In this document: positions 1-64,000 of the stretch, in pieces
How the letters are laid out: each line of letters starts with the position of its first letter
How positions within the stretch are numbered: the stretch's first letter is position 1
Origin: Paludibacteraceae bacterium
GTDB lineage: Bacteria; Bacteroidota; Bacteroidia; Bacteroidales; Paludibacteraceae
Direction: 5' to 3'
DNA: 64,000 bases
Assembly: GCA_017430235.1 (NCBI GenBank)
Contig: JAFRNH010000096.1
Coordinates: 16,955-80,954, forward strand
Notes under the pieces: model-generated
What the model saw: the letters and a program-made list of their open reading frames with translations, nothing else
Databases searched by the model: none
What the model was told of the DNA's origin: nothing
Program-made: the position numbers and the translations under genes

Positions 1-153
1 CTCTGCGGTAATGGAGAGTGCAATTACCTCTAGATCAGAGAAGGTTGGCACAACACCGCATCGCGCCACATTTCCCTTCTCGTTTACTTGATTTCCTGCG
101 AATTGATTGCAAATTCCAAGGATTTTTCTAAAATTTGTAATGAAGTTGCGCAT
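1..153 (-). CDS. IS982-family-like transposase, N-terminal part (runs off window)
   Basis: Reading the minus strand from an ATG at 153 to the window edge gives 51 uninterrupted codons. The stretch ends in FSDLEVIALSITAE, preceded by NEKGNVARCGVVPT. This 'SDLEViALSlTAE' block is typical of the N-terminus of IS982-family DDE transposases in Bacteroidetes. The catalytic domain would lie outside the window, so I cannot tell whether the element is intact. No clear terminal inverted repeat was recognised between this start and the next gene at 254. Family assignment is by remembered motif only. Confidence 0.7.
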   Translation of the reverse strand, partial: MRNFITNFRKILGICNQFAGNQVNEKGNVARCGVVPTFSDLEVIALSITAE

Positions 154-253
154 ATCTAAGACAATGGTATTTGTTTTATTTTTACATTACTAAAATGCTA
201 AAAATCAAGTAAATACGTAACTTTTTATTATAAATTTAATTCAACCAACAGGT

Positions 254-1486
254 ATGAAGAACATATTATTTGCCCTAATGGCATTGGTTTGCACGGTCTG
301 CCATGCGAACAATTTCAAAGTGGATTCCATCACTTTTAAACATAGACTTTATCAGGATTGCGAGTCCTGCTATCAGCCCGAGGTCGATTATTCAATACCG
401 CAAGTCAAGGCCGTCAACCCTAAACTAAATAGCGTTGCCGAATCCATCAATGCTCTGATTTTAAATTACCTAGATTACGATGACGACATTGAGGTTTTCT
501 CCGATTTCTGTCATGGCGTATCATTCAATTATGAGATGGAAGATGGGTATCTATTGTTGGATATTGAATATATAGGATATGGCGCACACGGCGATGTGGA
601 GAATAGAGAGACCCTCCTTTTTGACTTAAAGACTGGCGATAAAGTGACCTTTAACAAAAATTCCGGCATCCGCGTCCCCTTCGCATCCCTGTTTACGCTA
701 GATGGCTATTTCAAATTCCTAAATTCGCGAAATTGGGATACGTGTGTTTACAACGCATTTTTTGAGGCATATAAAGATTCTTATGAATACGATACGAAAA
801 ATGATACAGTAGCTGAGATAGAAGTGGATTCATCAGAGGTGAATGCTAAAGCTTTCGGTCATGGTAAATATGCTCAATTCCACATAGATTACAATATCGA
901 TGAGAATAACTTCTATTTCTGGAGAGAGTCGTGTTATTATGCTGATTTCTGTTATGCGGAGAGATGTTTTGAACCTGGACATTTCGATGTATGTTTAATT
1001 AAAGAGTTGAAACCTTATCTTAACAAGATAGGGAAAGTGGTTACCAACAAAAAGAAAAGTAGAATTCAGAAAATACTCGCAGCTGTAAGACTCAAAGAGA
1101 CAGTGAGCAGTCGAATGTTTTTCGAAGTTTCAAATTGGGAATGCGAATACAAAGATTCCCCTGGCAATCTGACAAAAGAAGAAGAGGCAGAAATAATCGC
1201 TTTTAATGAGACTCAAGCATGCAAATACACTCCTTACAAAGTCGCCATCGATTATAGCCATCCTAATAAAATTAAGGGCTATTTGTTTATTGGTGATAAG
1301 AAAGAGGGAATCACCGGCTACCAGCAAGACGGAACTACGTATTTGAAGTCTAAACAGTCAGATTGGAGTTTCAACTTTACAGAAGAGGAGAGAGAAAATG
1401 GTCTCGGAGAATATGTTTTTGAAAGGAAGGACGAAGGTGGAGATGGCATCATTGTCGGTTGCAACACCTCAGACGACCCTTATTGA
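254..1486 (+). CDS. Secreted protein of unknown function, weakly DUF3298/RsiV-like
   Basis: 410 residues. An N-terminal signal peptide of about 19 residues (MKNILFALMALVCTVCHA) predicts export to the periplasm. The mature part is acidic and rich in cysteines, with pairs such as CESC near residue 37 and CYYADFCYAERC near 228. A stretch reading 'LLFDLKTGDKVTF' near residue 125, followed by a SLF motif, resembles the core of DUF3298-type (RsiV-like) domains. That match is weak and I do not assign a function. The C-terminal half (about 290-410) has no recognised domain. The gene stands alone between the IS fragment and a noncoding block, so context gives no help. Confidence 0.6.
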   Translation: MKNILFALMALVCTVCHANNFKVDSITFKHRLYQDCESCYQPEVDYSIPQVKAVNPKLNSVAESINALILNYLDYDDDIEVFSDFCHGVSFNYEMEDGYLLLDIEYIGYGAHGDVENRETLLFDLKTGDKVTFNKNSGIRVPFASLFTLDGYFKFLNSRNWDTCVYNAFFEAYKDSYEYDTKNDTVAEIEVDSSEVNAKAFGHGKYAQFHIDYNIDENNFYFWRESCYYADFCYAERCFEPGHFDVCLIKELKPYLNKIGKVVTNKKKSRIQKILAAVRLKETVSSRMFFEVSNWECEYKDSPGNLTKEEEAEIIAFNETQACKYTPYKVAIDYSHPNKIKGYLFIGDKKEGITGYQQDGTTYLKSKQSDWSFNFTEEERENGLGEYVFERKDEGGDGIIVGCNTSDDPY

Positions 1487-1559
1487 ATAGATTAGTTCGA
1501 TAGAGGTGAAAGTGTTTCATGATTTAGATTTCATAAATTGGAGTGAGATGTTGTCTTTG

Positions 1560-1775
1560 CATCGATGGTTAGACTGAAAGCCTTCCCTGCTAGTAACCGA
1601 TTGCACCGCAGGTGCTGTCTGTGGGTGTCTGAGACATGGGAAAAGGCAGGAAGCCTTCGTATCGACGGTATTAGGGGTGGTTTCCAGCCACGTGGCCACC
1701 TGTCATGACTACCAGGCACTACGTACCCGGTTACTAATAGGTTTGGCTTCCAGCCAATCCCTTCTGCCTCATTTT
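1560..1775. other. GC-rich structured noncoding block
   Basis: Roughly 215 bases noticeably richer in G+C than the AT-rich flanks. It is dense in short inverted repeats. On the minus strand two similar hairpins share a CTGGAA apex: TTGGCTGGAAGCCAA (about 1752-1766) and GTGGCTGGAAACCAC (about 1679-1693). CTAGTAACCG near 1599 is mirrored by CGGTTACTAATAG near 1729. No reading frame gives a recognisable protein. It separates a complete secreted-protein gene from a 5'-truncated DUF1016 fragment. It may be a structured RNA, the end of a mobile element or the remnant of one. Confidence 0.45.
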
Positions 1776-1819
1776 TATTCTATAACGCTGATTTCAGATA
1801 AACAAGAAAAGTTAAATGA

Positions 1820-2125
1820 GACTTGAAAAAGGGACAAATAACACATCAAGATGTTGGGCAAATGGATATGTATGTACGTATGTATGACGACTTGAAGCGT
1901 ACCGAGGGCGACAACCCCACTGTTGGTATTGTGCTTTGCAGCGAAACGAGCAAAGACATTGCCCGTTATTCTGTTTTGCACGACAATAAAAATCTGTTTG
2001 CTGCCAAATATATGCCTTTAATGCCCACCGAGGAAGAACTTAGACGTGAAATTGAGCAACAGAAAGTGTTGTTTCAATTGCAACATAAAGAATTGAATAC
2101 TAACGACAAAAACAGTATTAAATGA
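1820..2125 (+). pseudogene. C-terminal fragment of a DUF1016 (YhcG-type PDDEXK) nuclease-like protein
   Basis: About 100 codons matching only the C-terminal end of Bacteroidetes DUF1016 proteins: DLKKGQITHQDVGQMDMYV, then PTVGIVLCSET, then YSVLHDNKNLFAAKY and a PTEEELRREIEQQK tail. Full-length members are about 330-370 residues, so roughly two thirds is missing. Homology starts at GAC-TTG (1820) directly after an in-frame TGA (1817), and there is no ATG at the natural position. The break abuts the GC-rich block, which suggests an insertion or deletion. Such proteins are often found with restriction or toxin-type loci, but no partner is visible here. Most likely non-functional. Confidence 0.75.
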
Positions 2126-2248
2126 AGTAATTTTTTTTGTTGGGGTAACATATTGTTAATCATAGCGTTTACTATTTGTCCGGAGAACTCTGAAACGTAG
2201 GGAATTTCAAAATTCACATCGATGAACAGATTAGTGATTTGATTTCCG

Positions 2249-2449
2249 ATGCAGGACCCAGCCGACTCGTGTCAGATCCGCATTCTCGAAATCTATGCCA
2301 ACGACGCCGTCTATCAAGCCCACCTGAAAACCGACCATTTCCAGAAATACAAGCAAGGCACACTCAAAATGGTGAAGTCGCTCAAGCTCAACACTATGCA
2401 TCCGATGGACAAAGAGATGATGAAGGCGATGTTTGGGAAGATGAGGTGA
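2249..2449 (+). pseudogene. Fragment of an antibiotic-biosynthesis-monooxygenase (ABM) domain protein
   Basis: 66 codons beginning MQDPADSCQIRILEIYANDA and ending KSLKLNTMHPMDKEMM. This matches the C-terminal two thirds of small ABM-fold (YgiN-like) quinol monooxygenases, in which 'ILEIYAdeaaYqaHl.t.HF.kYk.gT..mVksL' is conserved. Intact members are about 95-105 residues; the first beta strand and helix are missing here. The upstream sequence (2126-2248) has no matching frame. Another frame is also open over the region, but only this one has family character. Probably a decayed gene next to the stress island to its right. Confidence 0.65.
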
Positions 2450-2477
2450 GATTTGTGATTTTATTGAAGGTTCAACA

Positions 2478-2918
2478 CTACGCCGCCTTCCACCAACTCA
2501 CAAAATAGCGCAGTCCTGCAATGGATAGCGCTACACCGAGTCCGGGGTAGAATGCTGCAAAAAACTCTTTCGGAATGCCTGGTATAAATTTCAGACTGAT
2601 GCCAAGTCCCATCATGAAAAAGATGAGAAGATAGCCTCGTAGGTCAAAAAAGGCGAATAGGGATTTCTTCTGTTCCGGGAAATTCAATATGCGGGCTGTA
2701 TATCGCTTTATAAACCCATTGAACATCAGCGAAAAAAGTGCGGCAACCGCCACCGCTATCAAAAGAAGCCACCAGACTCTTTCTGGGTGAGTCATTTTTA
2801 CTTGTAATAGGGATTGTATGCCCGTGGTCAGTATCTTCACCCCCGGACCCAACCAGCAGAGCACCTGCATCAACAGCAAGTGCTTCTTGTTGACTGGAAT
2901 TATTGTATCGATATTCAT
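2478..2918 (-). CDS. Small integral membrane protein, unknown function
   Basis: 146 residues with about four hydrophobic segments (near 10-38, 47-70, 88-108 and 118-140), so probably an inner-membrane protein. No catalytic motif is recognised. It is the last gene of a minus-strand set gpx, ohrR-like, 64-residue protein, then this gene, with gaps of 2, 20 and 25 bases. Expression with peroxide/thiol-stress genes is therefore likely, but the biochemical role is unknown. Confidence 0.65.
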   Translation of the reverse strand: MNIDTIIPVNKKHLLLMQVLCWLGPGVKILTTGIQSLLQVKMTHPERVWWLLLIAVAVAALFSLMFNGFIKRYTARILNFPEQKKSLFAFFDLRGYLLIFFMMGLGISLKFIPGIPKEFFAAFYPGLGVALSIAGLRYFVSWWKAA

Positions 2919-2943
2919 ACTTTTATAATTTGGTTTGCAAAAT

Positions 2944-3138
2944 CTATTCGTTATCCTGGTATTTATTAAACTGATACTTCGAACGTAGTTCTTCCTGTTT
3001 CTCGGCAGGAAGCGAAGTGAAATAGGCTTTCCACCCTGGACAGAAGTTGATATGCCACCGCCAAAAACGTCCTAATAGCGATTTGGTTTTCTTTTCGTAA
3101 TGCTCACGAAATTTACAATTTTCACACGTTTGTGCCAT
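2944..3138 (-). CDS. Small conserved cysteine-containing protein
   Basis: 64 residues starting MAQTCENCKFREHYEKK, with a CxxC pair at residues 5 and 8 and a third cysteine in INFCPGWK. It is basic and rich in aromatics, with no signal peptide. It sits between the MarR/OhrR-like regulator (20 bases upstream) and a membrane protein (25 bases downstream), which supports it as a real gene of the same operon. The CxxC could bind metal or act in thiol redox chemistry; that is inference. Confidence 0.6.
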   Translation of the reverse strand: MAQTCENCKFREHYEKKTKSLLGRFWRWHINFCPGWKAYFTSLPAEKQEELRSKYQFNKYQDNE

Positions 3139-3158
3139 AATGACCTGTTTTTATAATG

Positions 3159-3620
3159 TTAACAATTTTGACATTTACTTTCAATTTTCTTCAGTCCCTC
3201 AATAAGCTGGTCGAGCAACGGGATGATCGCCTTCAATTCGTCTGCCGAGCCAACCTGTTCCATGATGCTCTCACCCAAACACTTGGGCACGTCGGCCACC
3301 TTGTCGCGAAGATCTATACCCTTGTCTGTCAACGACACAATCCGCTGACGCGTGTCCTGCTCCCCGCGCTGACGGATGACGAGTTCCGCTTTTTCCATGC
3401 GTTGCAACAGAGGTGTCACCGTGTTCGTGTCGAGCATCAGTCGCTTGGCGATGTCGCATACCGGCTGATGGTCCTGTTCCCACAGCACGAGCAACACAAG
3501 ATACTGCGGATAGGTGATGCCTATCGGTGCGAAATAGGGCTGATAGGCCTTCATGGTGAGGTGCGCCGCCGAATAGAGACGGAAGCAAAGCTGGTTGTCT
3601 AACTTAAGCTGTTCGTACAT
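3159..3620 (-). CDS. MarR-family regulator of the OhrR (organic peroxide sensor) type
   Basis: 153 residues with the MarR winged-helix layout: dimerisation helices at both ends and a recognition region around 'RLMLDTNTVTPLLQRMEKAELV' (about residues 60-81). Cys12 in LDNQLCFRLYSA sits where OhrR proteins carry the peroxide-reactive cysteine. A tail ending CQNC adds two more cysteines. OhrR repressors release DNA when this cysteine is oxidised by organic hydroperoxides. The gene starts 2 bases after the gpx stop, so it is probably autoregulated with gpx through the palindromes at 4153-4206. Whether it senses peroxide or another electrophile cannot be decided from sequence. Confidence 0.85.
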   Translation of the reverse strand: MYEQLKLDNQLCFRLYSAAHLTMKAYQPYFAPIGITYPQYLVLLVLWEQDHQPVCDIAKRLMLDTNTVTPLLQRMEKAELVIRQRGEQDTRQRIVSLTDKGIDLRDKVADVPKCLGESIMEQVGSADELKAIIPLLDQLIEGLKKIESKCQNC

Positions 3621-3622
3621 AC

Positions 3623-4096
3623 CTAGAGCAATTTAAGAATATCCTTTTCAATATCTTCCGGTTTGGTGGTAGGTGCATAACGTTCGATCACGTTACCGTC
3701 ACGGTCGATGAGGAACTTGGTGAAGTTCCATTTAATAGCACTGCCCAACAAACCGCCTTTTTGCTTTTTAAGCCATTTATAAAGCGGATCGGCTTCGTTA
3801 CCGTTCACTTTGATCTTAGCGAACTGAGGGAAGGTGACATCATATTTCAGCTGGCAAAAGTTCACAATCTCCTCTTCCGTGCCAGGCGCTTGTCCCGCAA
3901 ACTGGTTGCATGGGAAATCCAATACGACAAAACCTTGTCCCTCATGCTTCTTGTACAACGCCTCCAGCCCTTCATACTGCGGCGTGAATCCGCAACCTGT
4001 AGCCGTGTTGACAACTAAAAGAACCTTCCCTTTGTATTCCGCCAGACTAACTGGCTCCTTCTTGGTGTTGAGCACCGTAAAATCATATATACCCAT
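3623..4096 (-). CDS. Glutathione peroxidase family protein (thiol peroxidase)
   Basis: 157 residues from the ATG at 4096, which places MGIYDFTV at the N-terminus as in homologues. An upstream in-frame ATG at 4132 would add 12 non-conserved residues. The peroxidatic cysteine lies in TATGCGFTPQ (C35), followed by the family motif FPCNQFAGQ (about 61-69) and KWNFTKFLIDRDG near the C-terminus. It is the cysteine form, which usually uses thioredoxin rather than glutathione. It reduces peroxides in the cytoplasm. First gene of a set with the OhrR-like regulator, which fits induction by peroxide. Confidence 0.93.
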   Translation of the reverse strand: MGIYDFTVLNTKKEPVSLAEYKGKVLLVVNTATGCGFTPQYEGLEALYKKHEGQGFVVLDFPCNQFAGQAPGTEEEIVNFCQLKYDVTFPQFAKIKVNGNEADPLYKWLKKQKGGLLGSAIKWNFTKFLIDRDGNVIERYAPTTKPEDIEKDILKLL

Positions 4097-4152
4097 ATCA
4101 TTCGAATTTTTAAGTTTAACATATCTGTACAAAACAACTCACATCGGCGAGA

Positions 4153-4206
4153 TATATCGTACGCGACACAAAATTATGAAAAAATATTTATATCGCAAGC
4201 GACATA
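4153..4206. promoter_or_regulatory. Paired palindromic operator, probably for the OhrR/MarR-type regulator
   Basis: Two related 18-base sites at 4153-4170 and 4189-4206 agree at 15 of 18 positions and are spaced 36 bases start to start. The second is a clear imperfect palindrome (TATATCGCAAGCGACATA, arms TATaTCGC and GCGAcATA). They lie in the divergent region between gpx-ohrR (minus) and the flavoprotein gene (plus). Duplicated inverted repeats in front of an autoregulated MarR-family gene are typical operators. Binding by this particular regulator is inferred. Confidence 0.65.
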
Positions 4207-4316
4207 TCTAAAAATTAACGCAATTTAACTTTCGAATCATCATTTTCTACGTCAGAAAAGTATGGCAACATGCAGATTTTCAAGGACAAAATTCTGTAAT
4301 ATTGACAATAATTTGA

Positions 4317-4324
4317 TATATTTG
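4317..4324 (+). promoter_or_regulatory. Bacteroidetes -7 box for the flavoprotein gene
   Basis: TATATTTG matches TAnnTTTG and ends 20 bases before the ATG at 4345. No convincing -33 element was seen. Confidence 0.5.
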
Positions 4325-4344
4325 AAAACACAAAAATATACTTT

Positions 4345-5004
4345 ATGAAGAGAATCATCATTATCGACGGTGGACCGCGCAAGACGTTCAATACCGCATC
4401 TATGCTAAAGAAGTTTGCAGAAGGAGCGAACTCAGCAAGTGAAGAGATTGAAGTGAAGAGTTATCGTCTCTATGAAATCGACTACAAGGGTTGTATGTCG
4501 TGTATGGCCTGTAAAATCAAAGGGAAGGCGGTGAACATCTGTAAGTTTAAGGATGGCCTCACACCAATATTGAACGAAATAGCGGAAGCAGACGGACTTG
4601 TGCTTGGATCACCCAACTATTTCGGAGAAGTCACCGGACAAATGCGAGCTTTCTTAGAGCGTTTGGCATTCCCTTGGCTTTCGTACAACGATTATAGCAA
4701 CACTGCGCCCAAACGTATGTCCGTAGTGCTAATTGAAACACAGAACGGCACCCAAGAGTACAACAACTGCAACGGCTACGGTTCGATGGAATATTGCATC
4801 ACCCAGGCACTCGGAGAACCCGAAAAACTGATTGCCTACAACACCTATCAAGTTAAGAACTACGCCAATTATGAGTTAGCAGGATTCTCGGAAGAGGAGA
4901 AGCGGAAGTATCGCGACGAGCATTGGGAAGACGACTTGCAACAAGCCTACGACGCAGGACGACGGATGGCGGGGAAGATAATTGAACCAATTACCAACAA
5001 ATGA
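4345..5004 (+). CDS. Flavodoxin-fold NAD(P)H-dependent FMN oxidoreductase with cysteine motif
   Basis: 219 residues. It begins with a flavodoxin-like beta strand and phosphate-binding loop (MKRIIIIDGGPRKTFNTASM). It carries KGCMSCMACK with cysteines at 50, 53, 56 and 66. The stretch GLVLGSPNYFGEVTGQMRAFLER (split over residues 88-110) is typical of NADPH-dependent FMN reductases and iron-sulfur flavoproteins. The spacing CX2CX2CX9C is longer than the compact cluster motif of classical Isf proteins, so presence of an Fe-S cluster is uncertain. It is divergent from gpx-ohrR and shares the palindromic operator region, suggesting a role in reducing quinones or electrophiles under redox stress. 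Substrate unknown. Confidence 0.8.
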   Translation: MKRIIIIDGGPRKTFNTASMLKKFAEGANSASEEIEVKSYRLYEIDYKGCMSCMACKIKGKAVNICKFKDGLTPILNEIAEADGLVLGSPNYFGEVTGQMRAFLERLAFPWLSYNDYSNTAPKRMSVVLIETQNGTQEYNNCNGYGSMEYCITQALGEPEKLIAYNTYQVKNYANYELAGFSEEEKRKYRDEHWEDDLQQAYDAGRRMAGKIIEPITNK

Positions 5005-5011
5005 AAAATCC

Positions 5012-5058
5012 GAGGACAAGAATGAGCAAATTTGTTTGCTTTTTTTTGATTTGTCCTC
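5012..5058 (+). terminator. Nested hairpin terminator
   Basis: An inner hairpin AGCAAA-TTTG-TTTGCT (5025-5040) is followed by seven T. An outer pair GAGGACAA (5012-5019) and TTGTCCTC (5051-5058) encloses it. It lies just after the flavoprotein stop at 5004. Confidence 0.75.
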
Positions 5059-5075
5059 ATCTTAACATATATTTG
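5045..5075 (+). promoter_or_regulatory. Promoter of the TonB-dependent receptor gene
   Basis: TTTG (5045-5048), 19 bases, TATATTTG (5068-5075). This is a near-ideal Bacteroidetes promoter 31 bases before the ATG at 5107. It overlaps the 3' arm of the upstream terminator. Confidence 0.7.
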
Positions 5076-5106
5076 TAGTTATTATTGAAACGAACTAGCA
5101 TAAAAG

Positions 5107-7554
5107 ATGAGACATTTCAAACTAATATATGTACTAACAGCACTTTCATGGATATGTTGCGTGAGCACCGCAAACGCCCAAAAAACGCAAGAGCCAAAAG
5201 AGCAGGAGAAAGAGCAGGAGAAAGAGAAAGTCGAACTAAAGACATGGACAGAGATCCATAACGGAAATGAGGTTACCCTAAGAGAGGTAACGATGGACAC
5301 ACTAGCAGCATGGCTAAATAGCGACGATACAATACCCGACGACCCCATCATGCACTTTCTACGTGAGTTTGTCGTCATCGCCAACACTCGTGATAGCAAA
5401 TCATTGCAGGAGCAATCTGTTGCCTTCACCTCTTTTGGTGCCGATCAACTGGAATTGAGAGAGATAAAATCCATCAAAGATGTCAGCGGAAACACACCAA
5501 ACTTCTTCATGCCTGATTTCGGTTCCAGTATGACATCCGCCATATTCGTGAGAGGATTCGGTTCTATCGTTGGAGTTCCCGTTGTTGGTATGAACGTGGA
5601 TAACGTTCCTACGCTCAACAAGAATGCATTCGATGCCGACCTGTTTGATGTAGAGCGTATTGAAATGCTACGTGGACCACAAGGAACATCCACCGGTCGT
5701 AATTCCATGATGGGTGTATTGAACGTCTATACACTATCACCACTCAACTATCAAGGAACACGTGTTTCGGCCGACTATTCCACAGCCAACACCGTTAAAC
5801 TAAAAGCATCTACCTACCAAAAGCCTAAAGACAATTTCGGTTTTTCAGTGGCTGCCAACTATAAACATACAGATGGATTCTTTATCAATGAATACAAAGG
5901 TTCCCCATGCGATCCTCATAATAGTTTCAGCGCCAGAGGTCGTATCATCTGGTCGCCAAAAGAGAAATTCACTGTCGACAACGTTGTTTCCGGAGGTTAC
6001 TTGGCAGAAGGTGGTTTCCCATACGCATTCACCGACCGCTACGATCAGACGCAACCCATTGCATACGATGGAGATAACAGATACAAAAGGGCTACCATAT
6101 CAGACGGATTGGTGATTCAATATCGATACGAAAAATTCATTTTCAACAGTATCACAGGTTACCAATTTCTATCCGACAAGATGTTTTTGGACCCTGACTA
6201 TATGACAAAATCCATTATAACAAGAGATGAGAAGCAAAAAGAACACGCCTTCTCCCACGAATTCAACTTCCGTTCCACCATCAACCAAGAACGAAAATGG
6301 AACTGGAAAAACGGATTGTGGGTCTTTTACAAACATAACAAAACCGAGTCACCCATCACCTACCATCAAGACGGGCTCGACTATCTGTTCGGTAGCACGG
6401 TGAACAAAGGTATACAATCAGCACATCCGAATAGCAAACTGACCATTAGTGGCAATGAACTAACAGTCACCAACGACTTTGAAATACCAACCATCGGAAC
6501 TGCCGTTTATCACCAATCTGAGTTCACTCTGAAAAAATGGGACTTGGTGGCAGGTCTCCGTTTAGATTACGAGCACTCCAGACTTGATTACCTGAGTCAA
6601 AATGATATGAGTTACATAGTCTCCCTCTGCATGAACAAAGAGAAAGACATCAAAACTCATTTCTATGGATCACAAACATTATCAGATTTCCAAGTCTTAC
6701 CTAAAATTTCCGCTCAATACAATTTCAACCAATATTGCAACCTATACGCATACGCAGCAAGAGGTCACAAGGCTGGTGGTTTCAACACCCTATTGTTCTC
6801 AGATATCATACAGAACAAAATCATGACCAACATCTTCAACGAGGTAGATGTGAATGTGAAAGAAACTGGGTTGCCTATCTTCGACTATACCCAAAACATT
6901 GCATACGAGTCTGAGCATAGCTGGGACTTCGAGTTTGGTGGTCACTTTCTCTCACCCGAGAAGGTGTTTAACATAGATTTCTCTCTCTTCTACATTCTTT
7001 GTAGAGACCAACAAATACTAACCTTCCCATCAGGTAAGAATTCAGGAAGTATGATTATCAATGCCGACAAAAGCCGAAGCGTTGGTGGAGAGTTCTCCAT
7101 CAACTATCAGCACACTAGCAAAGAGACGCATAACACATTCAACCTGGAAGGATCATACGGTTACTCCAATGCTAAATTCATAGAGTTCAAACACGACGAT
7201 GTTGATTACAGCGGTAATAGAATACCTTTTGCTCCTGCCAACACAATCGGATTGGACATTCAGTATAAGATTAAGTTCCACGAGCCATGGATCACTCATC
7301 TGATTCTTGCAACAGAATGGAAAGGTTACGGAAAGGTGTATTGGAACGAAGACAATCTATACAGCCAACAATTCTATTCATTGTTCAACGCATCCATCAC
7401 ATGGGAGTGGAACAAACTGAACGTAAAAGGATGGTCTAAAAACTTGGCAGACAAAGAATACAACACATATTCGTTCACCAATTTCGGCAATCACTATTGT
7501 CAGAAGGGAAAACCAAGACAAATTGGAATCACAGTCAGCTACAAATTTGAATAA
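5107..7554 (+). CDS. TonB-dependent outer-membrane receptor
   Basis: 815 residues with a signal peptide ending ANA-Q near residue 25. The plug domain (about 90-215) includes IFVRGFGS and IEMLRGPQGTSTGRNSMMGVLNV, the usual plug sequence before the barrel. The barrel runs to an aromatic C-terminus (ITVSYKFE). It imports ligands too large for porins using TonB energy; the ligand is not evident. No SusD-like lipoprotein follows and no carboxypeptidase-regulatory domain precedes the plug, so a siderophore, cofactor or metal-chelate role is more likely than glycans. A charged KEQEKEQEKEK repeat (about 31-41) precedes the plug. Its neighbour is sufS-sufE, which hints at iron or sulfur supply. Confidence 0.9.
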   Translation: MRHFKLIYVLTALSWICCVSTANAQKTQEPKEQEKEQEKEKVELKTWTEIHNGNEVTLREVTMDTLAAWLNSDDTIPDDPIMHFLREFVVIANTRDSKSLQEQSVAFTSFGADQLELREIKSIKDVSGNTPNFFMPDFGSSMTSAIFVRGFGSIVGVPVVGMNVDNVPTLNKNAFDADLFDVERIEMLRGPQGTSTGRNSMMGVLNVYTLSPLNYQGTRVSADYSTANTVKLKASTYQKPKDNFGFSVAANYKHTDGFFINEYKGSPCDPHNSFSARGRIIWSPKEKFTVDNVVSGGYLAEGGFPYAFTDRYDQTQPIAYDGDNRYKRATISDGLVIQYRYEKFIFNSITGYQFLSDKMFLDPDYMTKSIITRDEKQKEHAFSHEFNFRSTINQERKWNWKNGLWVFYKHNKTESPITYHQDGLDYLFGSTVNKGIQSAHPNSKLTISGNELTVTNDFEIPTIGTAVYHQSEFTLKKWDLVAGLRLDYEHSRLDYLSQNDMSYIVSLCMNKEKDIKTHFYGSQTLSDFQVLPKISAQYNFNQYCNLYAYAARGHKAGGFNTLLFSDIIQNKIMTNIFNEVDVNVKETGLPIFDYTQNIAYESEHSWDFEFGGHFLSPEKVFNIDFSLFYILCRDQQILTFPSGKNSGSMIINADKSRSVGGEFSINYQHTSKETHNTFNLEGSYGYSNAKFIEFKHDDVDYSGNRIPFAPANTIGLDIQYKIKFHEPWITHLILATEWKGYGKVYWNEDNLYSQQFYSLFNASITWEWNKLNVKGWSKNLADKEYNTYSFTNFGNHYCQKGKPRQIGITVSYKFE

Positions 7555-7581
7555 AATGCCATTCCTTCAATTGTTTTTTTT

Positions 7582-7589
7582 TAATTTTG
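7582..7589 (+). promoter_or_regulatory. Possible -7 box upstream of sufS
   Basis: TAATTTTG fits TAnnTTTG and lies 24 bases before the ATG. No good -33 element is seen, so sufS may also be read from the receptor gene upstream. Confidence 0.35.
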
Positions 7590-7613
7590 CATGCGTAAAA
7601 AAACAAGTATAAA

Positions 7614-8837
7614 ATGACTATCAATATAGAAAAAATCAGAGAGGATTTCCCCATTCTGAAAAAAGAAGTATACGGAAAGCCTCTCGTATATTTTGACAAT
7701 GCAGCTACCACACAGAAACCAACTTGCGTGGTCGATACGATTGTCAAAGGATATTACGACTGCAACGCCAACATTCACAGAGGTGTTCACTTTCTAAGCC
7801 AACAAGCAACCGAAGCGCATGAAGCGGCCCGCAAAACCGTTCAACAATTCATCCATGCGCAACATGCCCATGAAATTGTATTCACAAGAGGTACGACAGA
7901 AGCCATCAACTTGGTGGCCCACTCTTTTGGTATCAGTCAGTGCTCAGATGGTGATGAAATCATCATCACACAGATGGAGCACCACTCCAATATTGTTCCT
8001 TGGCAACTACTGCAATCCATTCGCAACATTCGTCTTCGCATAATTCCATTTGACGAGAAAGGTGTTTTGCAAGTGAATCAACTGGAGAGTCTCATCAATG
8101 AGAAGACAAAACTGATTGCCGTATCGCATGTCTCAAATGCCCTAGGCACCACCAACCCAATCAAAGAGATTGTTCGTATTGCGCACAATCATGACATCCC
8201 TGTCTTAGTGGATGGTGCGCAATCAACTCCACATATATCCATCGACGTACAAGATTTAGACGTTGATTTCTTCGCTTTTTCAGGTCATAAGATCTATGGA
8301 CCTACAGGCATTGGCGTACTTTATGGAAAGGAGAAATGGTTGGAGAAGATTCCTCCCTACCAAGGTGGCGGTGAGATGATTCACAAGGTGACATTTGAGA
8401 AGACAACATTCAATGAGCTACCGTTCAAATTTGAAGCTGGCACACCCGACTACATCGGTTCCACCGCATTGGCTACAGCCCTCGACTATGTGTCAAACAT
8501 CGGCATAGAGAACATTGCCCAACATGAACACGAACTGCTTCACTATGCCACAGAAAAGCTAAGTCAAATCGACGGAATGCGATTCATCGGCGAAGCAGCG
8601 TCAAAGAGTGGCCTGATCTCTTTCTTGGTTGGCAACATTCATCCATATGACTTGGGTACGATTCTCGACAAGTTGGGAATCGCCGTTCGCACGGGTCATC
8701 ATTGTGCGGAGCCCGTCATGCAAGCATTCAACATTGAGGGAACAGTCAGGGCATCATTTGCAATGTATAACACAAAAGAAGAAATTGATATTTTGGTAGC
8801 AGGTATCGAACGTGCCACCAAGATGTTCAGACGATAA
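7614..8837 (+). CDS. sufS: Cysteine desulfurase SufS
   Basis: 407 residues, the usual SufS length. The PLP-binding lysine is in SGHKIYGP (K226). The active-site cysteine lies in RTGHHCAEP (C364), the group II (SufS/CsdA) signature in which the cysteine loop is short. It removes sulfur from L-cysteine as a persulfide for Fe-S cluster assembly in the cytoplasm. sufE follows after 11 bases, so the pair is co-transcribed and SufE accepts the sulfur. The scaffold genes sufBCD are not in this window. Confidence 0.96.
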   Translation: MTINIEKIREDFPILKKEVYGKPLVYFDNAATTQKPTCVVDTIVKGYYDCNANIHRGVHFLSQQATEAHEAARKTVQQFIHAQHAHEIVFTRGTTEAINLVAHSFGISQCSDGDEIIITQMEHHSNIVPWQLLQSIRNIRLRIIPFDEKGVLQVNQLESLINEKTKLIAVSHVSNALGTTNPIKEIVRIAHNHDIPVLVDGAQSTPHISIDVQDLDVDFFAFSGHKIYGPTGIGVLYGKEKWLEKIPPYQGGGEMIHKVTFEKTTFNELPFKFEAGTPDYIGSTALATALDYVSNIGIENIAQHEHELLHYATEKLSQIDGMRFIGEAASKSGLISFLVGNIHPYDLGTILDKLGIAVRTGHHCAEPVMQAFNIEGTVRASFAMYNTKEEIDILVAGIERATKMFRR

Positions 8838-8848
8838 TAAAGAGAGAG

Positions 8849-9274
8849 ATGACGATAGAAGAAAAACAGGATCAGATTATTTCCGAATTTGAATTTTTAG
8901 AGGATTGGTTGGACAAGTATCAACTGATCATTGACAAAGGAATGTCAAACAAAGGCATTGACGAAGAGTATAAGACAGAAGAGTACCTGATTGAAGGCTG
9001 TCAAAGCAAAGTTTGGGTGCACGCAGAATACAAAAATGGGTTTGTCTTCTATCAAGGAGAGAGCAATACAGATATTGCAGGAGGAATCGTCAGCATGTTA
9101 GTGGATATTCTAACTGCACACACACCTACGGAGATTTTAGATGCAGATCTCTATTTCATCGATCGTATCGGATTGAAAGAACACCTCTCACCTACTCGTT
9201 CCAATGGAATGCTTGCCATGGTGAAACAAATGAGAATGTACGCTTTAGCTTTCAAATCTCAGTACGAGGATTGA
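8849..9274 (+). CDS. sufE: Cysteine desulfuration protein SufE
   Basis: 141 residues, standard SufE length. The acceptor cysteine is in LIEGCQSKVWV (C51), the conserved SufE motif. It takes persulfide sulfur from SufS and stimulates its activity. Start chosen at the ATG 11 bases after sufS. It shares the sufS transcript. Confidence 0.94.
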   Translation: MTIEEKQDQIISEFEFLEDWLDKYQLIIDKGMSNKGIDEEYKTEEYLIEGCQSKVWVHAEYKNGFVFYQGESNTDIAGGIVSMLVDILTAHTPTEILDADLYFIDRIGLKEHLSPTRSNGMLAMVKQMRMYALAFKSQYED

Positions 9275-9340
9275 TGTTTATAAGCAATCTCGGTACTAGT
9301 GGATTCTATAATATAAATTCTTTTCGTGAGATTCTGATCC

Positions 9341-9366
9341 GTAGGGACGTGGCGTGCCGCGTCCGT
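9341..9366. repeat. REP-like palindromic repeat, copy 1
   Basis: GTAGGGACGTGGCGTGCC followed by GCGTCCGT forms an imperfect GC-rich hairpin between sufE and a lipoprotein gene. Its reverse complement recurs with one mismatch at 56079-56104, and a partial copy is at 56035-56053. It is GC-rich against AT-rich surroundings, as expected of an intergenic dispersed repeat. Confidence 0.7.
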
Positions 9367-9464
9367 AAAATTATAGAACTCACTGATTATTTTTTTTGAA
9401 GAAGAGGCCTTTTGTTTCAGTTTTTTTTTATCTTTATCAAAAATTAAACTTCAAAAGAAATAAT

Positions 9465-9959
9465 ATGAGAAAAATAAAATTATCACTATTAACGCTTTTT
9501 TCAGTTCTTGTAGTTGCATTGATTTGTTCTTCGTGTACAAGTCCCGTTGACTATTGCGATAATGTTATGACCAAATGCACTAAATTAGAAAAAGGTGTCA
9601 ATAAATTCATCGACCAACTTCCTTCGAACGATCTTTCTAAAATTCAAACGACGTATGACGAAAATTTAGCAGAAATAAATGAAACAATTGAATATCTTCA
9701 AAAATTAGGACCTTGCAACGACAAAGACTATTTACAAAAAGCAGGTCTCTTCTACGCACGAACATATAAGGAGATATACGAAACGGAATATGCCAAAGCC
9801 ATTGAATCCATAAAAAACAATGAAAAAATGGACTCAAAAAAGATTACCGCTATCTTGGAAAAAGTAGAAAAGAAATCTCTTACGGCACAATCCAATCTAA
9901 TCACCAACTTTACCAAATTCATTAAAGAATTTGACATCACTGTGAATAACAACTTCTAA
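9465..9959 (+). CDS. Small lipoprotein, unknown function
   Basis: 164 residues from the ATG at 9465. The in-frame extension to 9396 is non-conserved and AT-rich. A signal peptide ends at a lipobox-like LICSSC, giving lipidation at about residue 24. The mature protein is hydrophilic and appears almost entirely helical, with lysine/glutamate-rich stretches and no recognised domain. Cysteines occur in CTSPVDYC and near the middle. It stands alone between sufE and a nucleoside kinase-like gene. Likely periplasm-facing or outer-membrane anchored; role unknown. Confidence 0.65.
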   Translation: MRKIKLSLLTLFSVLVVALICSSCTSPVDYCDNVMTKCTKLEKGVNKFIDQLPSNDLSKIQTTYDENLAEINETIEYLQKLGPCNDKDYLQKAGLFYARTYKEIYETEYAKAIESIKNNEKMDSKKITAILEKVEKKSLTAQSNLITNFTKFIKEFDITVNNNF

Positions 9960-10058
9960 CGAGAAGAAAATTGATGAATATAGCTTTCCCCTCATTTGTT
10001 TCCAATGATTCAATGACGGGCTTACTATCTAATTGTTGAATACTTTAAATTTATTATT

Positions 10059-11738
10059 ATGAATACAGATCCAAATTTGATTGAAATTTTCTGTGCTAAC
10101 AACGAGCAAAAGAAATACTATCCATTAGGCACTAACCTATTAGATATATACAATGACATAAAACCCGATTTGAAATATAAAGTCATCGTTGCCAAAGTAA
10201 ACAACGTAACCAAAGACCTAAAATTCAAATTGTTCAAACCAAAGAAAATCGAGTTCATCAGCGCAGATCAACCTGCAGGAATGAGAGCTTATGTTCGTTC
10301 CTTGTCATTCATTTTCTGCAATGCTGTCAATAAGTTATACCCTAACGTTACCGTCAGAATCGAACATCCCATTGCTAAGGGTTACTATTGTAAGCTCCTA
10401 AACAACAACCAACCAATCGACCAAAAGATGGTGGATAACATCAAGAAGGAGATGCAACGAATCATTGATGCGGACATCCAATTCAACATGGCAAATGTGA
10501 CTACAGAAGAGGCAATCGACATCTTTACCAAACAAGGTTCTCCAGAGACTGCAACCCTGTTAAAATCCAAAGGATTCTTATACACTAGAATCTATGAATT
10601 AGATGGACGTTACGACTGGTTCCTTGCGCCTTTGGCTCCTTCCACCGGTTACATCACACTATTCGATTTGAAGATTTATCATGATGGCATCTATTTACAG
10701 ATACCAAACAGAAAGAATCCAAACGAATTGGAGACATTTATTCCTCAAGACAAACTATTCAGCACCTTCAGTGAACACTCTGAATGGAACGGTATCTTGG
10801 GATTCTCTGGCAACGTAGGAGAGATGAACAACGTGGTCACCAACAAGGAGTATGCCTCTGCCATGATCAAAATCGCAGAGTCGCTTCAAGCTAAAAAAAT
10901 CGTGAAAATTGCTGATGAGATAACCAACAGAGGTAAGATCAAAATGGTGCTTATCGCTGGTCCTTCCTCCTCTGGAAAAACAACATTCAGTAAGCGTCTA
11001 AGCGTCGAACTGGCTGTTAATGGTTACATTCCAGTGGCTCTCTCAATGGATGATTACTTCCATCCTCGCACATTGACACCACGCGATGAAAACGGCGATT
11101 TCGATTTTGAATCCATCTACTCGGTAGACCTCGATTGTTTCAACAAAGACATGAATACGCTACTCGAAGGCGGTGAAATCGACTTGCCTCACTACAATTT
11201 CGAAAAAGGCGAACGTGAATATCTAGGCAAGAAACTGAAACTCACCGACAGAAGTATCCTTATCATCGAAGGTATCCATGCCTTAAACCCAATGCTTACC
11301 TCAAAGGTTCCTGAAGAGACCATCTTCCGTGTATATATCTCAGCGCTGACAACTATCTCTTTTGATAACCACAACTGGATACCAACACGCGACAACCGAC
11401 TACTTCGAAGAATCATTCGCGACTACAACTACAGAGGCTACTCTGCAGAAGAGACCATCTCAAGATGGGATAAAGTGATGGAGGGTGAGGAAAAATGGAT
11501 CTTCCCTTACCAAGAAAATGCCGATATGGTGTTCAACTCTGCACTCATATTTGAGATCTGCGTGTTGAAAAAATTCGCAGAACCAATCCTTTCTGTCGTG
11601 CCTGAATCTTCACCTGAATACCATGAGGTACACAGACTACTCAACTTCCTAAGATACTTCTCTATCGTACCAGAAGTGGAGATTCCTCTCAACTCTCTAT
11701 TACGAGAATTCTTAGGCGGCGGAACATTCAAATATTAA
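10059..11738 (+). CDS. TGS/ThrRS-like domain fused to uridine kinase-like P-loop kinase
   Basis: 559 residues. The N-terminus (about 8-60) resembles a TGS domain. Residues about 75-200 resemble the threonyl/alanyl-tRNA-synthetase additional domain. A phosphoribulokinase/uridine-kinase domain begins with Walker A GPSSSGKTTF (about 302-311), followed by SMDDYFHPR and a IIEGIHALNP strand. Proteins of this layout are annotated as nucleoside kinases in Bacteroidetes and Firmicutes. The kinase half fits phosphorylation of uridine or a related nucleoside. The function of the tRNA-synthetase-like half is unknown. It ends in a hairpin terminator. Confidence 0.85.
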   Translation: MNTDPNLIEIFCANNEQKKYYPLGTNLLDIYNDIKPDLKYKVIVAKVNNVTKDLKFKLFKPKKIEFISADQPAGMRAYVRSLSFIFCNAVNKLYPNVTVRIEHPIAKGYYCKLLNNNQPIDQKMVDNIKKEMQRIIDADIQFNMANVTTEEAIDIFTKQGSPETATLLKSKGFLYTRIYELDGRYDWFLAPLAPSTGYITLFDLKIYHDGIYLQIPNRKNPNELETFIPQDKLFSTFSEHSEWNGILGFSGNVGEMNNVVTNKEYASAMIKIAESLQAKKIVKIADEITNRGKIKMVLIAGPSSSGKTTFSKRLSVELAVNGYIPVALSMDDYFHPRTLTPRDENGDFDFESIYSVDLDCFNKDMNTLLEGGEIDLPHYNFEKGEREYLGKKLKLTDRSILIIEGIHALNPMLTSKVPEETIFRVYISALTTISFDNHNWIPTRDNRLLRRIIRDYNYRGYSAEETISRWDKVMEGEEKWIFPYQENADMVFNSALIFEICVLKKFAEPILSVVPESSPEYHEVHRLLNFLRYFSIVPEVEIPLNSLLREFLGGGTFKY

Positions 11739-11763
11739 CGAAGAATTATATTTTATCTTTATC

Positions 11764-11793
11764 AATGCGGAGATTCACCTCTCCGCATTTTTT
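11764..11793. terminator. Bidirectional hairpin terminator
   Basis: AATGCGGAGA (11764-11773) and TCTCCGCATT (11780-11789) form a 10-base-pair stem with loop TTCACC, followed by a T-run. It lies between the convergent kinase gene and dprA. Confidence 0.8.
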
Positions 11794-12898
11794 ATTTAAG
11801 TCCATACATACCTCCTGGCGAAGATGCCACAATATCCTTCATTTCCATATCAAACAACAATGATGACAAATCAGACATGGGCAATTGCAACTCTCGAGCC
11901 AAGACATTCAACTGCATACTCCCATTCATCTCCAGTCTGTTGACTATCATTCTCTCTTTCTCTGTCAAATTCTCGTATGACACCTTTCTCATCGTCGGTT
12001 TATCTTCCTTTTTTTCTTCCCAATTCATCAGTTCTAGAATATCCGTAGCAGACTCAATCAACGTGGCACGATTGGTCTTAATCAGATTATTACATCCCAT
12101 GGAATATAGATCATTCACCCGACCAGGAATTGCACCCACATCCCGATTATAGGAATTAGCAAACTCTGCTGTGAGCAATGCACCTCCTTTTATACCCGAC
12201 TCCACCACCAACACAATGTCACTCATCCCCGCAATGATTCGATTCCGAGAGACAAAGTTTTTACGATCCACCACACAATGAGAATGAAACTCCGTCAACA
12301 ATCCTCCATTCGCCATCATCTTCTCCGATAAGGACCTATGCTCCGCAGGATAGATCATATCTAGTCCATGACCTACCACACCAACCGTCTGCAACCCCAA
12401 CTCGACCGACCTTCGATGAGCACACCCATCCACACCATGAGCCAATCCACTTACGACCAACAAATCAGGGAATCGAGCACCCAACTCCTCTAAAATAGAA
12501 TCCACCTTGTCCTTCCCATAAGGTGTCATACGTCGCGTACCCACCACACCAATCACACGAGGTACATTTAGTTGCATGGTTCCCTTCTGATATAAGACAA
12601 TCGGATGATCCTCACACTCCTTCAAACGAGTCGGATAAGCATCATCTTCAAAATATAAAACACGCCCACCAACTTTATTCAAAAACAAGAGCTCCCGCTC
12701 CGCACGTCCCAACAAATCACTCTTCCTAATCTGTGAAGCAATGATTCTACCAACGTTTGGAATACTCTCCAACTCTTTTCTGGAAGCTTCAAAAACAGTT
12801 TTAGCATCTCCTAATGAGGTGATTAACTTTCTTGCAATCGCAGGTCCGACCCCCTTCACCATCGTAAGGGCAATGGGATATTTTAAATCCGTATCCAT
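11792..12898 (-). CDS. dprA: DNA-processing protein DprA
   Basis: 368 residues. An N-terminal helix-hairpin-helix-like region is followed by the Rossmann core: VVGTRRMTPYG, SGLAHGVDGCAHR, GVVGHGLDMIYPAEH and GALLTAEFANSYNRDVGAIPG, all hallmarks of DprA/Smf. A winged-helix domain occupies about 305-368. DprA binds incoming single-stranded DNA and loads RecA during natural transformation. Its presence is common even where competence is unproven. comF is also in this window but in a separate cluster. Confidence 0.95.
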   Translation of the reverse strand: MDTDLKYPIALTMVKGVGPAIARKLITSLGDAKTVFEASRKELESIPNVGRIIASQIRKSDLLGRAERELLFLNKVGGRVLYFEDDAYPTRLKECEDHPIVLYQKGTMQLNVPRVIGVVGTRRMTPYGKDKVDSILEELGARFPDLLVVSGLAHGVDGCAHRRSVELGLQTVGVVGHGLDMIYPAEHRSLSEKMMANGGLLTEFHSHCVVDRKNFVSRNRIIAGMSDIVLVVESGIKGGALLTAEFANSYNRDVGAIPGRVNDLYSMGCNNLIKTNRATLIESATDILELMNWEEKKEDKPTMRKVSYENLTEKERMIVNRLEMNGSMQLNVLARELQLPMSDLSSLLFDMEMKDIVASSPGGMYGLK

Positions 12899-13007
12899 AT
12901 AAAAAAAACAAAATCATTTATGGGAATAGATAGAAGTTCCCGAAACAAATAGAATAATAAAAACAGTTAAATTTCACGTAATACAAAAAAGCAATTTACT
13001 CAGGTAA

Positions 13008-13038
13008 TTGTAGATTCTACTTTTAAATATTACCTTTG
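13008..13038 (+). promoter_or_regulatory. Promoter of rbfA
   Basis: TTG (13008-13010), 20 bases, TACCTTTG (13031-13038), giving a start site close upstream of the ATG at 13072. Confidence 0.7.
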
Positions 13039-13071
13039 CAAAGATAATAATTTATTGCAAAATAGAATACG

Positions 13072-13428
13072 ATGGAATCAACAAGAAAAAATAAAATAGA
13101 CCGCTTAGTTCAAAAGGAATTGAGCGACATCTTTCAGAAATTCACGAAATCACAAGGTGGCATATTGATTTCTGTCACCTCAGTAACGGTTTCTCCCGAC
13201 TTGAGCATAGCGCGAGTACATCTTAGCATCTTCCCTGATGAGAAGCAAGCAGAGATGATGGAGATGATTCAAAAGAGTGCGAAAGCTATTCGATATGACC
13301 TTTCACAAAGAACGCGTCATCAATTAAGACAGATACCAGAACTCACCTTCTATATCGATGATTCACTGAATTATCTAGAAAATATTGATAGACTTCTCGG
13401 TATCAACCAACGACTTGACGAGAAATAG
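13072..13428 (+). CDS. rbfA: Ribosome-binding factor A
   Basis: 118 residues with the RbfA KH-like fold pattern: early KIDRLVQKELSDIF, VTVSPDLSIARVHLSIFP in the middle, and RHQLRQIPELTFYIDDSLNY near the end. RbfA assists late maturation of the 16S rRNA in the 30S subunit. Eight bases separate it from a LolE-type permease gene, so the two are co-transcribed. Confidence 0.95.
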   Translation: MESTRKNKIDRLVQKELSDIFQKFTKSQGGILISVTSVTVSPDLSIARVHLSIFPDEKQAEMMEMIQKSAKAIRYDLSQRTRHQLRQIPELTFYIDDSLNYLENIDRLLGINQRLDEK

Positions 13429-13436
13429 CGTTTTTT

Positions 13437-14660
13437 ATGAGACTACAATTCTTCATAGCACTGCGTTACCTCTTCTCCAAGAAGAGCTATAACATCATCA
13501 ATATCATTTCGATGATATGTGCTGGAGGAATTTGTGTGGCAACCATCGCACTGGTCTGCACCCTCTCCGTCTACAACGGATTTCAGCAACTGATCTCGGG
13601 TGTGATCACCTCGTTCGACCCCGATTTGAGAATTACCCTAAAAGAGGGTAAGACATTCAATCCTGCGGAGGTCAACCAATCACTGAGTCAGATTCCTTAC
13701 ATTCAAGTCTCATCGGAAGTGCTTGAAGAGATTGCCCTCATACGAAACAAAGAGAAACAGACCTTCACCACTATCAAAGGAGTTTCTAAAAACTACACAC
13801 AACTGATTCGAACCGACTCCATCATTGATGTCGGACGTTTTCTCATAGAAGATGAAGATGGTGCCTACACTGTCATCGGCGCAGCTTTAGCCAATCAGAT
13901 AGAAGCCAACTTAGGATTCTTGACCCCAGTATCATTCTATGCGCCCAAATACGCAACAAAGGTGAACGTCGCCAATCCAGAAAACTCATTCAATCATCAA
14001 CAGATATTCGTCGGAGGTATATATGCCACACGACAATTCGAGATTGATAGCAAATACGCCTTTTTACCACTACAATATGCACAAGAGCTATTTAACTATG
14101 GAAACGTAGTCTCTGCCATCGAACTCAATATCAGCAAAGAGGTCTCCATCGAAAAGGCTCAACAAGAGATTAAATCCATCTTGGGCAATAAGTACGAGGT
14201 GAAAAACAAGGAAGAGCAACATGAGGACTTTTACCACATGATGAAAATTGAAAAGTGGATCACCTTCCTCATTCTCTTCTTTATACTGATTGTAGCAGTC
14301 ATCAACATCATCGGTTCCCTATCCATGTTGATATTGGAGAAGAAACAAGACATCACCACACTGAAAAACTTAGGAGCCACACACTCCTTCATACAACAAG
14401 TTTTCATGTTGGAAGGATGGCTGACCAGTGCTATCGGTGCAATCATCGGACTTGTACTGGGTATCATACTTTGCTTGATACAAGAGCATTTCGGAGTTAT
14501 CAAATTAGGTAATGGATACGATGATGGAACATTCATTGTGAATGCCTACCCTGTTTGTGTTCAAGCAACAGACATTCTGCTCATTATGTTTTCCGTACTG
14601 TTGGTTGGACTTTTAATTGCATGGATTCCAACCCGATACATCCACGAAAAGGAAGGATGA
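13437..14660 (+). CDS. LolC/LolE-type lipoprotein-export ABC permease
   Basis: 407 residues with the FtsX/MacB layout: one TM segment near 18-45, a large periplasmic domain (about 46-275), then three TM segments (about 278-300, 320-350, 370-395). The N-terminal FIALRYLFSKKSYN and the C-terminal SLLVGLLIAWIPTRYIHEKE-like end fit the LolCE group. In Bacteroidetes it would act with a LolD ATPase to release lipoproteins for the outer membrane. A lolD-like gene is at 18049-18714 on the other strand. Its stop is 1 base from the convergent dnaG stop, with no obvious terminator between. Confidence 0.85.
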   Translation: MRLQFFIALRYLFSKKSYNIINIISMICAGGICVATIALVCTLSVYNGFQQLISGVITSFDPDLRITLKEGKTFNPAEVNQSLSQIPYIQVSSEVLEEIALIRNKEKQTFTTIKGVSKNYTQLIRTDSIIDVGRFLIEDEDGAYTVIGAALANQIEANLGFLTPVSFYAPKYATKVNVANPENSFNHQQIFVGGIYATRQFEIDSKYAFLPLQYAQELFNYGNVVSAIELNISKEVSIEKAQQEIKSILGNKYEVKNKEEQHEDFYHMMKIEKWITFLILFFILIVAVINIIGSLSMLILEKKQDITTLKNLGATHSFIQQVFMLEGWLTSAIGAIIGLVLGIILCLIQEHFGVIKLGNGYDDGTFIVNAYPVCVQATDILLIMFSVLLVGLLIAWIPTRYIHEKEG

Positions 14661-14661
14661 A

Positions 14662-16659
14662 TTATGGATGAATATGTCGCTCTCCCAAGCGTTTGTCAAT
14701 CTCTTTCTTGAATAACATCAATTCTTGTATCTGAGCGATAAGAGTTCCCGCTTCTTCTTGGTTGTTCCTCAATTTCTCAGTTTTCTCTACAATCAGATTA
14801 CTCAGCCAATGACTTTTGTAATTCAACAATGAGTAATTCAAGTCGTGAAACAAGGTCACCGCAGCATCCACAGACACCTTCTTCACTTTAATACGACAAT
14901 TGGTTTCATTCTCGTTGAATATTTTACTCAACGGATAAGGATCACTCATCGCATCCGCAGCCACACTTACATAGTCGGGATTCGTGTTGCGAATAAAAAA
15001 TTGGGACGAAGAGATCTTATCCTGTTTATAACGCTCGTAATAATCCATCATCATACCCTGATACAACGGATTTTGGAAAGAGAGGTCATCCACCTCAAGG
15101 TCATCCTTAATGTATTCAACCACAGGAATTGTATCCTTACCGCCTGTCTCAGGATTCTCTACTTCTATTAGATAATCGCCAAAACGAACAATATAGCACA
15201 ACAACTCCCTCTCTAATTTCTCCACCATCGAATCAACATGAACGGGAGCAGGCTCTTCCGTAGGAGGAACGTCGACAGACTGCACCTTGGATATAACATC
15301 AGCACGTGATGGTCCAGCCGCTTCATCCACCTTCTTTTGGTTGATTTGGTTGACTCTCGAACAGAGTATACGCTCCTCGGTATTCAACATCTTAGCCGCC
15401 ATACTAATATAGACGGAACGTTTCACCTCATCAGGAATGACCTCAATTGTAGAAGCCACATCTTCTATCAGTTGAGACATCTTCATCGGATCTTTTTGAG
15501 CCTCTTTCAGATAGTGATTGATCTTAAACACCACATAGTCTTGTTCGTTCTCTTCCAAGTATCTAGCCACCTCCGATGAATCATGGTTTTGAGCAAAAGA
15601 ATCAGGGTCTTCCGGTTCAGGCAAGACAACCACCTTCACGTTCAGTCCCTCCTCCAATAGCATCTTACCATTTTTCAGGGCAGCATGCATACCCGCACCG
15701 TCTCCATCGTAAAGCAGTGTGACATTTTTATCATCCGAACGTTCAGCATCCGCAGATGGGAGGATACGACGCAACTGTTGAATCTGCTGAGTAGTCAGAG
15801 CAGTTCCACACGGAGCCACAATGTTTTCGATACCAGCCTGCACCATCGAGATAACATCCGCATATCCCTCAACGATGTAACATTTCTTCTTTTTTGTTAT
15901 TGCACTCTTGGCGAAATATAAGCCATAAAGCACATAACTTTTATGATAGATATCCGATTCGGGTGAATTCTGATATTTCGCCACCTCATCCTTTTTGATG
16001 GCGCGACCACCAAAGGCCACCACACGACCTGAGATGGAATGTATAGGGAATATGACACGACCGTGAAAACGATCGATCATATAATTATTCTCTTTGACAA
16101 TGGTCAGACCAGTCTTCTCCAGATAGTCCAACTTATAACCCGCCTTTTGTGCTGCTATTGTATATTCATCTCGCTTATCTAAAGCATAACCCAACTGGAA
16201 CTTCTTAATGGTATCCTCTCGGAATCCGCGATGTGCCAGATATGACATACCCACAGATTGTCCTTCGGGTGATTGTAGATTTTCCGTAAAATGTTTCTGC
16301 GCCCACTCGGTCAGCGACATCAGACTCTCTTTTTCGTTCTGTTGCTGTACCTCCTCGTCCGACAACTCTTTTTCCTTTACCTCGATATGATATTTCTTAG
16401 CTAAGAAAAGTAATGCCTCATAATAAGAGAGGTTTTCCACCCCCATGATGAAATTCACCGAATTTCCACCCTTTCCACAACCGAAACATTTATAGATATT
16501 CTTAGCGGGAGAGACACTGAACGAAGGGGTTTTCTCCTCATGAAACGGACAATTTCCCCAATAGTTCGCACCTTTCCTCTTCAGCGAGACATAGTCAGAG
16601 ACCACACTGACGATATCTGCCGCCTCAAAAATTTTATCTACGGTAACGGGATCAATCAT
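14662..16659 (-). CDS. dnaG: DNA primase
   Basis: 665 residues. The N-terminal CHC2 zinc finger has ligands C37, H40, C58 and C61. The catalytic core includes a Toprim domain with VEGYADVISM and LLYDGDGAGMHAA. The C-terminal about 200 residues would contact the DnaB helicase. It makes RNA primers at the replication fork. It follows the lipoprotein gene after a strong terminator, leaving only 19 bases before its ATG, so it may depend on read-through or an overlapping promoter. Confidence 0.97.
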   Translation of the reverse strand: MIDPVTVDKIFEAADIVSVVSDYVSLKRKGANYWGNCPFHEEKTPSFSVSPAKNIYKCFGCGKGGNSVNFIMGVENLSYYEALLFLAKKYHIEVKEKELSDEEVQQQNEKESLMSLTEWAQKHFTENLQSPEGQSVGMSYLAHRGFREDTIKKFQLGYALDKRDEYTIAAQKAGYKLDYLEKTGLTIVKENNYMIDRFHGRVIFPIHSISGRVVAFGGRAIKKDEVAKYQNSPESDIYHKSYVLYGLYFAKSAITKKKKCYIVEGYADVISMVQAGIENIVAPCGTALTTQQIQQLRRILPSADAERSDDKNVTLLYDGDGAGMHAALKNGKMLLEEGLNVKVVVLPEPEDPDSFAQNHDSSEVARYLEENEQDYVVFKINHYLKEAQKDPMKMSQLIEDVASTIEVIPDEVKRSVYISMAAKMLNTEERILCSRVNQINQKKVDEAAGPSRADVISKVQSVDVPPTEEPAPVHVDSMVEKLERELLCYIVRFGDYLIEVENPETGGKDTIPVVEYIKDDLEVDDLSFQNPLYQGMMMDYYERYKQDKISSSQFFIRNTNPDYVSVAADAMSDPYPLSKIFNENETNCRIKVKKVSVDAAVTLFHDLNYSLLNYKSHWLSNLIVEKTEKLRNNQEEAGTLIAQIQELMLFKKEIDKRLGERHIHP

Positions 16660-16678
16660 AATTACTCAATACAAGAAA

Positions 16679-16705
16679 AAGCACGGATTAACCTAATCCG
16701 TGCTT
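16679..16705 (-). terminator. Strong hairpin terminator
   Basis: AAGCACGGATTA (16679-16690) pairs perfectly with TAATCCGTGCTT (16694-16705). Read on the minus strand it is followed by CTTTTTCTT. It closes the lipoprotein transcript just upstream of dnaG. Confidence 0.8.
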
Positions 16706-16723
16706 CCCTTTATCTTCATAAAA

Positions 16724-17182
16724 TTATTTAGATGCAATAAAAGTTGCTATAGAAGCCAAAGCAGTTGCAACATTCTCTGTTGTAATACCTTCGTCCAACA
16801 CTTTCTTTACTGTAGAAACTTTTTGTTGATACTCATCTGATTTTGCAAGAGCAGTGTCTGTGATACCATACTTCTCCATTGCAATACCTGCCAAGAAGTT
16901 AGTAGACCACTCAGCATTTTTTCTATTCTTATAGTATTCTTGACCTAAAAGAACAACAGAAGCTGTAGAAGCTGTTATTTCTGCTGCAGTTGACTCAGAG
17001 CTAATAGCTTTAGCGCAGTTCTGATAAAAGCTTTGTCCGCTAGCTATCACATCCTTCTCAACATACTGTTTCTCAGTATTCTCTTGTTTCTCATTATCAT
17101 CATCATCTCCACAAGAAGTAACTCCGAAAGACAATCCAAAAACCAAAGCCATTAACAATGACCAAAATTTCAAGTTTTTCAT
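16724..17182 (-). CDS. Small acidic-tailed lipoprotein, unknown function
   Basis: 152 residues from the ATG at 17182 (MKNLKFWSLL). A TTG 12 bases upstream is less likely. The signal peptide ends at VTSC, and the lipidated cysteine is followed by GDDDDNEKQ. Such acidic residues next to the cysteine are associated with surface export of lipoproteins in Bacteroidetes. The mature part is rich in alanine, serine and threonine and probably helical. It sits between comF and dnaG and ends at a strong terminator, so it is probably the last gene of the folP-comF run. Confidence 0.7.
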   Translation of the reverse strand: MKNLKFWSLLMALVFGLSFGVTSCGDDDDNEKQENTEKQYVEKDVIASGQSFYQNCAKAISSESTAAEITASTASVVLLGQEYYKNRKNAEWSTNFLAGIAMEKYGITDTALAKSDEYQQKVSTVKKVLDEGITTENVATALASIATFIASK

Positions 17183-17213
17183 TTTTCTATACAATTTTAA
17201 TTAAACAATCTAA

Positions 17214-17993
17214 TTAATTTACAGCTGCCAACGTGGCAACACTAATTCTAATATTTTCTAATTCTTTAAATGGTAAAACACATGCTTCTAATGTGGAACC
17301 CGTCGTCAATACATCGTCTACAATCAGTAAATGAGTTCCCTCCACCTCACGTTGATGAGTCAGTTGAAATATACCTTTCACATTCTCCCAGCGTTCATAC
17401 GCATTCTTTTTCGTTTGAGTGGAATTCTCCACAACACGTTCAATAACATCAGTCCAAACAGGACGTTCGAGCGACTCCGCCAGTCCTTTCGCTATCCATT
17501 CACTTTGGTTATAGCCTCTCATCATTAATTTATTAGCATGAAGCGGAACGGGAATCAACGCATCCACATCCTTAAACATCACCCCTTTTAGTCGAGAGCC
17601 AAACATTCTACCCAATCTACGGCCCAACTCTTTATTCCCATGATATTTTATCTCATGCAAAATCTTCTGCGACATAGTCTCTTTCTCATAATAGAGGAAA
17701 GAAGCCGCCGATTCAATCTTAGCACGACCATAGAATCTCGTTTCTATGAAATTTTCTGGTCTATAGCTTTCTGTTATCATGGGGAGACCCACCAAGCAGG
17801 AAAGGCATAAATCAGATTCGTCTCTAATCAGAGTAGCACCACACCCGATACAAAAACGAGGATAAAACAAATCAAGAAGGTCATTCCTTCTCTCTCTTAT
17901 CTGTCTGCCAAATCCTTGAAAGTAGGCGGACAACCTCATTTTCCAAGCGGGTAATTTTCTCATACAGCAGTTCGCTCTGTTTAGTAAACGCAA
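17214..17993 (-). CDS. comF: ComF-family phosphoribosyltransferase-like protein
   Basis: 259 residues as opened; an inner ATG giving MRLSAYFQ may be the true start. A zinc-finger-like CIGCGATL...CLSCL (about 48-70) precedes a type I phosphoribosyltransferase fold with LIVDDVLTTGSTLEAC (about 222-237). ComF proteins take part in DNA uptake in competent bacteria. No type IV pilus or comEC gene is seen in the window. It follows lolD after 55 bases in the same direction. Confidence 0.88.
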   Translation of the reverse strand: MRLLNRANCCMRKLPAWKMRLSAYFQGFGRQIRERRNDLLDLFYPRFCIGCGATLIRDESDLCLSCLVGLPMITESYRPENFIETRFYGRAKIESAASFLYYEKETMSQKILHEIKYHGNKELGRRLGRMFGSRLKGVMFKDVDALIPVPLHANKLMMRGYNQSEWIAKGLAESLERPVWTDVIERVVENSTQTKKNAYERWENVKGIFQLTHQREVEGTHLLIVDDVLTTGSTLEACVLPFKELENIRISVATLAAVN

Positions 17994-18048
17994 AAATAAT
18001 TTTTATATCTGAAAAATCAAACAAAAAGGATGGAAAACCTTTTTTTAT

Positions 18049-18714
18049 CTATGAAACGATGATTCCATCCTGCATTTTCAAGATTCTGTCGGAAATGGAA
18101 GCCATCTCACTATCATGAGTAACAACCACCAATGTCTGATTCAATTCACTTTTCAGTTTCAACAGCAGTTTGTTCAATTCTGCTTTATTCTTCGAATCCA
18201 AGCTACCCGACGGTTCATCAGCCAATAACACATCCGGGTGATTCACCAATGCACGAGCCACCGCAATACGCTGACGTTCACCGCCCGACAGCTCATTGGG
18301 TTTATGAGTAGCTCTCTCACTCATTCCCAAAAATTCCAATAATTCCTTAGCTGTTGTTTGTGCCTCCTCTTTTGATTTCTTAGCAATCAAAGCCGGAATC
18401 ATAACATTTTCCAAGGCTGTGAATTCAGGTAACAATTGATGAAACTGAAAAACGAATCCTATGTGTAGGTTTCGGAACGAAGACAGTTCCTTTTCATTTA
18501 AATCAAAAACAGACGAACCGTTGATGTTGACCATTCCTGAATCAGGTTTATCCAATGTGCCAAGAATCTGCAGCAAAGTGGTTTTACCAGCACCACTCTG
18601 ACCAACAATAGAGACGAACTCCCCTTGTTGAATCTCCAAGGAGATATTCTTCAATACTTGCAACGACCCAAAACTTTTGGAAATGTTCGCTGCTTTTATC
18701 ATCACATTACCCAT
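18049..18714 (-). CDS. lolD: LolD-type ABC transporter ATP-binding protein
   Basis: 221 residues. Walker A is GQSGAGKTT (about 38-46), the ABC signature [15 protein letters not shown], and Walker [10 protein letters not shown]. These are characteristic of the LolD/MacB ATPase group. It would power release of lipoproteins by the LolCE permease, and a matching permease is encoded at 13437-14660. It starts 11 bases after cdaA, so it shares that transcript. Confidence 0.88.
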
Positions 18715-18725
18715 ACAAATATCAC

Positions 18726-19520
18726 TTATTTCTGAGGAGTTCCTTTCTTCATTATTTCACCATTGGACAAAACAGATTCCAAATCTTCTGTTGTAATATT
18801 CAGTTTCAATTCACCTTTCATTGCAACAGAGATGTTACCTGTCTCTTCCGACACGATTACGCACAAAGCATCATACTTTTCAGACATACCCAAAGCAGCA
18901 CGATGACGCAGGCCACACTCTTTCGGAACATCCAGACTATGAGATACAGGCAAAATACATCCTGCACTTACAATCTTACTATCTGCGATAATCATAGCGC
19001 CATCATGCAATGGAGAGTTTTTGAAAAATATATTTTGAATCAATCGAGTACTAATATTTGCATTCAGCGTCTCACCAGTAATCTCCACACTTCGCAGGTC
19101 ATCGCCCTGACGAAGGACAATCAGTGCACCAATTTTTTGTTTAGAAAGATTTTTACAAGCAATCACTATCTGCATGGCGTCCGATTCCACCAACGAAGGT
19201 TTCTTTGACGAAAAGAATTTGCCAAACAAACGCAAAACCAGTTTATTATCCGAACCAATCATTGAAAGGAACTGGCGAATTTCCTCCTGAAACAAAACAA
19301 TCAGAGCGATAGCACCCACATTCACAATTTGGTTCATCAAACCGCCCATCAGTTGCATTCCGAAGACGAAATTGACCACCAACCATCCCAATACAAAGAT
19401 TAAGATACCGAAGAACACCCTGATGGCAGACGTACCCTTCAGCATCTTATACGTCTTATATAATAAGATGGCGACAAGGACAATATCAACTATGTCTATA
19501 AACCTAATTTGGAAACGCAT
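18726..19520 (-). CDS. cdaA: Diadenylate cyclase CdaA
   Basis: 264 residues. About three N-terminal TM segments (near 8-28, 32-52, 58-80) anchor a cytoplasmic DAC domain containing PLHDGAMII and [10 protein letters not shown], the two signature motifs of cyclic-di-AMP synthesis. It condenses two ATP to c-di-AMP. It lies 23 bases after folP, an order common in Bacteroidetes. No c-di-AMP phosphodiesterase is recognised in the window. Confidence 0.93.
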
Positions 19521-19543
19521 AAATGCAACACCTTAGTAAATAA

Positions 19544-20368
19544 TTATTTCTTATAACAAAGAGAAAATAGCCGCACCGCCTCATTTGCCTCTTTGACATC
19601 ATGTACGCGAAGAATCTTAGCACCTTGCTGCAGTGCAATGGTATTCAACACCGTCGTACCATTCAATGCCTCATTAGGAGTGATATTCAACGACTGCCAA
19701 ACCATCCTTTTACGAGACAAGCCCGCTAAAATTGGCAATCCGAACTGAAGTAGTTCAGACTGACGAGCCAGCAGTTCGAAGTTCTGTTCCATGGTCTTTC
19801 CGAAACCATAACCAGGGTCCAGAATAATATCTTTCACACCTCTACTTTGTAATACTGCTATTTTATCTGCAAAGAAACGAAAAATTTCTTTCATAAAATC
19901 ATCATTTTCGATTTTAATCTCTAAAGAATGTGTCAGAACATACGGAACGCCACAAGAAGCGACCGCATCCAACATAGAATCATCCTTATCGAAACCGAAC
20001 ACATCATTAATAATAGAGACGTTATAGGATTCAACAGCCTCTTTAGCAATCGCACCACGAAAAGTATCTACCGATATAATTAAGGAAGGATATTTGGCAC
20101 GAAGAAGTTCCAAAGCAGGGAACAGACGCTTTTTTTCTTCCTCTTCCGAGACAAATGTAGCATTTGGACGAGTGGAACACGCACCTACGTCAATAATCGA
20201 AGCACCGTTTTGTACGAAAAAATCAACTTTTTCCAATAATTGAGAAGTCGATAAACAACGAGAGGATTCGAAAAAGGAATCAGTCGTTACATTTATTATA
20301 CCCATCACAAGAGGAGAAGATGAGTCATAAAGCATTGATACACTATTCTTTTTAGAAGAATTTAACAT
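19544..20368 (-). CDS. folP: Dihydropteroate synthase
   Basis: 274 residues with the DHPS barrel motifs: MGIINVTTDSF near the N-terminus, IIDVGACSTRPNA, ILDPGYGFGKT and a GLSRKRMVWQ loop. It joins p-aminobenzoate to the pterin diphosphate in folate synthesis and is the sulfonamide target. First gene of the cluster folP-cdaA-lolD-comF. It is divergent from gldJ, with a 209-base promoter region between. Confidence 0.95.
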   Translation of the reverse strand: MLNSSKKNSVSMLYDSSSPLVMGIINVTTDSFFESSRCLSTSQLLEKVDFFVQNGASIIDVGACSTRPNATFVSEEEEKKRLFPALELLRAKYPSLIISVDTFRGAIAKEAVESYNVSIINDVFGFDKDDSMLDAVASCGVPYVLTHSLEIKIENDDFMKEIFRFFADKIAVLQSRGVKDIILDPGYGFGKTMEQNFELLARQSELLQFGLPILAGLSRKRMVWQSLNITPNEALNGTTVLNTIALQQGAKILRVHDVKEANEAVRLFSLCYKK

Positions 20369-20422
20369 AATGACAAAAAACGAAATATTAAAAATAGTAA
20401 AAAATTATAGCGAAAATATTTT

Positions 20423-20450
20423 TTGCAAAAATAGAAAATATATATCTTTG
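20423..20450 (+). promoter_or_regulatory. Promoter of gldJ
   Basis: TTG (20423-20425), 17 bases, TATCTTTG (20443-20450), in the AT-rich divergent region. On the opposite strand CAAAAATA (20426-20433) could serve folP as a -7 box. Confidence 0.55.
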
Positions 20451-20577
20451 TCCACTACTTTGAAAGCGAAGAAAAAAGTTGCAAAACGAAATTCTTTGTT
20501 TTCTAAGCAATATTTTTTTAGAAACAGAGTTATTGAATTATTAGAAAGTAAAACATTATCTTATTATTTATAGTGCT

Positions 20578-22134
20578 ATGAGACACGTAAGTTTATTTAA
20601 AATGGCATTGGTGCTAATGATCGCGGGGATGGTGTTGCCATCTTGCAAAGAGAAGAAGCTGAAAGACTCAAAAGTATCTAATGTCACAGGATGGAAGTAT
20701 AACGACAAGGAGAACGGAGGTTTCCAAGTTGTTAGTGGTTACAAACAAGACACCCCTCCGGGAATGACGTTCATCGAGGGTGGTACGTTCACACAAGGAC
20801 GTGTAATCGAGGATGTTTTGGGAGATTGGAATAATATTCCAAGACGTGTTACAGTTGCATCATTCTATATGGATCAGTGCGAAATTAGCAACGTAAACTG
20901 GAGAGAGTACATTCACTGGATGTCAAATGTGTTCCACAACACTCCAGAATACGTTGAGAAAGTATACCCAGATACACTAGTATGGCGTGAAGAGTTGGCA
21001 TACAACGAGCCATATTTGGATTTCTATTTCTCTCACGTTGCATACAACTGGTATCCAGTAGTAGGTGTAACATGGGAACAATGTGTTGACTTCGCTACAT
21101 GGCGTACTGACCGTGTAAACGAGATGAGAATGGCAGAGCAGGGAATCATCCAATACACAGATTTCCAAGCTCTAAAAGGAAACACAGATCCAAACGATAT
21201 TTCTCAGAATCAAGTATTCAACACTTCAAAATATCTTATGAAGTCTGATTACAAGCCAACAGAAGGAAAGAGTCCAAAGACAGATGTATACGGAAACGTA
21301 AGAAAAACAAACATGTCTGACGGTGTCCTTCTTCCTAAGTATCGTCTCCCAACCGAAGCTGAGTGGGAATACGCTGCTTACGGAACAAAAGCAATCGACG
21401 GAGAAGAGAACTATCAAGAGAAGAAGATTTATCCTTGGTATGGTCACCAAATGCGTAACCCATCTAGAAAAGTAAAAGGTGAAATGTACGCAAACTACGT
21501 TCGTGGTCGTGGTGATATGATGGGTATGGGTGGAAAATTGAATGACCACGCCACCATCACTGCTCCAGTAGATGCATTCTGGCCAAATGAGTTCGGTTTG
21601 TATTGTATGGCTGGTAACGTTAACGAGTGGGTATTGGATGTATATCGTGTATTGTCTAGCGACGATGTTCAAGAGTACAACCCATTCCGTGGTAACGAAT
21701 ACAAAATTCCTATCAAAGTTGATTCTACTGTTGATGGACAAAACGTGAAAGTTCCTACAATCGATAGTTTAGGTCGTGTAAAATTCGATTATCCTTACTC
21801 TAAGGATAGTATGAACCAATACGTTAAACTCGATGTTCGTAACTTCCGAGATGGTGATGCAGGAAGTGCTCTAAACAGAAACGATTGGTTGGTTGTTGGC
21901 GATCCTGACATTACAACTAAGAAATTGTACGATCCTGATACAGACAAAGAAGGTATGTTAACTTCTAAAATTTCCAACACAACTCGTGTTTACAAAGGTG
22001 GTGGATGGAAAGACCGCGCATACTGGTTGAACCCAGGTCAAAGAAGATACTTGGAACAAACAGAATGTAGAAGTGATATCGGATTCCGCTGCGCTATGAG
22101 TAAAGTTGGTGCAGAAGATGGTGATGTAAGATAA
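20578..22134 (+). CDS. gldJ: GldJ-type lipoprotein of gliding motility/type IX secretion
   Basis: 518 residues. The signal peptide ends at the lipobox LPSC (cysteine about 23). The body is a formylglycine-generating-enzyme/sulfatase-modifying-factor fold: MTFIEGGTFTQG, a FYMDQCEISNVNWREYIHW block, YRLPTEAEWEYAAYG, CMAGNVNEWVLDVYR and a C-terminal GGGWKDRAYWLNPGQRRY and IGFRCAM. GldJ and its paralogue GldK/PorK have this fold and are T9SS or gliding components at the outer membrane. Length and the adjoining murF favour GldJ over PorK. It is unlikely to act as an enzyme. It supports a functional T9SS, matching the sorting domains at 49730 and 63856. Confidence 0.85.
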   Translation: MRHVSLFKMALVLMIAGMVLPSCKEKKLKDSKVSNVTGWKYNDKENGGFQVVSGYKQDTPPGMTFIEGGTFTQGRVIEDVLGDWNNIPRRVTVASFYMDQCEISNVNWREYIHWMSNVFHNTPEYVEKVYPDTLVWREELAYNEPYLDFYFSHVAYNWYPVVGVTWEQCVDFATWRTDRVNEMRMAEQGIIQYTDFQALKGNTDPNDISQNQVFNTSKYLMKSDYKPTEGKSPKTDVYGNVRKTNMSDGVLLPKYRLPTEAEWEYAAYGTKAIDGEENYQEKKIYPWYGHQMRNPSRKVKGEMYANYVRGRGDMMGMGGKLNDHATITAPVDAFWPNEFGLYCMAGNVNEWVLDVYRVLSSDDVQEYNPFRGNEYKIPIKVDSTVDGQNVKVPTIDSLGRVKFDYPYSKDSMNQYVKLDVRNFRDGDAGSALNRNDWLVVGDPDITTKKLYDPDTDKEGMLTSKISNTTRVYKGGGWKDRAYWLNPGQRRYLEQTECRSDIGFRCAMSKVGAEDGDVR

Positions 22135-22155
22135 TGTCAACACTACTAATAAATG

Positions 22156-22184
22156 AAAAGCCCCTCAAAAAGGGGCTTTTTATT
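22156..22184 (+). terminator. Rho-independent terminator after gldJ
   Basis: AAAAGCCCCT (22156-22165) and AGGGGCTTTT (22171-22180) form a GC-rich stem followed by T residues. Confidence 0.88.
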
Positions 22185-22223
22185 TGCTACGCTATTGTCA
22201 TGTCCACATCTCTTTTTTACAAA

Positions 22224-22231
22224 TAATTTTG
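22224..22231 (+). promoter_or_regulatory. Possible -7 box for murF
   Basis: TAATTTTG fits TAnnTTTG, 44 bases before the ATG. A -33 element at the right spacing was not found. Confidence 0.4.
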
Positions 22232-22275
22232 TGGCAAACAAACTTTTCTATTGAACCCACCTTATAACTCCTATC

Positions 22276-23550
22276 ATGGATATCAATCAAATTTACGACC
22301 TTTTCCTCCTTCACCCTGTCATCACAACAGACAGCCGCAACTGCCCAGAAGGAGCTATTTTCTTTGCCCTTAAAGGTGCTAACTTCAATGGCAATCAATT
22401 CGCAAAAGAAACAATTCAGAAAGGATGCGCTTTCGCCTTCGTCGACGAAAAAGAATACGCTGACGACAAACAAATATTCTACGTTCCCAATTGCCTCACC
22501 ACTCTACAACAACTGGCTGAGAAACATCGTATGACCTTGAACACCCCTATTATTGGTGTCACAGGAACAAACGGAAAAACAACCACAAAAGAGTTGATCG
22601 CAAGCGTTCTGAAACAAAAATATAACATTCTATACACCCAAGGTAACCTCAACAACCATATCGGTGTTCCAATGACACTGCTTCAACTAAAAAAAGAGCA
22701 TGAGATTGCTATCATCGAAATGGGTGCCAATCACCCAGGTGAAATCAAAACACTCGTCAACATCGCCCGTCCCAACTATGGTATCATCACCAATGTAGGG
22801 AAAGCCCACATAGAGGGTTTTGGCTCATTCGAGGGCGTCATCAACACAAAATGTGAGTTGTATGATTTTCTAAAAGAGAATAACGGAAAAGCCTTCGTCA
22901 ACAAAGGAAACGATATACTATCCGACAAGGCTCAACAAAAAGGAATCTCATCCATCTTCTATGGAAAAGGTGCCGATATAAATGCTGAAATTCTATCCTC
23001 CGACCCTTTCCTATCCATCCAATGGAACGGTCATCAAATAAACAGTCAACTGATTGGTCGATACAACCTCGAAAACATCGTGGCTGCAATCGCCATCGGC
23101 AAAAACTTCCAGCTCTCCGACGAACAAATCGTCACAGCTATCGAGAATTACACCCCAACCAATAATCGTTCTCAATTCAAGCAAACAGAGCATAACAAGT
23201 TAATTATCGATGCCTACAATGCCAATCCGACTAGCATGAACGCCTCTTTGGACAATTTTATATTAATCAACGGAAAAGAGAAAGCGGTAATCTTAGGAGA
23301 TATGAAAGAACTTGGCAACGTGAGTGATTCGGAACACCAAAAGGTGGCAGATAAACTGAGTCAGTCCTCCATCTCCGAAATCTTGCTCATCGGTCCTAAT
23401 TTTGCTAAGACGAATTGTCCAAGAGCCCAAAAGTTTAATGATGTAACTGCTCTGAACGACTATCTTAGCAAGAACCCTATTAACGGGAAACTGGTTCTCG
23501 TTAAAGGATCAAACAGTATGAAACTTATCGAATGCGTCGGCTTACTATAA
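22276..23550 (+). CDS. murF: UDP-N-acetylmuramoyl-tripeptide-D-alanyl-D-alanine ligase
   Basis: 424 residues with the Mur ligase layout. TDSRNCPEGAIFFALKG near the N-terminus is the UDP-MurNAc-binding part. The ATP loop is GVTGTNGKTTTKE (about 93-105). The C-terminal domain begins near 'DAYNANPTSMNASL' (about 312). It adds D-Ala-D-Ala to the peptidoglycan precursor in the cytoplasm. It heads a tight four-gene run with the next gene 1 base downstream. Confidence 0.95.
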   Translation: MDINQIYDLFLLHPVITTDSRNCPEGAIFFALKGANFNGNQFAKETIQKGCAFAFVDEKEYADDKQIFYVPNCLTTLQQLAEKHRMTLNTPIIGVTGTNGKTTTKELIASVLKQKYNILYTQGNLNNHIGVPMTLLQLKKEHEIAIIEMGANHPGEIKTLVNIARPNYGIITNVGKAHIEGFGSFEGVINTKCELYDFLKENNGKAFVNKGNDILSDKAQQKGISSIFYGKGADINAEILSSDPFLSIQWNGHQINSQLIGRYNLENIVAAIAIGKNFQLSDEQIVTAIENYTPTNNRSQFKQTEHNKLIIDAYNANPTSMNASLDNFILINGKEKAVILGDMKELGNVSDSEHQKVADKLSQSSISEILLIGPNFAKTNCPRAQKFNDVTALNDYLSKNPINGKLVLVKGSNSMKLIECVGLL

Positions 23551-23551
23551 T

Positions 23552-23995
23552 ATGAATACCAAAACGATTATACTTCTGATTATATTCTTTACCATTCTTG
23601 TCAGTTATCTCATTTATATGGACAAAAGGAGACGGGCAAGAACACCTAATACGGAAGAGAAGAAAGAGTTCACAAACATGAGTGAAGAACGCAAAAGAGC
23701 CATTGAGAGTGGCGAGTGTTGCGGACAGCATGAGGTGTGTGAACGTGATTCTCTTATCAACACCCGCATACAAGCAGAATATTATGATGACGAGGAACTT
23801 GACCAGTTTAAAGGTCGCAACCCAGAATCATACACAGAAGAAGAGATAAAGCTATTTAACGATGTCTTTTACACACTAAAAGAAGGAGATGTAAGTGGAT
23901 GGCTGAAAAGCATGCAGATAAGAGAAATTGAGATTCCTCAGAATCTCAAAGATGAGGCATTGTTTATCATTCAAGAAAGAAGATTTAATAAATGA
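23552..23995 (+). CDS. Single-span membrane protein with ECCGxHEVCE motif, unknown function
   Basis: 147 residues: one N-terminal TM segment (about 5-23), a basic patch, then an acidic cytoplasmic or periplasmic domain. The motif GECCGQHEVCERDS (about 53-66) has three cysteines and one histidine and looks like a metal or redox site. The C-terminal half is helical and charged. It starts 1 base after murF and overlaps the sulfatase gene by 4 bases, so translation is coupled and a cell-envelope role is likely. I do not recognise an experimentally known function. Confidence 0.7.
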   Translation: MNTKTIILLIIFFTILVSYLIYMDKRRRARTPNTEEKKEFTNMSEERKRAIESGECCGQHEVCERDSLINTRIQAEYYDDEELDQFKGRNPESYTEEEIKLFNDVFYTLKEGDVSGWLKSMQIREIEIPQNLKDEALFIIQERRFNK

Positions 23996-25800
23996 AGGAG
24001 CGACTAAAATTCATACTATTCTATTTTGTCTTCTGGCTAATCATTTTTGTCTTACAAAAACCCATATTCCTCATATTCCAACTTTCAAAGGATAGCTTTG
24101 CTGATTGGATAGGCACCATAACACACGGTTTTTGCATGGATCTTTCCATGTCCGGTTACTGCACGTTATTACCTCTCGTGCTAACCATGGTCTCCTGCTT
24201 TTTAGTCAACGATCGTTGGATAAGAAAAGCCATCGACATCTACACCTATCTCCTGATTGGATTTGTCTCTCTTTTATTTGTCGCTGACCTCTTCTTATAT
24301 CGTTATTGGGGGTTTCGAATAGACAACACCCCCCTATTCTATCTAAAAACCCCAAAAGATGCAATGGCAAGCGGATCATGGTACGAATATATCGCTGCGC
24401 TTATCCTACTCGCAATTTTCATCTTTGTGCTTGTCAAATTTTATCATTTCATGCGCACAAAATGGCATGAATACACCTCCCGCTCATATCTGACACTCAT
24501 TCCATTGACACTCATCTTTGGTGTGATGTTTATACTCATTCGCGGTGGCATAGGTGTTTCTACCATGAATGCCGGATATGTCTATTTCAGCGAATCCACC
24601 TTTCTCAATCATGCTGCCATCAATCCAACCTGGAATTTCATCAACTCATGCACCAGATCAAACAATTTTGATAAGCAATATCGTTTCTTGGAGGAGGGAG
24701 AAGCTGTTCGTCTCGTCAATGAACTAAATGCAACAAACGCCACAATAGAAGATACGCTAACTGGCAGGTTGCTAAACACCAATCGCCCCAACATTCTATT
24801 AATCATTATGGAAGGAATCGGTTCCAATATGATAGAGACACTTGGTGGCAAACCGGGTGTTGCTCCTAATCTGTGTCGATATACCCAAGAGGGTATCTGT
24901 TTCACCAACTTCTTTGCCAGTAGTTTCAGAACAGACAGAGGATTAGTAGCCATTCTGAGTGGTTATCCTGCCCAGCCGACCAACTCATTAATGAAATTCC
25001 CGAATAAAACGCAAAACGTTCCTATCTTAACCCAAGATTTACGTTCCAACGGTTATCACACCGCCTTCTATTATGGTGGTGATGATAATTTCACCAACCT
25101 TCACTCCTATTTAGTCACTGCTGGTTACCAAACAATCGTCAACGAGCATGACTTTACAGGGAAAGAGATGTCGACCAAATGGGGCGCCTACGATCATGTC
25201 GTGCTCAATCGTGTCAAAAAAGATTTGCACGAGGCAGAGCAACCATTCTTCAAGACAGTACTGACACTCAACAGTCACGAGCCATTCGACGTACCCTCTC
25301 ATGTGTTGGAAGAACCCTATCCCAACTCTGTACACTACACAGATAGTTGCATAGGCGATTTCATCGAAGATTACAAGAAGCAAGAGATCTGGAAGAATTC
25401 CCTCATTATCATTCTACCCGACCACGCATTCCGATATCCAGCAACACTTGACAATGCTACCCCTTGGAGGTACAGAATACCAATGATCTGGTTAGGAGGA
25501 GCCATCGATTCCATTCAAACCATCACCAAGACATGCGGACAAGTAGACATTGCTGCTACTCTATTGAACCAGCTAAAGATTCCTTCGGAACGATTTACCT
25601 TTAGCCATGATATCATGAGTCCATCACATCCCGAATATGCATTTTATTCCTTTATCGATGGATTCGGTCTCATCACCCAAAAAGACACATCAATATATGA
25701 CTGTGGAGCAAACCGAACTCTACGAACCACTCATGAAGAGACAATTGAACAGGGGAAAGCTTATCTCCAAAAATTATATGATGATTTAAGTTTAAGGTAA
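23992..25800 (+). CDS. LTA-synthase-like membrane sulfatase/phosphotransferase
   Basis: 602 residues. About five TM segments lie in the first 190 residues. A periplasmic alkaline-phosphatase-fold domain begins near 260 with NILLIIMEGIGSNM; the metal-binding nucleophile would be T314 in SFRTDRG. TLNSHEPFDV and IILPDHAFRYP supply further metal ligands. Relatives transfer phosphoglycerol or phosphoethanolamine to envelope glycans. Gram-negative members are not LTA synthases in the strict sense, so the acceptor is unknown. It overlaps the upstream gene by ATGA and directly abuts a WG-repeat gene. Confidence 0.85.
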   Translation: MKERLKFILFYFVFWLIIFVLQKPIFLIFQLSKDSFADWIGTITHGFCMDLSMSGYCTLLPLVLTMVSCFLVNDRWIRKAIDIYTYLLIGFVSLLFVADLFLYRYWGFRIDNTPLFYLKTPKDAMASGSWYEYIAALILLAIFIFVLVKFYHFMRTKWHEYTSRSYLTLIPLTLIFGVMFILIRGGIGVSTMNAGYVYFSESTFLNHAAINPTWNFINSCTRSNNFDKQYRFLEEGEAVRLVNELNATNATIEDTLTGRLLNTNRPNILLIIMEGIGSNMIETLGGKPGVAPNLCRYTQEGICFTNFFASSFRTDRGLVAILSGYPAQPTNSLMKFPNKTQNVPILTQDLRSNGYHTAFYYGGDDNFTNLHSYLVTAGYQTIVNEHDFTGKEMSTKWGAYDHVVLNRVKKDLHEAEQPFFKTVLTLNSHEPFDVPSHVLEEPYPNSVHYTDSCIGDFIEDYKKQEIWKNSLIIILPDHAFRYPATLDNATPWRYRIPMIWLGGAIDSIQTITKTCGQVDIAATLLNQLKIPSERFTFSHDIMSPSHPEYAFYSFIDGFGLITQKDTSIYDCGANRTLRTTHEETIEQGKAYLQKLYDDLSLR

Positions 25801-27414
25801 ATGAATATGAAACACTTACTGACTCTCGCATCACTATTGATGCTTTTATGCTTTGAACCTATTTTTGCACAATCATTATCGAAGCAAGAATTAATCGCTC
25901 TGAATGAGAAATTGAAAAATATGGTTTTATTAGGGAACTTCAGACATGGACGAGCTTTTGCTGTTCAAAATCGAATCTCACATGGTCAGGCTTATAGAAA
26001 ACAGGAACTCAAATATGGATTCATAAACACAAAAGGTGATTTCGTGATTCCATGCGACACAAATAATTTACTTCCACTTCCTATCTATGATTCATATCCA
26101 TACCCTGAATTCAATGCAGGCATTTTTATTATGCAAAGAGAAACGAACGAACCATATATGATACGTAGAAAAGGTGGTTTTTCAACACAAATGGAAACAA
26201 TCATTGATACAGCAGGTCACACTTTAGAAGAATTGTGGATGAAGAAATATATTCGGGAAGAAGATGATATACTATATATCGATCAATGTACCGACAGAAA
26301 CAAATGGATATATGAAATTTACAAAAACGGAAAGAAATTTGGTGAGTGGAATAACATTCATATATTGCATGGTTCTGTTTTAGTCTCTATGACTATCACC
26401 GACTCTGCAAATTATTTCGGCATGAAGAATTCTTATAATATAACAAATATTACAACGAACAAAACATACGACCATGAACTCCAATACCTGATTCCTTTAC
26501 AACAAAACGATGGTTCATTTTTATTCTGTGTTGGAAAAGAGAATAAAATAGGCATAATCGATGAGAATTTCAAGGAAGTAGTCCCATTCGTTTTTGACAC
26601 AAGAAACGAACCTGATGAGACGGGTAACAATCCTCCCAACCCACTTTATTTTCAAAATGGAATTGTTTTGGAAAATGATGGATGGATAAAAATAAAAGAC
26701 ACTACAGGCAAAATGATTTTACCATTTGATTGTGATCGGGTATATGTAGGAACTAAATACATTTTTACTCAGAGAGAAAACCATATGGGACATCGGTATG
26801 ACGATTCTGATGCTTTTTGCGAAGTATACGACAAAAAAGGGAATCAAGTAACAGAACTACCCTTTGGTAAAAACTATTTTCGAATGAAAAAAGATTTTTG
26901 GCAACTAGAAAACAAGCAAGGGAAAGTTCTGATAAACAAAGAGATTGATTGCATATCTGATTTTCTATGGGATGAGTATTGCATAGCGAACAAAGGTGAT
27001 TATTATTTCTTGTTAAATAGTAATGGGGAAATTGTTGTTGATTCACTAAGAAAAAAATATAGAGACAGAGATCTCTTAATGAAGATATATGATAAAAAGA
27101 GTGTAAAGAATATAGGAATAAAAGGTCTTCCAATAGTTGATGCACATTCAATATGGCCATCAAGTCTATCGCCTAACAATAAAAACATCGCACCAAATAT
27201 GAAATTTAAAATCTGGAGCACTACTGGTAAGTATGAATATTTAGACAATCCAAACATAAAGCAGGGACCCTATATGCTGATTGATCCCAATGGTAAAAAT
27301 CTAACTCCCATGGGATGTGATTGGATTGGTCAATTCAGTGACGGACTGATTTTGGTTAAAATCAAAGGACGTTATTACTACCTCAATGATAAAGGCGAAG
27401 GACTTCCAGAATGA
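25801..27414 (+). CDS. Secreted WG-repeat-like beta-propeller protein
   Basis: 537 residues. The signal peptide ends FAQ-S near residue 25. The body has repeated elements of the WG type, such as KYGFINTKGDFVIPC (about 71-85), KIGIIDENFKEVVPFVF (about 251-267), GWIKIKDTTGKMILPFD, and a C-terminal YYYLNDKGEG. WG repeats occur in bacterial envelope and secreted proteins and probably bind other proteins. It starts immediately after the sulfatase stop. Base composition is more AT-rich than its operon partners, which could mean later acquisition. Confidence 0.7.
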   Translation: MNMKHLLTLASLLMLLCFEPIFAQSLSKQELIALNEKLKNMVLLGNFRHGRAFAVQNRISHGQAYRKQELKYGFINTKGDFVIPCDTNNLLPLPIYDSYPYPEFNAGIFIMQRETNEPYMIRRKGGFSTQMETIIDTAGHTLEELWMKKYIREEDDILYIDQCTDRNKWIYEIYKNGKKFGEWNNIHILHGSVLVSMTITDSANYFGMKNSYNITNITTNKTYDHELQYLIPLQQNDGSFLFCVGKENKIGIIDENFKEVVPFVFDTRNEPDETGNNPPNPLYFQNGIVLENDGWIKIKDTTGKMILPFDCDRVYVGTKYIFTQRENHMGHRYDDSDAFCEVYDKKGNQVTELPFGKNYFRMKKDFWQLENKQGKVLINKEIDCISDFLWDEYCIANKGDYYFLLNSNGEIVVDSLRKKYRDRDLLMKIYDKKSVKNIGIKGLPIVDAHSIWPSSLSPNNKNIAPNMKFKIWSTTGKYEYLDNPNIKQGPYMLIDPNGKNLTPMGCDWIGQFSDGLILVKIKGRYYYLNDKGEGLPE

Positions 27415-27435
27415 TATTTTCGTCACATAACGATA

Positions 27436-27467
27436 CAGAAAAGGTGCGCTTCCACGCACCTTTTCTG
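27436..27467. terminator. Bidirectional terminator
   Basis: CAGAAAAGGTGCG (27436-27448) and CGCACCTTTTCTG (27455-27467) form a perfect 13-base-pair stem between convergent genes. Confidence 0.8.
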
Positions 27468-27482
27468 TTATATAAAAAGATC

Positions 27483-29045
27483 TTATTTCTTCTTTGTCAA
27501 CAAGCTCACAACAACGATTGTGATGCAAGAGAGAGGGAATGCGAACATGATAGGGTCGATAAACTTAATCATACCATTCGTAACCAATACGTCAGTTCCA
27601 AAAATAGCTTTGCAGATGCCTAACGCAGTAGCCTCTTTTGCATGAAGGAATAGGAGTGCCAAGATAGTGGCAACAACTCCAACCCACATACTTGCATAAG
27701 CACCTTTAGTGGTCACCTTCTTCCAATACAATGCACAGAAATAGGATGGCAAGAATGCCGATGCACATATACCCATAAACAACGAAGTGGATATTGCAAT
27801 GATTGGAGAATCATTTCCTTCGCCCAAAACAAAACAAATGATGAAGCTGATAAGAATTGAGACCAACACAGCAAGACGGATAACAACCGTCATCTTCTTC
27901 TTTGCAGACTCGCTCACACAAGAACCGTAGATATCGGAACCTGCAGCTGCAGCCATTGTATGGAACTGAGCACTTAGTGTAGACATACTGGCAGAAAGGA
28001 TACAAAGCATAAAGATAGTCACAAACCAAGTTGGCATAACACGGCCAATAAAGTATGGAATAATCTTATCGGATGCATCAACCATATTGATGGAGATATT
28101 ACCATCATTTTGCCAGAAATAGAGGTTAGAAAGTGCACCTACGTGATAAACAACACCCACAGTGATCAGCAGGAAGACGCAACCAATAGCAACACCTTGG
28201 TTCAGTTTCTTCGTGCTATTAACCGTCATGAAACGAACCACCAATTGCGGTTGTGCCAAACAACCGATACCAACACCCATGATAAGAGAGGTAACCAATG
28301 TATACCACTGTTGAGATGCGAACGCTGGCATGGAGGTCCATCCTCTGTGACCAACAGCCGCAAGTTTCTCAGGCACTTGATCTGAGATAGCTCCTAGGGC
28401 TGCATTAGCCTCAGAAAATCCCATTCCTAAAGCCTTGTATACACCAAACACCAAGAAAGCCATACATAAGAACATAATCACAGCCTGCAAGGCATCTGTA
28501 TACATCACACCTTTCATACCACCTGCGATCACGTATGATGCAACAATAATGGTGAAAATCAGCAATGCCAAATTGAAATCGATGCCAAACACCTCCTGCA
28601 TACAGAAGACACCACCACGAAGCACCGCAGCAGCATAAAGCGGCATACAAATAAAGATGACAGCAGCAACAAATATGCGTATCTTCTTTGAATCGTAGAA
28701 TGCTCCCAAGAACTGAGCAAACGTGGAGACTTTCAGTTTCGCACCAATACGTCGGGTTGGACGTCCAAAGATGATGAAGGCAATGACAACACCAACAAAC
28801 ATATTAAGGAACATCAGCCACTGAATTCCCATACCGAAAGTAGCAGCTACACCACCAAATCCAACGATAGCAGAAGCCGAAATGAACGTCGCACCATAAG
28901 AGAGTGCCATAACAATAGGATTCATCTCACCTCCACCAATAAGAAAATCTTTTGAATCTTTTGTTTTCTTATATCCTAAATATCCTAAAAATGCAACGGC
29001 TAAGAAATAGACCATTACAATCAGGTACATTGAAAAATTGTCCAT
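27483..29045 (-). CDS. Sodium:solute symporter (SSS family)
   Basis: 520 residues with about 13 hydrophobic segments. N-terminal features typical of the SSS family include KKTKDSKDFLIGGGEMNP and ALSYGATFISASAIVGFGG. GRPTRRIGAKLKVSTFAQFL fits the subgroup that carries carboxylates or pantothenate. It is the last gene of a minus-strand set after a phenylacetate-CoA ligase, an ACT protein and a 41-residue accessory protein. An aryl-acetate substrate such as phenylacetate is a reasonable inference, not proven. Confidence 0.88.
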   Translation of the reverse strand: MDNFSMYLIVMVYFLAVAFLGYLGYKKTKDSKDFLIGGGEMNPIVMALSYGATFISASAIVGFGGVAATFGMGIQWLMFLNMFVGVVIAFIIFGRPTRRIGAKLKVSTFAQFLGAFYDSKKIRIFVAAVIFICMPLYAAAVLRGGVFCMQEVFGIDFNLALLIFTIIVASYVIAGGMKGVMYTDALQAVIMFLCMAFLVFGVYKALGMGFSEANAALGAISDQVPEKLAAVGHRGWTSMPAFASQQWYTLVTSLIMGVGIGCLAQPQLVVRFMTVNSTKKLNQGVAIGCVFLLITVGVVYHVGALSNLYFWQNDGNISINMVDASDKIIPYFIGRVMPTWFVTIFMLCILSASMSTLSAQFHTMAAAAGSDIYGSCVSESAKKKMTVVIRLAVLVSILISFIICFVLGEGNDSPIIAISTSLFMGICASAFLPSYFCALYWKKVTTKGAYASMWVGVVATILALLFLHAKEATALGICKAIFGTDVLVTNGMIKFIDPIMFAFPLSCITIVVVSLLTKKK

Positions 29046-29050
29046 AACGC

Positions 29051-29176
29051 TTATTCTTTTTTATCGTTTTCGTCTTCTTTGTTCCAATATTTTACTCCAA
29101 AAACAACGGAGCCGATCACGCATAGTATAGACAACAAATACACGATCCAAATACCAGGGTCTGAAATACCAAACAT
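29051..29176 (-). CDS. Symporter small accessory protein (41 residues)
   Basis: A 41-codon gene that is easily overlooked. It begins MFGISDPGIWIVYLLSIL, has one TM segment (about 8-29), and ends in a charged tail KYWNKEDENDKKE. It ends 5 bases before the symporter ATG and starts 11 bases after the ACT gene stop. A one-span microprotein directly upstream of an SSS transporter matches the known class of symporter small accessory proteins, thought to support assembly or activity of the carrier. Confidence 0.85.
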   Translation of the reverse strand: MFGISDPGIWIVYLLSILCVIGSVVFGVKYWNKEDENDKKE

Positions 29177-29187
29177 AATGATGATTA

Positions 29188-29613
29188 TTATAAGTTATTT
29201 AATTCTGTTTCCGAAAGATTATCTAAGTTATATCTGCGAATCACATCATTTGCCGCATCTATATTATTCGTTCTTAAGATTAAGATCGTCTTCCCTGAAA
29301 AAGAGAAACTATACATATACTCGATGCTGATACCAGCTCTTGTGAAGAGTTCGATCGTCTCTGCAAACTTTTCCATGGAAGAATCCACAGAAACTGCCAA
29401 AACTGAATTGAGATTAGCACTTACGCCATGCTCTTTCAACAACTGAATCACCTTATGCTGATTGGATGTGATCAAACGGAGAATTCCATAATCCGATGTG
29501 TCAGCAACCGTGGCTGTTAGAACTCGTATATTCTCCTTGCTGAGAATAGAGAGAATCTCGTTCAAACGACCGAACTTATTCTCTAAGAATATCGATATCT
29601 GATTAATAGTCAT
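29188..29613 (-). CDS. ACT-domain amino-acid-binding protein
   Basis: 141 residues made of two ACT repeats. The first starts ISIFLENKFGRLNEILSIL (about 6-24), the second near VLAVSVDSSMEKFAETIELF (about 73). ACT domains bind amino acids and regulate metabolism. This form commonly sits next to phenylacetate-CoA ligase genes in anaerobes, where it may sense an aromatic amino acid. Here it is between paaK (90 bases upstream) and the symporter pair. Confidence 0.85.
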   Translation of the reverse strand: MTINQISIFLENKFGRLNEILSILSKENIRVLTATVADTSDYGILRLITSNQHKVIQLLKEHGVSANLNSVLAVSVDSSMEKFAETIELFTRAGISIEYMYSFSFSGKTILILRTNNIDAANDVIRRYNLDNLSETELNNL

Positions 29614-29703
29614 ACTGATATTTTTTAGATGGGTTTCATGAATTCATTTCAACCCATAATTCATACTAATTTTGTTTATTCAGTGAATTGATAAGACTCA
29701 CAA

Positions 29704-31011
29704 TTAATGATTCTTTCTTAAGTCTTTAACTCTCACTGCCTTTCCTTCTGAAACAGGGAGGGTGCCTTTTTCAACCAACTTAACCTTTGGTGTCAAAAGA
29801 ATCTCATCTTTCAACTGACGAGTAATCTCTTTGGTGAGAGCTTGCAACTTCGTGTAATCATCTGTATGAAGATCTCCCAACTCTACCTCCACCAACATCT
29901 CATCGTTATTGCCAATCGTATCAATCGTGATTAGATAATTCATACCCAACTCTTTGAAGTTCATCAAAATGCGCTCGATTTGAATTGGGAAGATGTTAAC
30001 TCCCTTCACAATCATCATATCATCTGAACGTCCCTTGATACGAGAGATTCTTCTGTGGGTTCTGCCGCAAGGACATTGACCAGGAAGGATGCTGGTTAAA
30101 TCGCGTGTACGATAGCGAATCAATGGCATAGCTTCACGGCAAAGAGTAGTCAACACCATCTCTCCCACTTCACCCTCTTTCACTGGTTCAAGCGTCTCTG
30201 GGTTGATGATCTCCACCAACACCAAATCCTCCCATATATGAAGACCATTTTGTTCTTGGCATTCGAATGCGACACCTGGTCCGTTCATCTCAGACATTCC
30301 GAAGCAGTTGTATGCTTTTAATCCGAGTAACTCCTCGATACGCTTACGTTGTTCTTCAGAGTGTGGTTCTGCACCGACACACATGATTCTCAGTTTGGTG
30401 TCCTTACGTGGATCCAAGCCCTCTTCCTGAATGACTTCAGCCAAACGAGTGGCATAACTTGGAATGGTGTGAAGTACTGTAGTACCAAAGTCGCGTATAA
30501 ACTTGATTTGACGTTTACTGTTACCTGCAGCAGCTGGCACTGTCAAACACCCTAAACGCTCTGCTCCGTATTGATAACCCAATCCACCTGTGAACATACC
30601 GTAACCAGAAGTGTTTTGGAACACATCCGTATTACGAACACCCACCATGTACATACAACGAGCCACTTGATTAGCCCATGTGTCAAGGTCTTTCTGTGTG
30701 TGAAGCACAACGGTAGGATTTCCTGTGGTTCCGCTAGAAGAGTGAAGGCGAACCACCTTTTCCATAGGGACGGCAGCAAATCCGAATGGATAATTGCTAC
30801 GAAGATCCTCTTTCGTTGTAAAAGGGAATTTCTTTATGTCATCTAACGAGTTTATAGAATCGGGCGATAGTCCTTTTTCTGCAAATAACTTTTTGTAAAA
30901 TGGCGAATTCATCGCTTGTTTTACTGTGTTTTTCAAACGCTCCAACTGGAGTTTCTCGAGGTCGGGACGACTCATGGTCTCAATCTCTTCTTCCCAATAC
31001 TTTTCTGTCAT
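29704..31011 (-). CDS. paaK: Phenylacetate-CoA ligase
   Basis: 435 residues of the AMP-forming adenylate family. HSSSGTTGNPTVV is the ATP loop, with CFGMSEMNGPG in the middle and the C-terminal subdomain starting near GRSDDMMIVKGVNIFP. It activates phenylacetate or another aryl acetate to the CoA thioester. In rumen anaerobes such ligases feed reductive carboxylation towards phenylalanine and related amino acids. The oxidoreductase for that step is not in this window. It is first in the operon with the ACT protein and a sodium symporter. Confidence 0.9.
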   Translation of the reverse strand: MTEKYWEEEIETMSRPDLEKLQLERLKNTVKQAMNSPFYKKLFAEKGLSPDSINSLDDIKKFPFTTKEDLRSNYPFGFAAVPMEKVVRLHSSSGTTGNPTVVLHTQKDLDTWANQVARCMYMVGVRNTDVFQNTSGYGMFTGGLGYQYGAERLGCLTVPAAAGNSKRQIKFIRDFGTTVLHTIPSYATRLAEVIQEEGLDPRKDTKLRIMCVGAEPHSEEQRKRIEELLGLKAYNCFGMSEMNGPGVAFECQEQNGLHIWEDLVLVEIINPETLEPVKEGEVGEMVLTTLCREAMPLIRYRTRDLTSILPGQCPCGRTHRRISRIKGRSDDMMIVKGVNIFPIQIERILMNFKELGMNYLITIDTIGNNDEMLVEVELGDLHTDDYTKLQALTKEITRQLKDEILLTPKVKLVEKGTLPVSEGKAVRVKDLRKNH

Positions 31012-31071
31012 TTTTCTATTCTTTATGTCTCGCGTTAATCGATATTAGTGTATATATCATATATGTCATGG

Positions 31072-31103
31072 CAAATTTACTTAAAAACGTTTATTAAAGC
31101 AAA
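31072..31103 (-). promoter_or_regulatory. Promoter of the paaK operon
   Basis: Read on the minus strand: TTTG (31103-31100), 20 bases, TAAATTTG (31079-31072), 60 bases before the ATG at 31011. This is a close match to the Bacteroidetes consensus. Confidence 0.7.
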
Positions 31104-31136
31104 TTAAATACGAAACAAATAGAAAGCATCCAAACT

Positions 31137-33188
31137 CTAAAACATGAAACCTATATTCAAGAAGAAACTTACCGCAGAGGTGGTATTACTCCAACTCACC
31201 TGTCCTTCTATTGGACCAACCAATGTTTTGTATCCATATCCTAACGAGGCGCCAACGCGATTGGTCTCTTTCAAAAATCGGCTCAACTGATTAGCATCCT
31301 TTGCATAATTAGCAACCGCAAATATGTTATGATTCTTTCCAATTCGTTTCCTTCCCGTCAAGCCTACAATACCCAAGTGATTGCCCACCACCTGCAATCT
31401 CCATACACCAGCAAAAGGCAACTGTTGCGAAATGTAATGTCCCATCGTACCTACACCTCCAATCATATTCCGATTTCCCAAAGATTGATTGTCTGATGGT
31501 ATGGATCGACCATATACCGAAGGTAAAAGTGTGAACCCCTTTCCCAACGGAATCGCATGTTCATAGTGAATACCCAACTGCATCAGTCCATGTCCGTTCT
31601 CATAATGCGCTCCATCATCTGTCAGATACTCCAACCGCGCTCCTCCTTTCATTCCTTTTTCTGGATAGACCTCAGAATCTTGGTCGTCATATTGCAAATC
31701 GGCAAAATATATCAAAAGGTTTTCTTTTTTTCTCGGGACAGGCTCTGCCCATTCAGGACTAATATAGAGATCTTTATACCTACGAGATTGGAAATTGGCA
31801 CCCAGCTCCACCTTCATATCATGCCAATACTTAGATACCCCTGCATGAATAAGGTGCTCGTGATAATTAAGGTCTGTAGTATACATTCCATTATGATAGA
31901 GTCTCATCTCATAGTAGCTATATCGATACGAGCCCCCTATTTGCCAATCTGTAGTAGGAGATATTGAAAAGGCAGCCTTTCCATAACTCCTCTTACCAAG
32001 CCTGATTTCCATTTCCACCTTAGGGAATAATCTTCGTCCCGACTGATATTTCGCACCCAGTAGCAGCGATGCCAATTCTTCCGAATCGATTCGAGATGAA
32101 ACACTCAGTGTGCCGCCCCTAACTGGCGTCTTCGACTTCTTTTTTTGCTTATAAGGTGGCAGTGATCGACTTATCGAGCTAAGGGTAGTATCGGGCAATC
32201 CAAGACTTTTTCGCAACTCTATAAGTTGCGGCAGTTTAGCCTTTGCCGCTATTTCGCCATAAACAAACAAGGAGTCGATGGCATCTTCAGTAAAACTAGC
32301 AGCGCCCAATCCATGCACATCCACATCTATTTGAAGATCAGTTTGTGCAACATTGGGGACATATTTTTTATCAGACAAATCTGTAACGAGTGCAGAAAGG
32401 ACATCACCCACATTTTTTATACTTTCAAGGGTAGGAGGATCCTGTTTAAATGTTACACCAATGATAATATCTGCACCCAATGATTTTGCAAGATCTACAG
32501 GATAATTATTGATGACCCCTCCATCCACCAATACATATTGGTCAGTTCTGACTGGTTCAAACACGCCCGGAATCGACATACTTGCACGAATGGCCTTCGC
32601 CAGATTTCCTGAAACGAAATCGATCTCTTCTCCACTGACTACATCCATTGCCACGCAACCGTACGGAATATTCAGTTGTGTGGTGAAGTCAATAGAATCA
32701 GGGAGATCGGCAGTGAGTCGATTAAGAAGGTTCATCACCGCATCACCCGATAAGATACCACCAGGAATGATATTCTTCCGATCAGAGATTCTTGCATTCA
32801 GTATATATTTATCTTCCCATTCACGCTGAGCGAATGATTTATCCATTCGAGACGACGAGTTGGTGAGTAAAAGTTGCCAATCCTGTGTTCGGAAAAGGCT
32901 GTCCAACTGATCGCAAGAGTAGCCATTCGCATAGAGTCCAGCGACAATGGAACCTATACTCGTACCCGTAATCACATCAATCGGAATACCCGCTTCTTCT
33001 ATAAGACGAAGAGCCGACACATGAGCAGCTCCCTTTGCGCCACCTCCAGATAAGACAACACCCACCTTCTTTCTATGAGTGTCTTGCACATTTAAACTAT
33101 CCTGAGCACTTGCTGTTGTTGCACATACGATAGCCAACAACAAGAACACTATTTTCAAATTTGAAAAGATTTTCACTGTTTGTTTCAT
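31137..33188 (-). CDS. Patatin-like phospholipase fused to an outer-membrane barrel (type Vd-like)
   Basis: 683 residues. The signal peptide ends ASA-Q near 29. The patatin domain (about 42-330) has the oxyanion loop GGGAKGAAH, the nucleophile GTSIGS (S77) and the catalytic aspartate in DGG (D222). After a linker rich in basic residues, the C-terminal half (about 350-683) is a beta-rich surface-antigen/Omp85-like barrel ending in phenylalanine (FFLNIGFMF). The layout matches PlpD/FplA-type autotransporters, in which the barrel presents the lipase at the surface. It stands alone. Substrate is presumably phospholipid. Confidence 0.88.
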   Translation of the reverse strand: MKQTVKIFSNLKIVFLLLAIVCATTASAQDSLNVQDTHRKKVGVVLSGGGAKGAAHVSALRLIEEAGIPIDVITGTSIGSIVAGLYANGYSCDQLDSLFRTQDWQLLLTNSSSRMDKSFAQREWEDKYILNARISDRKNIIPGGILSGDAVMNLLNRLTADLPDSIDFTTQLNIPYGCVAMDVVSGEEIDFVSGNLAKAIRASMSIPGVFEPVRTDQYVLVDGGVINNYPVDLAKSLGADIIIGVTFKQDPPTLESIKNVGDVLSALVTDLSDKKYVPNVAQTDLQIDVDVHGLGAASFTEDAIDSLFVYGEIAAKAKLPQLIELRKSLGLPDTTLSSISRSLPPYKQKKKSKTPVRGGTLSVSSRIDSEELASLLLGAKYQSGRRLFPKVEMEIRLGKRSYGKAAFSISPTTDWQIGGSYRYSYYEMRLYHNGMYTTDLNYHEHLIHAGVSKYWHDMKVELGANFQSRRYKDLYISPEWAEPVPRKKENLLIYFADLQYDDQDSEVYPEKGMKGGARLEYLTDDGAHYENGHGLMQLGIHYEHAIPLGKGFTLLPSVYGRSIPSDNQSLGNRNMIGGVGTMGHYISQQLPFAGVWRLQVVGNHLGIVGLTGRKRIGKNHNIFAVANYAKDANQLSRFLKETNRVGASLGYGYKTLVGPIEGQVSWSNTTSAVSFFLNIGFMF

Positions 33189-33313
33189 GTCTTACAGGGT
33201 TATCCCCTTATTAAAATCGATATAGCCAATAATTTGTTGCAAATTTAAATAAATTATTTACAAAATTCGATTAATAGGTCAAGACCTGCTATAATAATAC
33301 TATGGTTTGTCCA

Positions 33314-34084
33314 TCAAAACAAATTATGAATCAGTCGATATGCAATAGAACCCTCGGGAGGTGTAGCGGGGCAATCGTCTCGACTAAACCACTGAGCATC
33401 AGCAATCTCATCAGGCTGCAATCTGAATTCGCCACCTGCGTATTCAGCCGTGAATGCAATCATAAGCTGGTCTGGGAAAGGCCAACTTTGAGTACCTTTG
33501 TATTGTATGTTCTTCACTTGAATTCCCACCTCTTCCTCTATTTCACGTTGAACGGCATGTTCTGCTGATTCACCCACTTCTATAAAACCTGCAATACATG
33601 CATACACATCCTGATTTCGTTGGATATGTTTCACTAACAAGATCTTATCTCCTTTGTTGACCAAGACGATGATACATGGTTCTATTCTCGGGAAATGGAT
33701 TTTTTTACACTGCGGACACTCTCTAGCTGTCTGAACTGCATGGTCGACAAGAGGCGTTCCACAAAAACTGCAATATTTATAGTCTCTACGCCATGCCAAC
33801 AAAGAGCGCGCACGAGCTAACTTCAGATTGAGTTCGGAATCATGTTCTGCAAAAAAATGGCGAATCGTCATTGTCTGATAATCTGCAGGCAATTCTCCCT
33901 TAAATTCTAATGTACAATAGTGGAATGAGTCCTCCTCAAAGAAATCACACTCAGAGCACAAACCCTTTAGATATAACATATCTTGAAAGGTTAACATATC
34001 ACCATTCTTCTTCGTTATCAGTTCTTTGCCAACTAAGGCAAAACATACTGCATCCGTTTCTTTGGGGTTTACAATGACAGCCAT
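33314..34084 (-). CDS. nudC: NADH pyrophosphatase (NudC-type Nudix hydrolase)
   Basis: 256 residues. A zinc ribbon, CSFCGTPLVDHAVQTARECP then QC (about 117-138), precedes the Nudix box GFIEVGESAEHAVQREIEEE and VGI (about 180-202). A following SQPWPFP-like stretch (here QSWPFPDQLM) is the NudC marker. It cleaves NAD(H) and may remove NAD caps from RNA. Monocistronic, with a -7 box at 34143-34150. Confidence 0.92.
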   Translation of the reverse strand: MAVIVNPKETDAVCFALVGKELITKKNGDMLTFQDMLYLKGLCSECDFFEEDSFHYCTLEFKGELPADYQTMTIRHFFAEHDSELNLKLARARSLLAWRRDYKYCSFCGTPLVDHAVQTARECPQCKKIHFPRIEPCIIVLVNKGDKILLVKHIQRNQDVYACIAGFIEVGESAEHAVQREIEEEVGIQVKNIQYKGTQSWPFPDQLMIAFTAEYAGGEFRLQPDEIADAQWFSRDDCPATPPEGSIAYRLIHNLF

Positions 34085-34418
34085 CTTCCTTTATTATTTT
34101 AGATTCTTTGTTGCATGAGTACATCGTTTCTAAGAAACATTACAAAGTTAGGAAAAAGAGCAACAAATTGGCTGTGTTTTTTAGAATAGATTGGATCAAC
34201 AAAGAAAAAAGGCTGAAAGAATGCGCTTGTTTAACCAGAATAGAAGCACGAAACTCTCAGCCTAAACAGGTCATTTTTCGTTACTTACACCATTATTTTT
34301 ATGACTAAATTTATGTTGTCAATCTTATTTTATTAACTCACTAAAACAGATTTAAAAAGCAGAGGAACGAGAAAGCGATTAAACCATTCCTCCTACTCTT
34401 ATTGACTATGTCGACACA
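34085..34418. other. Intergenic region with nudC promoter
   Basis: 334 bases between nudC and the convergently oriented end of the DUF2023 gene. CAAAGTTA at 34143-34150 reads TAACTTTG on the minus strand, a -7 box for nudC. A 66-codon frame (34108-34308, plus) has no family features and overlaps this promoter, so I treat it as noncoding. No clear terminator is seen near 34376-34418. Confidence 0.5.
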
Positions 34419-34775
34419 TTAAGCAGATTTCTTCTTTAATTGTTCACAATATCTTGTGCACTGCGCACAGACATCATACCCAAGAAGTGAACCTAATATA
34501 AAATCCTTCTCAGGAGAGAGTTGTGACAAGGAACCATCAATGAGCAACTTAATCACCTGTATGCACTCGCATTTTCCAAAGAAGAGATTGATCGTATTTT
34601 TACCAGCCGGTAAAATATAATGAGCAATCCCCTGCTCTTTCAATCGATTTACGGCATACGACTCATATTTCTGACTCATAGTGTACAGAACCATTTGTCG
34701 TACCCCTTTTTTGTACTCATAGATGTGATTGAAGAAAACCTTCAACTCTAATATGTTCTCTTTTGACAGTTCCAT
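34419..34775 (-). CDS. DUF2023 family protein, flavodoxin partner
   Basis: 118 residues matching the DUF2023 pattern: an N-terminal helix ELKVFFNHIYEYKKGVRQMV, a central NLFFGKCECI, and a cysteine-rich C-terminus CAQCTRYCEQL. In Bacteroidetes this family is nearly always encoded next to flavodoxin, as here (18 bases downstream). A role in handling or reducing flavodoxin is plausible but unproven. The cysteines could bind metal. Confidence 0.82.
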   Translation of the reverse strand: MELSKENILELKVFFNHIYEYKKGVRQMVLYTMSQKYESYAVNRLKEQGIAHYILPAGKNTINLFFGKCECIQVIKLLIDGSLSQLSPEKDFILGSLLGYDVCAQCTRYCEQLKKKSA

Positions 34776-34793
34776 TGTCTACCTCCTTCCTAA

Positions 34794-35294
34794 TCAGATA
34801 GATGGACGTATAGACTCAATCCATGCATTGATTCTATCGTCTGTTTTGTAATCCTCGTTTACTTCATCCAATGCCAGTCCGATAAACTCATTGTCGACAA
34901 CGGCAACAGATGAGGAGAAATTGTAATCTGCTGTGGATACTCGTCCCACGAAATTACATCCTTTATCCTTGATTCCTTCGTAAATCAATCCCATCGCATC
35001 ACAGAATGTATCGCAGAAAGAACTGGAATCACCACATCCGAAAAACGCAACTGTTTTACCAGTCAAATCAACATTTTTCAAAGCGTCCAATCCATCATAC
35101 CAATCATCTTGCAACTCCCCACTTCCCCATGTGGAAGATCCTAATAGCAACACATCATAATTAGCTGCCATAGATGAAATCTTATCAGGTGTGTTAACAT
35201 CTGATGATGCTATTTGCAACTTCTCTGCAATCTTCTCTGCAATGGATTCGCACACGCCTGTAGAAGAACCATAAAATATTCCGATTTTTTTCAT
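34794..35294 (-). CDS. fldA: Flavodoxin
   Basis: 166 residues from the ATG at 35294 (MKKIGIFYGSSTGVCESIAE); an upstream extension is not conserved. The FMN phosphate loop is SSTGVCES, and the isoalloxazine loops are around STWGSGELQDDWYD and CGDSSSFCDTFCDAMG. A long-chain flavodoxin that replaces ferredoxin in electron transfer, usually when iron is scarce. It is first in the pair with DUF2023 and lies next to the heme/imelysin operon, consistent with an iron-related neighbourhood. Confidence 0.92.
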   Translation of the reverse strand: MKKIGIFYGSSTGVCESIAEKIAEKLQIASSDVNTPDKISSMAANYDVLLLGSSTWGSGELQDDWYDGLDALKNVDLTGKTVAFFGCGDSSSFCDTFCDAMGLIYEGIKDKGCNFVGRVSTADYNFSSSVAVVDNEFIGLALDEVNEDYKTDDRINAWIESIRPSI

Positions 35295-35510
35295 AACCTT
35301 CTTTTTTTTGTTTAAATGGTGAACTATAATAGAACTCAACTTAATTTTATGATACAAAAGTCTAATAATTCACACTTGTAAACAATAGCTATTAATTATG
35401 CTTTGAATGGTTCTGACATTAATAGTTTAAGCTAACTATTTATGGTTACTTTTTCCCCTTCCAATAACAACATACGGCTACTCTCATCGAAAGAGACTTA
35501 CCTTCCTCTA

Positions 35511-36650
35511 CTAGAAATTAGCGTATTGCGATTGGTTGTTTTCTATAATGGCGATGCCCTCCATTTCGATCAACCACCCAGGACGACACACTGGCGCATG
35601 AACAATGATGAATGGTGTATGAGGGAATCGATCCTCATACATCTTCTTTATCGTTTCATAATCAGCATAGTCTCGCAGATAGACCACAATGTGCGCAAAA
35701 TCATCCATCGTGCCACCTGCTTCGCTTAACAGGGCTTCACTATTCTCCCACATGCGCAATGTCTGCTTGACAACGTCACCCACATGCATGATCTCTCCTT
35801 TGTTATTGATACTTGCAGTGCCAGATAAGAAGAGGTGCTTTCGATCGCCATAACTAACGGCGGTGCCTCGTTCAAAGGTGACACCATACTCATACGTAGG
35901 GTTCAAATGCGTCAAGGCATGTAAGTACTGTACCTGTTCCTTTTGCAATCCCTTTACATTGTATGAATCCAAAAGAATGATGGAAGAGGATGCTGCTGTT
36001 CTTCCTTCAATACCTGTACTAGCAATATAATGCGTATCCTGCTTTAATCCCAAAAGATTGAAGGCACTCTTTCGTCCATTCACCATATCGGTATAATTGA
36101 CATCAATATTCTGAACATAAAACCACGTACGGATGCAGTTGTCACGAGTAGTCATCTCCATCTCTTTCAATAGGTTTTCTTGTGAGGTGAGGAGTTCCAC
36201 ACTCTGAAGGTATGAATTATATTCTTTTCCGATTTCAGACAACCACAAATGGGAATATCCATTGTGATGGAAAAGAGACAATTGTTTCTCATCCTGCGTC
36301 ATTTCTGTAGCGAAATAAGCCAAGACCGACATTTTACTGCCATCCAAAGGTGGCTGTTGAACAATCGAAAGCGTTGCGCCACGCACTACCTCTTTCATCA
36401 GTTCGGCAGTATATGCCTGCTGATTACTTGCATCACTCAACAATACACGGCAAAACATAAGCGTATATTCTGAATGCCTTTCACAAAATTTTTCTATTCC
36501 ATTCTTAAGCAGATTGGCTTGTTGTTCGAAAGTACCAAAGAGTTCTGATTGAAAAAGCACATGCATCTCTTTGCTTCCATGTTGAGGAGCAAAATATGCG
36601 ATTCGAGCTCTGGTACTCTCCTCTTTTTCAATGTTGAAATCTATTTTCAT
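35511..36650 (-). CDS. Tandem RidA/YjgF-fold protein, chorismatase-like
   Basis: 379 residues. Two RidA-like halves: a degenerate one (about 1-150) and a better conserved one (about 180-379). Features such as RTWFYVQNIDVNY, ASTGIEGR, and LFLSGTASINNKGE followed by HVGDVVKQTLRMWEN resemble the chorismatase group (FkbO/Hyg5/XanB2), which splits chorismate to hydroxybenzoates or dihydro forms. Single-domain RidA enamine deaminases are about 130 residues, so this is not a plain RidA. It overlaps the cytochrome lipoprotein gene by 4 bases, the last of six genes. If it makes a catechol-like product, this would fit a metal-binding role of the operon; that is speculation. Confidence 0.65.
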   Translation of the reverse strand: MKIDFNIEKEESTRARIAYFAPQHGSKEMHVLFQSELFGTFEQQANLLKNGIEKFCERHSEYTLMFCRVLLSDASNQQAYTAELMKEVVRGATLSIVQQPPLDGSKMSVLAYFATEMTQDEKQLSLFHHNGYSHLWLSEIGKEYNSYLQSVELLTSQENLLKEMEMTTRDNCIRTWFYVQNIDVNYTDMVNGRKSAFNLLGLKQDTHYIASTGIEGRTAASSSIILLDSYNVKGLQKEQVQYLHALTHLNPTYEYGVTFERGTAVSYGDRKHLFLSGTASINNKGEIMHVGDVVKQTLRMWENSEALLSEAGGTMDDFAHIVVYLRDYADYETIKKMYEDRFPHTPFIIVHAPVCRPGWLIEMEGIAIIENNQSQYANF

Positions 36651-37360
36651 TTGTCTATGTTTTTAATCCATTCTTTTAATAAGTTCAAATCTTCCGTCTC
36701 ACTATTGAAACTAACATTTGTATGATTATACCTCACATTCTCTGCATTTCCCTCCAATACATCCAAAATGAAACTATTAGAGGTCATGCCGGGTGCCACC
36801 AAAACTTTATCAGATTGTTTCGTGGAAGGAACATTCACGAGGGCATCGTAACTTTTACCCTCCGTCAGGAAAAGTCCTGCAGCGGCATGCGCACTTCCTC
36901 CATGACAGTTCGTACAATTAGAGAAGACCTGCGCCTGCACGCGTTCGTAGGCAAGCAAATCGATATCTTGTGTTCCCAACTCTATGAGTCGGTCATTTCT
37001 CTCTGATGGTTGAATGGTGTGAGTCATCAGGTTTACCACATTTCTTTTACTCTTATTGACAATAGCGATTGTGACCAATTGACACGACTCTGGTATGTCT
37101 GTCATGGTCAGGTGTAAGGTATCTCCCTCTACTTGTCTGCTGATACCTTTCGATATCTCTGAATATTCGCTGTCATTCTGATATGCAGCCAATACCACAT
37201 GATAATCAGAAGGCCATGTTGACGTATGCTTAAAGGTCAACGCAATCTTGCAAGTCAGCCCACCGGAGTTACTCTTATCCACAGGATAGATATCCCCGCT
37301 ATCACATGCGCTCAATAACAAAAGCGTAAAAGGAAGAATCAGAATTTGTAAATATCTCAT
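36647..37360 (-). CDS. Mono-heme c-type cytochrome lipoprotein
   Basis: 237 residues. The lipobox LLSAC gives a lipidated Cys19. An N-terminal beta-rich domain (about 35-135) is followed by a heme site CTNCH (C149, C152, H153) in FSNCTNCHGGSAHAA. A methionine or histidine further on (for example VAPGMTSNSFI) could be the second axial ligand. Cytochrome maturation enzymes would be needed and are not in the window. It is flanked by porin (12 bases) and the RidA-like gene (overlap of 4). Probably passes electrons on the periplasmic or outer face. Confidence 0.78.
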   Translation of the reverse strand: MRYLQILILPFTLLLLSACDSGDIYPVDKSNSGGLTCKIALTFKHTSTWPSDYHVVLAAYQNDSEYSEISKGISRQVEGDTLHLTMTDIPESCQLVTIAIVNKSKRNVVNLMTHTIQPSERNDRLIELGTQDIDLLAYERVQAQVFSNCTNCHGGSAHAAAGLFLTEGKSYDALVNVPSTKQSDKVLVAPGMTSNSFILDVLEGNAENVRYNHTNVSFNSETEDLNLLKEWIKNIDK

Positions 37361-37372
37361 AATAGAACCTGG

Positions 37373-38608
37373 TTAAAAAGTGTATTGTAGTAAGGCGATT
37401 GCTGTATGAATGGCAAGATTGGTGTCATCATTATCTCTATCCAACTGTGTTTCATGACCATATTTGCCTAAGTATTGATACATCACTTGAAGTTTCAAAT
37501 TGCATTTAACAAAATGATAGTTGAGACAAGCGGCAGGAGAGTTCAAATAACCCTCTTTATCCAATCCATTTCGATTGAACCAATCATAGCGAAGGGCTCC
37601 CTGCAACTTCGGTGTGAAGAAGTAACCTGCTTGTGCATAACCACCGATCAGATGGAATTCGTCCGCCAACTGCATTCTGTTTGTCCAGTTCATTCTCAAG
37701 TAATAAAATTCACCAGAAAGGAAGAAGCGGCGATACAACCAAGAGGCTTCGAAACCACAGCGGAAGTCGTTAGAACTCTCATCTTCTGCCTCCACATTGT
37801 AATTGGCCGAAACAGCAAACAATAGTTTATTGTTTTCCAAGTCTGATGGGGATCCCTGATGGGAAGGCATCACACCCAAAGGCATATAAGCCAAACGTGT
37901 AGCATATAGGAGCGATGGCAACCACTTATGGTCGTCACTCATAGTTTTATTAGCCGAGAGAGAGCCCCCGTTTCCATTAAACACAGCGGCTTGATATTGA
38001 AATTTATCTTTTACTACTCCATGAAACTGTAATCCAAGGTCGATACCCGTTCCAACGGTAGGATTGGTAGCATTCAGGCTCATATCCACATTGGCGGTGG
38101 AAGTCAGTGACAATGGAAGGTTAGGAAACATGGTTTCGCCCAACGTCACCTGATAAGCTTGCAAGTAAGGCACTTTGAATTTACCTGCACGGATACGAAA
38201 GGCATCGTTCAGATTGATATCAAACCATGCCTGTTGTAAGAGGTTGGAACCACTCTTAGCAGCATTCAAAGCGAAATTAAATGTAATGATTTTGAAAGCT
38301 CTTCCCGAGAATCCCAAAAGGGCATTAGGAATAGAGAATCCACTATTAGCAATGTTGTCTTGATCAGCAAGGTTCAACCCCTCATCATCATAATAGTTAA
38401 AATTACCTGCAGTCTGCACCAAGATGTATGGTTTGAAAAGGAAATCACCTGCTTTAGTTTGGATGGATAATCCTTTTTTCTCATCCAGACTGACAATGTT
38501 ACTCTCTAAATATTTATCATCAATCTCTTTGTATTCAACATCGGCTCCCTGGGTTGTCACATTCAACAAAAGGAGGCTATAAGCAACGAACGAAATTACT
38601 TTTTTCAT
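37373..38608 (-). CDS. Outer-membrane porin, phosphate-selective porin O/P-like
   Basis: 411 residues. A signal peptide (MKKVISFVAYSLLLLNVTTQG) is followed by a beta-barrel with alternating hydrophobic strands and a C-terminal aromatic residue (ALLQYTF). Motifs such as FRIRAGKFKVPYLQAYQV and ETMFPNLPLSL are typical of the OprP/OprO-like family. It would let small solutes cross the outer membrane. It lies between the di-heme gene (30 bases) and the mono-heme lipoprotein gene (12 bases). A second, unrelated-looking porin begins the operon. Confidence 0.78.
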   Translation of the reverse strand: MKKVISFVAYSLLLLNVTTQGADVEYKEIDDKYLESNIVSLDEKKGLSIQTKAGDFLFKPYILVQTAGNFNYYDDEGLNLADQDNIANSGFSIPNALLGFSGRAFKIITFNFALNAAKSGSNLLQQAWFDINLNDAFRIRAGKFKVPYLQAYQVTLGETMFPNLPLSLTSTANVDMSLNATNPTVGTGIDLGLQFHGVVKDKFQYQAAVFNGNGGSLSANKTMSDDHKWLPSLLYATRLAYMPLGVMPSHQGSPSDLENNKLLFAVSANYNVEAEDESSNDFRCGFEASWLYRRFFLSGEFYYLRMNWTNRMQLADEFHLIGGYAQAGYFFTPKLQGALRYDWFNRNGLDKEGYLNSPAACLNYHFVKCNLKLQVMYQYLGKYGHETQLDRDNDDTNLAIHTAIALLQYTF

Positions 38609-38638
38609 ATTACAAATACTAATTAATTATAATTCACC

Positions 38639-40033
38639 TTATAATGTTTCCAAGAAGACAATCAGTGCATCACGGTCTTCTTTACTTAATTTTTTGAAAA
38701 GTTCTTTTGATACGGCACCTTCACCGCCATGCCATAAGATGGCCTCTTTCAGATTCCTTGCTCTTCCATCATGAAGGAATTGGGTATGTCCATTGACGGT
38801 CTCTTGAAGTCCGATACCCCACAATGGAGTGGTACGCCATTCGTTTCCGAAGGCAAGTCCCGATTTAAGATGGTCGTCCAATTCAGGCCCCATATCATGT
38901 ATAAGGAAATCTGAGTAAGGATGGATGGTCTGTCCACCCAACCATGGCAAAGATGTACCATTCAACAAGGTGGAACCTGTTGCTTGTGTGTGAAGAGTTG
39001 GCAAGTGACACAAATGGCACTTAGCCGCATAAAAGGCCTTCTCACCCTTCTTCACGATTGCATTGTTGACATATCTTCTGGCAGGTACGCCCAAGCATTG
39101 CATATACAAGTCTACATCTTCCATATCGCGAGTGGAGACTTCCAATCCGTGATAGAGAGCAGGACTCTGCGATTGCCCGGCACACACCTCCTCAGGGTAA
39201 CGAGAATTGGTCATACCCATATCACTGGAATAACCCAACTCAACCGTCAAATCTGCATGTTGTGCTTTATTTCCAGACAATCCAATTTGATAGACACCCT
39301 TTTCAGTTATGTAATTAAGTCTTCCACTGATACCATATTCGGGATAGTTGCTTTGAGCCTCCACTTTAAGCAACTCTTGTCGGTCGAGACTCATGATTTG
39401 TCCCATCCCAACGTGTCGGAGTGGAATACGCACCGATATATAGAGATCCTCTGGACTGATGCTATCAGCATACCATTCCGTAATCTCATAGTGTGGTTTT
39501 TGCAATGAATACTTCTCACCGTCAGGAAACGAATAAGACTCTTCCGTATAAGTAACTTTCAGTTTACCCTCGGCCTGAGATCCATAGATAGTTTGGTCGT
39601 GCAAGACCCTACCATATTGTCTGAAAAAGGCTCCATTCTTACGAATGATATAGACCAGCATGGATGAGAATCCATAATTACCACTACCACCCTGTGAAAA
39701 GAGCGAAGAGGGTGTTCTTCCTGCATTTTTATGACAACTACCACATGAATATCCAGCATAGACAGGACCTAAACCAGACTCTTCATTGTAAGGATTGTCA
39801 TATAGCAAGTCTCCATTATTAAAACGTTCCAAAAGAGCCCCCGTCACCCATGGTGCAGGTGTGTCATACGCCTTACTGGAAGAGAGAAACGAGGTGGCGG
39901 TGCCCGCGGATAACTCATTAAACTGAGCTATCTTACCATTAGGTTTTACAATCTCATTGTAACCAACCGTATCATCCTCACAAGAGAGACATAGTAAAAG
40001 GAGAACACCGATAAATGGAGAATAAATCTTCAT
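38639..40033 (-). CDS. Di-heme oxidoreductase-like lipoprotein (DUF1111 family)
   Basis: 464 residues. Lipobox LCLSC with Cys18 followed by acidic EDD. Two heme c sites: CGSCH (C97, C100, H101) and CHLCH (C339, C342, H343). The C-terminus contains TTPLWGIGLQETVNGHTQFLH split around residues 410-430, and HDGRARNLKEAILWHGGE. This matches di-heme 'thiol oxidoreductase' DUF1111 proteins related to MauG/bacterial cytochrome c peroxidases. In Pseudomonas aeruginosa a similar gene sits next to an imelysin gene. It probably performs redox chemistry in the periplasm; the substrate is unknown. Confidence 0.85.
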   Translation of the reverse strand: MKIYSPFIGVLLLLCLSCEDDTVGYNEIVKPNGKIAQFNELSAGTATSFLSSSKAYDTPAPWVTGALLERFNNGDLLYDNPYNEESGLGPVYAGYSCGSCHKNAGRTPSSLFSQGGSGNYGFSSMLVYIIRKNGAFFRQYGRVLHDQTIYGSQAEGKLKVTYTEESYSFPDGEKYSLQKPHYEITEWYADSISPEDLYISVRIPLRHVGMGQIMSLDRQELLKVEAQSNYPEYGISGRLNYITEKGVYQIGLSGNKAQHADLTVELGYSSDMGMTNSRYPEEVCAGQSQSPALYHGLEVSTRDMEDVDLYMQCLGVPARRYVNNAIVKKGEKAFYAAKCHLCHLPTLHTQATGSTLLNGTSLPWLGGQTIHPYSDFLIHDMGPELDDHLKSGLAFGNEWRTTPLWGIGLQETVNGHTQFLHDGRARNLKEAILWHGGEGAVSKELFKKLSKEDRDALIVFLETL

Positions 40034-40120
40034 ACCAATAATTTTTTACACAGAAGTTCGGAAGAGCAAAATTTTGCCCTTCCGAACTTATTTTGTTTAA
40101 CTTTAAAATAAATATTCGAC

Positions 40121-41257
40121 TTACTCGATGACTTCCTTAACTTTCTCCAATACGTCTGTCAATTCAGCCAACTTCTCCATCGCATCTTTGATTTCTGTTG
40201 AAGCATTCAAGTTGTTTCTGAATGGAGCAGGGATGGCATCAACCGCATTATATGCATCTTTGATTGCCTTACGGATTTGCTCATCCAAATTTTTATTCTT
40301 TCCTGCAACAACACCAGAGATACTGGATGCACTACCAGTCTTATCCAAATCACCTATTTTATCAGAAAGAGTTCCTAAGTAAGAGTGTTGGATACTAAGA
40401 ATATTGTGCTTGTAGTCATCCAAAGAGTTCCATGAGTACCATGATTCAACCTCCTCCACTTGTTTCGTGTTGAATGGTCCTCCGATCTTTTGCTCACCCA
40501 CCTCACCACTGATGTCTGTGCAACCATCAATGATTTGTCCAATAACATCAGCCTGAGTTTTGTATGCTTGATCAAACATATTCGCATTTTTGAATCTTGC
40601 GCCAAAACCATCATTAGCAGCATCTGGTTCCAACTCTTCCACTCTCTCTTTGTCGGCACTGCTTAAACTCTTATCACCATGCCAATAATACCACAACAAG
40701 AAGGCATCATCACTAATACCTGTAGCAACTGCAACCATATAGTTCTTTTGTCTCTCTGTGATATCGGAAGCTTTACGAGCCTTACCGTTCTCAAACAACA
40801 AATACTCTAATGTGTGGAAACCACGAACTGTGCTACCCAAAGCTTCTGGATCAAACTCAATCGAGCTGTTTAAGAAACTATTGATTTGCACCTTGTCGAG
40901 TGGCCATGAATCCAACGACGGATCCAAACCGTATGTGGCAGCAGGGCCAAACAAGAATGCCTCACTCTCCTCCCATGGCTCACGCGCAGCACGCCACGCA
41001 TCACATGCAGCTTGCAAGTCGCTATCAGTGCCACTCTCTGTGAATGCCTCAACAGCTTCCAAAAGAGCGGATGTCTTATCCTTCATATCACCATATGTAG
41101 GGATAACCACCTTGTCCACATAATTATTAATCACCTCAGTGTAAGCCACTGATGAAGAATCGTCATTCAAGACTTCTTCTTTTTTCTCATCATCACAAGA
41201 TGAGAAAAACATCAAGGACGCTAATAAACCTCCGAAGATTAAATTTTTCTTATTCAT
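40121..41257 (-). CDS. Imelysin-like (M75 family) lipoprotein
   Basis: 378 residues. Lipobox FSSC with Cys21 followed by DDEKKEE. The imelysin GxHxxE motif is present as GFHTLE (G146 to E151), with the upstream AWRAAREPWEESEAFLFGP typical of the family. Imelysin-like proteins (ICMP, IrpA, EfeO domain) are linked with iron acquisition, and most are not proven proteases. The second helical repeat is about 200-370. It is encoded 39 bases after a porin gene and 87 before the di-heme gene. An iron-binding role at the cell surface is the best inference. Confidence 0.88.
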   Translation of the reverse strand: MNKKNLIFGGLLASLMFFSSCDDEKKEEVLNDDSSSVAYTEVINNYVDKVVIPTYGDMKDKTSALLEAVEAFTESGTDSDLQAACDAWRAAREPWEESEAFLFGPAATYGLDPSLDSWPLDKVQINSFLNSSIEFDPEALGSTVRGFHTLEYLLFENGKARKASDITERQKNYMVAVATGISDDAFLLWYYWHGDKSLSSADKERVEELEPDAANDGFGARFKNANMFDQAYKTQADVIGQIIDGCTDISGEVGEQKIGGPFNTKQVEEVESWYSWNSLDDYKHNILSIQHSYLGTLSDKIGDLDKTGSASSISGVVAGKNKNLDEQIRKAIKDAYNAVDAIPAPFRNNLNASTEIKDAMEKLAELTDVLEKVKEVIE

Positions 41258-41296
41258 ATCGTCTTTATTTAATTTGTTTTGTTTTCTGTTTGTTAA

Positions 41297-42649
41297 TTAT
41301 CGTCTAGTATACCATGCCATGTAACCAACACCCACGGAGAAGGTGTTCTCGCCATTAAAGTTGCCATGATCAATCCACCGGTGACTATAATCACTCTTTA
41401 TCACCAAATTAGGAAGAGGCTTATAATTAAGTCCCACGGTTAGAATATCTCTCTTGAAACGAGGGTCGTAGACCACCGCCCCCGCTGTCGTTTGCATGGA
41501 ATTGTAATATTCGTAGCTGATAAACGGAGTAAGACTCAATCGCTCACAAATCAGATTACCGAAATCATACCCCATCTCTGCATACCAATCCAATGCGCTT
41601 TCTGCCACTTGATCACGAGGGAATATGGAAATCTTACCCGACTTTGGCATTGTCAAATTAAGTTTCGACAACGCCTCGCTATCACCTACCCTTCCATATA
41701 AGAAATTGGCACGTCCCGTGAATCGCTTGTTTTGTACTTGTACATCAGCACTAACCACGAAGACGGGAACGTCAATATCTTTCATCTTCTCCTTCTTCGA
41801 AGAGTTGCCTGTCGTTTTAGGTGCATAATAAGTGGAAACACCCAATCGAGTGTTTTTTATGAATCTAAAATCCATGCGAGCCGCCATAGCCGGATTGGTC
41901 ATGGTGCTTGTTTCAAACATAGATTGTCTTCCTTTTCTGATGAAATTCGGACGAGAGAAGAAATTAGGATCCAACCCGTTTACACACATAATATTGTAAT
42001 CGAACTTGCGAACAGTACCAAAGAGAGCAATACCATTCTCATGCCATGTGGAAGGAATCAAGGTAGATTCACCTTCAGAACGCGTAGTTGCAAAGAAAAG
42101 AAGCGGTTCATGATGCGTATTGGTTAATCCGACAGGAACTATGATATGACCAAACTGCAAATTCAACCATGGTGCGAACACCTTTGTTAGATGAAATTGT
42201 TCAAGAGCCACCTCTCCGCCTTTTTCAACCTCCATTTCGTATTCTCCAGCCTCTTCATATTCATATTCTATGCCACTACCTGTACCCCCATACTCAAATT
42301 CCACTTCAGAACCTAATATCCAGGTAGGGGAAAGTTTAAAATCGAGTGCAAACACAAATCTTGGAATGGATATCTCCGAACGATTGTCCTTCAGTGCACC
42401 ATTCTCATAAAAACGATTCGCACCATAATCAAAATGTTGATACAACATCTCACCATATCCACCTAATCGAAAACGCCAATCACCATAGTCATCCCGATTG
42501 TACCGGCGATGATGTTTGGCTTGCTTGACTTCAGAAACCGTTGTCGTATCAACCGATTGAACGTCTCCTTCCTCAGCCATAGCCACATTACCTATCACTA
42601 AGAAACTTAGTGCGATAGATAGTAATTTTGTAATTCGTTTCATAACCAA
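41297..42649 (-). CDS. Outer-membrane porin-like protein, first gene of the heme/imelysin operon
   Basis: 450 residues. The signal peptide ends at AMA near residue 25, followed by a low-complexity charged segment (KQAKHHRRYNRDDYGDWRFR) that could bind metal through its histidines. The barrel has long predicted strands and a glycine/glutamate-rich loop near 125-150. C-terminus ends in aromatic and basic residues (YMAWYTRR). It resembles OprO/OprP-like or other Bacteroidetes porins but shares little with the second porin. A promoter with palindromes lies directly upstream. Confidence 0.72.
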   Translation of the reverse strand: MVMKRITKLLSIALSFLVIGNVAMAEEGDVQSVDTTTVSEVKQAKHHRRYNRDDYGDWRFRLGGYGEMLYQHFDYGANRFYENGALKDNRSEISIPRFVFALDFKLSPTWILGSEVEFEYGGTGSGIEYEYEEAGEYEMEVEKGGEVALEQFHLTKVFAPWLNLQFGHIIVPVGLTNTHHEPLLFFATTRSEGESTLIPSTWHENGIALFGTVRKFDYNIMCVNGLDPNFFSRPNFIRKGRQSMFETSTMTNPAMAARMDFRFIKNTRLGVSTYYAPKTTGNSSKKEKMKDIDVPVFVVSADVQVQNKRFTGRANFLYGRVGDSEALSKLNLTMPKSGKISIFPRDQVAESALDWYAEMGYDFGNLICERLSLTPFISYEYYNSMQTTAGAVVYDPRFKRDILTVGLNYKPLPNLVIKSDYSHRWIDHGNFNGENTFSVGVGYMAWYTRR

Positions 42650-42655
42650 AATATT

Positions 42656-42717
42656 TAGGTGCCTAATAACACCAATTTAATGGTGCAAAGTTCTTTTGAA
42701 TCCACAAGTATGGCAAT
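42656..42717 (-). promoter_or_regulatory. Promoter and two candidate operators of the heme/imelysin operon
   Basis: On the minus strand: TTG (42717-42715), 20 bases, GAACTTTG (42694-42687; one mismatch to TAnnTTTG). Directly after the -7 box is the palindrome CACCATTAAATTGGTG (42686-42671), and 3 bases beyond it TTAGGCACCTAA (42667-42656), whose arms resemble DtxR/IdeR-type half sites. Repressor sites at and after the start point would fit control by a metal or redox regulator; the regulator is not identified. Confidence 0.6.
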
Positions 42718-43155
42718 CATAATAATTAGGTAAAAGGAGAAATATCGATTACTATATATGGCTATTGGATGAAAAACAGAGTAACTATCAAAAAAACAAG
42801 AGTTGCGAAGAATGTTTTTGAAACCTTCTTCGCAATGGAATCTTCACAGACAGCGCTCTTGCCTTATGTGGTACTGTTCTTAGTAAAACGACATGTTTTA
42901 TTATTTATATTTTATTATGGCTTGTATTTTATGTCTGAGCATATCGTTTCACGTATATATCTGAACAAAATTGTTAACTTTAATTTTGAACATTGCAAAG
43001 ATAGAACGAGTTAAAGATATGAGTAATACCCAAATATAGTTATTCTGTTTTGGATGTATCCTTATAATTTGTAATAATCCTAACAGAGAACGAATTAAGT
43101 AATGAGAATTCACTTCATATCTGCTTTACAGCTATGTTTTTTGTTATAAAATTTA
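42718..43155. other. Intergenic region with a 10-base-pair hairpin
   Basis: About 440 bases, AT-rich. A perfect inverted repeat TTGCGAAGAA (42803-42812) / TTCTTCGCAA (42826-42835) with a 13-base loop is the only clear structure. An 81-codon plus frame (42769-43014) covers it but shows no signal peptide or family features. I see no convincing gene here. Confidence 0.45.
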
Positions 43156-43163
43156 TACCTTTG
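43156..43163 (+). promoter_or_regulatory. -7 box of azlCD
   Basis: TACCTTTG. A start site about 7 bases on would leave the ATG at 43174 almost leaderless, so the ATG at 43189 is favoured as the azlC start. Confidence 0.55.
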
Positions 43164-43188
43164 CACACTCAAAATGAGACAGGTTAGC

Positions 43189-43911
43189 ATGGCAAATAAG
43201 AAATACGACTTCATTGAAGGCTTGCGAGATGGACTTCCAATCGGACTAGGATATTTTGCAGTGGCATTTTCATTAGGCATCACTGCACGAAACGCTGGGC
43301 TCAACTCATTCGAAGGATTCTTATCCAGCATTCTAAATCATGCATCAGCAGGAGAGTATGCTTTATACTCCTCCATTCAAGCTATGGAGGCTTATTTGGA
43401 AGTAGCCATCATCACATTAGTGGTAAACGCGCGTTACTCATTGATGAGTTGTTCCCTCAGTCAACGTTTCAATCCCAACCAATCATTCTTTCATCGCATA
43501 CTGATGGGATTTGGAATCACCGACGAGATCTTTGGCATTGCCATAGCTCGTCCAGGCTACCTCTCCCCCGCTTATTATTATGGAGCAATGACCATGTCCA
43601 TTCCACTATGGGGATTGGGCAATGCATTGGGAATATGGGCTGGGAACCTCTTCCCTGCGAATGTGGTAAGCGCACTATCCGTTGCCCTATATGGTATGTT
43701 TGTCGCCATCATCATTCCTCCTGCTAAAAAGGACAAAATCATCGCCCTTGCCATTGTGGTGAGCTTTGCTTTGAGTTATCTGTGCACACAAATACCATTT
43801 GTAAAGGAGTTGACCGATGGCACTCGCATGATTGTATTAACGGTTTTAATCTCATCCATCGTTGCCATATTAAAACCCGTCAAAGAAGAAACCATTAATT
43901 CTGAAGAGTGA
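43189..43911 (+). CDS. azlC: AzlC-family branched-chain amino acid exporter subunit
   Basis: 240 residues from the ATG at 43189 (MANKKYDFIEGLRDGLPIGL); an ATG at 43174 would add five residues but overlaps the inferred transcript start. The N-terminal GLRDGLPIGLGYFAVAFSLGI is the AzlC signature. About six to seven TM segments. With the small AzlD partner it exports branched-chain amino acids or analogues. The stop overlaps the azlD start by one base (TGATG). Confidence 0.9.
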   Translation: MANKKYDFIEGLRDGLPIGLGYFAVAFSLGITARNAGLNSFEGFLSSILNHASAGEYALYSSIQAMEAYLEVAIITLVVNARYSLMSCSLSQRFNPNQSFFHRILMGFGITDEIFGIAIARPGYLSPAYYYGAMTMSIPLWGLGNALGIWAGNLFPANVVSALSVALYGMFVAIIIPPAKKDKIIALAIVVSFALSYLCTQIPFVKELTDGTRMIVLTVLISSIVAILKPVKEETINSEE

Positions 43912-44219
43912 TGCAACACAATGTTTACATATATATACTTGTAGCTTTTTTAGTCTCTTTCTTGGTTCGTGTTCTTCCACTGACATTGATACGCAAACCG
44001 ATAAAGAATGATTTCATTCGTTCATTCTTGTATTACGTACCCTACGTCACACTATCTGTGATGACGTTCCCTGCCATCATCAACGCAACACAGTCGCCCG
44101 TCGCAGGCTTTGTCGCCTTTGCCGTGAGCATTGTGGCTTCAGTGTTAGGTGCAAAACTCTTTTCTGTGGCTTGCATCAGTTGCATCACTGTGTTGATATT
44201 AGAATACATCATTATATAA
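43911..44219 (+). CDS. azlD: AzlD-family small exporter subunit
   Basis: 102 residues with four hydrophobic segments and RVLPLTLIRKPIKNDFIRSF (about 20-39), the AzlD marker. The ATG at 43911 overlaps the azlC TGA, which indicates translational coupling. It ends before a terminator at 44237. Confidence 0.9.
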   Translation: MQHNVYIYILVAFLVSFLVRVLPLTLIRKPIKNDFIRSFLYYVPYVTLSVMTFPAIINATQSPVAGFVAFAVSIVASVLGAKLFSVACISCITVLILEYIII

Positions 44220-44236
44220 GATTACGAAACAAAAAA

Positions 44237-44260
44237 AGCAGGTGACTCACATCACCTGCT
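44237..44260. terminator. Bidirectional terminator between azlD and hsp20
   Basis: AGCAGGTGA (44237-44245) and TCACCTGCT (44252-44260) with A-run on the left and A-rich right side. It serves convergent genes. Confidence 0.78.
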
Positions 44261-44279
44261 AAAAAGATAGAACGGTCGA

Positions 44280-44801
44280 TTATAACACCTCTATCTGTTT
44301 TATATTTTCTTTCTTTGTCTTTTTCGACATAGAAATGGTAAGAATTCCCTTTTCAACTTTTGCAGTGATAGACTCTTTATCAACATTCTCAGGGATTTCA
44401 AATGTCTCCTCGAAAGCATCCGTTTTTATCTGATGAGTAATGTAGTTGGTCTTATCTTCCTCCTCTTTTTTGTTAGCCTTCACATGCAAAATGCCATTGT
44501 CTAAGAAGACATTCACATCCTCCTTGTCCATACCAGGGACACTCATCATAATCTTATACATGTTATCATCCTCTGCAATATTCAATTGCATCTGATGATT
44601 GTAATAACAACCACACTCATTTTTTGATTTTGAATCGCCACACTGACAAGCGTTGTCAATCTGTTTATTCGAATGAACCGGGTAGCCGCTCTTCATATCG
44701 AATGGATGAGTGTACCAAAACATTGGCATACCAAAGTTAACTCCAAACACATTGTCCCAAAATGGACGAGTGAACATTTCTGAATTTCTAAGATCTAACA
44801 T
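44280..44801 (-). CDS. Small heat-shock protein (Hsp20 family) with cysteine-rich insert
   Basis: 173 residues from the ATG at 44801. A GGAGG sequence 7 bases upstream is an unusually strong Shine-Dalgarno for this phylum and decides the start. The alpha-crystallin domain covers about 75-165 (VPGMDKEDVNVFLDNGILHV, then KVEKGILTISMSK). The N-terminal arm contains NACQCGDSKSKNECGCY with cysteines 52, 54, 63 and 65, not usual for Hsp20 and possibly redox- or metal-sensing. It is an ATP-independent holdase for unfolded proteins. Confidence 0.88.
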   Translation of the reverse strand: MLDLRNSEMFTRPFWDNVFGVNFGMPMFWYTHPFDMKSGYPVHSNKQIDNACQCGDSKSKNECGCYYNHQMQLNIAEDDNMYKIMMSVPGMDKEDVNVFLDNGILHVKANKKEEEDKTNYITHQIKTDAFEETFEIPENVDKESITAKVEKGILTISMSKKTKKENIKQIEVL

Positions 44802-44819
44802 AATCGTATCCTCCAATAA

Positions 44820-44966
44820 TTGTAATTTTAAAGTTGTTGTAATTTTAAATTGTTGCCTTGCGGTAACACTTAGAATATATCAAAATGTGTGCTAACCCCA
44901 TTTTTTAATAGAAATAAGACATTTTGACAGATTTATATGATTTTTATATGACAATTTGTCTTATTT
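44820..44966 (-). promoter_or_regulatory. Leader with direct and inverted repeats upstream of hsp20
   Basis: A 13-base direct repeat TTGTAATTTTAAA occurs at 44820-44832 and 44837-44849, 17 bases apart. Further upstream AAATAAGACA (44912-44921) and TGTCTTATTT (44957-44966) form a perfect 10-base inverted repeat. No good TAnnTTTG box was fixed with certainty. These could be stress-regulator sites. Confidence 0.4.
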
Positions 44967-45042
44967 TCAACGGCTTGTATAACAAATGAAATGAGAGGAG
45001 GATGGTATTATATAAGGTGAGTTGTATAAATTAACGTAAAAA

Positions 45043-45076
45043 AATAGAGTCGCCGGGGAACCCCAACGACTCTATT
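45043..45076 (-). terminator. Terminator of fba
   Basis: AATAGAGTCG (45043-45052) and CGACTCTATT (45067-45076). Read on the minus strand the hairpin is followed by TTTTTTT (45042-45036). Confidence 0.85.
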
Positions 45077-45099
45077 CGATTTATGGAAGTTTTGTAATA

Positions 45100-46098
45100 T
45101 TAAGCTTTTCCGTCGCTACCAAGAACATTGATGATCTTGTGTATGTACATCTTCTTCATGTTCTCACGAGCTGGCTTCAAATATTGACGAGGGTCGAAGT
45201 GACTTGGGTTCTCATCGAAATATTTACGGATAGCAGCCGTCATAGCCAAACGAGAGTCAGAGTCGATGTTGATCTTACATACAGCGCTCTTAGAAGCCTC
45301 ACGCAATTGCTCTTCAGGAATACCAACAGCATCTGGCAATTTACCACCGTGAGCGTTGATAGTATCAACTTCCTCTTGAGGAACTGAAGAAGAACCGTGA
45401 AGAACGATAGGGAAACCAGGCAATTTTTGCTCGATAGCGTGAAGAACATCGAATGCCAATGGAGGAGGAACCAATTTACCAGTCTTAGGGTCACGAGTAC
45501 ATTGTTCTGGTTTGAACTTGTAAGCACCGTGAGAAGTACCGATTGAGATAGCCAATGAATCGCAACCTGTACGAGTAGCGAAGTCGATTACCTCTTCTGG
45601 TTTTGTGTAGTGAGATTCCTCAGCTTGAACCTCATCCTCAACACCTGCCAATACACCCAACTCAGCCTCTACAGTTACATCATACTTGTGAGCGTATTCA
45701 ACAACTTTCTTAGTCAAAGCGATATTGTCCTCATAAGGCAATGAAGAACCATCGATCATAACTGAAGAGAAACCATTGTCGATACAATCCTTGCAAAGTT
45801 CGAAGCTATCACCGTGATCCAAGTGAAGAACGATTTGTGGATTAGCCATACCTAATTCCTTAGCGTATTCAACAGCACCTTGTGCCATGTAACGCAAGAT
45901 AGTACCGTTAGCATAGTTTCTTGCACCTTTAGAAACCTGCATGATGACAGGTGACTTTGTTTCTACTGCTGCTTGAACGATAGCTTGCATTTGCTCCATA
46001 GTATTGAAGTTGAATGCAGGGATTGCATATCCTCCCTTGACTGCTTTAGCAAACATATCTCTCGTGTTTACCAAGCCTAGATCTTTGTAATTAACCAT
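45100..46098 (-). CDS. fba: Class II fructose-bisphosphate aldolase
   Basis: 332 residues with the class II metal site: LHLDHGDSFELCKDCI (about 90-105), EAELGVLAGVEDEV and VLHGSSSVPQEE. It splits fructose 1,6-bisphosphate in glycolysis using a divalent metal. Monocistronic with its own promoter box (46144-46151) and terminator. Confidence 0.95.
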   Translation of the reverse strand: MVNYKDLGLVNTRDMFAKAVKGGYAIPAFNFNTMEQMQAIVQAAVETKSPVIMQVSKGARNYANGTILRYMAQGAVEYAKELGMANPQIVLHLDHGDSFELCKDCIDNGFSSVMIDGSSLPYEDNIALTKKVVEYAHKYDVTVEAELGVLAGVEDEVQAEESHYTKPEEVIDFATRTGCDSLAISIGTSHGAYKFKPEQCTRDPKTGKLVPPPLAFDVLHAIEQKLPGFPIVLHGSSSVPQEEVDTINAHGGKLPDAVGIPEEQLREASKSAVCKINIDSDSRLAMTAAIRKYFDENPSHFDPRQYLKPARENMKKMYIHKIINVLGSDGKA

Positions 46099-46143
46099 TC
46101 TACTTAATTATTTAATAAATTAAAAATTCTCTTTTCGAGGTTA

Positions 46144-46151
46144 CAAAGATA
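46144..46151 (-). promoter_or_regulatory. -7 box of fba
   Basis: CAAAGATA reads TATCTTTG on the minus strand, 46 bases before the ATG. It lies just below the MATE gene stop. Confidence 0.5.
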
Positions 46152-46162
46152 TAAAAAAATTT

Positions 46163-47518
46163 TTATGACATGTACTTCTTTGTCCTCTTAAAAAACATAA
46201 AGATAAGTATCGCCGATGCAAGATATAATTCAACAACATAACCTATCCATACACCAACCGCGCCCATACCCTTGTAAATGCCAAAGTAATAGCTGACACA
46301 CAAGCACACCACCACATAGCACACGAAGGCCGTCACCATTGGCGTGATAACATCTGCCAATCCTCTCAAAGCTCCTATCGTAACTGTTTGCAGTCCGTCA
46401 CCAATTTGATAGATACCCACCATCATGATCAATGTCGACGCCAACTCAATCACCGCCGGATCATTCGTAAAAAACGAGGCGATTTGCGTTTTGAAAATCA
46501 GCATTAGAATGGAACATGTGCCCATAAACGCCAAACTCAAATGCATAGAGGCAATGCCCGCCTTACGCATGGAGGCATAGTCTTTCACCCCTATCTGATG
46601 ACTCACCCGAATGGTCGTGGCGGCAGCGATTCCACAACTTATCATCCACGTCACCGCCGATATGTTGATAGCGATCTGATGACTTGCTAAAGCAATCTCT
46701 CCACACCACCCAACAAACATCACCGCCACATTCATACCCGTCGTTTCCAACAACATCTGAAGTCCTATCGGTGCACTGATCTTCAACAACTGATTCAAGC
46801 ATCTCTTGGAAAAATGATTGCGCTTAAAAAACAAAAAATATTTTGAATAGGGAGCCCGCTTGTATACAACAGCAACAAACGCTACAGCCATTAGCACTCT
46901 GGATATAAGCGTGGCATAAGCAGCTCCGGCAACACCAAATTTCGGACATCCCCAAACACCAAATATCATCACATAATTGAGAAGAATATTCAAGGCGTTA
47001 CCTATAATCGTGATAACCATGGCATAATGGGTATTGCCACACCCCTCCATAAACTGTTTGAAAGCTTGAAACAAAAGCACAAACGGCAATGATGCAAGAA
47101 GTATCCTATAATAAGTGGTGGCAAGTGGCCATACATCATCCGACTGTCCTAATCGATCCAAGAAAAAAGAGACAACAAGCATTGCACATCCCACAAGGAT
47201 GGTCACTATAAGATTAAACAGAATGGAGTTCTGAAACAACTCCGCCGCCTTGCGATGATGTCCCGCGGCAAACTCACGACCAATCAGAGGCGTAGAACCG
47301 AAAGAGAGACCCAAAGAACAGGCAAATCCAATAAAAAAAGCAGCACCTCCAAAAGAGGCTGCCGCCAACTCCGTGGTTCCTAAATGACCTACCATAATGG
47401 TGTCGGCCAACTGAACTGTTCCTTGACCCAATTGAGCTAACATGACAGGAAAGGCAATCTTCAAATTTCTTCGATAAAAGGGGAAATAAGAACGAAAATA
47501 GTCTATTAAAAAGGTCAT
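46163..47518 (-). CDS. MATE-family multidrug/cation efflux protein
   Basis: 451 residues from the ATG at 47518 (an upstream TTG is rejected). Twelve TM segments in two halves. MLAQLGQGTVQLADTIMVG at the N-terminus is typical of NorM-like MATE carriers, and the second half repeats this with HQIAINISAVTWMISCG. It exports drugs or other organic cations using an ion gradient. Downstream fba has its own promoter. Confidence 0.9.
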   Translation of the reverse strand: MTFLIDYFRSYFPFYRRNLKIAFPVMLAQLGQGTVQLADTIMVGHLGTTELAAASFGGAAFFIGFACSLGLSFGSTPLIGREFAAGHHRKAAELFQNSILFNLIVTILVGCAMLVVSFFLDRLGQSDDVWPLATTYYRILLASLPFVLLFQAFKQFMEGCGNTHYAMVITIIGNALNILLNYVMIFGVWGCPKFGVAGAAYATLISRVLMAVAFVAVVYKRAPYSKYFLFFKRNHFSKRCLNQLLKISAPIGLQMLLETTGMNVAVMFVGWCGEIALASHQIAINISAVTWMISCGIAAATTIRVSHQIGVKDYASMRKAGIASMHLSLAFMGTCSILMLIFKTQIASFFTNDPAVIELASTLIMMVGIYQIGDGLQTVTIGALRGLADVITPMVTAFVCYVVVCLCVSYYFGIYKGMGAVGVWIGYVVELYLASAILIFMFFKRTKKYMS

Positions 47519-47537
47519 GTCTATCAATGTTTTTTTG

Positions 47538-47568
47538 CAAAGTTACGACCTTTCCCATGGAAAATCAA
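47538..47568 (-). promoter_or_regulatory. Promoter of the MATE gene
   Basis: On the minus strand TTG (47568-47566), 20 bases, TAACTTTG (47545-47538), 19 bases before the ATG at 47518. A near-consensus promoter. Confidence 0.7.
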
Positions 47569-47620
47569 GACCTCCCATAAAAAAACTATGATTTTTGCTT
47601 GCTTTTGTGGATATAATTTG

Positions 47621-47628
47621 TAATTTTG
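47621..47628 (+). promoter_or_regulatory. -7 box of the lipoprotein gene
   Basis: TAATTTTG, 35 bases before the ATG at 47664. It diverges from the MATE promoter. Confidence 0.5.
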
Positions 47629-47663
47629 CCCCTTGTAAGTTATAAAAACACAGACATATTGTT

Positions 47664-48143
47664 ATGAACAAATATATAATAGAGGTTACTAAGGTACTTG
47701 TCTCTTTCTTATTTATTGTAGGGTTAACAGCCTGTAAGAAGGAAGAAAAGATGGAGGTCTCGGGCACATTTGTGAAGACCATCCGATATGACTATGACAA
47801 GTATATAAAGAATTTGGAAGTCAACGAGGACAATGAAGAACTCGTAATGACCTACGAATTCGATATGGACAAAGGGGAAGGTATGATGGTTCGAAAAGGA
47901 TTGAGTCTTTGCAACTGTAATGCAAAACCAGTGTCAAAAGTTACCGTCGAGAAAAATAAAATAACAATAGAAAATGTATTTCCTGAAAGCGGTGGAACAT
48001 GCAACAATTTCTTCGACGTATACACAAAAATAAAGGGTGTGCAAAAACAAAAATATCACATTGAAATCATAGAAGGACAATTTGGATATTACACATTTGA
48101 CATAGATTTGTCTGAAGAAACTGAGGGGAAATATTACTATTAA
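47664..48143 (+). CDS. Small lipoprotein, unknown function
   Basis: 159 residues. Signal peptide with lipobox LTAC (cysteine about 24) followed by KKEEKME. The mature part is beta-rich with four cysteines in CNCNAKPV and GGTCNNFF. No domain recognised. It is divergent from the MATE gene and followed by its own terminator. Confidence 0.68.
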   Translation: MNKYIIEVTKVLVSFLFIVGLTACKKEEKMEVSGTFVKTIRYDYDKYIKNLEVNEDNEELVMTYEFDMDKGEGMMVRKGLSLCNCNAKPVSKVTVEKNKITIENVFPESGGTCNNFFDVYTKIKGVQKQKYHIEIIEGQFGYYTFDIDLSEETEGKYYY

Positions 48144-48193
48144 CAAACAATAATAACCCAAAAGAATAACAATTACAAACTAGATAAAAGAAC

Positions 48194-48229
48194 AAAAGGA
48201 ATAGGCAGTTTTTGCGTATTCCTTTTTTT
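48194..48229 (+). terminator. Terminator after the lipoprotein gene
   Basis: AAAAGGAATA (48194-48203) and TATTCCTTTT (48217-48226) followed by more T residues. Confidence 0.75.
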
Positions 48230-48253
48230 ATAAAACCAAAAATTCAGATTCTT

Positions 48254-48673
48254 ATGAAATACATTATCTCATGTCTCACCTATAATTACGCCAGATTTTC
48301 TGGTCGTGCCCGTCGCAAAGAGTATTGGATGTTTCAGCTTTTCAATATTCCCTTCTTTGTGCTTATAAAATATTTTGCTGAAATATCAAGCATTTTCTAT
48401 TTCATCTCTATACTCTTGACCTTCATTTTTTTTATACCATTTTTATCCGTAACTGTACGTCGTCTACACGACACTAACAGACCTGGTACGTGGTCTTTAC
48501 TCACCATACCTGTCTACCTAGAAGAGATGTTCAAGATCATACATTGGCCAAATACCGTAACCATAACAATTGCCATAATCGGATCAATCATATTACTTGT
48601 TATGATGATTATGCCAGGGAATGAAGGCGAAAATCAATATGGTCCAGATCCAAAAGATTTGGACATTGAGTGA
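48254..48673 (+). CDS. DUF805 family membrane protein
   Basis: 139 residues from the ATG at 48254; an upstream TTG within the terminator region is rejected. The pattern YNYARFSGRARRKEYWMFQLF, and VRRLHDTNRPGTWSL in the middle, is diagnostic of DUF805 (YhaH-like). About four TM segments. Tail with NQYGPDPK, also a family feature. Function of DUF805 is not known. Confidence 0.88.
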   Translation: MKYIISCLTYNYARFSGRARRKEYWMFQLFNIPFFVLIKYFAEISSIFYFISILLTFIFFIPFLSVTVRRLHDTNRPGTWSLLTIPVYLEEMFKIIHWPNTVTITIAIIGSIILLVMMIMPGNEGENQYGPDPKDLDIE

Positions 48674-48696
48674 CAATGATGTGATTGTAAATCACA

Positions 48697-49554
48697 TCAT
48701 TGTTTCTGTTCCTTCGTCAATTTCAGCACAATATTGCCATCCTCCACAACAACATTCGCCGTTCTTTCCATTACAAGCTCCATCTGCCAATTACCCTTGC
48801 CCCATCGAGAAGAGTTGAAGGTGTCAAAATCATCTGTCCATCGCTCCACAAAAGAGTCTGTTTCTGCATCATAATCATACACCTTAACATAGTCTATGTA
48901 TTGTGCTATCGGAATATTCTTTTGATTGAATTGACCTACCCATCCTACACTAGAACTTGCCCAAAGATTAAATCGAAGACTTTGAGACTCAACCAAACTT
49001 TCCACCTGCTTATAGGTCATATCACTCATGACGGCAGTCTCTCTCTGTACCACACCATCAAGATACCAAATCACTCCATCCGGTTTCCACTCTATCGTAT
49101 AGACATGATAATCACTATTCACTGGAGACGAGAGGTTGTGCATTTTCTCTGACGTCACCTTAGCAGTCAATTCTCCCGTGATGATATTCGATTGAAATGC
49201 AGAAGGATTCTTTCCTATCACCTCTATATCAATTTCATTCCAAACCTTCCCATTACCCCTATAAGAGTCATTGTAGTAAAGGAACATCGAACTAATACAT
49301 CCTGGGGCATAAGCCATCTTCATTCTTGCTTCAAAACGACCATACTTAAACGACTCTTTTGTATAAAGTTCTGCTCCATAATATTTAAAATCATCATTCG
49401 TAAAATTATCATCCTGATTCTGATCTGGTATAGAGTCATTCTGTTCATTCTTTGGAGGTGCAGGCAACTGCTTGTCATCTTCCTCATCTTCCTTAGAACA
49501 TGACAACACGGTTGTCACAAGTCCTAAACATAAAAAATAATGCCAAATTTTCAT
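48697..49554 (-). CDS. Circularly permuted GH16 beta-glucanase (lichenase-like) lipoprotein
   Basis: 285 residues. Lipobox VLSC with Cys19, followed by acidic SKEDEEDD, which suggests surface exposure. Catalytic motif WNEIDIEVIG (E107, D109, E111). The order of strands is unusual: the segment WTDDFDTFNSSRWGKGNW, normally near the start of bacterial lichenases, is at the C-terminus (about 240-257), while GAELYTKESFKYGRFEARMK leads. This matches the naturally permuted 1,3-1,4-beta-glucanase of Fibrobacter succinogenes. It would cut mixed-linkage glucans of cereal cell walls. Confidence 0.88.
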   Translation of the reverse strand: MKIWHYFLCLGLVTTVLSCSKEDEEDDKQLPAPPKNEQNDSIPDQNQDDNFTNDDFKYYGAELYTKESFKYGRFEARMKMAYAPGCISSMFLYYNDSYRGNGKVWNEIDIEVIGKNPSAFQSNIITGELTAKVTSEKMHNLSSPVNSDYHVYTIEWKPDGVIWYLDGVVQRETAVMSDMTYKQVESLVESQSLRFNLWASSSVGWVGQFNQKNIPIAQYIDYVKVYDYDAETDSFVERWTDDFDTFNSSRWGKGNWQMELVMERTANVVVEDGNIVLKLTKEQKQ

Positions 49555-49581
49555 ACAGTATGTTTTTTATAATTATTACTA

Positions 49582-49613
49582 CAAAAATAGAAAGATTTAG
49601 ATGTGTACAGCAA
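49582..49613 (-). promoter_or_regulatory. Promoter of the GH16 gene
   Basis: On the minus strand TTG (49613-49611), 21 bases, TATTTTTG (49589-49582), 28 bases before the ATG. Confidence 0.6.
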
Positions 49614-49680
49614 CTTATTTCATGGATTTTTCGTTTAATTTCGGGTAGAAAAGTCGCATTTTCGAACCACTCACACAAAA

Positions 49681-49708
49681 AAAGGCGACCTTCACCAAGA
49701 TCGCCTTT
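49681..49708 (-). terminator. Terminator of the GH9 gene
   Basis: AAAGGCGA (49681-49688) and TCGCCTTT (49701-49708). On the minus strand the hairpin runs into TTTTTTT. It separates the GH9 and GH16 transcripts. Confidence 0.82.
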
Positions 49709-49729
49709 AATATCATTCAAAAAGAACTT

Positions 49730-52699
49730 TTATTCTTTTATGATTCTTCGTGTCACAGTGTTTTTACTGTTTTGGATTCGTACCACATAGATACCCTTAG
49801 GTAGGTCGGATACATTAATACCACATTTAAGTTGTTGATAGGTGAAGTTACCTGCTTTGACAACTGTTCCCAACAAGTTCACAAATTCTACCGTTACATC
49901 ATCAGCCAAGTCGCCATTTGAGAGTTCGATATGAAGAAGTTCTCTACATGGGTTAGGGTATGATGTGCAGATCTCTGATTGAATGTCAGGAGAGGAAACT
50001 CCATTTCCCTTTATAGCTTTCACCACCGTACGTGCACATCCCGAACCTGTTGTGACTTGCCAATTTGCAAGTGCAGGGAATCCTTTGCTTTGATTGCCCG
50101 AACCCGTGAAAGTAAGAGGGTCTCCTTGATGAGCAAAAGATGAATAGTCTGAGATGTTTTCATAATATGCGATAGCAAATGCCGAACATTTACAAGTAAG
50201 AGAGTAAGAGTCTTCTTTTTCAATCTCTATCGGATTACTGAAAGTTACAGTGACGAACTTATTTCCCGATGATACTTGGAAAGCATCTGAAGTGAAACTC
50301 TTTTTCTTTCCGCCCGTTTCCAACTCAGCCGTTACTGTCTGACTTCCCGTATTATATGGATTTCCTAAGATATAAAGAGAAATAGAAGTGATGCTACAAG
50401 GTTTGCTTGCTGTGAATTTTGCAGCAATATCACCCCAGTTGACACCTGTTCCAGAGAATGTTTTCTCGGTCGGACCAACAACAATGTTCATCTCACCCGC
50501 ATCTTGTACATAGAAAGTCTTATCTGCTGTGATGGTGGTAGTGTAGGTGCTTCCCGTTGCTAAAGGAGTTCCTCCTTCCTGTACATCATACCATTCGTAA
50601 TCACCCTCATCCTCAACTGTCATCGTCACCTTACCTGATGCGTCTGAAACAGCATCTGGAATGTTAGGTAACAAAGAGGTAACATTAAATGGAAGTTCTT
50701 TAGCTTCGCAATTGGCAGCCGAAATCTTACATGTATATTCGCCTCCTTTGGTAAATGTGTAAGATGCGGTTGTAACATTCTTCAATTCTGCTCCATCTTT
50801 GTACCATTGATAGGTGACTGGAATATCTCCGTAATCTAGATCTACTGTTACTTGAGAAGGATCACATAGTTCGATATTAGGTTCATAGTCATACGCAGGA
50901 AGAGCTGCAATGACACTAACGGTTGCGCTAGTGGTCCACGCTCCAGCTGAATCAATTTCACATTTGTATTCTCCTGAAGTAGTTACCGTAAGTGCTGTTA
51001 ATGAAGTAGATGAATCCACTTTTTTGTCATTCAAATACCATGTGAACACCTTTTTACCATCAGCAGGCACCTTAGAATCCAATACGATGGAACGCATTCC
51101 ACAAAGAGATCTCGTTCCGCTCAAATCAGGTGTAGGGTGTCCGAACTTGTTGACATTGACAGGGTTGATGATGGAGTTGATATAACCCAATGCACCAACC
51201 AATCCGGCGTTGTAGTCGATACCACCTTCTGAATAGGTGTAATCAGCACCAGGAACATCGTTATAGCTACCATCCAAATTACCACCGACAAGATAACCCA
51301 ACTGACTATATTGAGATTTGATGGAAACGCCTGTCTCCTTATCTGTATCTTCTCCATAGAAGTTTCTGTGGTGAACATACTTAGGTGATTTGCTTCCGAA
51401 ACCAGTGATGTAAGAGAGGTTACCTGAGTTCTTACCCATAATATATTCTATGGTGTACAAAGAATATTGGTTGATTGAAGACATTTCGCCCTTCAACTTA
51501 TTATACAAACCATACACAAATGCTTGGTTAGCAGGGAAACGAAGGATACCCCATGCACCTTTTTGCTTGTTCAGCATATAACCAGATGTTGGCTTGTACA
51601 TTTGATTAACGTAAAAGTCCATCACATTCATGGCTTTTTCACTATACGATGAAGCAGAACCGAAAGAGGCAATTAGGTAGGCTGCCAAATCATCCGTATT
51701 GTTGTAACAAAGAGAATAGTTGTAGTTATAGTCTTTCTCTTCATTCATCCATGTACAATTTTTCTCTGCTTCTGTCAAATATTTTTTATCACCAGTCGTA
51801 CGATACAACTCAGCATTGAAAATCACAATATCTGTTATGAATTTAGGTTTTGAACCATAAAAACCACCAGCAGACGAGTTTCCTTGTGCTGTACCATTCA
51901 CAAACTCATAAGCCACCAATGCTTTTGCAAGACACTGCTGTGCGTAATCAGGATCAAACGGTTTGTAGAGACGTGCCATAGCAGCAAGGGCAGAACCACA
52001 TAGAGCCGCCATAGAAGTCACATTTCCAGAGGCTTTAGAAACAGGTCTGGAACCACCTGCCTCACCACCTTCGTTGTTAGGCAACGTAGCCATCACTGAA
52101 GCTGTCACCCAATGTTTGTGATCCAAATCACCATCACCCACCTGATAATAGAAGACAGAACTGCTTCTTACACATTTCATCAGATAATCGGTAGCATACT
52201 TCACCTCATCCAAGATGTCGGGAATACCATTAGGAGCACCTTTCTTGCCCTCCCATGTGTAATCACCCGATGAAATGTATCCTTTATAATCGAATGAGTA
52301 ATAATCATCATATCCTTCTGGGAACTCGGAATATCCCAATAACAACATATAGGCAGAGTAAAACTCCGTCTGTCCGAATTTCACATGGTCACCACAATCA
52401 AACCATCCACCCGTCAAATCATAATCGCCATCTGCATCTTTCACAAAGGATTGTCCCTTTTTGAAATTGCCAAGATATGATTGCAGCGCATTTGGAACAC
52501 CTGTTGGCTCATGTTCTGCCAACAACCAGTTAGGTCCCACTCCGGAACGTTGTGCACCGTAAAAACGAGTTGTCATCCACAATGCCTTTTGATACTGTTC
52601 CTTGTCAAAAGAGAGTGAGTTCTGAGCAACCGCCCCCAATGTGGAGGAGAAAACCATCGTTGCTCCTAATATGTACTTAATAACTTTATTCATGTTCAT
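49730..52699 (-). CDS. Secreted GH9 endoglucanase with Ig-like modules and T9SS sorting domain
   Basis: 989 residues. Signal peptide ends AVAQ (about 26). The GH9 catalytic domain spans about 30-515, with the catalytic base in GGWFDCGDH (D101, D104), HHRNFYGED (near 443-451) and acid E491 in YSEGGIDYNAG. Three Ig-like repeats follow (about 530-760, each with a WY...GEY/F...C pattern) and a beta-sandwich region to about 905. The C-terminal 75 residues (SYPNPCRELLHIEL to RIIKE) are a type A T9SS domain. It should be exported by T9SS and cut cellulose or related glucans. It lacks the usual N-terminal Ig domain. Confidence 0.93.
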   Translation of the reverse strand: MNMNKVIKYILGATMVFSSTLGAVAQNSLSFDKEQYQKALWMTTRFYGAQRSGVGPNWLLAEHEPTGVPNALQSYLGNFKKGQSFVKDADGDYDLTGGWFDCGDHVKFGQTEFYSAYMLLLGYSEFPEGYDDYYSFDYKGYISSGDYTWEGKKGAPNGIPDILDEVKYATDYLMKCVRSSSVFYYQVGDGDLDHKHWVTASVMATLPNNEGGEAGGSRPVSKASGNVTSMAALCGSALAAMARLYKPFDPDYAQQCLAKALVAYEFVNGTAQGNSSAGGFYGSKPKFITDIVIFNAELYRTTGDKKYLTEAEKNCTWMNEEKDYNYNYSLCYNNTDDLAAYLIASFGSASSYSEKAMNVMDFYVNQMYKPTSGYMLNKQKGAWGILRFPANQAFVYGLYNKLKGEMSSINQYSLYTIEYIMGKNSGNLSYITGFGSKSPKYVHHRNFYGEDTDKETGVSIKSQYSQLGYLVGGNLDGSYNDVPGADYTYSEGGIDYNAGLVGALGYINSIINPVNVNKFGHPTPDLSGTRSLCGMRSIVLDSKVPADGKKVFTWYLNDKKVDSSTSLTALTVTTSGEYKCEIDSAGAWTTSATVSVIAALPAYDYEPNIELCDPSQVTVDLDYGDIPVTYQWYKDGAELKNVTTASYTFTKGGEYTCKISAANCEAKELPFNVTSLLPNIPDAVSDASGKVTMTVEDEGDYEWYDVQEGGTPLATGSTYTTTITADKTFYVQDAGEMNIVVGPTEKTFSGTGVNWGDIAAKFTASKPCSITSISLYILGNPYNTGSQTVTAELETGGKKKSFTSDAFQVSSGNKFVTVTFSNPIEIEKEDSYSLTCKCSAFAIAYYENISDYSSFAHQGDPLTFTGSGNQSKGFPALANWQVTTGSGCARTVVKAIKGNGVSSPDIQSEICTSYPNPCRELLHIELSNGDLADDVTVEFVNLLGTVVKAGNFTYQQLKCGINVSDLPKGIYVVRIQNSKNTVTRRIIKE

Positions 52700-52868
52700 G
52701 TTTACGCCTATTATATGTTTTAAAATTAATACTTAACAATTAAAAATCCTGTCTACTAATTTATTTATGGTGAGTTCTTTACACGAAACGAATATAAAAC
52801 CCACCCTATATTATGGAAATGCTAATATAGGGAAAAAATGGATATGTCAAAGAGATTTTACCTAATTT

Positions 52869-53321
52869 TTACTTCTCCACAGGAATCTTTGCAATACGTC
52901 TTTCGTGTCTACCTCCCTCAAAATCAGTTGTTAGGAAAGCTTCCACGATTTCCAACGCTTTCTCTTTGGAGATGAAACGTGCAGGAATTCCAACAACGTT
53001 TGCATTGTTATGTTGTCTAGCCAATTTAGCAATCTCCACTTCCCATGAAAGAGCTGCACGGATACCTTGATGCTTGTTGCAAGTCATACTGATACCGTTA
53101 CCAGTTCCACAAATGGCGATACCACAATCGCATTCTCCCGCCTCTATGGAAAGAGCCATTGGATGTGCATAATCTGGATAATCACAACTATCCGTCGTAT
53201 TTGTTCCGAAATTACGGAAAGCTTGCACCTTATTTCCTAATTGTTCGATGATGTAATTTTTCACTTCCACACCCGCATGATCATTGCAAATGCCTACTAC
53301 TAATTCGTTTAATGCTTTCAT
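52869..53321 (-). CDS. rpiB: Ribose-5-phosphate isomerase B
   Basis: 150 residues of the RpiB/LacAB fold: VGICNDHAGVEVKN at the N-terminus, DYPDYAHPMA, and CGIAICGTGNGISMTCNKH with the active cysteine. It interconverts ribose 5-phosphate and ribulose 5-phosphate. It starts 18 bases after the parE stop, so the two are probably on one transcript. Confidence 0.93.
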   Translation of the reverse strand: MKALNELVVGICNDHAGVEVKNYIIEQLGNKVQAFRNFGTNTTDSCDYPDYAHPMALSIEAGECDCGIAICGTGNGISMTCNKHQGIRAALSWEVEIAKLARQHNNANVVGIPARFISKEKALEIVEAFLTTDFEGGRHERRIAKIPVEK

Positions 53322-53339
53322 ATGATAATATTTATTATT

Positions 53340-55229
53340 TTATTCTGTTGGTACATCTTCCTCAATCACAAGGTTGTCAATGATGAAGTCTCTTCTTTGA
53401 GGGGTATTCTTACCACGATAGAACTCCAACAACTCTGTGAAGGCATCTTCCTTGCGCAGAATTACCTGATCCAGCCGAATATCATCCCCAATAAAGCACT
53501 TGAACTCATCTGGGTCTATCTCTCCCAAACCTTTGAATCGAGTAATCTCAGCCTTGGCTCCAATTGTCTTTATAGCATTCACTCGCTCTTCATCCGTATA
53601 GCAATAGAATGTTTGCTTCTTATCTCTCACGCGGAACAACGGAGTCTGAAGAATATAGACATGTCCTTGTCTTACTAAATCGGGGAAGAACTGCAGGAAG
53701 AAGGTAAGCAACAACAATCGGATGTGCATACCATCATCATCGGCATCAGTGGCGATAATCACTTTATTATAACGAAGTCCCTCCATACCTTCTTCGATAT
53801 TCAAAGCGGCTTGAAGCAGGTTGTATTCTTCATTTTTGTAGACAATCTCACGCGTAGAACCCCAGCTATTCGGAGTCTTTCCACGAAGACTAAACACTGC
53901 CTGATAAGAGACATCACGGCATTTTGTGATAGATCCAGATGCAGAAAGTCCCTCCGTGATGAAGATGGACGAATCCGCCTGTCTGTCACCTTTCACATCA
54001 TTGTAATGGATTCGGCAGTCTCTCAGTTTCTTATTGCAAAGGCTCACCTTCTTAGCACGTTCGCGAGCTGCTTTTGTCACACCAGCGATGGCCTTACGTT
54101 CTTTCTCTGCTTCCTGAATCTTTTGAAGTAGGATATCAACTGTTTCCAAGTTCTTATGCAAATAGTTGTCCAACTCCTTTTTCACGAAGTCGTTTATAAA
54201 CTTATTGACAGATATGGTTCCTTCCAAATCCATATCTTTAGAACCCAATTTGGTTTTGGTCTGACTCTCGAAAACAGGTTCCTGAACGTTGACAGCAATC
54301 GCCGCAACTATTCCCTGACGGATGTCGGCCAATTCCATATTTTTATTATAGAACTCCTTAATGGTTTTACCCAATGCTTCACGAAAGGCAGATTGATGTG
54401 TTCCACCCTGTGTAGTGTATTGTCCATTCACAAAGGAGTAATAATCCTCTCCATACTGCTGACAGTGAGTGAAGGCAATCTCTATATCCTCACCTTTCAG
54501 ATGGATGATTGGATATAAGGCATCCTCAATCATTCTTTCTGACAAGAGGTCACGAAGTCCGTTCTTAGAATGGATTTTCTTTCCATTGAAATAGAGTGTC
54601 AAACCCGTATTTAGATAAGCATAGTTACGGAGCATGGTTTCGATAAACTCCTCGTTGTATTTATATCCGACAAAGAGTTTATATTTGGGGTCATCATCCG
54701 GGCGAAAGTACACAAGAGTACCATTAGGTTCGTCGGTATCCACCAAACCGGAATCGTGAACCAGCACGCCTCTTGAGAAATCTGCCGTTCTCACTTTCCC
54801 TTCACGGAAACTCTGAACACGGAATTCAGAAGAGAGAGCATTGACAGCTTTCGTACCAACACCATTCAGACCCACAGATTTCTTAAACACCTTGCTATCG
54901 TATTTACCTCCCGTATTCATCATAGATACCGCATCAATCATCTTTCCTTGGGGGATACCACGACCATAGTCACGTACGGTGATCGCACCATTTTCCAACT
55001 TGATGTCAATTTGTTTGCCGGCATTCATTCGGAACTCATCAACGCTGTTATCCAGCACCTCTTTCAGAAGCACATAAATACCATCGTCGAAATGAGATCC
55101 ATCACCTAACTTTCCAATGTACATACCAGGACGGAGGCGGACATGCTCCAACCCCTCCAAATGCTTGATACTATCGTCATCGTAGTCTCCGATCTGGGAG
55201 TTTTCTATTGCGAAATCTAAATCTGCCAT
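53340..55229 (-). CDS. parE: DNA topoisomerase IV subunit B (ParE/GyrB family)
   Basis: 629 residues from the ATG at 55229, chosen because an upstream TTG lies inside the -7 box. Type II topoisomerase ATPase features: [18 protein letters not shown] near the N-terminus, [17 protein letters not shown], and the Toprim stretch [12 protein letters not shown] and [12 protein letters not shown]. Length and lack of the long GyrB insert favour ParE over GyrB. parC is not in the window. rpiB follows. Confidence 0.9.
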
Positions 55230-55244
55230 ATATACATTTTTTGG

Positions 55245-55252
55245 CAAAGATA
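55245..55252 (-). promoter_or_regulatory. -7 box of parE
   Basis: CAAAGATA reads TATCTTTG on the minus strand, 15 bases before the ATG at 55229. This rules out the TTG at 55247 as start. Confidence 0.55.
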
Positions 55253-55359
55253 CAATTTTTTAGTGGATTATGCTTAACCATTTGAACGAGTTTTATTTGG
55301 AGAATACTACTCACAAACGAATAATCGTCACTAAATTTTATAATATCAATCGTTTTTTA

Positions 55360-55367
55360 TACCTTTG
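55360..55367 (+). promoter_or_regulatory. -7 box of the DUF4348-like gene
   Basis: TACCTTTG, 68 bases before the ATG at 55436. No clear -33 element. Confidence 0.45.
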
Positions 55368-55435
55368 TCAGACTATGTTTATATAATTTAGTGGCAAGTA
55401 AGTAAGATCGGATGAAATTTCAAATTGGTAAAAAT

Positions 55436-56023
55436 ATGAAAAGATGGGTGCTTATGCTCCCTTTGTTCTCCTTTATCCATGCGTATGGAGAAGAGGAGTT
55501 CTCTTCGTATTTTATCGACTATGTAGATCATGGGAAAAAAGCCACTGTTGGTGTCGTTTGCATCGACTCTTTTGCACTGAACAACAAAGAGACCAGTTGC
55601 GAGGTGACGTTTTACAAAACATCACAGAAAAGCGTCGAACGAAGAATGCTATTCCAAAACAAAGGTGGGTGGCGCACTGCTTCGAAAGATCTTGGTCCAA
55701 AGATGAACGAACAAGACCAAGTTTTTATCGATTTTATCAACCAATTTTCTTCCAGCAAGGAATTTCAATTCAATCATATCATCTTCCCTCTTCCTGTAAG
55801 GGTTAAAGAGGCGGATGGTGCATCAAAGAAAAAGCTTGTTATGCCACGCGACTGGGAGATGCTCAACTACTCCCAATTATGCAATATGCTCTATGCCGTT
55901 CAATCGGGACGAGAAGGGAACAACCGAAAAATATACATCTACCACCGAGGCGTACTCCAAGCCTTTTACAACTTCATCTATATCAACAAGAATTGGTATT
56001 TGATTGAGATTGAGATTTTCTAA
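55436..56023 (+). CDS. Secreted DUF4348-like protein
   Basis: 195 residues from the ATG at 55436 (MKRWVLMLPLFSFIHAYG, a signal peptide). An ATG at 55412 would add eight residues before it. FINQFSSSKEFQFNHIIFPLPV (about 104-125) fits the DUF4348 core, in which a helix is followed by 'F..sRI.FPL'. The C-terminus NFIYINKNWYLIEIEIF is also typical. Periplasmic, function unknown. A dispersed repeat follows directly. Confidence 0.65.
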   Translation: MKRWVLMLPLFSFIHAYGEEEFSSYFIDYVDHGKKATVGVVCIDSFALNNKETSCEVTFYKTSQKSVERRMLFQNKGGWRTASKDLGPKMNEQDQVFIDFINQFSSSKEFQFNHIIFPLPVRVKEADGASKKKLVMPRDWEMLNYSQLCNMLYAVQSGREGNNRKIYIYHRGVLQAFYNFIYINKNWYLIEIEIF

Positions 56024-56034
56024 GGTGAAACGCA

Positions 56035-56104
56035 ACGGACGCGGCACACCACAACAAAAACGAAACACAACAACGGAAACGGACGCGGCACACCACGTCC
56101 CTAC
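56035..56104. repeat. REP-like palindromic repeat, copies 2 (partial) and 3
   Basis: ACGGACGCGGCACACCAC occurs at 56035-56052 and again at 56079-56096, where it continues GTCCCTAC to 56104. The full copy is the inverted form of the element at 9341-9366 with one mismatch. A CAACAAAAACGAAACACAAC-type spacer separates the two. This suggests serial decay or tandem growth of the element. Confidence 0.72.
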
Positions 56105-56162
56105 AAACCAAAATCCTACGAAATGAATTTATTTATAGAACGCATTTAGCATTCCTACTGCA

Positions 56163-57173
56163 TTATTTCAGCCATCCCTCTTTGCGATACCAATCAATGC
56201 ATTCCTTCATGCCTCGCTCCAAAGGATAATCAGCCTTGAATCCAAGGTCATTCTTCAATGGTTCTATATCACATTTCCAGTTCTTCGCCACAAGAATATT
56301 GTATTTATCTATGTTGAGCGTTGGGGTCACACCCATCCATCCGCCCACCTTATCAAAGGCATAGCATACTCCCTTAGCAAGGAATTCAGGTATCTTAAGC
56401 GTGAGTGCCTTCACACCCAGCAATCGTTTGCAAAGTGCTGCATAATCGTCGGAAGTCCACACATCCCCATCTGCCACAAAATAGGCTTTGCCAAAGGCTT
56501 TTTTCTCAATAGCGAGGAAGATGGTCTTCACCAAGTCCTTCACATAGATGAAAGTGATGTATTGTGGGTCATAGCCAATACCTGGATTTAAATGGTTGGA
56601 AAGGGTTTGTAACATAACAAAATAGTCCTTCTCTTTCGGACCATAAACGCCAGTCGGACGAAGAATCGTATAAGGGAACTTCTCCACATCCAAAGAGCGA
56701 AGGAAGTTTTCCGACTTCAATTTGCTCTTTCCATAATAGGTGTTGGGTGTTGGCGTATCATCCAGTTTAATCTCTTTTAATGTCACCTTATCACCATCGC
56801 CAAAGGCGGAAAGACTACTCATATAGACAAAATGATCAGGCACCATTTCCGTCTCGATAAGCGCATTCACAAGGTTTTGCGTATATTGAAAATTGACCAC
56901 ATCGAAGTCTGTTTTTTGCTTACACTTGGTCAATCCCATCGTATGAACAACATAATCCCACTTACCAATGGATTCCTTTTGTTGAAGGAAAAGTGCTTTC
57001 AGTTTTTCCTTATCCGCATAAGGAAGGTCTATAAAATTAGGATTCAATCCTTTTAGATTATCTTTGCTACTGGATGAACGCATGGCAGCCCATACTTCGA
57101 AACCTCTGGTGAGGGCCTCTTCCACAACAAAACTACCAATAAAGCCATTGGCACCCGTGATAAGTATTTTCAT
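56163..57173 (-). CDS. NAD-dependent epimerase/dehydratase family protein
   Basis: 336 residues of the extended SDR type. NAD-binding ITGANGFIGSFVVEEAL at the N-terminus, active-site YGKSKLKSE (Tyr and Lys of YxxxK) near 148, and LRPTGVYGPKEKDYF. The substrate is probably a nucleotide sugar or a sterol/lipid-type molecule; the sequence does not decide. It follows ubiE/menG by 59 bases in the same direction, so a shared transcript is possible. Confidence 0.85.
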   Translation of the reverse strand: MKILITGANGFIGSFVVEEALTRGFEVWAAMRSSSSKDNLKGLNPNFIDLPYADKEKLKALFLQQKESIGKWDYVVHTMGLTKCKQKTDFDVVNFQYTQNLVNALIETEMVPDHFVYMSSLSAFGDGDKVTLKEIKLDDTPTPNTYYGKSKLKSENFLRSLDVEKFPYTILRPTGVYGPKEKDYFVMLQTLSNHLNPGIGYDPQYITFIYVKDLVKTIFLAIEKKAFGKAYFVADGDVWTSDDYAALCKRLLGVKALTLKIPEFLAKGVCYAFDKVGGWMGVTPTLNIDKYNILVAKNWKCDIEPLKNDLGFKADYPLERGMKECIDWYRKEGWLK

Positions 57174-57232
57174 GTATCTAATTGTTATTGATTATGTTTG
57201 TAAAAGTATAAAATTAAAGAATACGAGACACT

Positions 57233-57973
57233 CTATTTGACAGCCAAATAGAAGGTACACGTCTGCATGGTGAACTTTTTTATTTCCACAGAAGAAAAGC
57301 CACAACTGAGCAACAACTGGCGCATTCTCTCACCTTGAGGGAATGCAGCAATCGAGTTAGGCAAATAATCGTAGGCTAACTGATCCTTAGACTTTATTTT
57401 AGCAAGAATCGGAATACAAAGCTTCGTATAGAGTTTATACCCAATTTTAAAGAACCAATTTTCAGGTTCAGTCATTTCGAGAATCGCCACTACGCCCTCT
57501 TTACGGAGCACCCGACAGATTTCACTCAATCCCTTGCTGAGACTAGAGAAATTGCGAACCCCAAAAGCCACAGTAACAGCATCGAAAGAGTCGGAAGGCA
57601 AAGAGAGTTCCGTAGCATCCTCATATTGAAAGGAGATTTTGTCGGAGAGTCCCAATCGTTGCACCTTTTCACGACCCACATTCATCATTCCTTCAGAGAT
57701 ATCTACGCCCAGCAAGTAATCAGGATTTAATGAGAGACCTGCCACAATAGCAAAATCGCCCGTACCCGTAGCCACATCCAAGATTCGTTTAGGAGAGAAG
57801 GAGGCCAATCGTTCAATAGCCTTACGTCTCCATCGACGGTCCTGTCCCAATGACATAAGGTGATTCATTGGGTCGTAAGCTCCGGCAATGCGATCAAACA
57901 TTTTGGAAATCTGTTCTTTTTTGCTCTCTTTGGAGTCGTAAGGGAGTACCTCCTCACACTTAAATTCAGACAT
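57233..57973 (-). CDS. menG: Demethylmenaquinone methyltransferase
   Basis: 246 residues with the UbiE/MenG motifs: DRIAGAYDPMNHLMSLGQDR, then ILDVATGTGDFAI for SAM binding, and VAFGVRNFSSLSKGL. It carries out the last step of menaquinone synthesis, C-methylation of demethylmenaquinone. Bacteroidetes use menaquinone, hence menG rather than ubiE. First gene ahead of the epimerase. Confidence 0.92.
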   Translation of the reverse strand: MSEFKCEEVLPYDSKESKKEQISKMFDRIAGAYDPMNHLMSLGQDRRWRRKAIERLASFSPKRILDVATGTGDFAIVAGLSLNPDYLLGVDISEGMMNVGREKVQRLGLSDKISFQYEDATELSLPSDSFDAVTVAFGVRNFSSLSKGLSEICRVLRKEGVVAILEMTEPENWFFKIGYKLYTKLCIPILAKIKSKDQLAYDYLPNSIAAFPQGERMRQLLLSCGFSSVEIKKFTMQTCTFYLAVK

Positions 57974-58130
57974 ATTTATAAATTATAACGAACCGGTGAA
58001 TTTACAAAACTCACTCTTAAACCAATAAGGGACTACCCCTCACTGCAAAGTTACTAAATTGGAGTTTGTCTGACAAGCATGCAAAGGCAAAATGTTACGA
58101 AATGATATCGTTAGTCATTCAGATTTATTA

Positions 58131-58138
58131 TATATTTG
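58131..58138 (+). promoter_or_regulatory. -7 box of the SIS-domain isomerase gene
   Basis: TATATTTG, 16 bases before the ATG at 58155. It excludes the upstream ATG at 58092 as start. Confidence 0.55.
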
Positions 58139-58154
58139 CACGGTTAAATATAAG

Positions 58155-58769
58155 ATGGGCATGAATCAAGAGATACAAGAGATACTGAAGCACGAAGCAG
58201 AGGCGGTGTTGAACATCCCGGTAACGGATCAGTTTGAGAAAGCAATCGATATGATTGTCGAGCAAGTGCATAAGAAGAAAGGCAAGTTGGTGACCAGTGG
58301 CATGGGCAAAGCAGGTCAGATTGCATTAAACATTGCCACAACCTTTAGTTCCACCGGAACGCCATCCGTATTTTTACATCCAAGCGAAGCGCAACATGGC
58401 GACCTTGGATTAATCCAACCCAATGACATCATGCTATTGATATCCAATTCGGGCAAGACTAGAGAGATTGTTGAGTTGGTTTCCTTAGCGAGAGGATTAT
58501 ACCCTTCCATTAAATTCATTGTCATCACAGGAAATGCAGATAGCCTATTGGCAGTAGAAGCCGATGCTTTGCTATACACAGGCAATCCTAAAGAGGTGTG
58601 CACATTGGGCTTGACCCCAACCACCTCCACAACGATTATGACCGTGATAGGTGACATTCTCGTTGTCAGCACAATGAAGAAAATTCACTTCACAAATGAA
58701 GAGTACGCAAAACGCCATCACGGAGGGTACTTGGGAGAAAAATCACGAGAGCAGAGCAAAAAAGTATAG
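58155..58769 (+). CDS. SIS-domain sugar phosphate isomerase (KpsF/GutQ-like, no CBS domains)
   Basis: 204 residues from the ATG at 58155 (a second ATG at 58161 is possible). SIS-domain features: GKLVTSGMGKAGQIALNIA, HPSEAQHGDLGLIQPND, and SNSGKTREIVEL. TPTTSTTIMTVIGD in the C-terminal part is typical of arabinose-5-phosphate isomerases. The CBS pair found in KdsD/KpsF is absent, as in many Bacteroidetes proteins. It probably makes arabinose 5-phosphate for Kdo or a related sugar. Confidence 0.85.
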   Translation: MGMNQEIQEILKHEAEAVLNIPVTDQFEKAIDMIVEQVHKKKGKLVTSGMGKAGQIALNIATTFSSTGTPSVFLHPSEAQHGDLGLIQPNDIMLLISNSGKTREIVELVSLARGLYPSIKFIVITGNADSLLAVEADALLYTGNPKEVCTLGLTPTTSTTIMTVIGDILVVSTMKKIHFTNEEYAKRHHGGYLGEKSREQSKKV

Positions 58770-58776
58770 AAAAATT

Positions 58777-58806
58777 TTGTATATGTGATTTTTTGCACTA
58801 CCTTTG
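58777..58806 (+). promoter_or_regulatory. Promoter of tRNA-Glu and rpsT
   Basis: TTG (58777-58779), 19 bases, TACCTTTG (58799-58806). It lies 44 bases ahead of the tRNA. Confidence 0.65.
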
Positions 58807-58850
58807 CACCGCATTTGAGAAATTTCGGTTAATCAATGCAAAAACAGGCT

Positions 58851-58922
58851 GGCCTCTTCGTCTATCGGCTAGGACAAGAGATTTTCATTCTCTAAAGAGG
58901 GGTTCGATTCCCCTAGAGGCTA
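58851..58922 (+). tRNA. tRNA-Glu (anticodon UUC)
   Basis: 72 bases, folds as a cloverleaf: acceptor GGCCTCT with AGAGGCT (first pair G-U), anticodon stem AGAGA/TCTCT around loop TTTTCAT with anticodon TTC, and T arm GGGG-TTCGATT-CCCC (7-base loop plus stem). The discriminator is A, and CCA is not encoded. It is followed closely by rpsT, possibly in the same transcript. Confidence 0.93.
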
Positions 58923-58956
58923 CTAATAAAAAATAATAAAGAAATAAAGTAAAAAG

Positions 58957-59208
58957 ATGGCAAATCACAAATCATCAATCAAGAGAATCAGACAAACTGA
59001 GAAGAGAAGATTGCAAAATAGATATTATGCTAAGACTGCTCGTAATGCAGTTCGCGATTTGCGCGCTACAAGCGATAAGAAAGCAGCTGAAGAGGCATAT
59101 CCAAAAGTATCTTCTATGTTGGATAAATTGGTTAAGACTCACGTTATTCATAAAAACAAAGCTTCTAACTTGAAGTCTAAGTTGGCTAAGATGATTAACA
59201 AACTTTAA
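58957..59208 (+). CDS. rpsT: 30S ribosomal protein S20
   Basis: 83 residues. [18 protein letters not shown] is the S20 N-terminus, and the rest is helical and strongly basic, as in all S20. It binds 16S rRNA early in assembly. Followed by a strong terminator. Confidence 0.97.
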
Positions 59209-59230
59209 TCAGTTTAGTTATATCGAATAG

Positions 59231-59261
59231 AAAGTTCCATAATTTTATGGAACTTTTTTTT
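59231..59261 (+). terminator. Terminator of rpsT
   Basis: AAAGTTCCATAA (59231-59242) and TTATGGAACTTT (59245-59256), followed by T residues. Confidence 0.9.
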
Positions 59262-59328
59262 GTTTTTTAGGGGAAGACATTTCATTTTTATTTATTTTTG
59301 TAAAAACCACAATTTAAATCAAATACAC

Positions 59329-59763
59329 ATGAAAGGTATATTCAACAAATTCTTATTGGTACTTAGTTCATTAATTGGTGGAGGAACCGCATGTACTTCC
59401 GTCTTTGAAGAACCTGACGAATATGGATGCCCTCATGCAGACTATGTCGTACGAGGCAATGTCGTAGATGAAAGCACCAAAGAACCAATTGCGGGAGCAG
59501 ATGTCATTGTGAGTCGAGGCAACAGAAATTACCATGGCGAAGAGACAGACACTGTCCAGACCAATGAAAAGGGCGTTTTCGTTGACGCATGGTCCACCTC
59601 CTGCGGACTGTACGATAACGTCACCATAGACACAGACGTGGAGGGATACGAAAAAAGTTCGATGGAGGTAACTCTCAAAGATGTCGCGTATGTCGGCAAG
59701 CATGATTGGTACGAAGGCAAGAAAGAAAAGAGCGTCACAATAGAACTAAAGAAAAAACAATAA
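59329..59763 (+). CDS. Radical SAM-associated putative lipoprotein, copy 1
   Basis: 144 residues from the ATG at 59329; the in-frame upstream codons to 59260 are not used. An imperfect lipobox (GTAC, about residue 22) ends the signal peptide. The family marker EYGCPHADYVVRGNVVD (about 32-48) is followed by a carboxypeptidase-regulatory-like beta sandwich with DESTKEPIAGADV. Bacteroidetes proteins of this type are typically paired with a radical SAM enzyme; none is present in the window. Its paralogue is next door. Function unknown. Confidence 0.78.
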   Translation: MKGIFNKFLLVLSSLIGGGTACTSVFEEPDEYGCPHADYVVRGNVVDESTKEPIAGADVIVSRGNRNYHGEETDTVQTNEKGVFVDAWSTSCGLYDNVTIDTDVEGYEKSSMEVTLKDVAYVGKHDWYEGKKEKSVTIELKKKQ

Positions 59764-59785
59764 TCTTCTTTGTCAGCAGAGACGC

Positions 59786-60205
59786 ATGAGAAATTTTTTC
59801 AATAAAATTTTATTGTTTCTGACCTCCTTAGTGAATGGTTCGTGCGACCTTTCGCTTGAGGCTCGCGCAGAATACGGATGCCCACATGCCAACTATTCGC
59901 TACGAGGAACCGTCATAGACGAAACCACAAAAGAACCGATTAAAGGAGCCTCTGTCACCGTCATCAGCCAAACAAAATACCATGAATTCACAGACAAAGT
60001 GCAGACTGACGAGAATGGCGTCTTCGTTGATAATTGGGATGCGAGAGACGAATCCTACGATTCCGTGACAGTAAACACAGTCATGCAAGGATATGAAGAA
60101 GATACGACCGTTGTCTCTTTCCTAGATATGGATTACGTCGGCGGACACAAGTGGTATAAGGGGGAAAAAGAAAAGAATATTACAATCGAAATGGTAAAGC
60201 AATAA
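59786..60205 (+). CDS. Radical SAM-associated putative lipoprotein, copy 2
   Basis: 139 residues. Signal peptide with NGSC near residue 20. EYGCPHANYSLRGTVIDE (about 30-47) and the DETTKEPIKGASV loop match copy 1, as do VQTDENGVFVDNW and the ending HKWYKGEKEKNITIEM. It starts 22 bases after copy 1, so the two arose by tandem duplication and are co-transcribed. They differ mostly in the middle loops. Function unknown. Confidence 0.78.
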   Translation: MRNFFNKILLFLTSLVNGSCDLSLEARAEYGCPHANYSLRGTVIDETTKEPIKGASVTVISQTKYHEFTDKVQTDENGVFVDNWDARDESYDSVTVNTVMQGYEEDTTVVSFLDMDYVGGHKWYKGEKEKNITIEMVKQ

Positions 60206-60276
60206 CCATCCCTATCGTATGAATTTTGATATACGTCAATAAATAATGACGATGGGGTAAAAAAGATTGGCGTTCT

Positions 60277-60308
60277 CCATTAAGTAACGTAACTATTCTT
60301 TATATTTG
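60277..60308 (+). promoter_or_regulatory. Promoter of the membrane AraC regulator
   Basis: TTG (60277-60279), 21 bases, TATATTTG (60301-60308), 77 bases before the ATG at 60385. Confidence 0.5.
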
Positions 60309-60384
60309 AAATACATATAATGCAACATAATGGTGAGTTTAATGCATTATTTAACAAAGGCTGATTCCAAGTTTTACATTAAAA

Positions 60385-61524
60385 ATGAGTGAAATATTTA
60401 AGTTGTCGTATTATGCACTTGCAGTGTCATTATTTTTGCTAGCGATAGTATTTTTATTTGTCCCTCTACCAAAGCATGAAGGAATACGTAATTTTCGCAT
60501 ATCACTGAGAGTTTTGTCGTTTTCCTATTTATTCTTGGGGGCTTACTGCATCATCAAGTCCAACTACCCTATTCAGTTGATTAGTTTCCCATTCTTGATT
60601 GCCTCCATATTTCAGGCACATCTGTTGGGAATGTCACACATCAACATGGTGAATCCAAAGATTATAAATCGATCCTATATAATACGGAAATTCACTCCTG
60701 TATTTGCCTTTATTGGGTTGTACATTATTATTCGATGTTTTGAAACTCACATACCTGTCTATTATGACAATTTGTTCTTGTCCTTAGGAGAGAATGGCCA
60801 ATTCCACTGGGAAGTACTGTTGAGAATGGCTGGATTGATCTATTTCGTCGTTATATCTTATCAATATATTGTTCAATATTTCCGAGAGGAACGTGAGTGT
60901 AGAAACAGGTTAAGTGAATACTCCGCTGATGAGAACCTATTTAAAGGAATATTTTTCATTCATCTCTCCTTCTGGTTTGTGATAGGCATTGCCACCACAG
61001 CTGTTTTGATCACATTTTGTTTAGATATATGTTTCTGTACGATTCTCAATTTCTTGATGTTGTCGTTGTATATAGTGGTCGGCATACTCTATATGCAATA
61101 TCCAAAAATCTTCTACAGCATCTATGAATCGGGCGATGTGGATTTAAATCACAACGAGAAAACTGTAGACAATGCAAAAAACAATGAGTGGGAGAAATGG
61201 AAGAAAGATATACTCTCCTCTCATATTTATCGCAAAGAGGGAATTACAATTTACCAGATAAGTCAGGAGCTATCCATGGAGAGGAAGCAACTCTCCTACT
61301 TCATCAACACAAAAGAGAAATGTAATTTCAACACGTTCATCAACAGACTTCGAATAGAAGATGCTCAAAAAATGGTTATCGAGCACCCTGAATATTCATT
61401 CTTTGAGATTGCGTTGCTTGTAGGTTATACCGACCAAGCAAACTTCAGTAGGAAATTCAAAGAGACAACGGGCGTTTCTCCTTCGGAATACAAGAAGGGT
61501 CTACGAACCAATAGCAAAGAATAG
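60385..61524 (+). CDS. Membrane-anchored AraC-family transcription regulator
   Basis: 379 residues. About seven hydrophobic segments occupy residues 8-248. A charged linker (about 249-280) leads to two AraC helix-turn-helix motifs: GITIYQISQELSMERKQLSY (about 288-307) and FFEIALLVGYTDQANFSRKF (about 338-357), ending GVSPSEYKKGL. It should sit in the inner membrane and bind DNA from its cytoplasmic tail. The signal sensed is unknown. It follows the lipoprotein pair, which could be its target, but this is inference. Confidence 0.85.
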   Translation: MSEIFKLSYYALAVSLFLLAIVFLFVPLPKHEGIRNFRISLRVLSFSYLFLGAYCIIKSNYPIQLISFPFLIASIFQAHLLGMSHINMVNPKIINRSYIIRKFTPVFAFIGLYIIIRCFETHIPVYYDNLFLSLGENGQFHWEVLLRMAGLIYFVVISYQYIVQYFREERECRNRLSEYSADENLFKGIFFIHLSFWFVIGIATTAVLITFCLDICFCTILNFLMLSLYIVVGILYMQYPKIFYSIYESGDVDLNHNEKTVDNAKNNEWEKWKKDILSSHIYRKEGITIYQISQELSMERKQLSYFINTKEKCNFNTFINRLRIEDAQKMVIEHPEYSFFEIALLVGYTDQANFSRKFKETTGVSPSEYKKGLRTNSKE

Positions 61525-61539
61525 TCATTTTGCCATTTA

Positions 61540-61729
61540 ATCACGTCATCGGTCGGAACAAATCCGACCGTATATGCCTCATTGCTGTTCTAGAAGACGA
61601 TCACAGAACATTTTACATGTTCCCGACAATCTCTCCTTCCGGAGTCATTGCTGCAAATTTCCCTTTATTTAAATCAATACAGGGCTTGTAATTTGTAAAC
61701 AAAATTACAGTTTAACTATTGCTCACAAA
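61540..61729 (-). ncRNA. Possible small transcript between the AraC gene and the AspT-type gene
   Basis: The minus strand carries TTTG (61729-61726), 18 bases, TAATTTTG (61707-61700), a good promoter pointing into a 442-base gene-free stretch. Downstream there is only an 11-codon frame (MTPEGEIVGNM) and two hairpins; the second is GGTCGGA-TTTGT-TCCGACC (61569-61551). There is no T-run after it. It may be an sRNA, a decayed gene or nothing. The rest of 61525-61966 shows no other feature. Confidence 0.3.
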
Positions 61730-61966
61730 GATACTAGAAAAAAGGGTTTCAAATTTGTCTAATCGAGTTGTGGGGCGAAATAAATTCGACAAATTGCCGA
61801 ATTTTTCGATGAAAAGGGATTTTTTCAATTAGGGGCTTTATAAACTCTTCTGCTCGTTTTGATACTTTTCTACATCTTGTTGTTTGAGATTTTGTCACAG
61901 CAAAGAAGACAATGAGCACATTGTTTCTCTACAAAATTCAAAATATCCACGATGTGAGTTGACAAT

Positions 61967-63631
61967 CTATAGTATCAGAATCAGAATCTGTGCCGTCAGA
62001 ATTCGAAGGAACATGGAAAGTGGATAAACCGTTGCATAAGCAGTTGATTGTGCCTGCACAGGGGCGATAGAATTGGCATATTCCAAAGCTGGCGGATTGG
62101 TGGTGACACCTGAAAGGAATCCACAAATCTTCAGGTAGTTGAACTTCATCAAACGTGCTATCACCGCTACAATGACGGCTGGGATAAATGTGATCGCCAC
62201 ACCATACAACATCCATGTATATCCTCCATTGGTGAATGTCTCCACGAAGTTAGTACCAGATGAGAGTCCGACACTTCCCAAAAAGAGAATGATTCCCAAC
62301 TCCTTGAAAATAGCATTGGCTCCTGGAGCCATATAAAAATCAATGTTAAAGAGACGTCCCTTATGTCCTAACAAAAGAGCTACAATCAACGGTCCTCCCG
62401 CCAAACCTAATTTAGCTGATGCAGGAAGTCCTGGTATGGCAATCGGAATACTACCTAACAAGATACCCATGAAGATGCCCAAGAAAATAGCCACTGCATT
62501 AGGTACGGCAAGTTGCTGAAGAGAGTTACCAATCTCTTTTTGAATCTCTGGCAACAACGTCTTTTTACCTACTACACGTACCGTATCACCCATCTCAATG
62601 GTGGTATTCAATGTAGGCAGAATCTCCACTCCAGCACGGAATATTCGAGTGATATTGGCTTCATAACGACGATAGATACCGACCTGTTCAATCGTTCTTC
62701 CTGCGATTTTCCGATTCGTAACCAACACTTCAAACATAGCCAACGAACCATCCACTTCCCTTTTCATTCCAAGTTCCACTGGTCCAACAGACATTTCCAA
62801 TGTTGATACGTAGTCTTTCGTAGAGACTCCAAATATCACATCACCTTCCTGCAAGATCTCCTCATCATGGATGATATCGAACTGATTGTTCCTCAAAATT
62901 CGGGAAAGAACCAATTTATGACCAAAGAGTTCTTTGAACTCCTTTATGGTTCGACCTATCAAATTGGTATTGGTCACTTTTACCTGAACACTCTCTAACT
63001 TTCCTCGTTTATTGTTAGAAATCTGATCTGTGTAACTCTTTTCTTCTTCTTTAACCTTGATTCTAAAGATGGCACGAATCAATAAGATGGTAGTGATGAT
63101 ACCAATCACACCAAATGGATAAGCCATAGCATACGCCATTCCGGATTGTTCGATGCCTGTTATATTATCGCCCAATGCTTGTTGTGCGGCACCCAAGCTC
63201 GGCGTGTTGGTGACAGCGCCGGATAGGATACCAACAACCACCGATTTGTCCAAACCCGTAATATAGAACAAACAGATGGTGACAATCACGCCCAACAGGA
63301 CATGAAGAGCAGCCAGTCCGTTCAGTTTCAGTCCGTCATTTTTAAAGGAACTAGCGAATCGAGGACCCACATTGATACCGATTCCATACACAAATAGAAT
63401 CAATCCAAACTCTTTAACAAAATGGAGGATTTCAGGATTGAGTGGTGCAGACCCAAAATAGTTCTTTTCGTGAGCCAAAAAGATACCCATGAAAAGGACA
63501 CCAGCAATTCCCAACTTGACACCTTTGACATTTAATTTGCCGAGTAGAAGTCCAACAAATGCAGTAAGACAGATATAAACCAAAACTGAGGCAATATTTG
63601 TACCATTAAAAAGAGCAACGATAAAGTCCAT
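61967..63631 (-). CDS. AspT/YidE-family transporter with two RCK_C domains
   Basis: 554 residues from the ATG at 63631; a TTG at 63676 is rejected. Two repeats of an AspT-type membrane domain, the first containing GVLFMGIFLAHEKNYFG and VVGILSGAVTNTPSLGAAQQ, the second GLAGGPLIVALLLGHKGR and GFLSGVTTNPPALEYA. Between them (about 215-375) are two TrkA-C/RCK_C-like domains, with VLVTNRKIAGRTIEQVGIYR. Related to aspartate-alanine antiporters and YbjL/YidE. The substrate here is unknown; an organic acid or amino acid is likely. Confidence 0.9.
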   Translation of the reverse strand: MDFIVALFNGTNIASVLVYICLTAFVGLLLGKLNVKGVKLGIAGVLFMGIFLAHEKNYFGSAPLNPEILHFVKEFGLILFVYGIGINVGPRFASSFKNDGLKLNGLAALHVLLGVIVTICLFYITGLDKSVVVGILSGAVTNTPSLGAAQQALGDNITGIEQSGMAYAMAYPFGVIGIITTILLIRAIFRIKVKEEEKSYTDQISNNKRGKLESVQVKVTNTNLIGRTIKEFKELFGHKLVLSRILRNNQFDIIHDEEILQEGDVIFGVSTKDYVSTLEMSVGPVELGMKREVDGSLAMFEVLVTNRKIAGRTIEQVGIYRRYEANITRIFRAGVEILPTLNTTIEMGDTVRVVGKKTLLPEIQKEIGNSLQQLAVPNAVAIFLGIFMGILLGSIPIAIPGLPASAKLGLAGGPLIVALLLGHKGRLFNIDFYMAPGANAIFKELGIILFLGSVGLSSGTNFVETFTNGGYTWMLYGVAITFIPAVIVAVIARLMKFNYLKICGFLSGVTTNPPALEYANSIAPVQAQSTAYATVYPLSMFLRILTAQILILIL

Positions 63632-63658
63632 AAGAAAACGTATAGATGAATTTTTATG

Positions 63659-63666
63659 CAAAATTA
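63659..63666 (-). promoter_or_regulatory. -7 box of the AspT-type gene
   Basis: CAAAATTA reads TAATTTTG on the minus strand, 28 bases before the ATG at 63631. Confidence 0.5.
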
Positions 63667-63745
63667 CGAAATTCAATTATACGAAAGAGGAAAAGTAGAA
63701 AGAAGTTTGCCATAAAATAAGAGAATTCATGTTACAAAAAAGAGA

Positions 63746-63829
63746 AGAGGGTGCATCCTCATGTGAACTGAACCCCGAAAGTTGGACAAAAAAACTTTCG
63801 GGGTTCAGTTCATCTGAGACACACCCTCT
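63746..63829. repeat. Long nested hairpin resembling paired IS3-family ends
   Basis: A perfect 20-base-pair stem joins 63764-63783 (TGAACTGAACCCCGAAAGTT) and 63793-63812, with loop GGACAAAAA. An outer pair AGAGGGTG (63746-63753) / CACCCTCT (63822-63829) encloses it. The arm resembles terminal repeats of IS3/IS150-type insertion sequences (TGtACTGacCCC.aAAGTTgGACA). No transposase lies between the arms. It could act as a bidirectional terminator between the partial gene to the right and the AspT-type promoter region. Confidence 0.7.
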
Positions 63830-63855
63830 AAGCTCTGTTTTATAAGAATTCACCT

Positions 63856-64000
63856 TTATTCTTTCAGGATAGTGCGACTGTATGTCAAACCATCTGTAAT
63901 GATTTCCAAGTGGTAGATTCCAGCTTGTAATGAAGCTAAGTTCATTGTGATGGTTGCATCATTTATCGCACCCTTAATTACCAAGCGACCCATGTTATCA
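63856..64000 (-). CDS. C-terminal end of a T9SS-secreted protein (runs off window)
   Basis: 47 codons up to the stop at 63856. The end reads ASLQAGIYHLEIITDGLT, then YSRTILKE. The pattern 'L..GiY.l.i...g.....k.i.k' is that of T9SS type A C-terminal domains, and it parallels the end of the GH9 enzyme. Only the end of the sorting domain is visible; the cargo domain is off the edge. Its presence confirms more than one T9SS substrate. Confidence 0.85.
   Translation of the reverse strand, partial: DNMGRLVIKGAINDATITMNLASLQAGIYHLEIITDGLTYSRTILKE

What the first reader, a model, noticed from the sequence alone, without database searches (positions are those of the whole stretch)
35511..42717. Six-gene envelope operon: two porins, imelysin, di-heme and mono-heme lipoproteins, and a chorismatase-like protein
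Seen: six co-directional genes with gaps of 39, 87, 30, 12 and -4 bases, three lipoproteins, three heme c sites in two proteins (CGSCH, CHLCH, CTNCH), a GxHxxE imelysin motif, and one promoter upstream. Known: imelysin-like proteins are linked to iron uptake, and in Pseudomonas aeruginosa an imelysin gene neighbours a DUF1111 di-heme gene. Inferred: the operon is a surface redox-coupled metal-acquisition system. Two porins and a tandem RidA/chorismatase-like enzyme make this version distinct; the enzyme could supply or modify a catechol-like ligand. The adjacent fldA-DUF2023 pair, typical of iron limitation, supports this.
Basis: partly seen in the sequence, partly recalled or inferred. Interest (0 to 1): 0.8.

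Follow-up and report, generated by a model that had tools for sequence, protein, structure and literature searches.

The report
Iron-starvation surface cytochrome and imelysin operon
A set of six genes, kept in the same order across many gut bacteria of the order Bacteroidales, looks like a surface system for capturing and reducing iron during iron starvation; it carries an unexpected aromatic-compound enzyme and, just upstream, a probable iron-controlled small RNA.

Summary
The six-gene block is real, with the stated gaps. It is not a local oddity: 58 of 60 testable named loci (among the best 80 of 450 relatives) keep the order omp1-imelysin-DHOR-porin-cytochrome-RidT; 45 of 64 also have the cytochrome c maturase CcsBA beside it. 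By order and annotation it matches Bacteroides thetaiotaomicron BT2473-BT2482, published as 63- to 324-fold up without iron, so the iron link is right but known. New here: (1) the 'RidA/chorismatase-like' protein keeps the chorismatase catalytic Glu and the three residues of the 3-hydroxybenzoate-forming type in 96-97 of 97 sequences and lacks the RidA arginine; (2) a 20-bp palindromic operator, 21 nt before the -7 box, precedes the operon and, in some genomes, feoAB and fldA; (3) FeoAB, fldA, hemerythrin and CcsBA genes recur beside it; (4) a structured small RNA with its own operator lies just upstream, found in 13 of 16 genomes of the genus; in 2 of 7 genomes searched a ferredoxin start matches its loop exactly over 10 nt. 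Most likely function: surface capture and reduction of iron to feed FeoAB. Electron source, redox direction, RidT product and RNA expression are unproven.

The parts
41297..42643 (-). omp1: outer-membrane beta-barrel (distant porin O/P / BBP2 kin), first gene
   Evidence: weak BBP2; the Bacteroides xylanisolvens homologue matches PF07396 at E 7.4e-07; present in 66 of 67 testable named loci
40121..41257 (-). imelysin (M75) lipoprotein, canonical topology, GxHxxE near residue 146 of 378
   Evidence: PF09375 E 1.2e-56; PDB 3n8u E 3.4e-62 and 4ecg E 5.5e-52; topology by motif position
38639..40033 (-). DHOR (DUF1111, 'thiol oxidoreductase') di-haem lipoprotein; haem sites at residues 97-101 and 339-343
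   Evidence: PF06537; two CxxCH in 107 of 109 homologous ORFs, some contigs counted twice
37373..38608 (-). porin O/P family outer-membrane channel
   Evidence: PF07396 E 3.1e-33
36647..37360 (-). mono-haem cytochrome c lipoprotein; haem site at residues 149-153
   Evidence: no family match; exactly one CxxCH in 97 of 97 ORFs, some contigs counted twice; Cys, Cys, His of the haem site invariant in 41 of 41 aligned
35511..36650 (-). RidT: chorismatase-like enzyme without a signal peptide by eye, RidA-type C-terminal domain
   Evidence: PF01042; TIGR04444 E 1.9e-14 but 53.7 bits against a cut-off of 325; catalytic residues
42715..42734 (-). proximal operator of iron-box type (P2), 21 nt before GAACTTTG at 42693-42686 (one mismatch to TAnnTTTG)
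   Evidence: PWM 12.7, p 0.006; spacing
42747..42766 (-). second, tandem operator copy 32 bp upstream of the first
   Evidence: PWM 9.5; 32 bp is the commonest distance between two sites, 15 of 47
43025..43044 (-). distal operator (P1), best site of the 64-kb window, 21 nt before TATCTTTG at 43003-42996
   Evidence: 21.8 bits; maxima of 5 shuffled windows 9.9-16.5; spacing
42793..42995 (-). candidate iron-controlled small RNA, about 203 nt, ending in a strong hairpin; a neighbour, not a member, of the operon
   Evidence: no Rfam match at E up to 1
34794..35294 (-). fldA, flavodoxin, downstream of the operon (216 bp gap)
   Evidence: own operator not significant, p 0.14
34419..34775 (-). DUF2023 partner of fldA
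   Evidence: PF09633 E 8.4e-42

Best explanation
This is the Bacteroidales form of the imelysin-DUF1111 iron operon. When iron is scarce a Fur-type repressor leaves the tandem operators and the genes are strongly transcribed. The imelysin, the di-haem DHOR and the mono-haem cytochrome are exported as lipoproteins, probably to the outer face of the outer membrane. The imelysin binds iron; the cytochromes move electrons and most likely reduce Fe(III) to Fe(II); the two porin-type barrels let iron or its ligand pass; FeoAB in the inner membrane takes up the Fe(II); CcsBA (beside the operon in 45 of 64 relatives, elsewhere in this genome) attaches the haems. The last gene is a chorismatase-type enzyme predicted to make 3-hydroxybenzoate (or a close aromatic) from chorismate, which could act as iron ligand, shuttle or signal. 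Shown by computation: gene content, order, conservation, haem sites, acid-rich lipoprotein starts, operator, recurrent neighbours, catalytic residues. Shown by others in a relative: iron-starvation induction, and the imelysin in culture supernatant. Inferred: surface location here, Fur as the binding protein, reduction rather than oxidation, feeding FeoAB, the product and role of RidT.
For: Order conserved in 58 of 60 testable named loci. BT2473-82 up 62.7-323.7-fold without iron and up in colitis (PMC10434189, passages). Operator: at most 3 mismatches in 33 of 84 upstream regions against 0.3 in shuffles (partly circular); window p 0.006 and own FeoAB 0 of 1000 shuffles with a matrix trained without this genus; of 20 site stretches read in four other genomes, two lie before FeoAB and two before fldA-DUF2023. 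FeoAB follows RidT on the same strand within about 330 bp in G002, G005, G012 and G148; in this genome FeoAB follows CcsBA. Hemerythrin gene within 3 kb downstream, same strand, in 15 of 64 loci. At least two acidic residues just after the lipobox Cys: imelysin 68 of 70, DHOR 54 of 59, cytochrome 53 of 55 with a lipobox found, out of 76, 80 and 74. BT_2479 was found in a coculture supernatant and its mutant kept EspB cleavage (PMC6282197, passage). B. fragilis needs FeoAB for iron released from haem (PMC6460266, abstract). RidT residues.
Against: No electron donor from the inner membrane is encoded in the operon. CcsBA-FeoAB linkage also occurs in G003 and G013, which lack DHOR, so that link is not specific to the operon. 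FeoAB is next to the operon in only 3 of 64 named loci. EfeUOB models allow or favour the opposite, oxidative direction (PMC9174327, passages). Hemerythrin neighbours fit nitrosative or oxidative stress as well. The DHOR protein and profile have no PDB match, so its chemistry cannot be read from a structure. The window's own fldA has no significant operator. Several other good operator sites lie before genes without an evident iron link.
Confidence: 0.55

Rival explanations
1. Stress defence: DHOR is a c-type peroxidase and, with the second cytochrome, removes peroxide or reactive nitrogen at the surface during inflammation; iron control reflects the host setting, where iron is withheld.
For: DHOR is named a putative peroxidase in Pfam; a hemerythrin-domain gene and a LuxR-type regulator lie beside many copies; induction in colitis.
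Against: Induction 63- to 324-fold by iron depletion in culture (PMC10434189); imelysin and porins are not detoxifying parts; the operator is shared with feoAB and fldA in other genomes.
Confidence: 0.2
2. Oxidative iron loading as proposed for EfeUOB: DHOR oxidises Fe(II) and the imelysin holds Fe(III).
For: Imelysin and EfeO are one superfamily (PMC3143127, passages); an Fe(II)/Fe(III) role for the M75 domain is proposed (PMC9174327, passages).
Against: No EfeU/Ftr1 permease or DyP peroxidase among the ten proteins at and beside the operon scanned (the rest of the genome was not searched); FeoAB takes Fe(II); oxygen is absent in an anaerobic gut.
Confidence: 0.1
3. Haem or haem-iron acquisition, the cytochromes being accidental to a porphyrin pathway.
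For: B. fragilis takes iron from haem through FeoAB (PMC6460266, abstract); hmu genes share the iron stimulon.
Against: No TonB-dependent receptor, HmuY or chelatase gene is part of the operon; neighbours in relatives were not searched systematically for them. Three covalent haem c sites consume haem.
Confidence: 0.1
4. RidT is a passenger: a general RidA-like detoxifying protein or a housekeeping chorismatase unrelated to the operon's function.
For: A paralogue with the same residues sits elsewhere near lptG and ribBA; no adjacent tailoring gene was seen.
Against: Present in 71 of 72 testable loci; the RidA arginine position is never Arg in 97 sequences; chorismatase residues conserved; the paralogue of this genome has no operator (p 0.77).
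Confidence: 0.25

Closest known systems
Bacteroides thetaiotaomicron BT2473-BT2482 iron-starvation locus (PMC10434189, passages read)
   Same: Peptidase M75, thiol oxidoreductase, porin, hypothetical genes and CcsA in the same order by annotation; strongly induced without iron
   Different: There CcsA is inside the locus and fimbrillin and HTH genes are counted to it; Bacteroides loci examined here carry a circularly permuted imelysin, the window a canonical one. Sequences of BT2473-82 were not compared; B. xylanisolvens (L141) stood in
Pseudomonas aeruginosa PA4370-PA4373 imelysin/DUF1111 operon (PMC3143127, passages read)
   Same: Imelysin with a DUF1111 di-haem protein, Fur regulated, envelope located
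   Different: Two imelysins; no porin pair, mono-haem lipoprotein or chorismatase in the passages read
EfeUOB/M ferrous-iron transporters (PMC3143127, PMC9174327, passages read)
   Same: M75/imelysin domain paired with a haem protein for iron
   Different: No EfeU or EfeB beside this operon; here barrels, c-type haems and FeoAB as the likely permease
Hyg5/FkbO/XanB2 chorismatases (PMC7170507, passages read; PDB 5ag3, 4bps)
   Same: C-terminal part by sequence, catalytic Glu and the three CH-II residues
   Different: 53.7 bits against a cut-off of 325; N-terminal third not aligned; envelope-iron setting instead of a natural-product cluster
RyhB-type iron-sparing small RNAs (recalled) and haemin-responsive small RNAs of Porphyromonas gingivalis (title only, in a reference list)
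   Same: Iron-box promoter, strong 3' hairpin, single-stranded conserved stretches, possible ferredoxin target
   Different: No Rfam match; no expression data; not compared with the P. gingivalis RNAs, whose paper is not held

Membership tests
Imelysin-DUF1111 iron operon | Imelysin-family gene (PF09375, GxHxxE) next to a DUF1111/DHOR gene (PF06537) | tested here: met
   imelysin present before DHOR in 69 of 70 testable named loci
Imelysin-DUF1111 iron operon | Iron (Fur-type) regulation | tested here: inconclusive
   Operator of the type found before feoAB and fldA. Expression shown only in a relative (PMC10434189); binding by Fur is inferred
EfeUOB transporter | EfeU/Ftr1 permease and DyP-type EfeB encoded alongside | tested here: not met
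   None among the ten proteins at and beside the operon scanned with Pfam and NCBIfam; the whole genome was not searched
Chorismatase, CH-II (Hyg5) type | Active-site Glu (Hyg5 E334) | tested here: met
   E362 in 97 of 97 RidT sequences; residue role from PMC7170507 (passage)
Chorismatase, CH-II (Hyg5) type | Subfamily residues Gly, Gly, Cys (Nat-hyg5 164, 231, 318; Hyg5 173, 240, 327 by the offset of 9) | tested here: met
   G213 in 96 of 97, G277 and C355 in 97 of 97
Chorismatase, CH-II (Hyg5) type | NCBIfam TIGR04444 score at or above the curated cut-off | tested here: not met
   53.7 bits against 325; 43 of 43 members scanned match at E 0.001 or better. Hence filed as a chorismatase relative, not a member
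Chorismatase, CH-II (Hyg5) type | Converts chorismate to 3-hydroxybenzoate | not testable with these tools
   Needs an enzyme assay
RidA imine deaminase | Catalytic Arg of the C-terminal motif (E. coli R105, recalled) | tested here: not met
   The aligned position (349) is I, F, L, V or M in 97 of 97 (register from the alignment)
Surface-exposed Bacteroidetes lipoproteins | Acid-rich export signal after the lipobox Cys (recalled) | tested here: met
   68 of 70, 54 of 59 and 53 of 55 with a lipobox found by a heuristic; location itself not testable
Small regulatory RNA | Own promoter, conserved sequence and structure, strong 3' hairpin, no long reading frame | tested here: met
   the U tract after the hairpin is short in several relatives, and the terminator scan did not list this hairpin
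Small regulatory RNA | Expressed transcript of the predicted size | not testable with these tools
   No RNA data

The most novel reading that the evidence does not exclude
One operator type turns this locus into a complete iron-starvation switch: a surface imelysin-cytochrome system reduces iron for FeoAB with the help of an aromatic compound made by a new chorismatase subfamily, while an adjacent Bacteroidales small RNA blocks ferredoxin translation at its start codon and the neighbouring fldA supplies flavodoxin in its place.
Probability: 0.2. Interest if true: 0.88.

Novelty: new variant of a known kind. Interest (0 to 1): 0.62.

Why it matters
Bacteroidales are among the main gut bacteria and must survive when the host withholds iron. 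One of their strongly iron-starvation-induced loci has no mechanism assigned in any paper that my searches listed (open-licence papers only). A concrete model (surface reduction feeding FeoAB, with a chorismatase-made aromatic) is testable with single deletions. If the upstream RNA is real, it would be an iron-sparing regulator with a proposed target in this order; haemin-responsive small RNAs have been reported in Porphyromonas gingivalis (title seen), but the listings showed none with a ferredoxin target. It would help to explain the ferredoxin-to-flavodoxin exchange that is already documented.

Tried and rejected
Idea that the operon is lineage-specific: rejected. Idea that RidT is a plain RidA tandem: rejected on residues. 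Idea that CcsBA serves nitrite reductase here: NrfA not found in 16 of 16 genomes of the genus, but other c-type cytochromes were not excluded. PDB searches with the DHOR protein and profile found nothing; the cytochrome profile gave general cytochromes and a weak FoxE match (E 0.0019), a lead only. Phylum-wide searches (395 genomes, of which five besides our own are listed as same order): the cytochrome over its full length only in our genome and G670; RidT at E 1e-30 or better in our genome, G670, G717 and G553 of the order (the last two with stops in the frame) and in part in G362 and G401 outside it. So few Bacteroidales were sampled that this says little about frequency. Operator before own CcsBA (0.94), own RidT paralogue (0.77) and window fldA (0.14): not significant; of the seven same-genus or near-identical operon regions tested with the same matrix, one (L076) was not significant for its best site (0.18). 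Small-RNA target search: 67 seed matches in 7 genomes against 33 for the control, 57 distinct ones read; most are inside genes or not at starts; others at starts are a hexapeptide-repeat protein (3 genomes), an iron-sulfur carrier ATPase, rpoC, Csm2 and TssD, so ferredoxin is a chosen hit, not a tested one. Whole-RNA duplex energies did not single it out (1 of 56 and 6 of 32 background starts as low); loop-only energies did (0 of 56, 0 of 32), which follows from the selection. MAFFT misplaced the GCCATAAT motif in two rows of A4, so no covariation statistic is claimed; the covariance model used that alignment.
Full report
Check of the observation. The likely ATG of the first gene is at 42643, so the stretch up to 42717 is leader and promoter. 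Pfam names the imelysin, DHOR, porin O/P and a RidA-type C-terminal domain; the first barrel is only weakly matched and the cytochrome lipoprotein is matched by nothing in Pfam or NCBIfam up to E 0.1. The three CxxCH sites and the three lipoboxes are in the sequence.

Conservation. The window lies in a genome of 2.71 Mb in 111 contigs, 88 percent complete; the titles of the closest named records say Bacteroidales or Paludibacteraceae, several from horse faeces or ruminant gut. A search of one genome per species with a DHOR alignment found 450 relatives and kept the best 80. I mapped genes by blastp against labelled references. Counting only loci with enough flanking DNA: omp1 66 of 67, imelysin 69 of 70, porin 73 of 74, cytochrome 72 of 72, RidT 71 of 72, CcsBA 45 of 64; the whole ordered set in 58 of 60. 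The two misses are L113 (no RidT found) and L142, where the porin is there but overlaps DHOR too far for my counting rule. The named records include Bacteroides xylanisolvens, B. fluxus, Phocaeicola plebeius, Parabacteroides distasonis and Dysgonomonas. The 80 are the best matches, so the figure may fall for more distant relatives. In a family sample 87 of 300 genomes have a DHOR match at E 1e-20 or better, 39 of them at E 1e-180 or better; the operon is common but patchy.

Known part. PMC10434189 (passages read) reports for B. [quoted passage not shown] the text says 69.4) and also rises in colitis; fldA (BT0517) and DUF2023 (BT0516) rise 326- and 598-fold. Order and annotation match our operon, and B. 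xylanisolvens (L141) has omp1, M75, DHOR, porin, cytochrome, RidT, CcsBA in that order. I did not compare BT sequences. PMC3143127 (passages) describes the imelysin-DUF1111 link, the Fur-regulated P. aeruginosa operon and circularly permuted imelysins in Bacteroidales. PMC6282197 (passage) found BT_2479 in the supernatant of cocultures and saw no loss of the tested protease activity in its mutant; PMC13192842 (passages) uses its signal peptide to secrete cargo. My searches listed no paper that assigns a mechanism to this locus; the library holds open-licence papers only.

Two lineages of the operon. By the place of GxHxxE among 103 imelysin-like reading frames, 35 have it in the first two thirds, 67 near the C terminus and 1 lacks it; two of the 35 were called permuted by best hit, and some contigs are counted twice. 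On a DHOR tree of 95 rows (88 labelled) the labels need 4 changes against a mean of 21 in shuffles. The window and five rows from its genus (L074-L078) sit in the canonical clade; rows of G001, G009, G015 and G006 (as L152), also of the genus, and the near-identical L145 sit in the permuted clade with ruminant-gut Bacteroidales. So two deep versions of the operon occur within one genus, which points to replacement or transfer. Five rows inside the permuted clade read as canonical by the motif and may be a further rearrangement.

RidT. NCBIfam TIGR04444 (FkbO/Hyg5 chorismatase) matches residues 169-366 at E 1.9e-14, far below its cut-off, and matches 43 of 43 relatives scanned. PDB sequence search aligns it with 5ag3 (Hyg5) and 4bps (FkbO), beside many single-domain RidA proteins, one of which scores best. 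In 97 different RidT sequences (three short ones left out; ten rows come from loci without DHOR) C355, E362 and G277 never vary and G213 is Gly in 96; they align with Hyg5 C327, E334, G240 and G173. PMC7170507 (passages) gives E334 as the catalytic acid and the Gly, Gly, Cys set as typical of the 3-hydroxybenzoate-forming type. The position of the RidA arginine (recalled) is hydrophobic in all 97. I therefore predict a chorismatase-type enzyme, not an imine deaminase. Its product and its purpose here are unknown.

Operator. A search for exact palindromes upstream of omp1 in 84 loci gave TACCTA-N4-TAGGTA in 10. With AATACCTANNNNTAGGTATT, 33 of 84 regions have at most 3 mismatches against 0.3 expected, 58 at most 4 against 2.7; the motif was found in the same set, so this is partly circular. 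In 50 of 73 regions with a good site a -7 box follows after exactly 21 nt; in 19 none was found within 50 nt. In four genomes (B. xylanisolvens, Phocaeicola abscessus, a goat-abomasum MAG, Parabacteroides gordonii) sites with at most 2 mismatches number 5, 9, 12 and 5 against reversed controls of 1, 1, 1 and 2. Of 20 stretches fetched, sites lie just before FeoAB in two (L243, L248), before fldA-DUF2023 in two (L240, L244), before this operon in one (L247) and before genes that look like TonB-dependent receptors by eye (L238, L246), while others lie before genes without an evident iron link. A matrix trained without this genus scores the window's proximal site at p 0.006 and a site before the genome's own FeoAB at 0 of 1000 shuffles; own CcsBA (0.94), RidT paralogue (0.77) and window fldA (0.14) are not significant. 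I call it an iron-box operator; that Fur binds it is inferred.

Neighbours. FeoAB follows RidT on the same strand, 20 to about 330 bp away, in G002, G005, G012 and G148. In this genome the one CcsBA found is followed by a FeoA-FeoB fusion gene; the same pair occurs in G014, G003 and G013, of which the last two lack DHOR. In the named set, within 3 kb and counting eligible loci only: a hemerythrin-domain gene downstream on the same strand in 15 of 64, on the other strand in 5 of 64, upstream in 5 of 57; fldA upstream in 4 and DUF2023 in 6 of 57; FeoB downstream in 3 of 64.

A small RNA next door. The best operator of the 64-kb window is not the proximal one but lies at 43025-43044, again 21 nt before a -7 box, here a perfect one. 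The stretch 42780-42990 folds better than 200 of 200 shuffles (z -3.0) and ends in a long hairpin before the proximal operator. The pattern GCCATAATN{22,52}ACCACATAAGG occurs exactly once in 11 of 16 genomes of the genus and never in the reversed control. A covariance model built from 11 of these RNAs finds it in 13 of 16 genomes of the genus and one of another genus, 14 of 300 in the family sample. All 14 have an operator (10 bits or more) 21 nt before the -7 box. Folding z-scores are -2.2 to -5.7 in 11 of 11; the mean chance of being unpaired is 0.60-0.80 for ACCACAUAAGG and 0.70-0.98 for GCCAUAAU against 0.38-0.51 overall. Rfam has no match at E up to 1. The RNA stands before omp1 in the window, G014, G002, G007 and G008; in G003, where no DHOR was found, azlC, the RNA and nudC are next to each other, as if the operon with fldA-DUF2023 had been lost in one piece. 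The exposed AAGCCAUAAU is complementary, over 10 nt, to the start of a 54-aa ferredoxin with two 4Fe-4S motifs in this genome and in G002, two of seven genomes searched; the ferredoxin BT2414 falls 4.8-fold without iron in B. thetaiotaomicron (orthology with the 54-aa protein not tested). Because I searched for the seed and then chose the ferredoxin, this is a hypothesis.

Most likely working. Low iron frees both promoters. The surface lipoproteins bind and reduce iron, the barrels pass it and FeoAB imports it; the RNA, if real, lowers ferredoxin while fldA, whose counterparts are iron-starvation induced, replaces it. Steps shown: anatomy, conservation, operator, neighbours, residues. Steps inferred: location, redox direction, partner permease, product and role of RidT, RNA expression and target.

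Noticed in passing
window 42793-42995 (-), with operator 43025-43044: Candidate iron-controlled structured small RNA upstream of the operon, in 13 of 16 genomes of the genus, no Rfam match, with a 10-nt match to a ferredoxin start region in 2 of 7 genomes searched.
   Followed up: partly
L257 (G003): A relative in which no DHOR was found keeps azlC, the small RNA and nudC side by side, as if operon plus fldA-DUF2023 had been lost in one piece.
   Followed up: partly
L071 1292-5500 (G000 contig C13): CcsBA cytochrome c maturase gene directly before a FeoA-FeoB fusion gene; the pair also occurs in two relatives without a DHOR match.
   Followed up: partly
L039 6858-11354: Paralogue of RidT with the same catalytic residues, near ruvC, lptG and ribBA (names by eye), without a significant iron-box operator.
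   Followed up: partly
L096 14505-15822, L081, L106 and others: Hemerythrin-domain protein plus LuxR-type regulator right after RidT in many Parabacteroides; P. goldsteinii and P. gordonii repeat RidT plus this pair.
   Followed up: partly
L104 from 6311: An additional, longer imelysin-like reading frame (527 aa) without GxHxxE between omp1 and the usual imelysin.
   Followed up: no
window 41086-41105: The second-best operator-like site of the window (16.0 bits) lies inside the imelysin gene; not examined.
   Followed up: no
window 4345-8837: TonB-dependent receptor-like gene (5107-7554) between an FMN-reductase-like gene and a cysteine desulfurase-like gene (names by eye).
   Followed up: no
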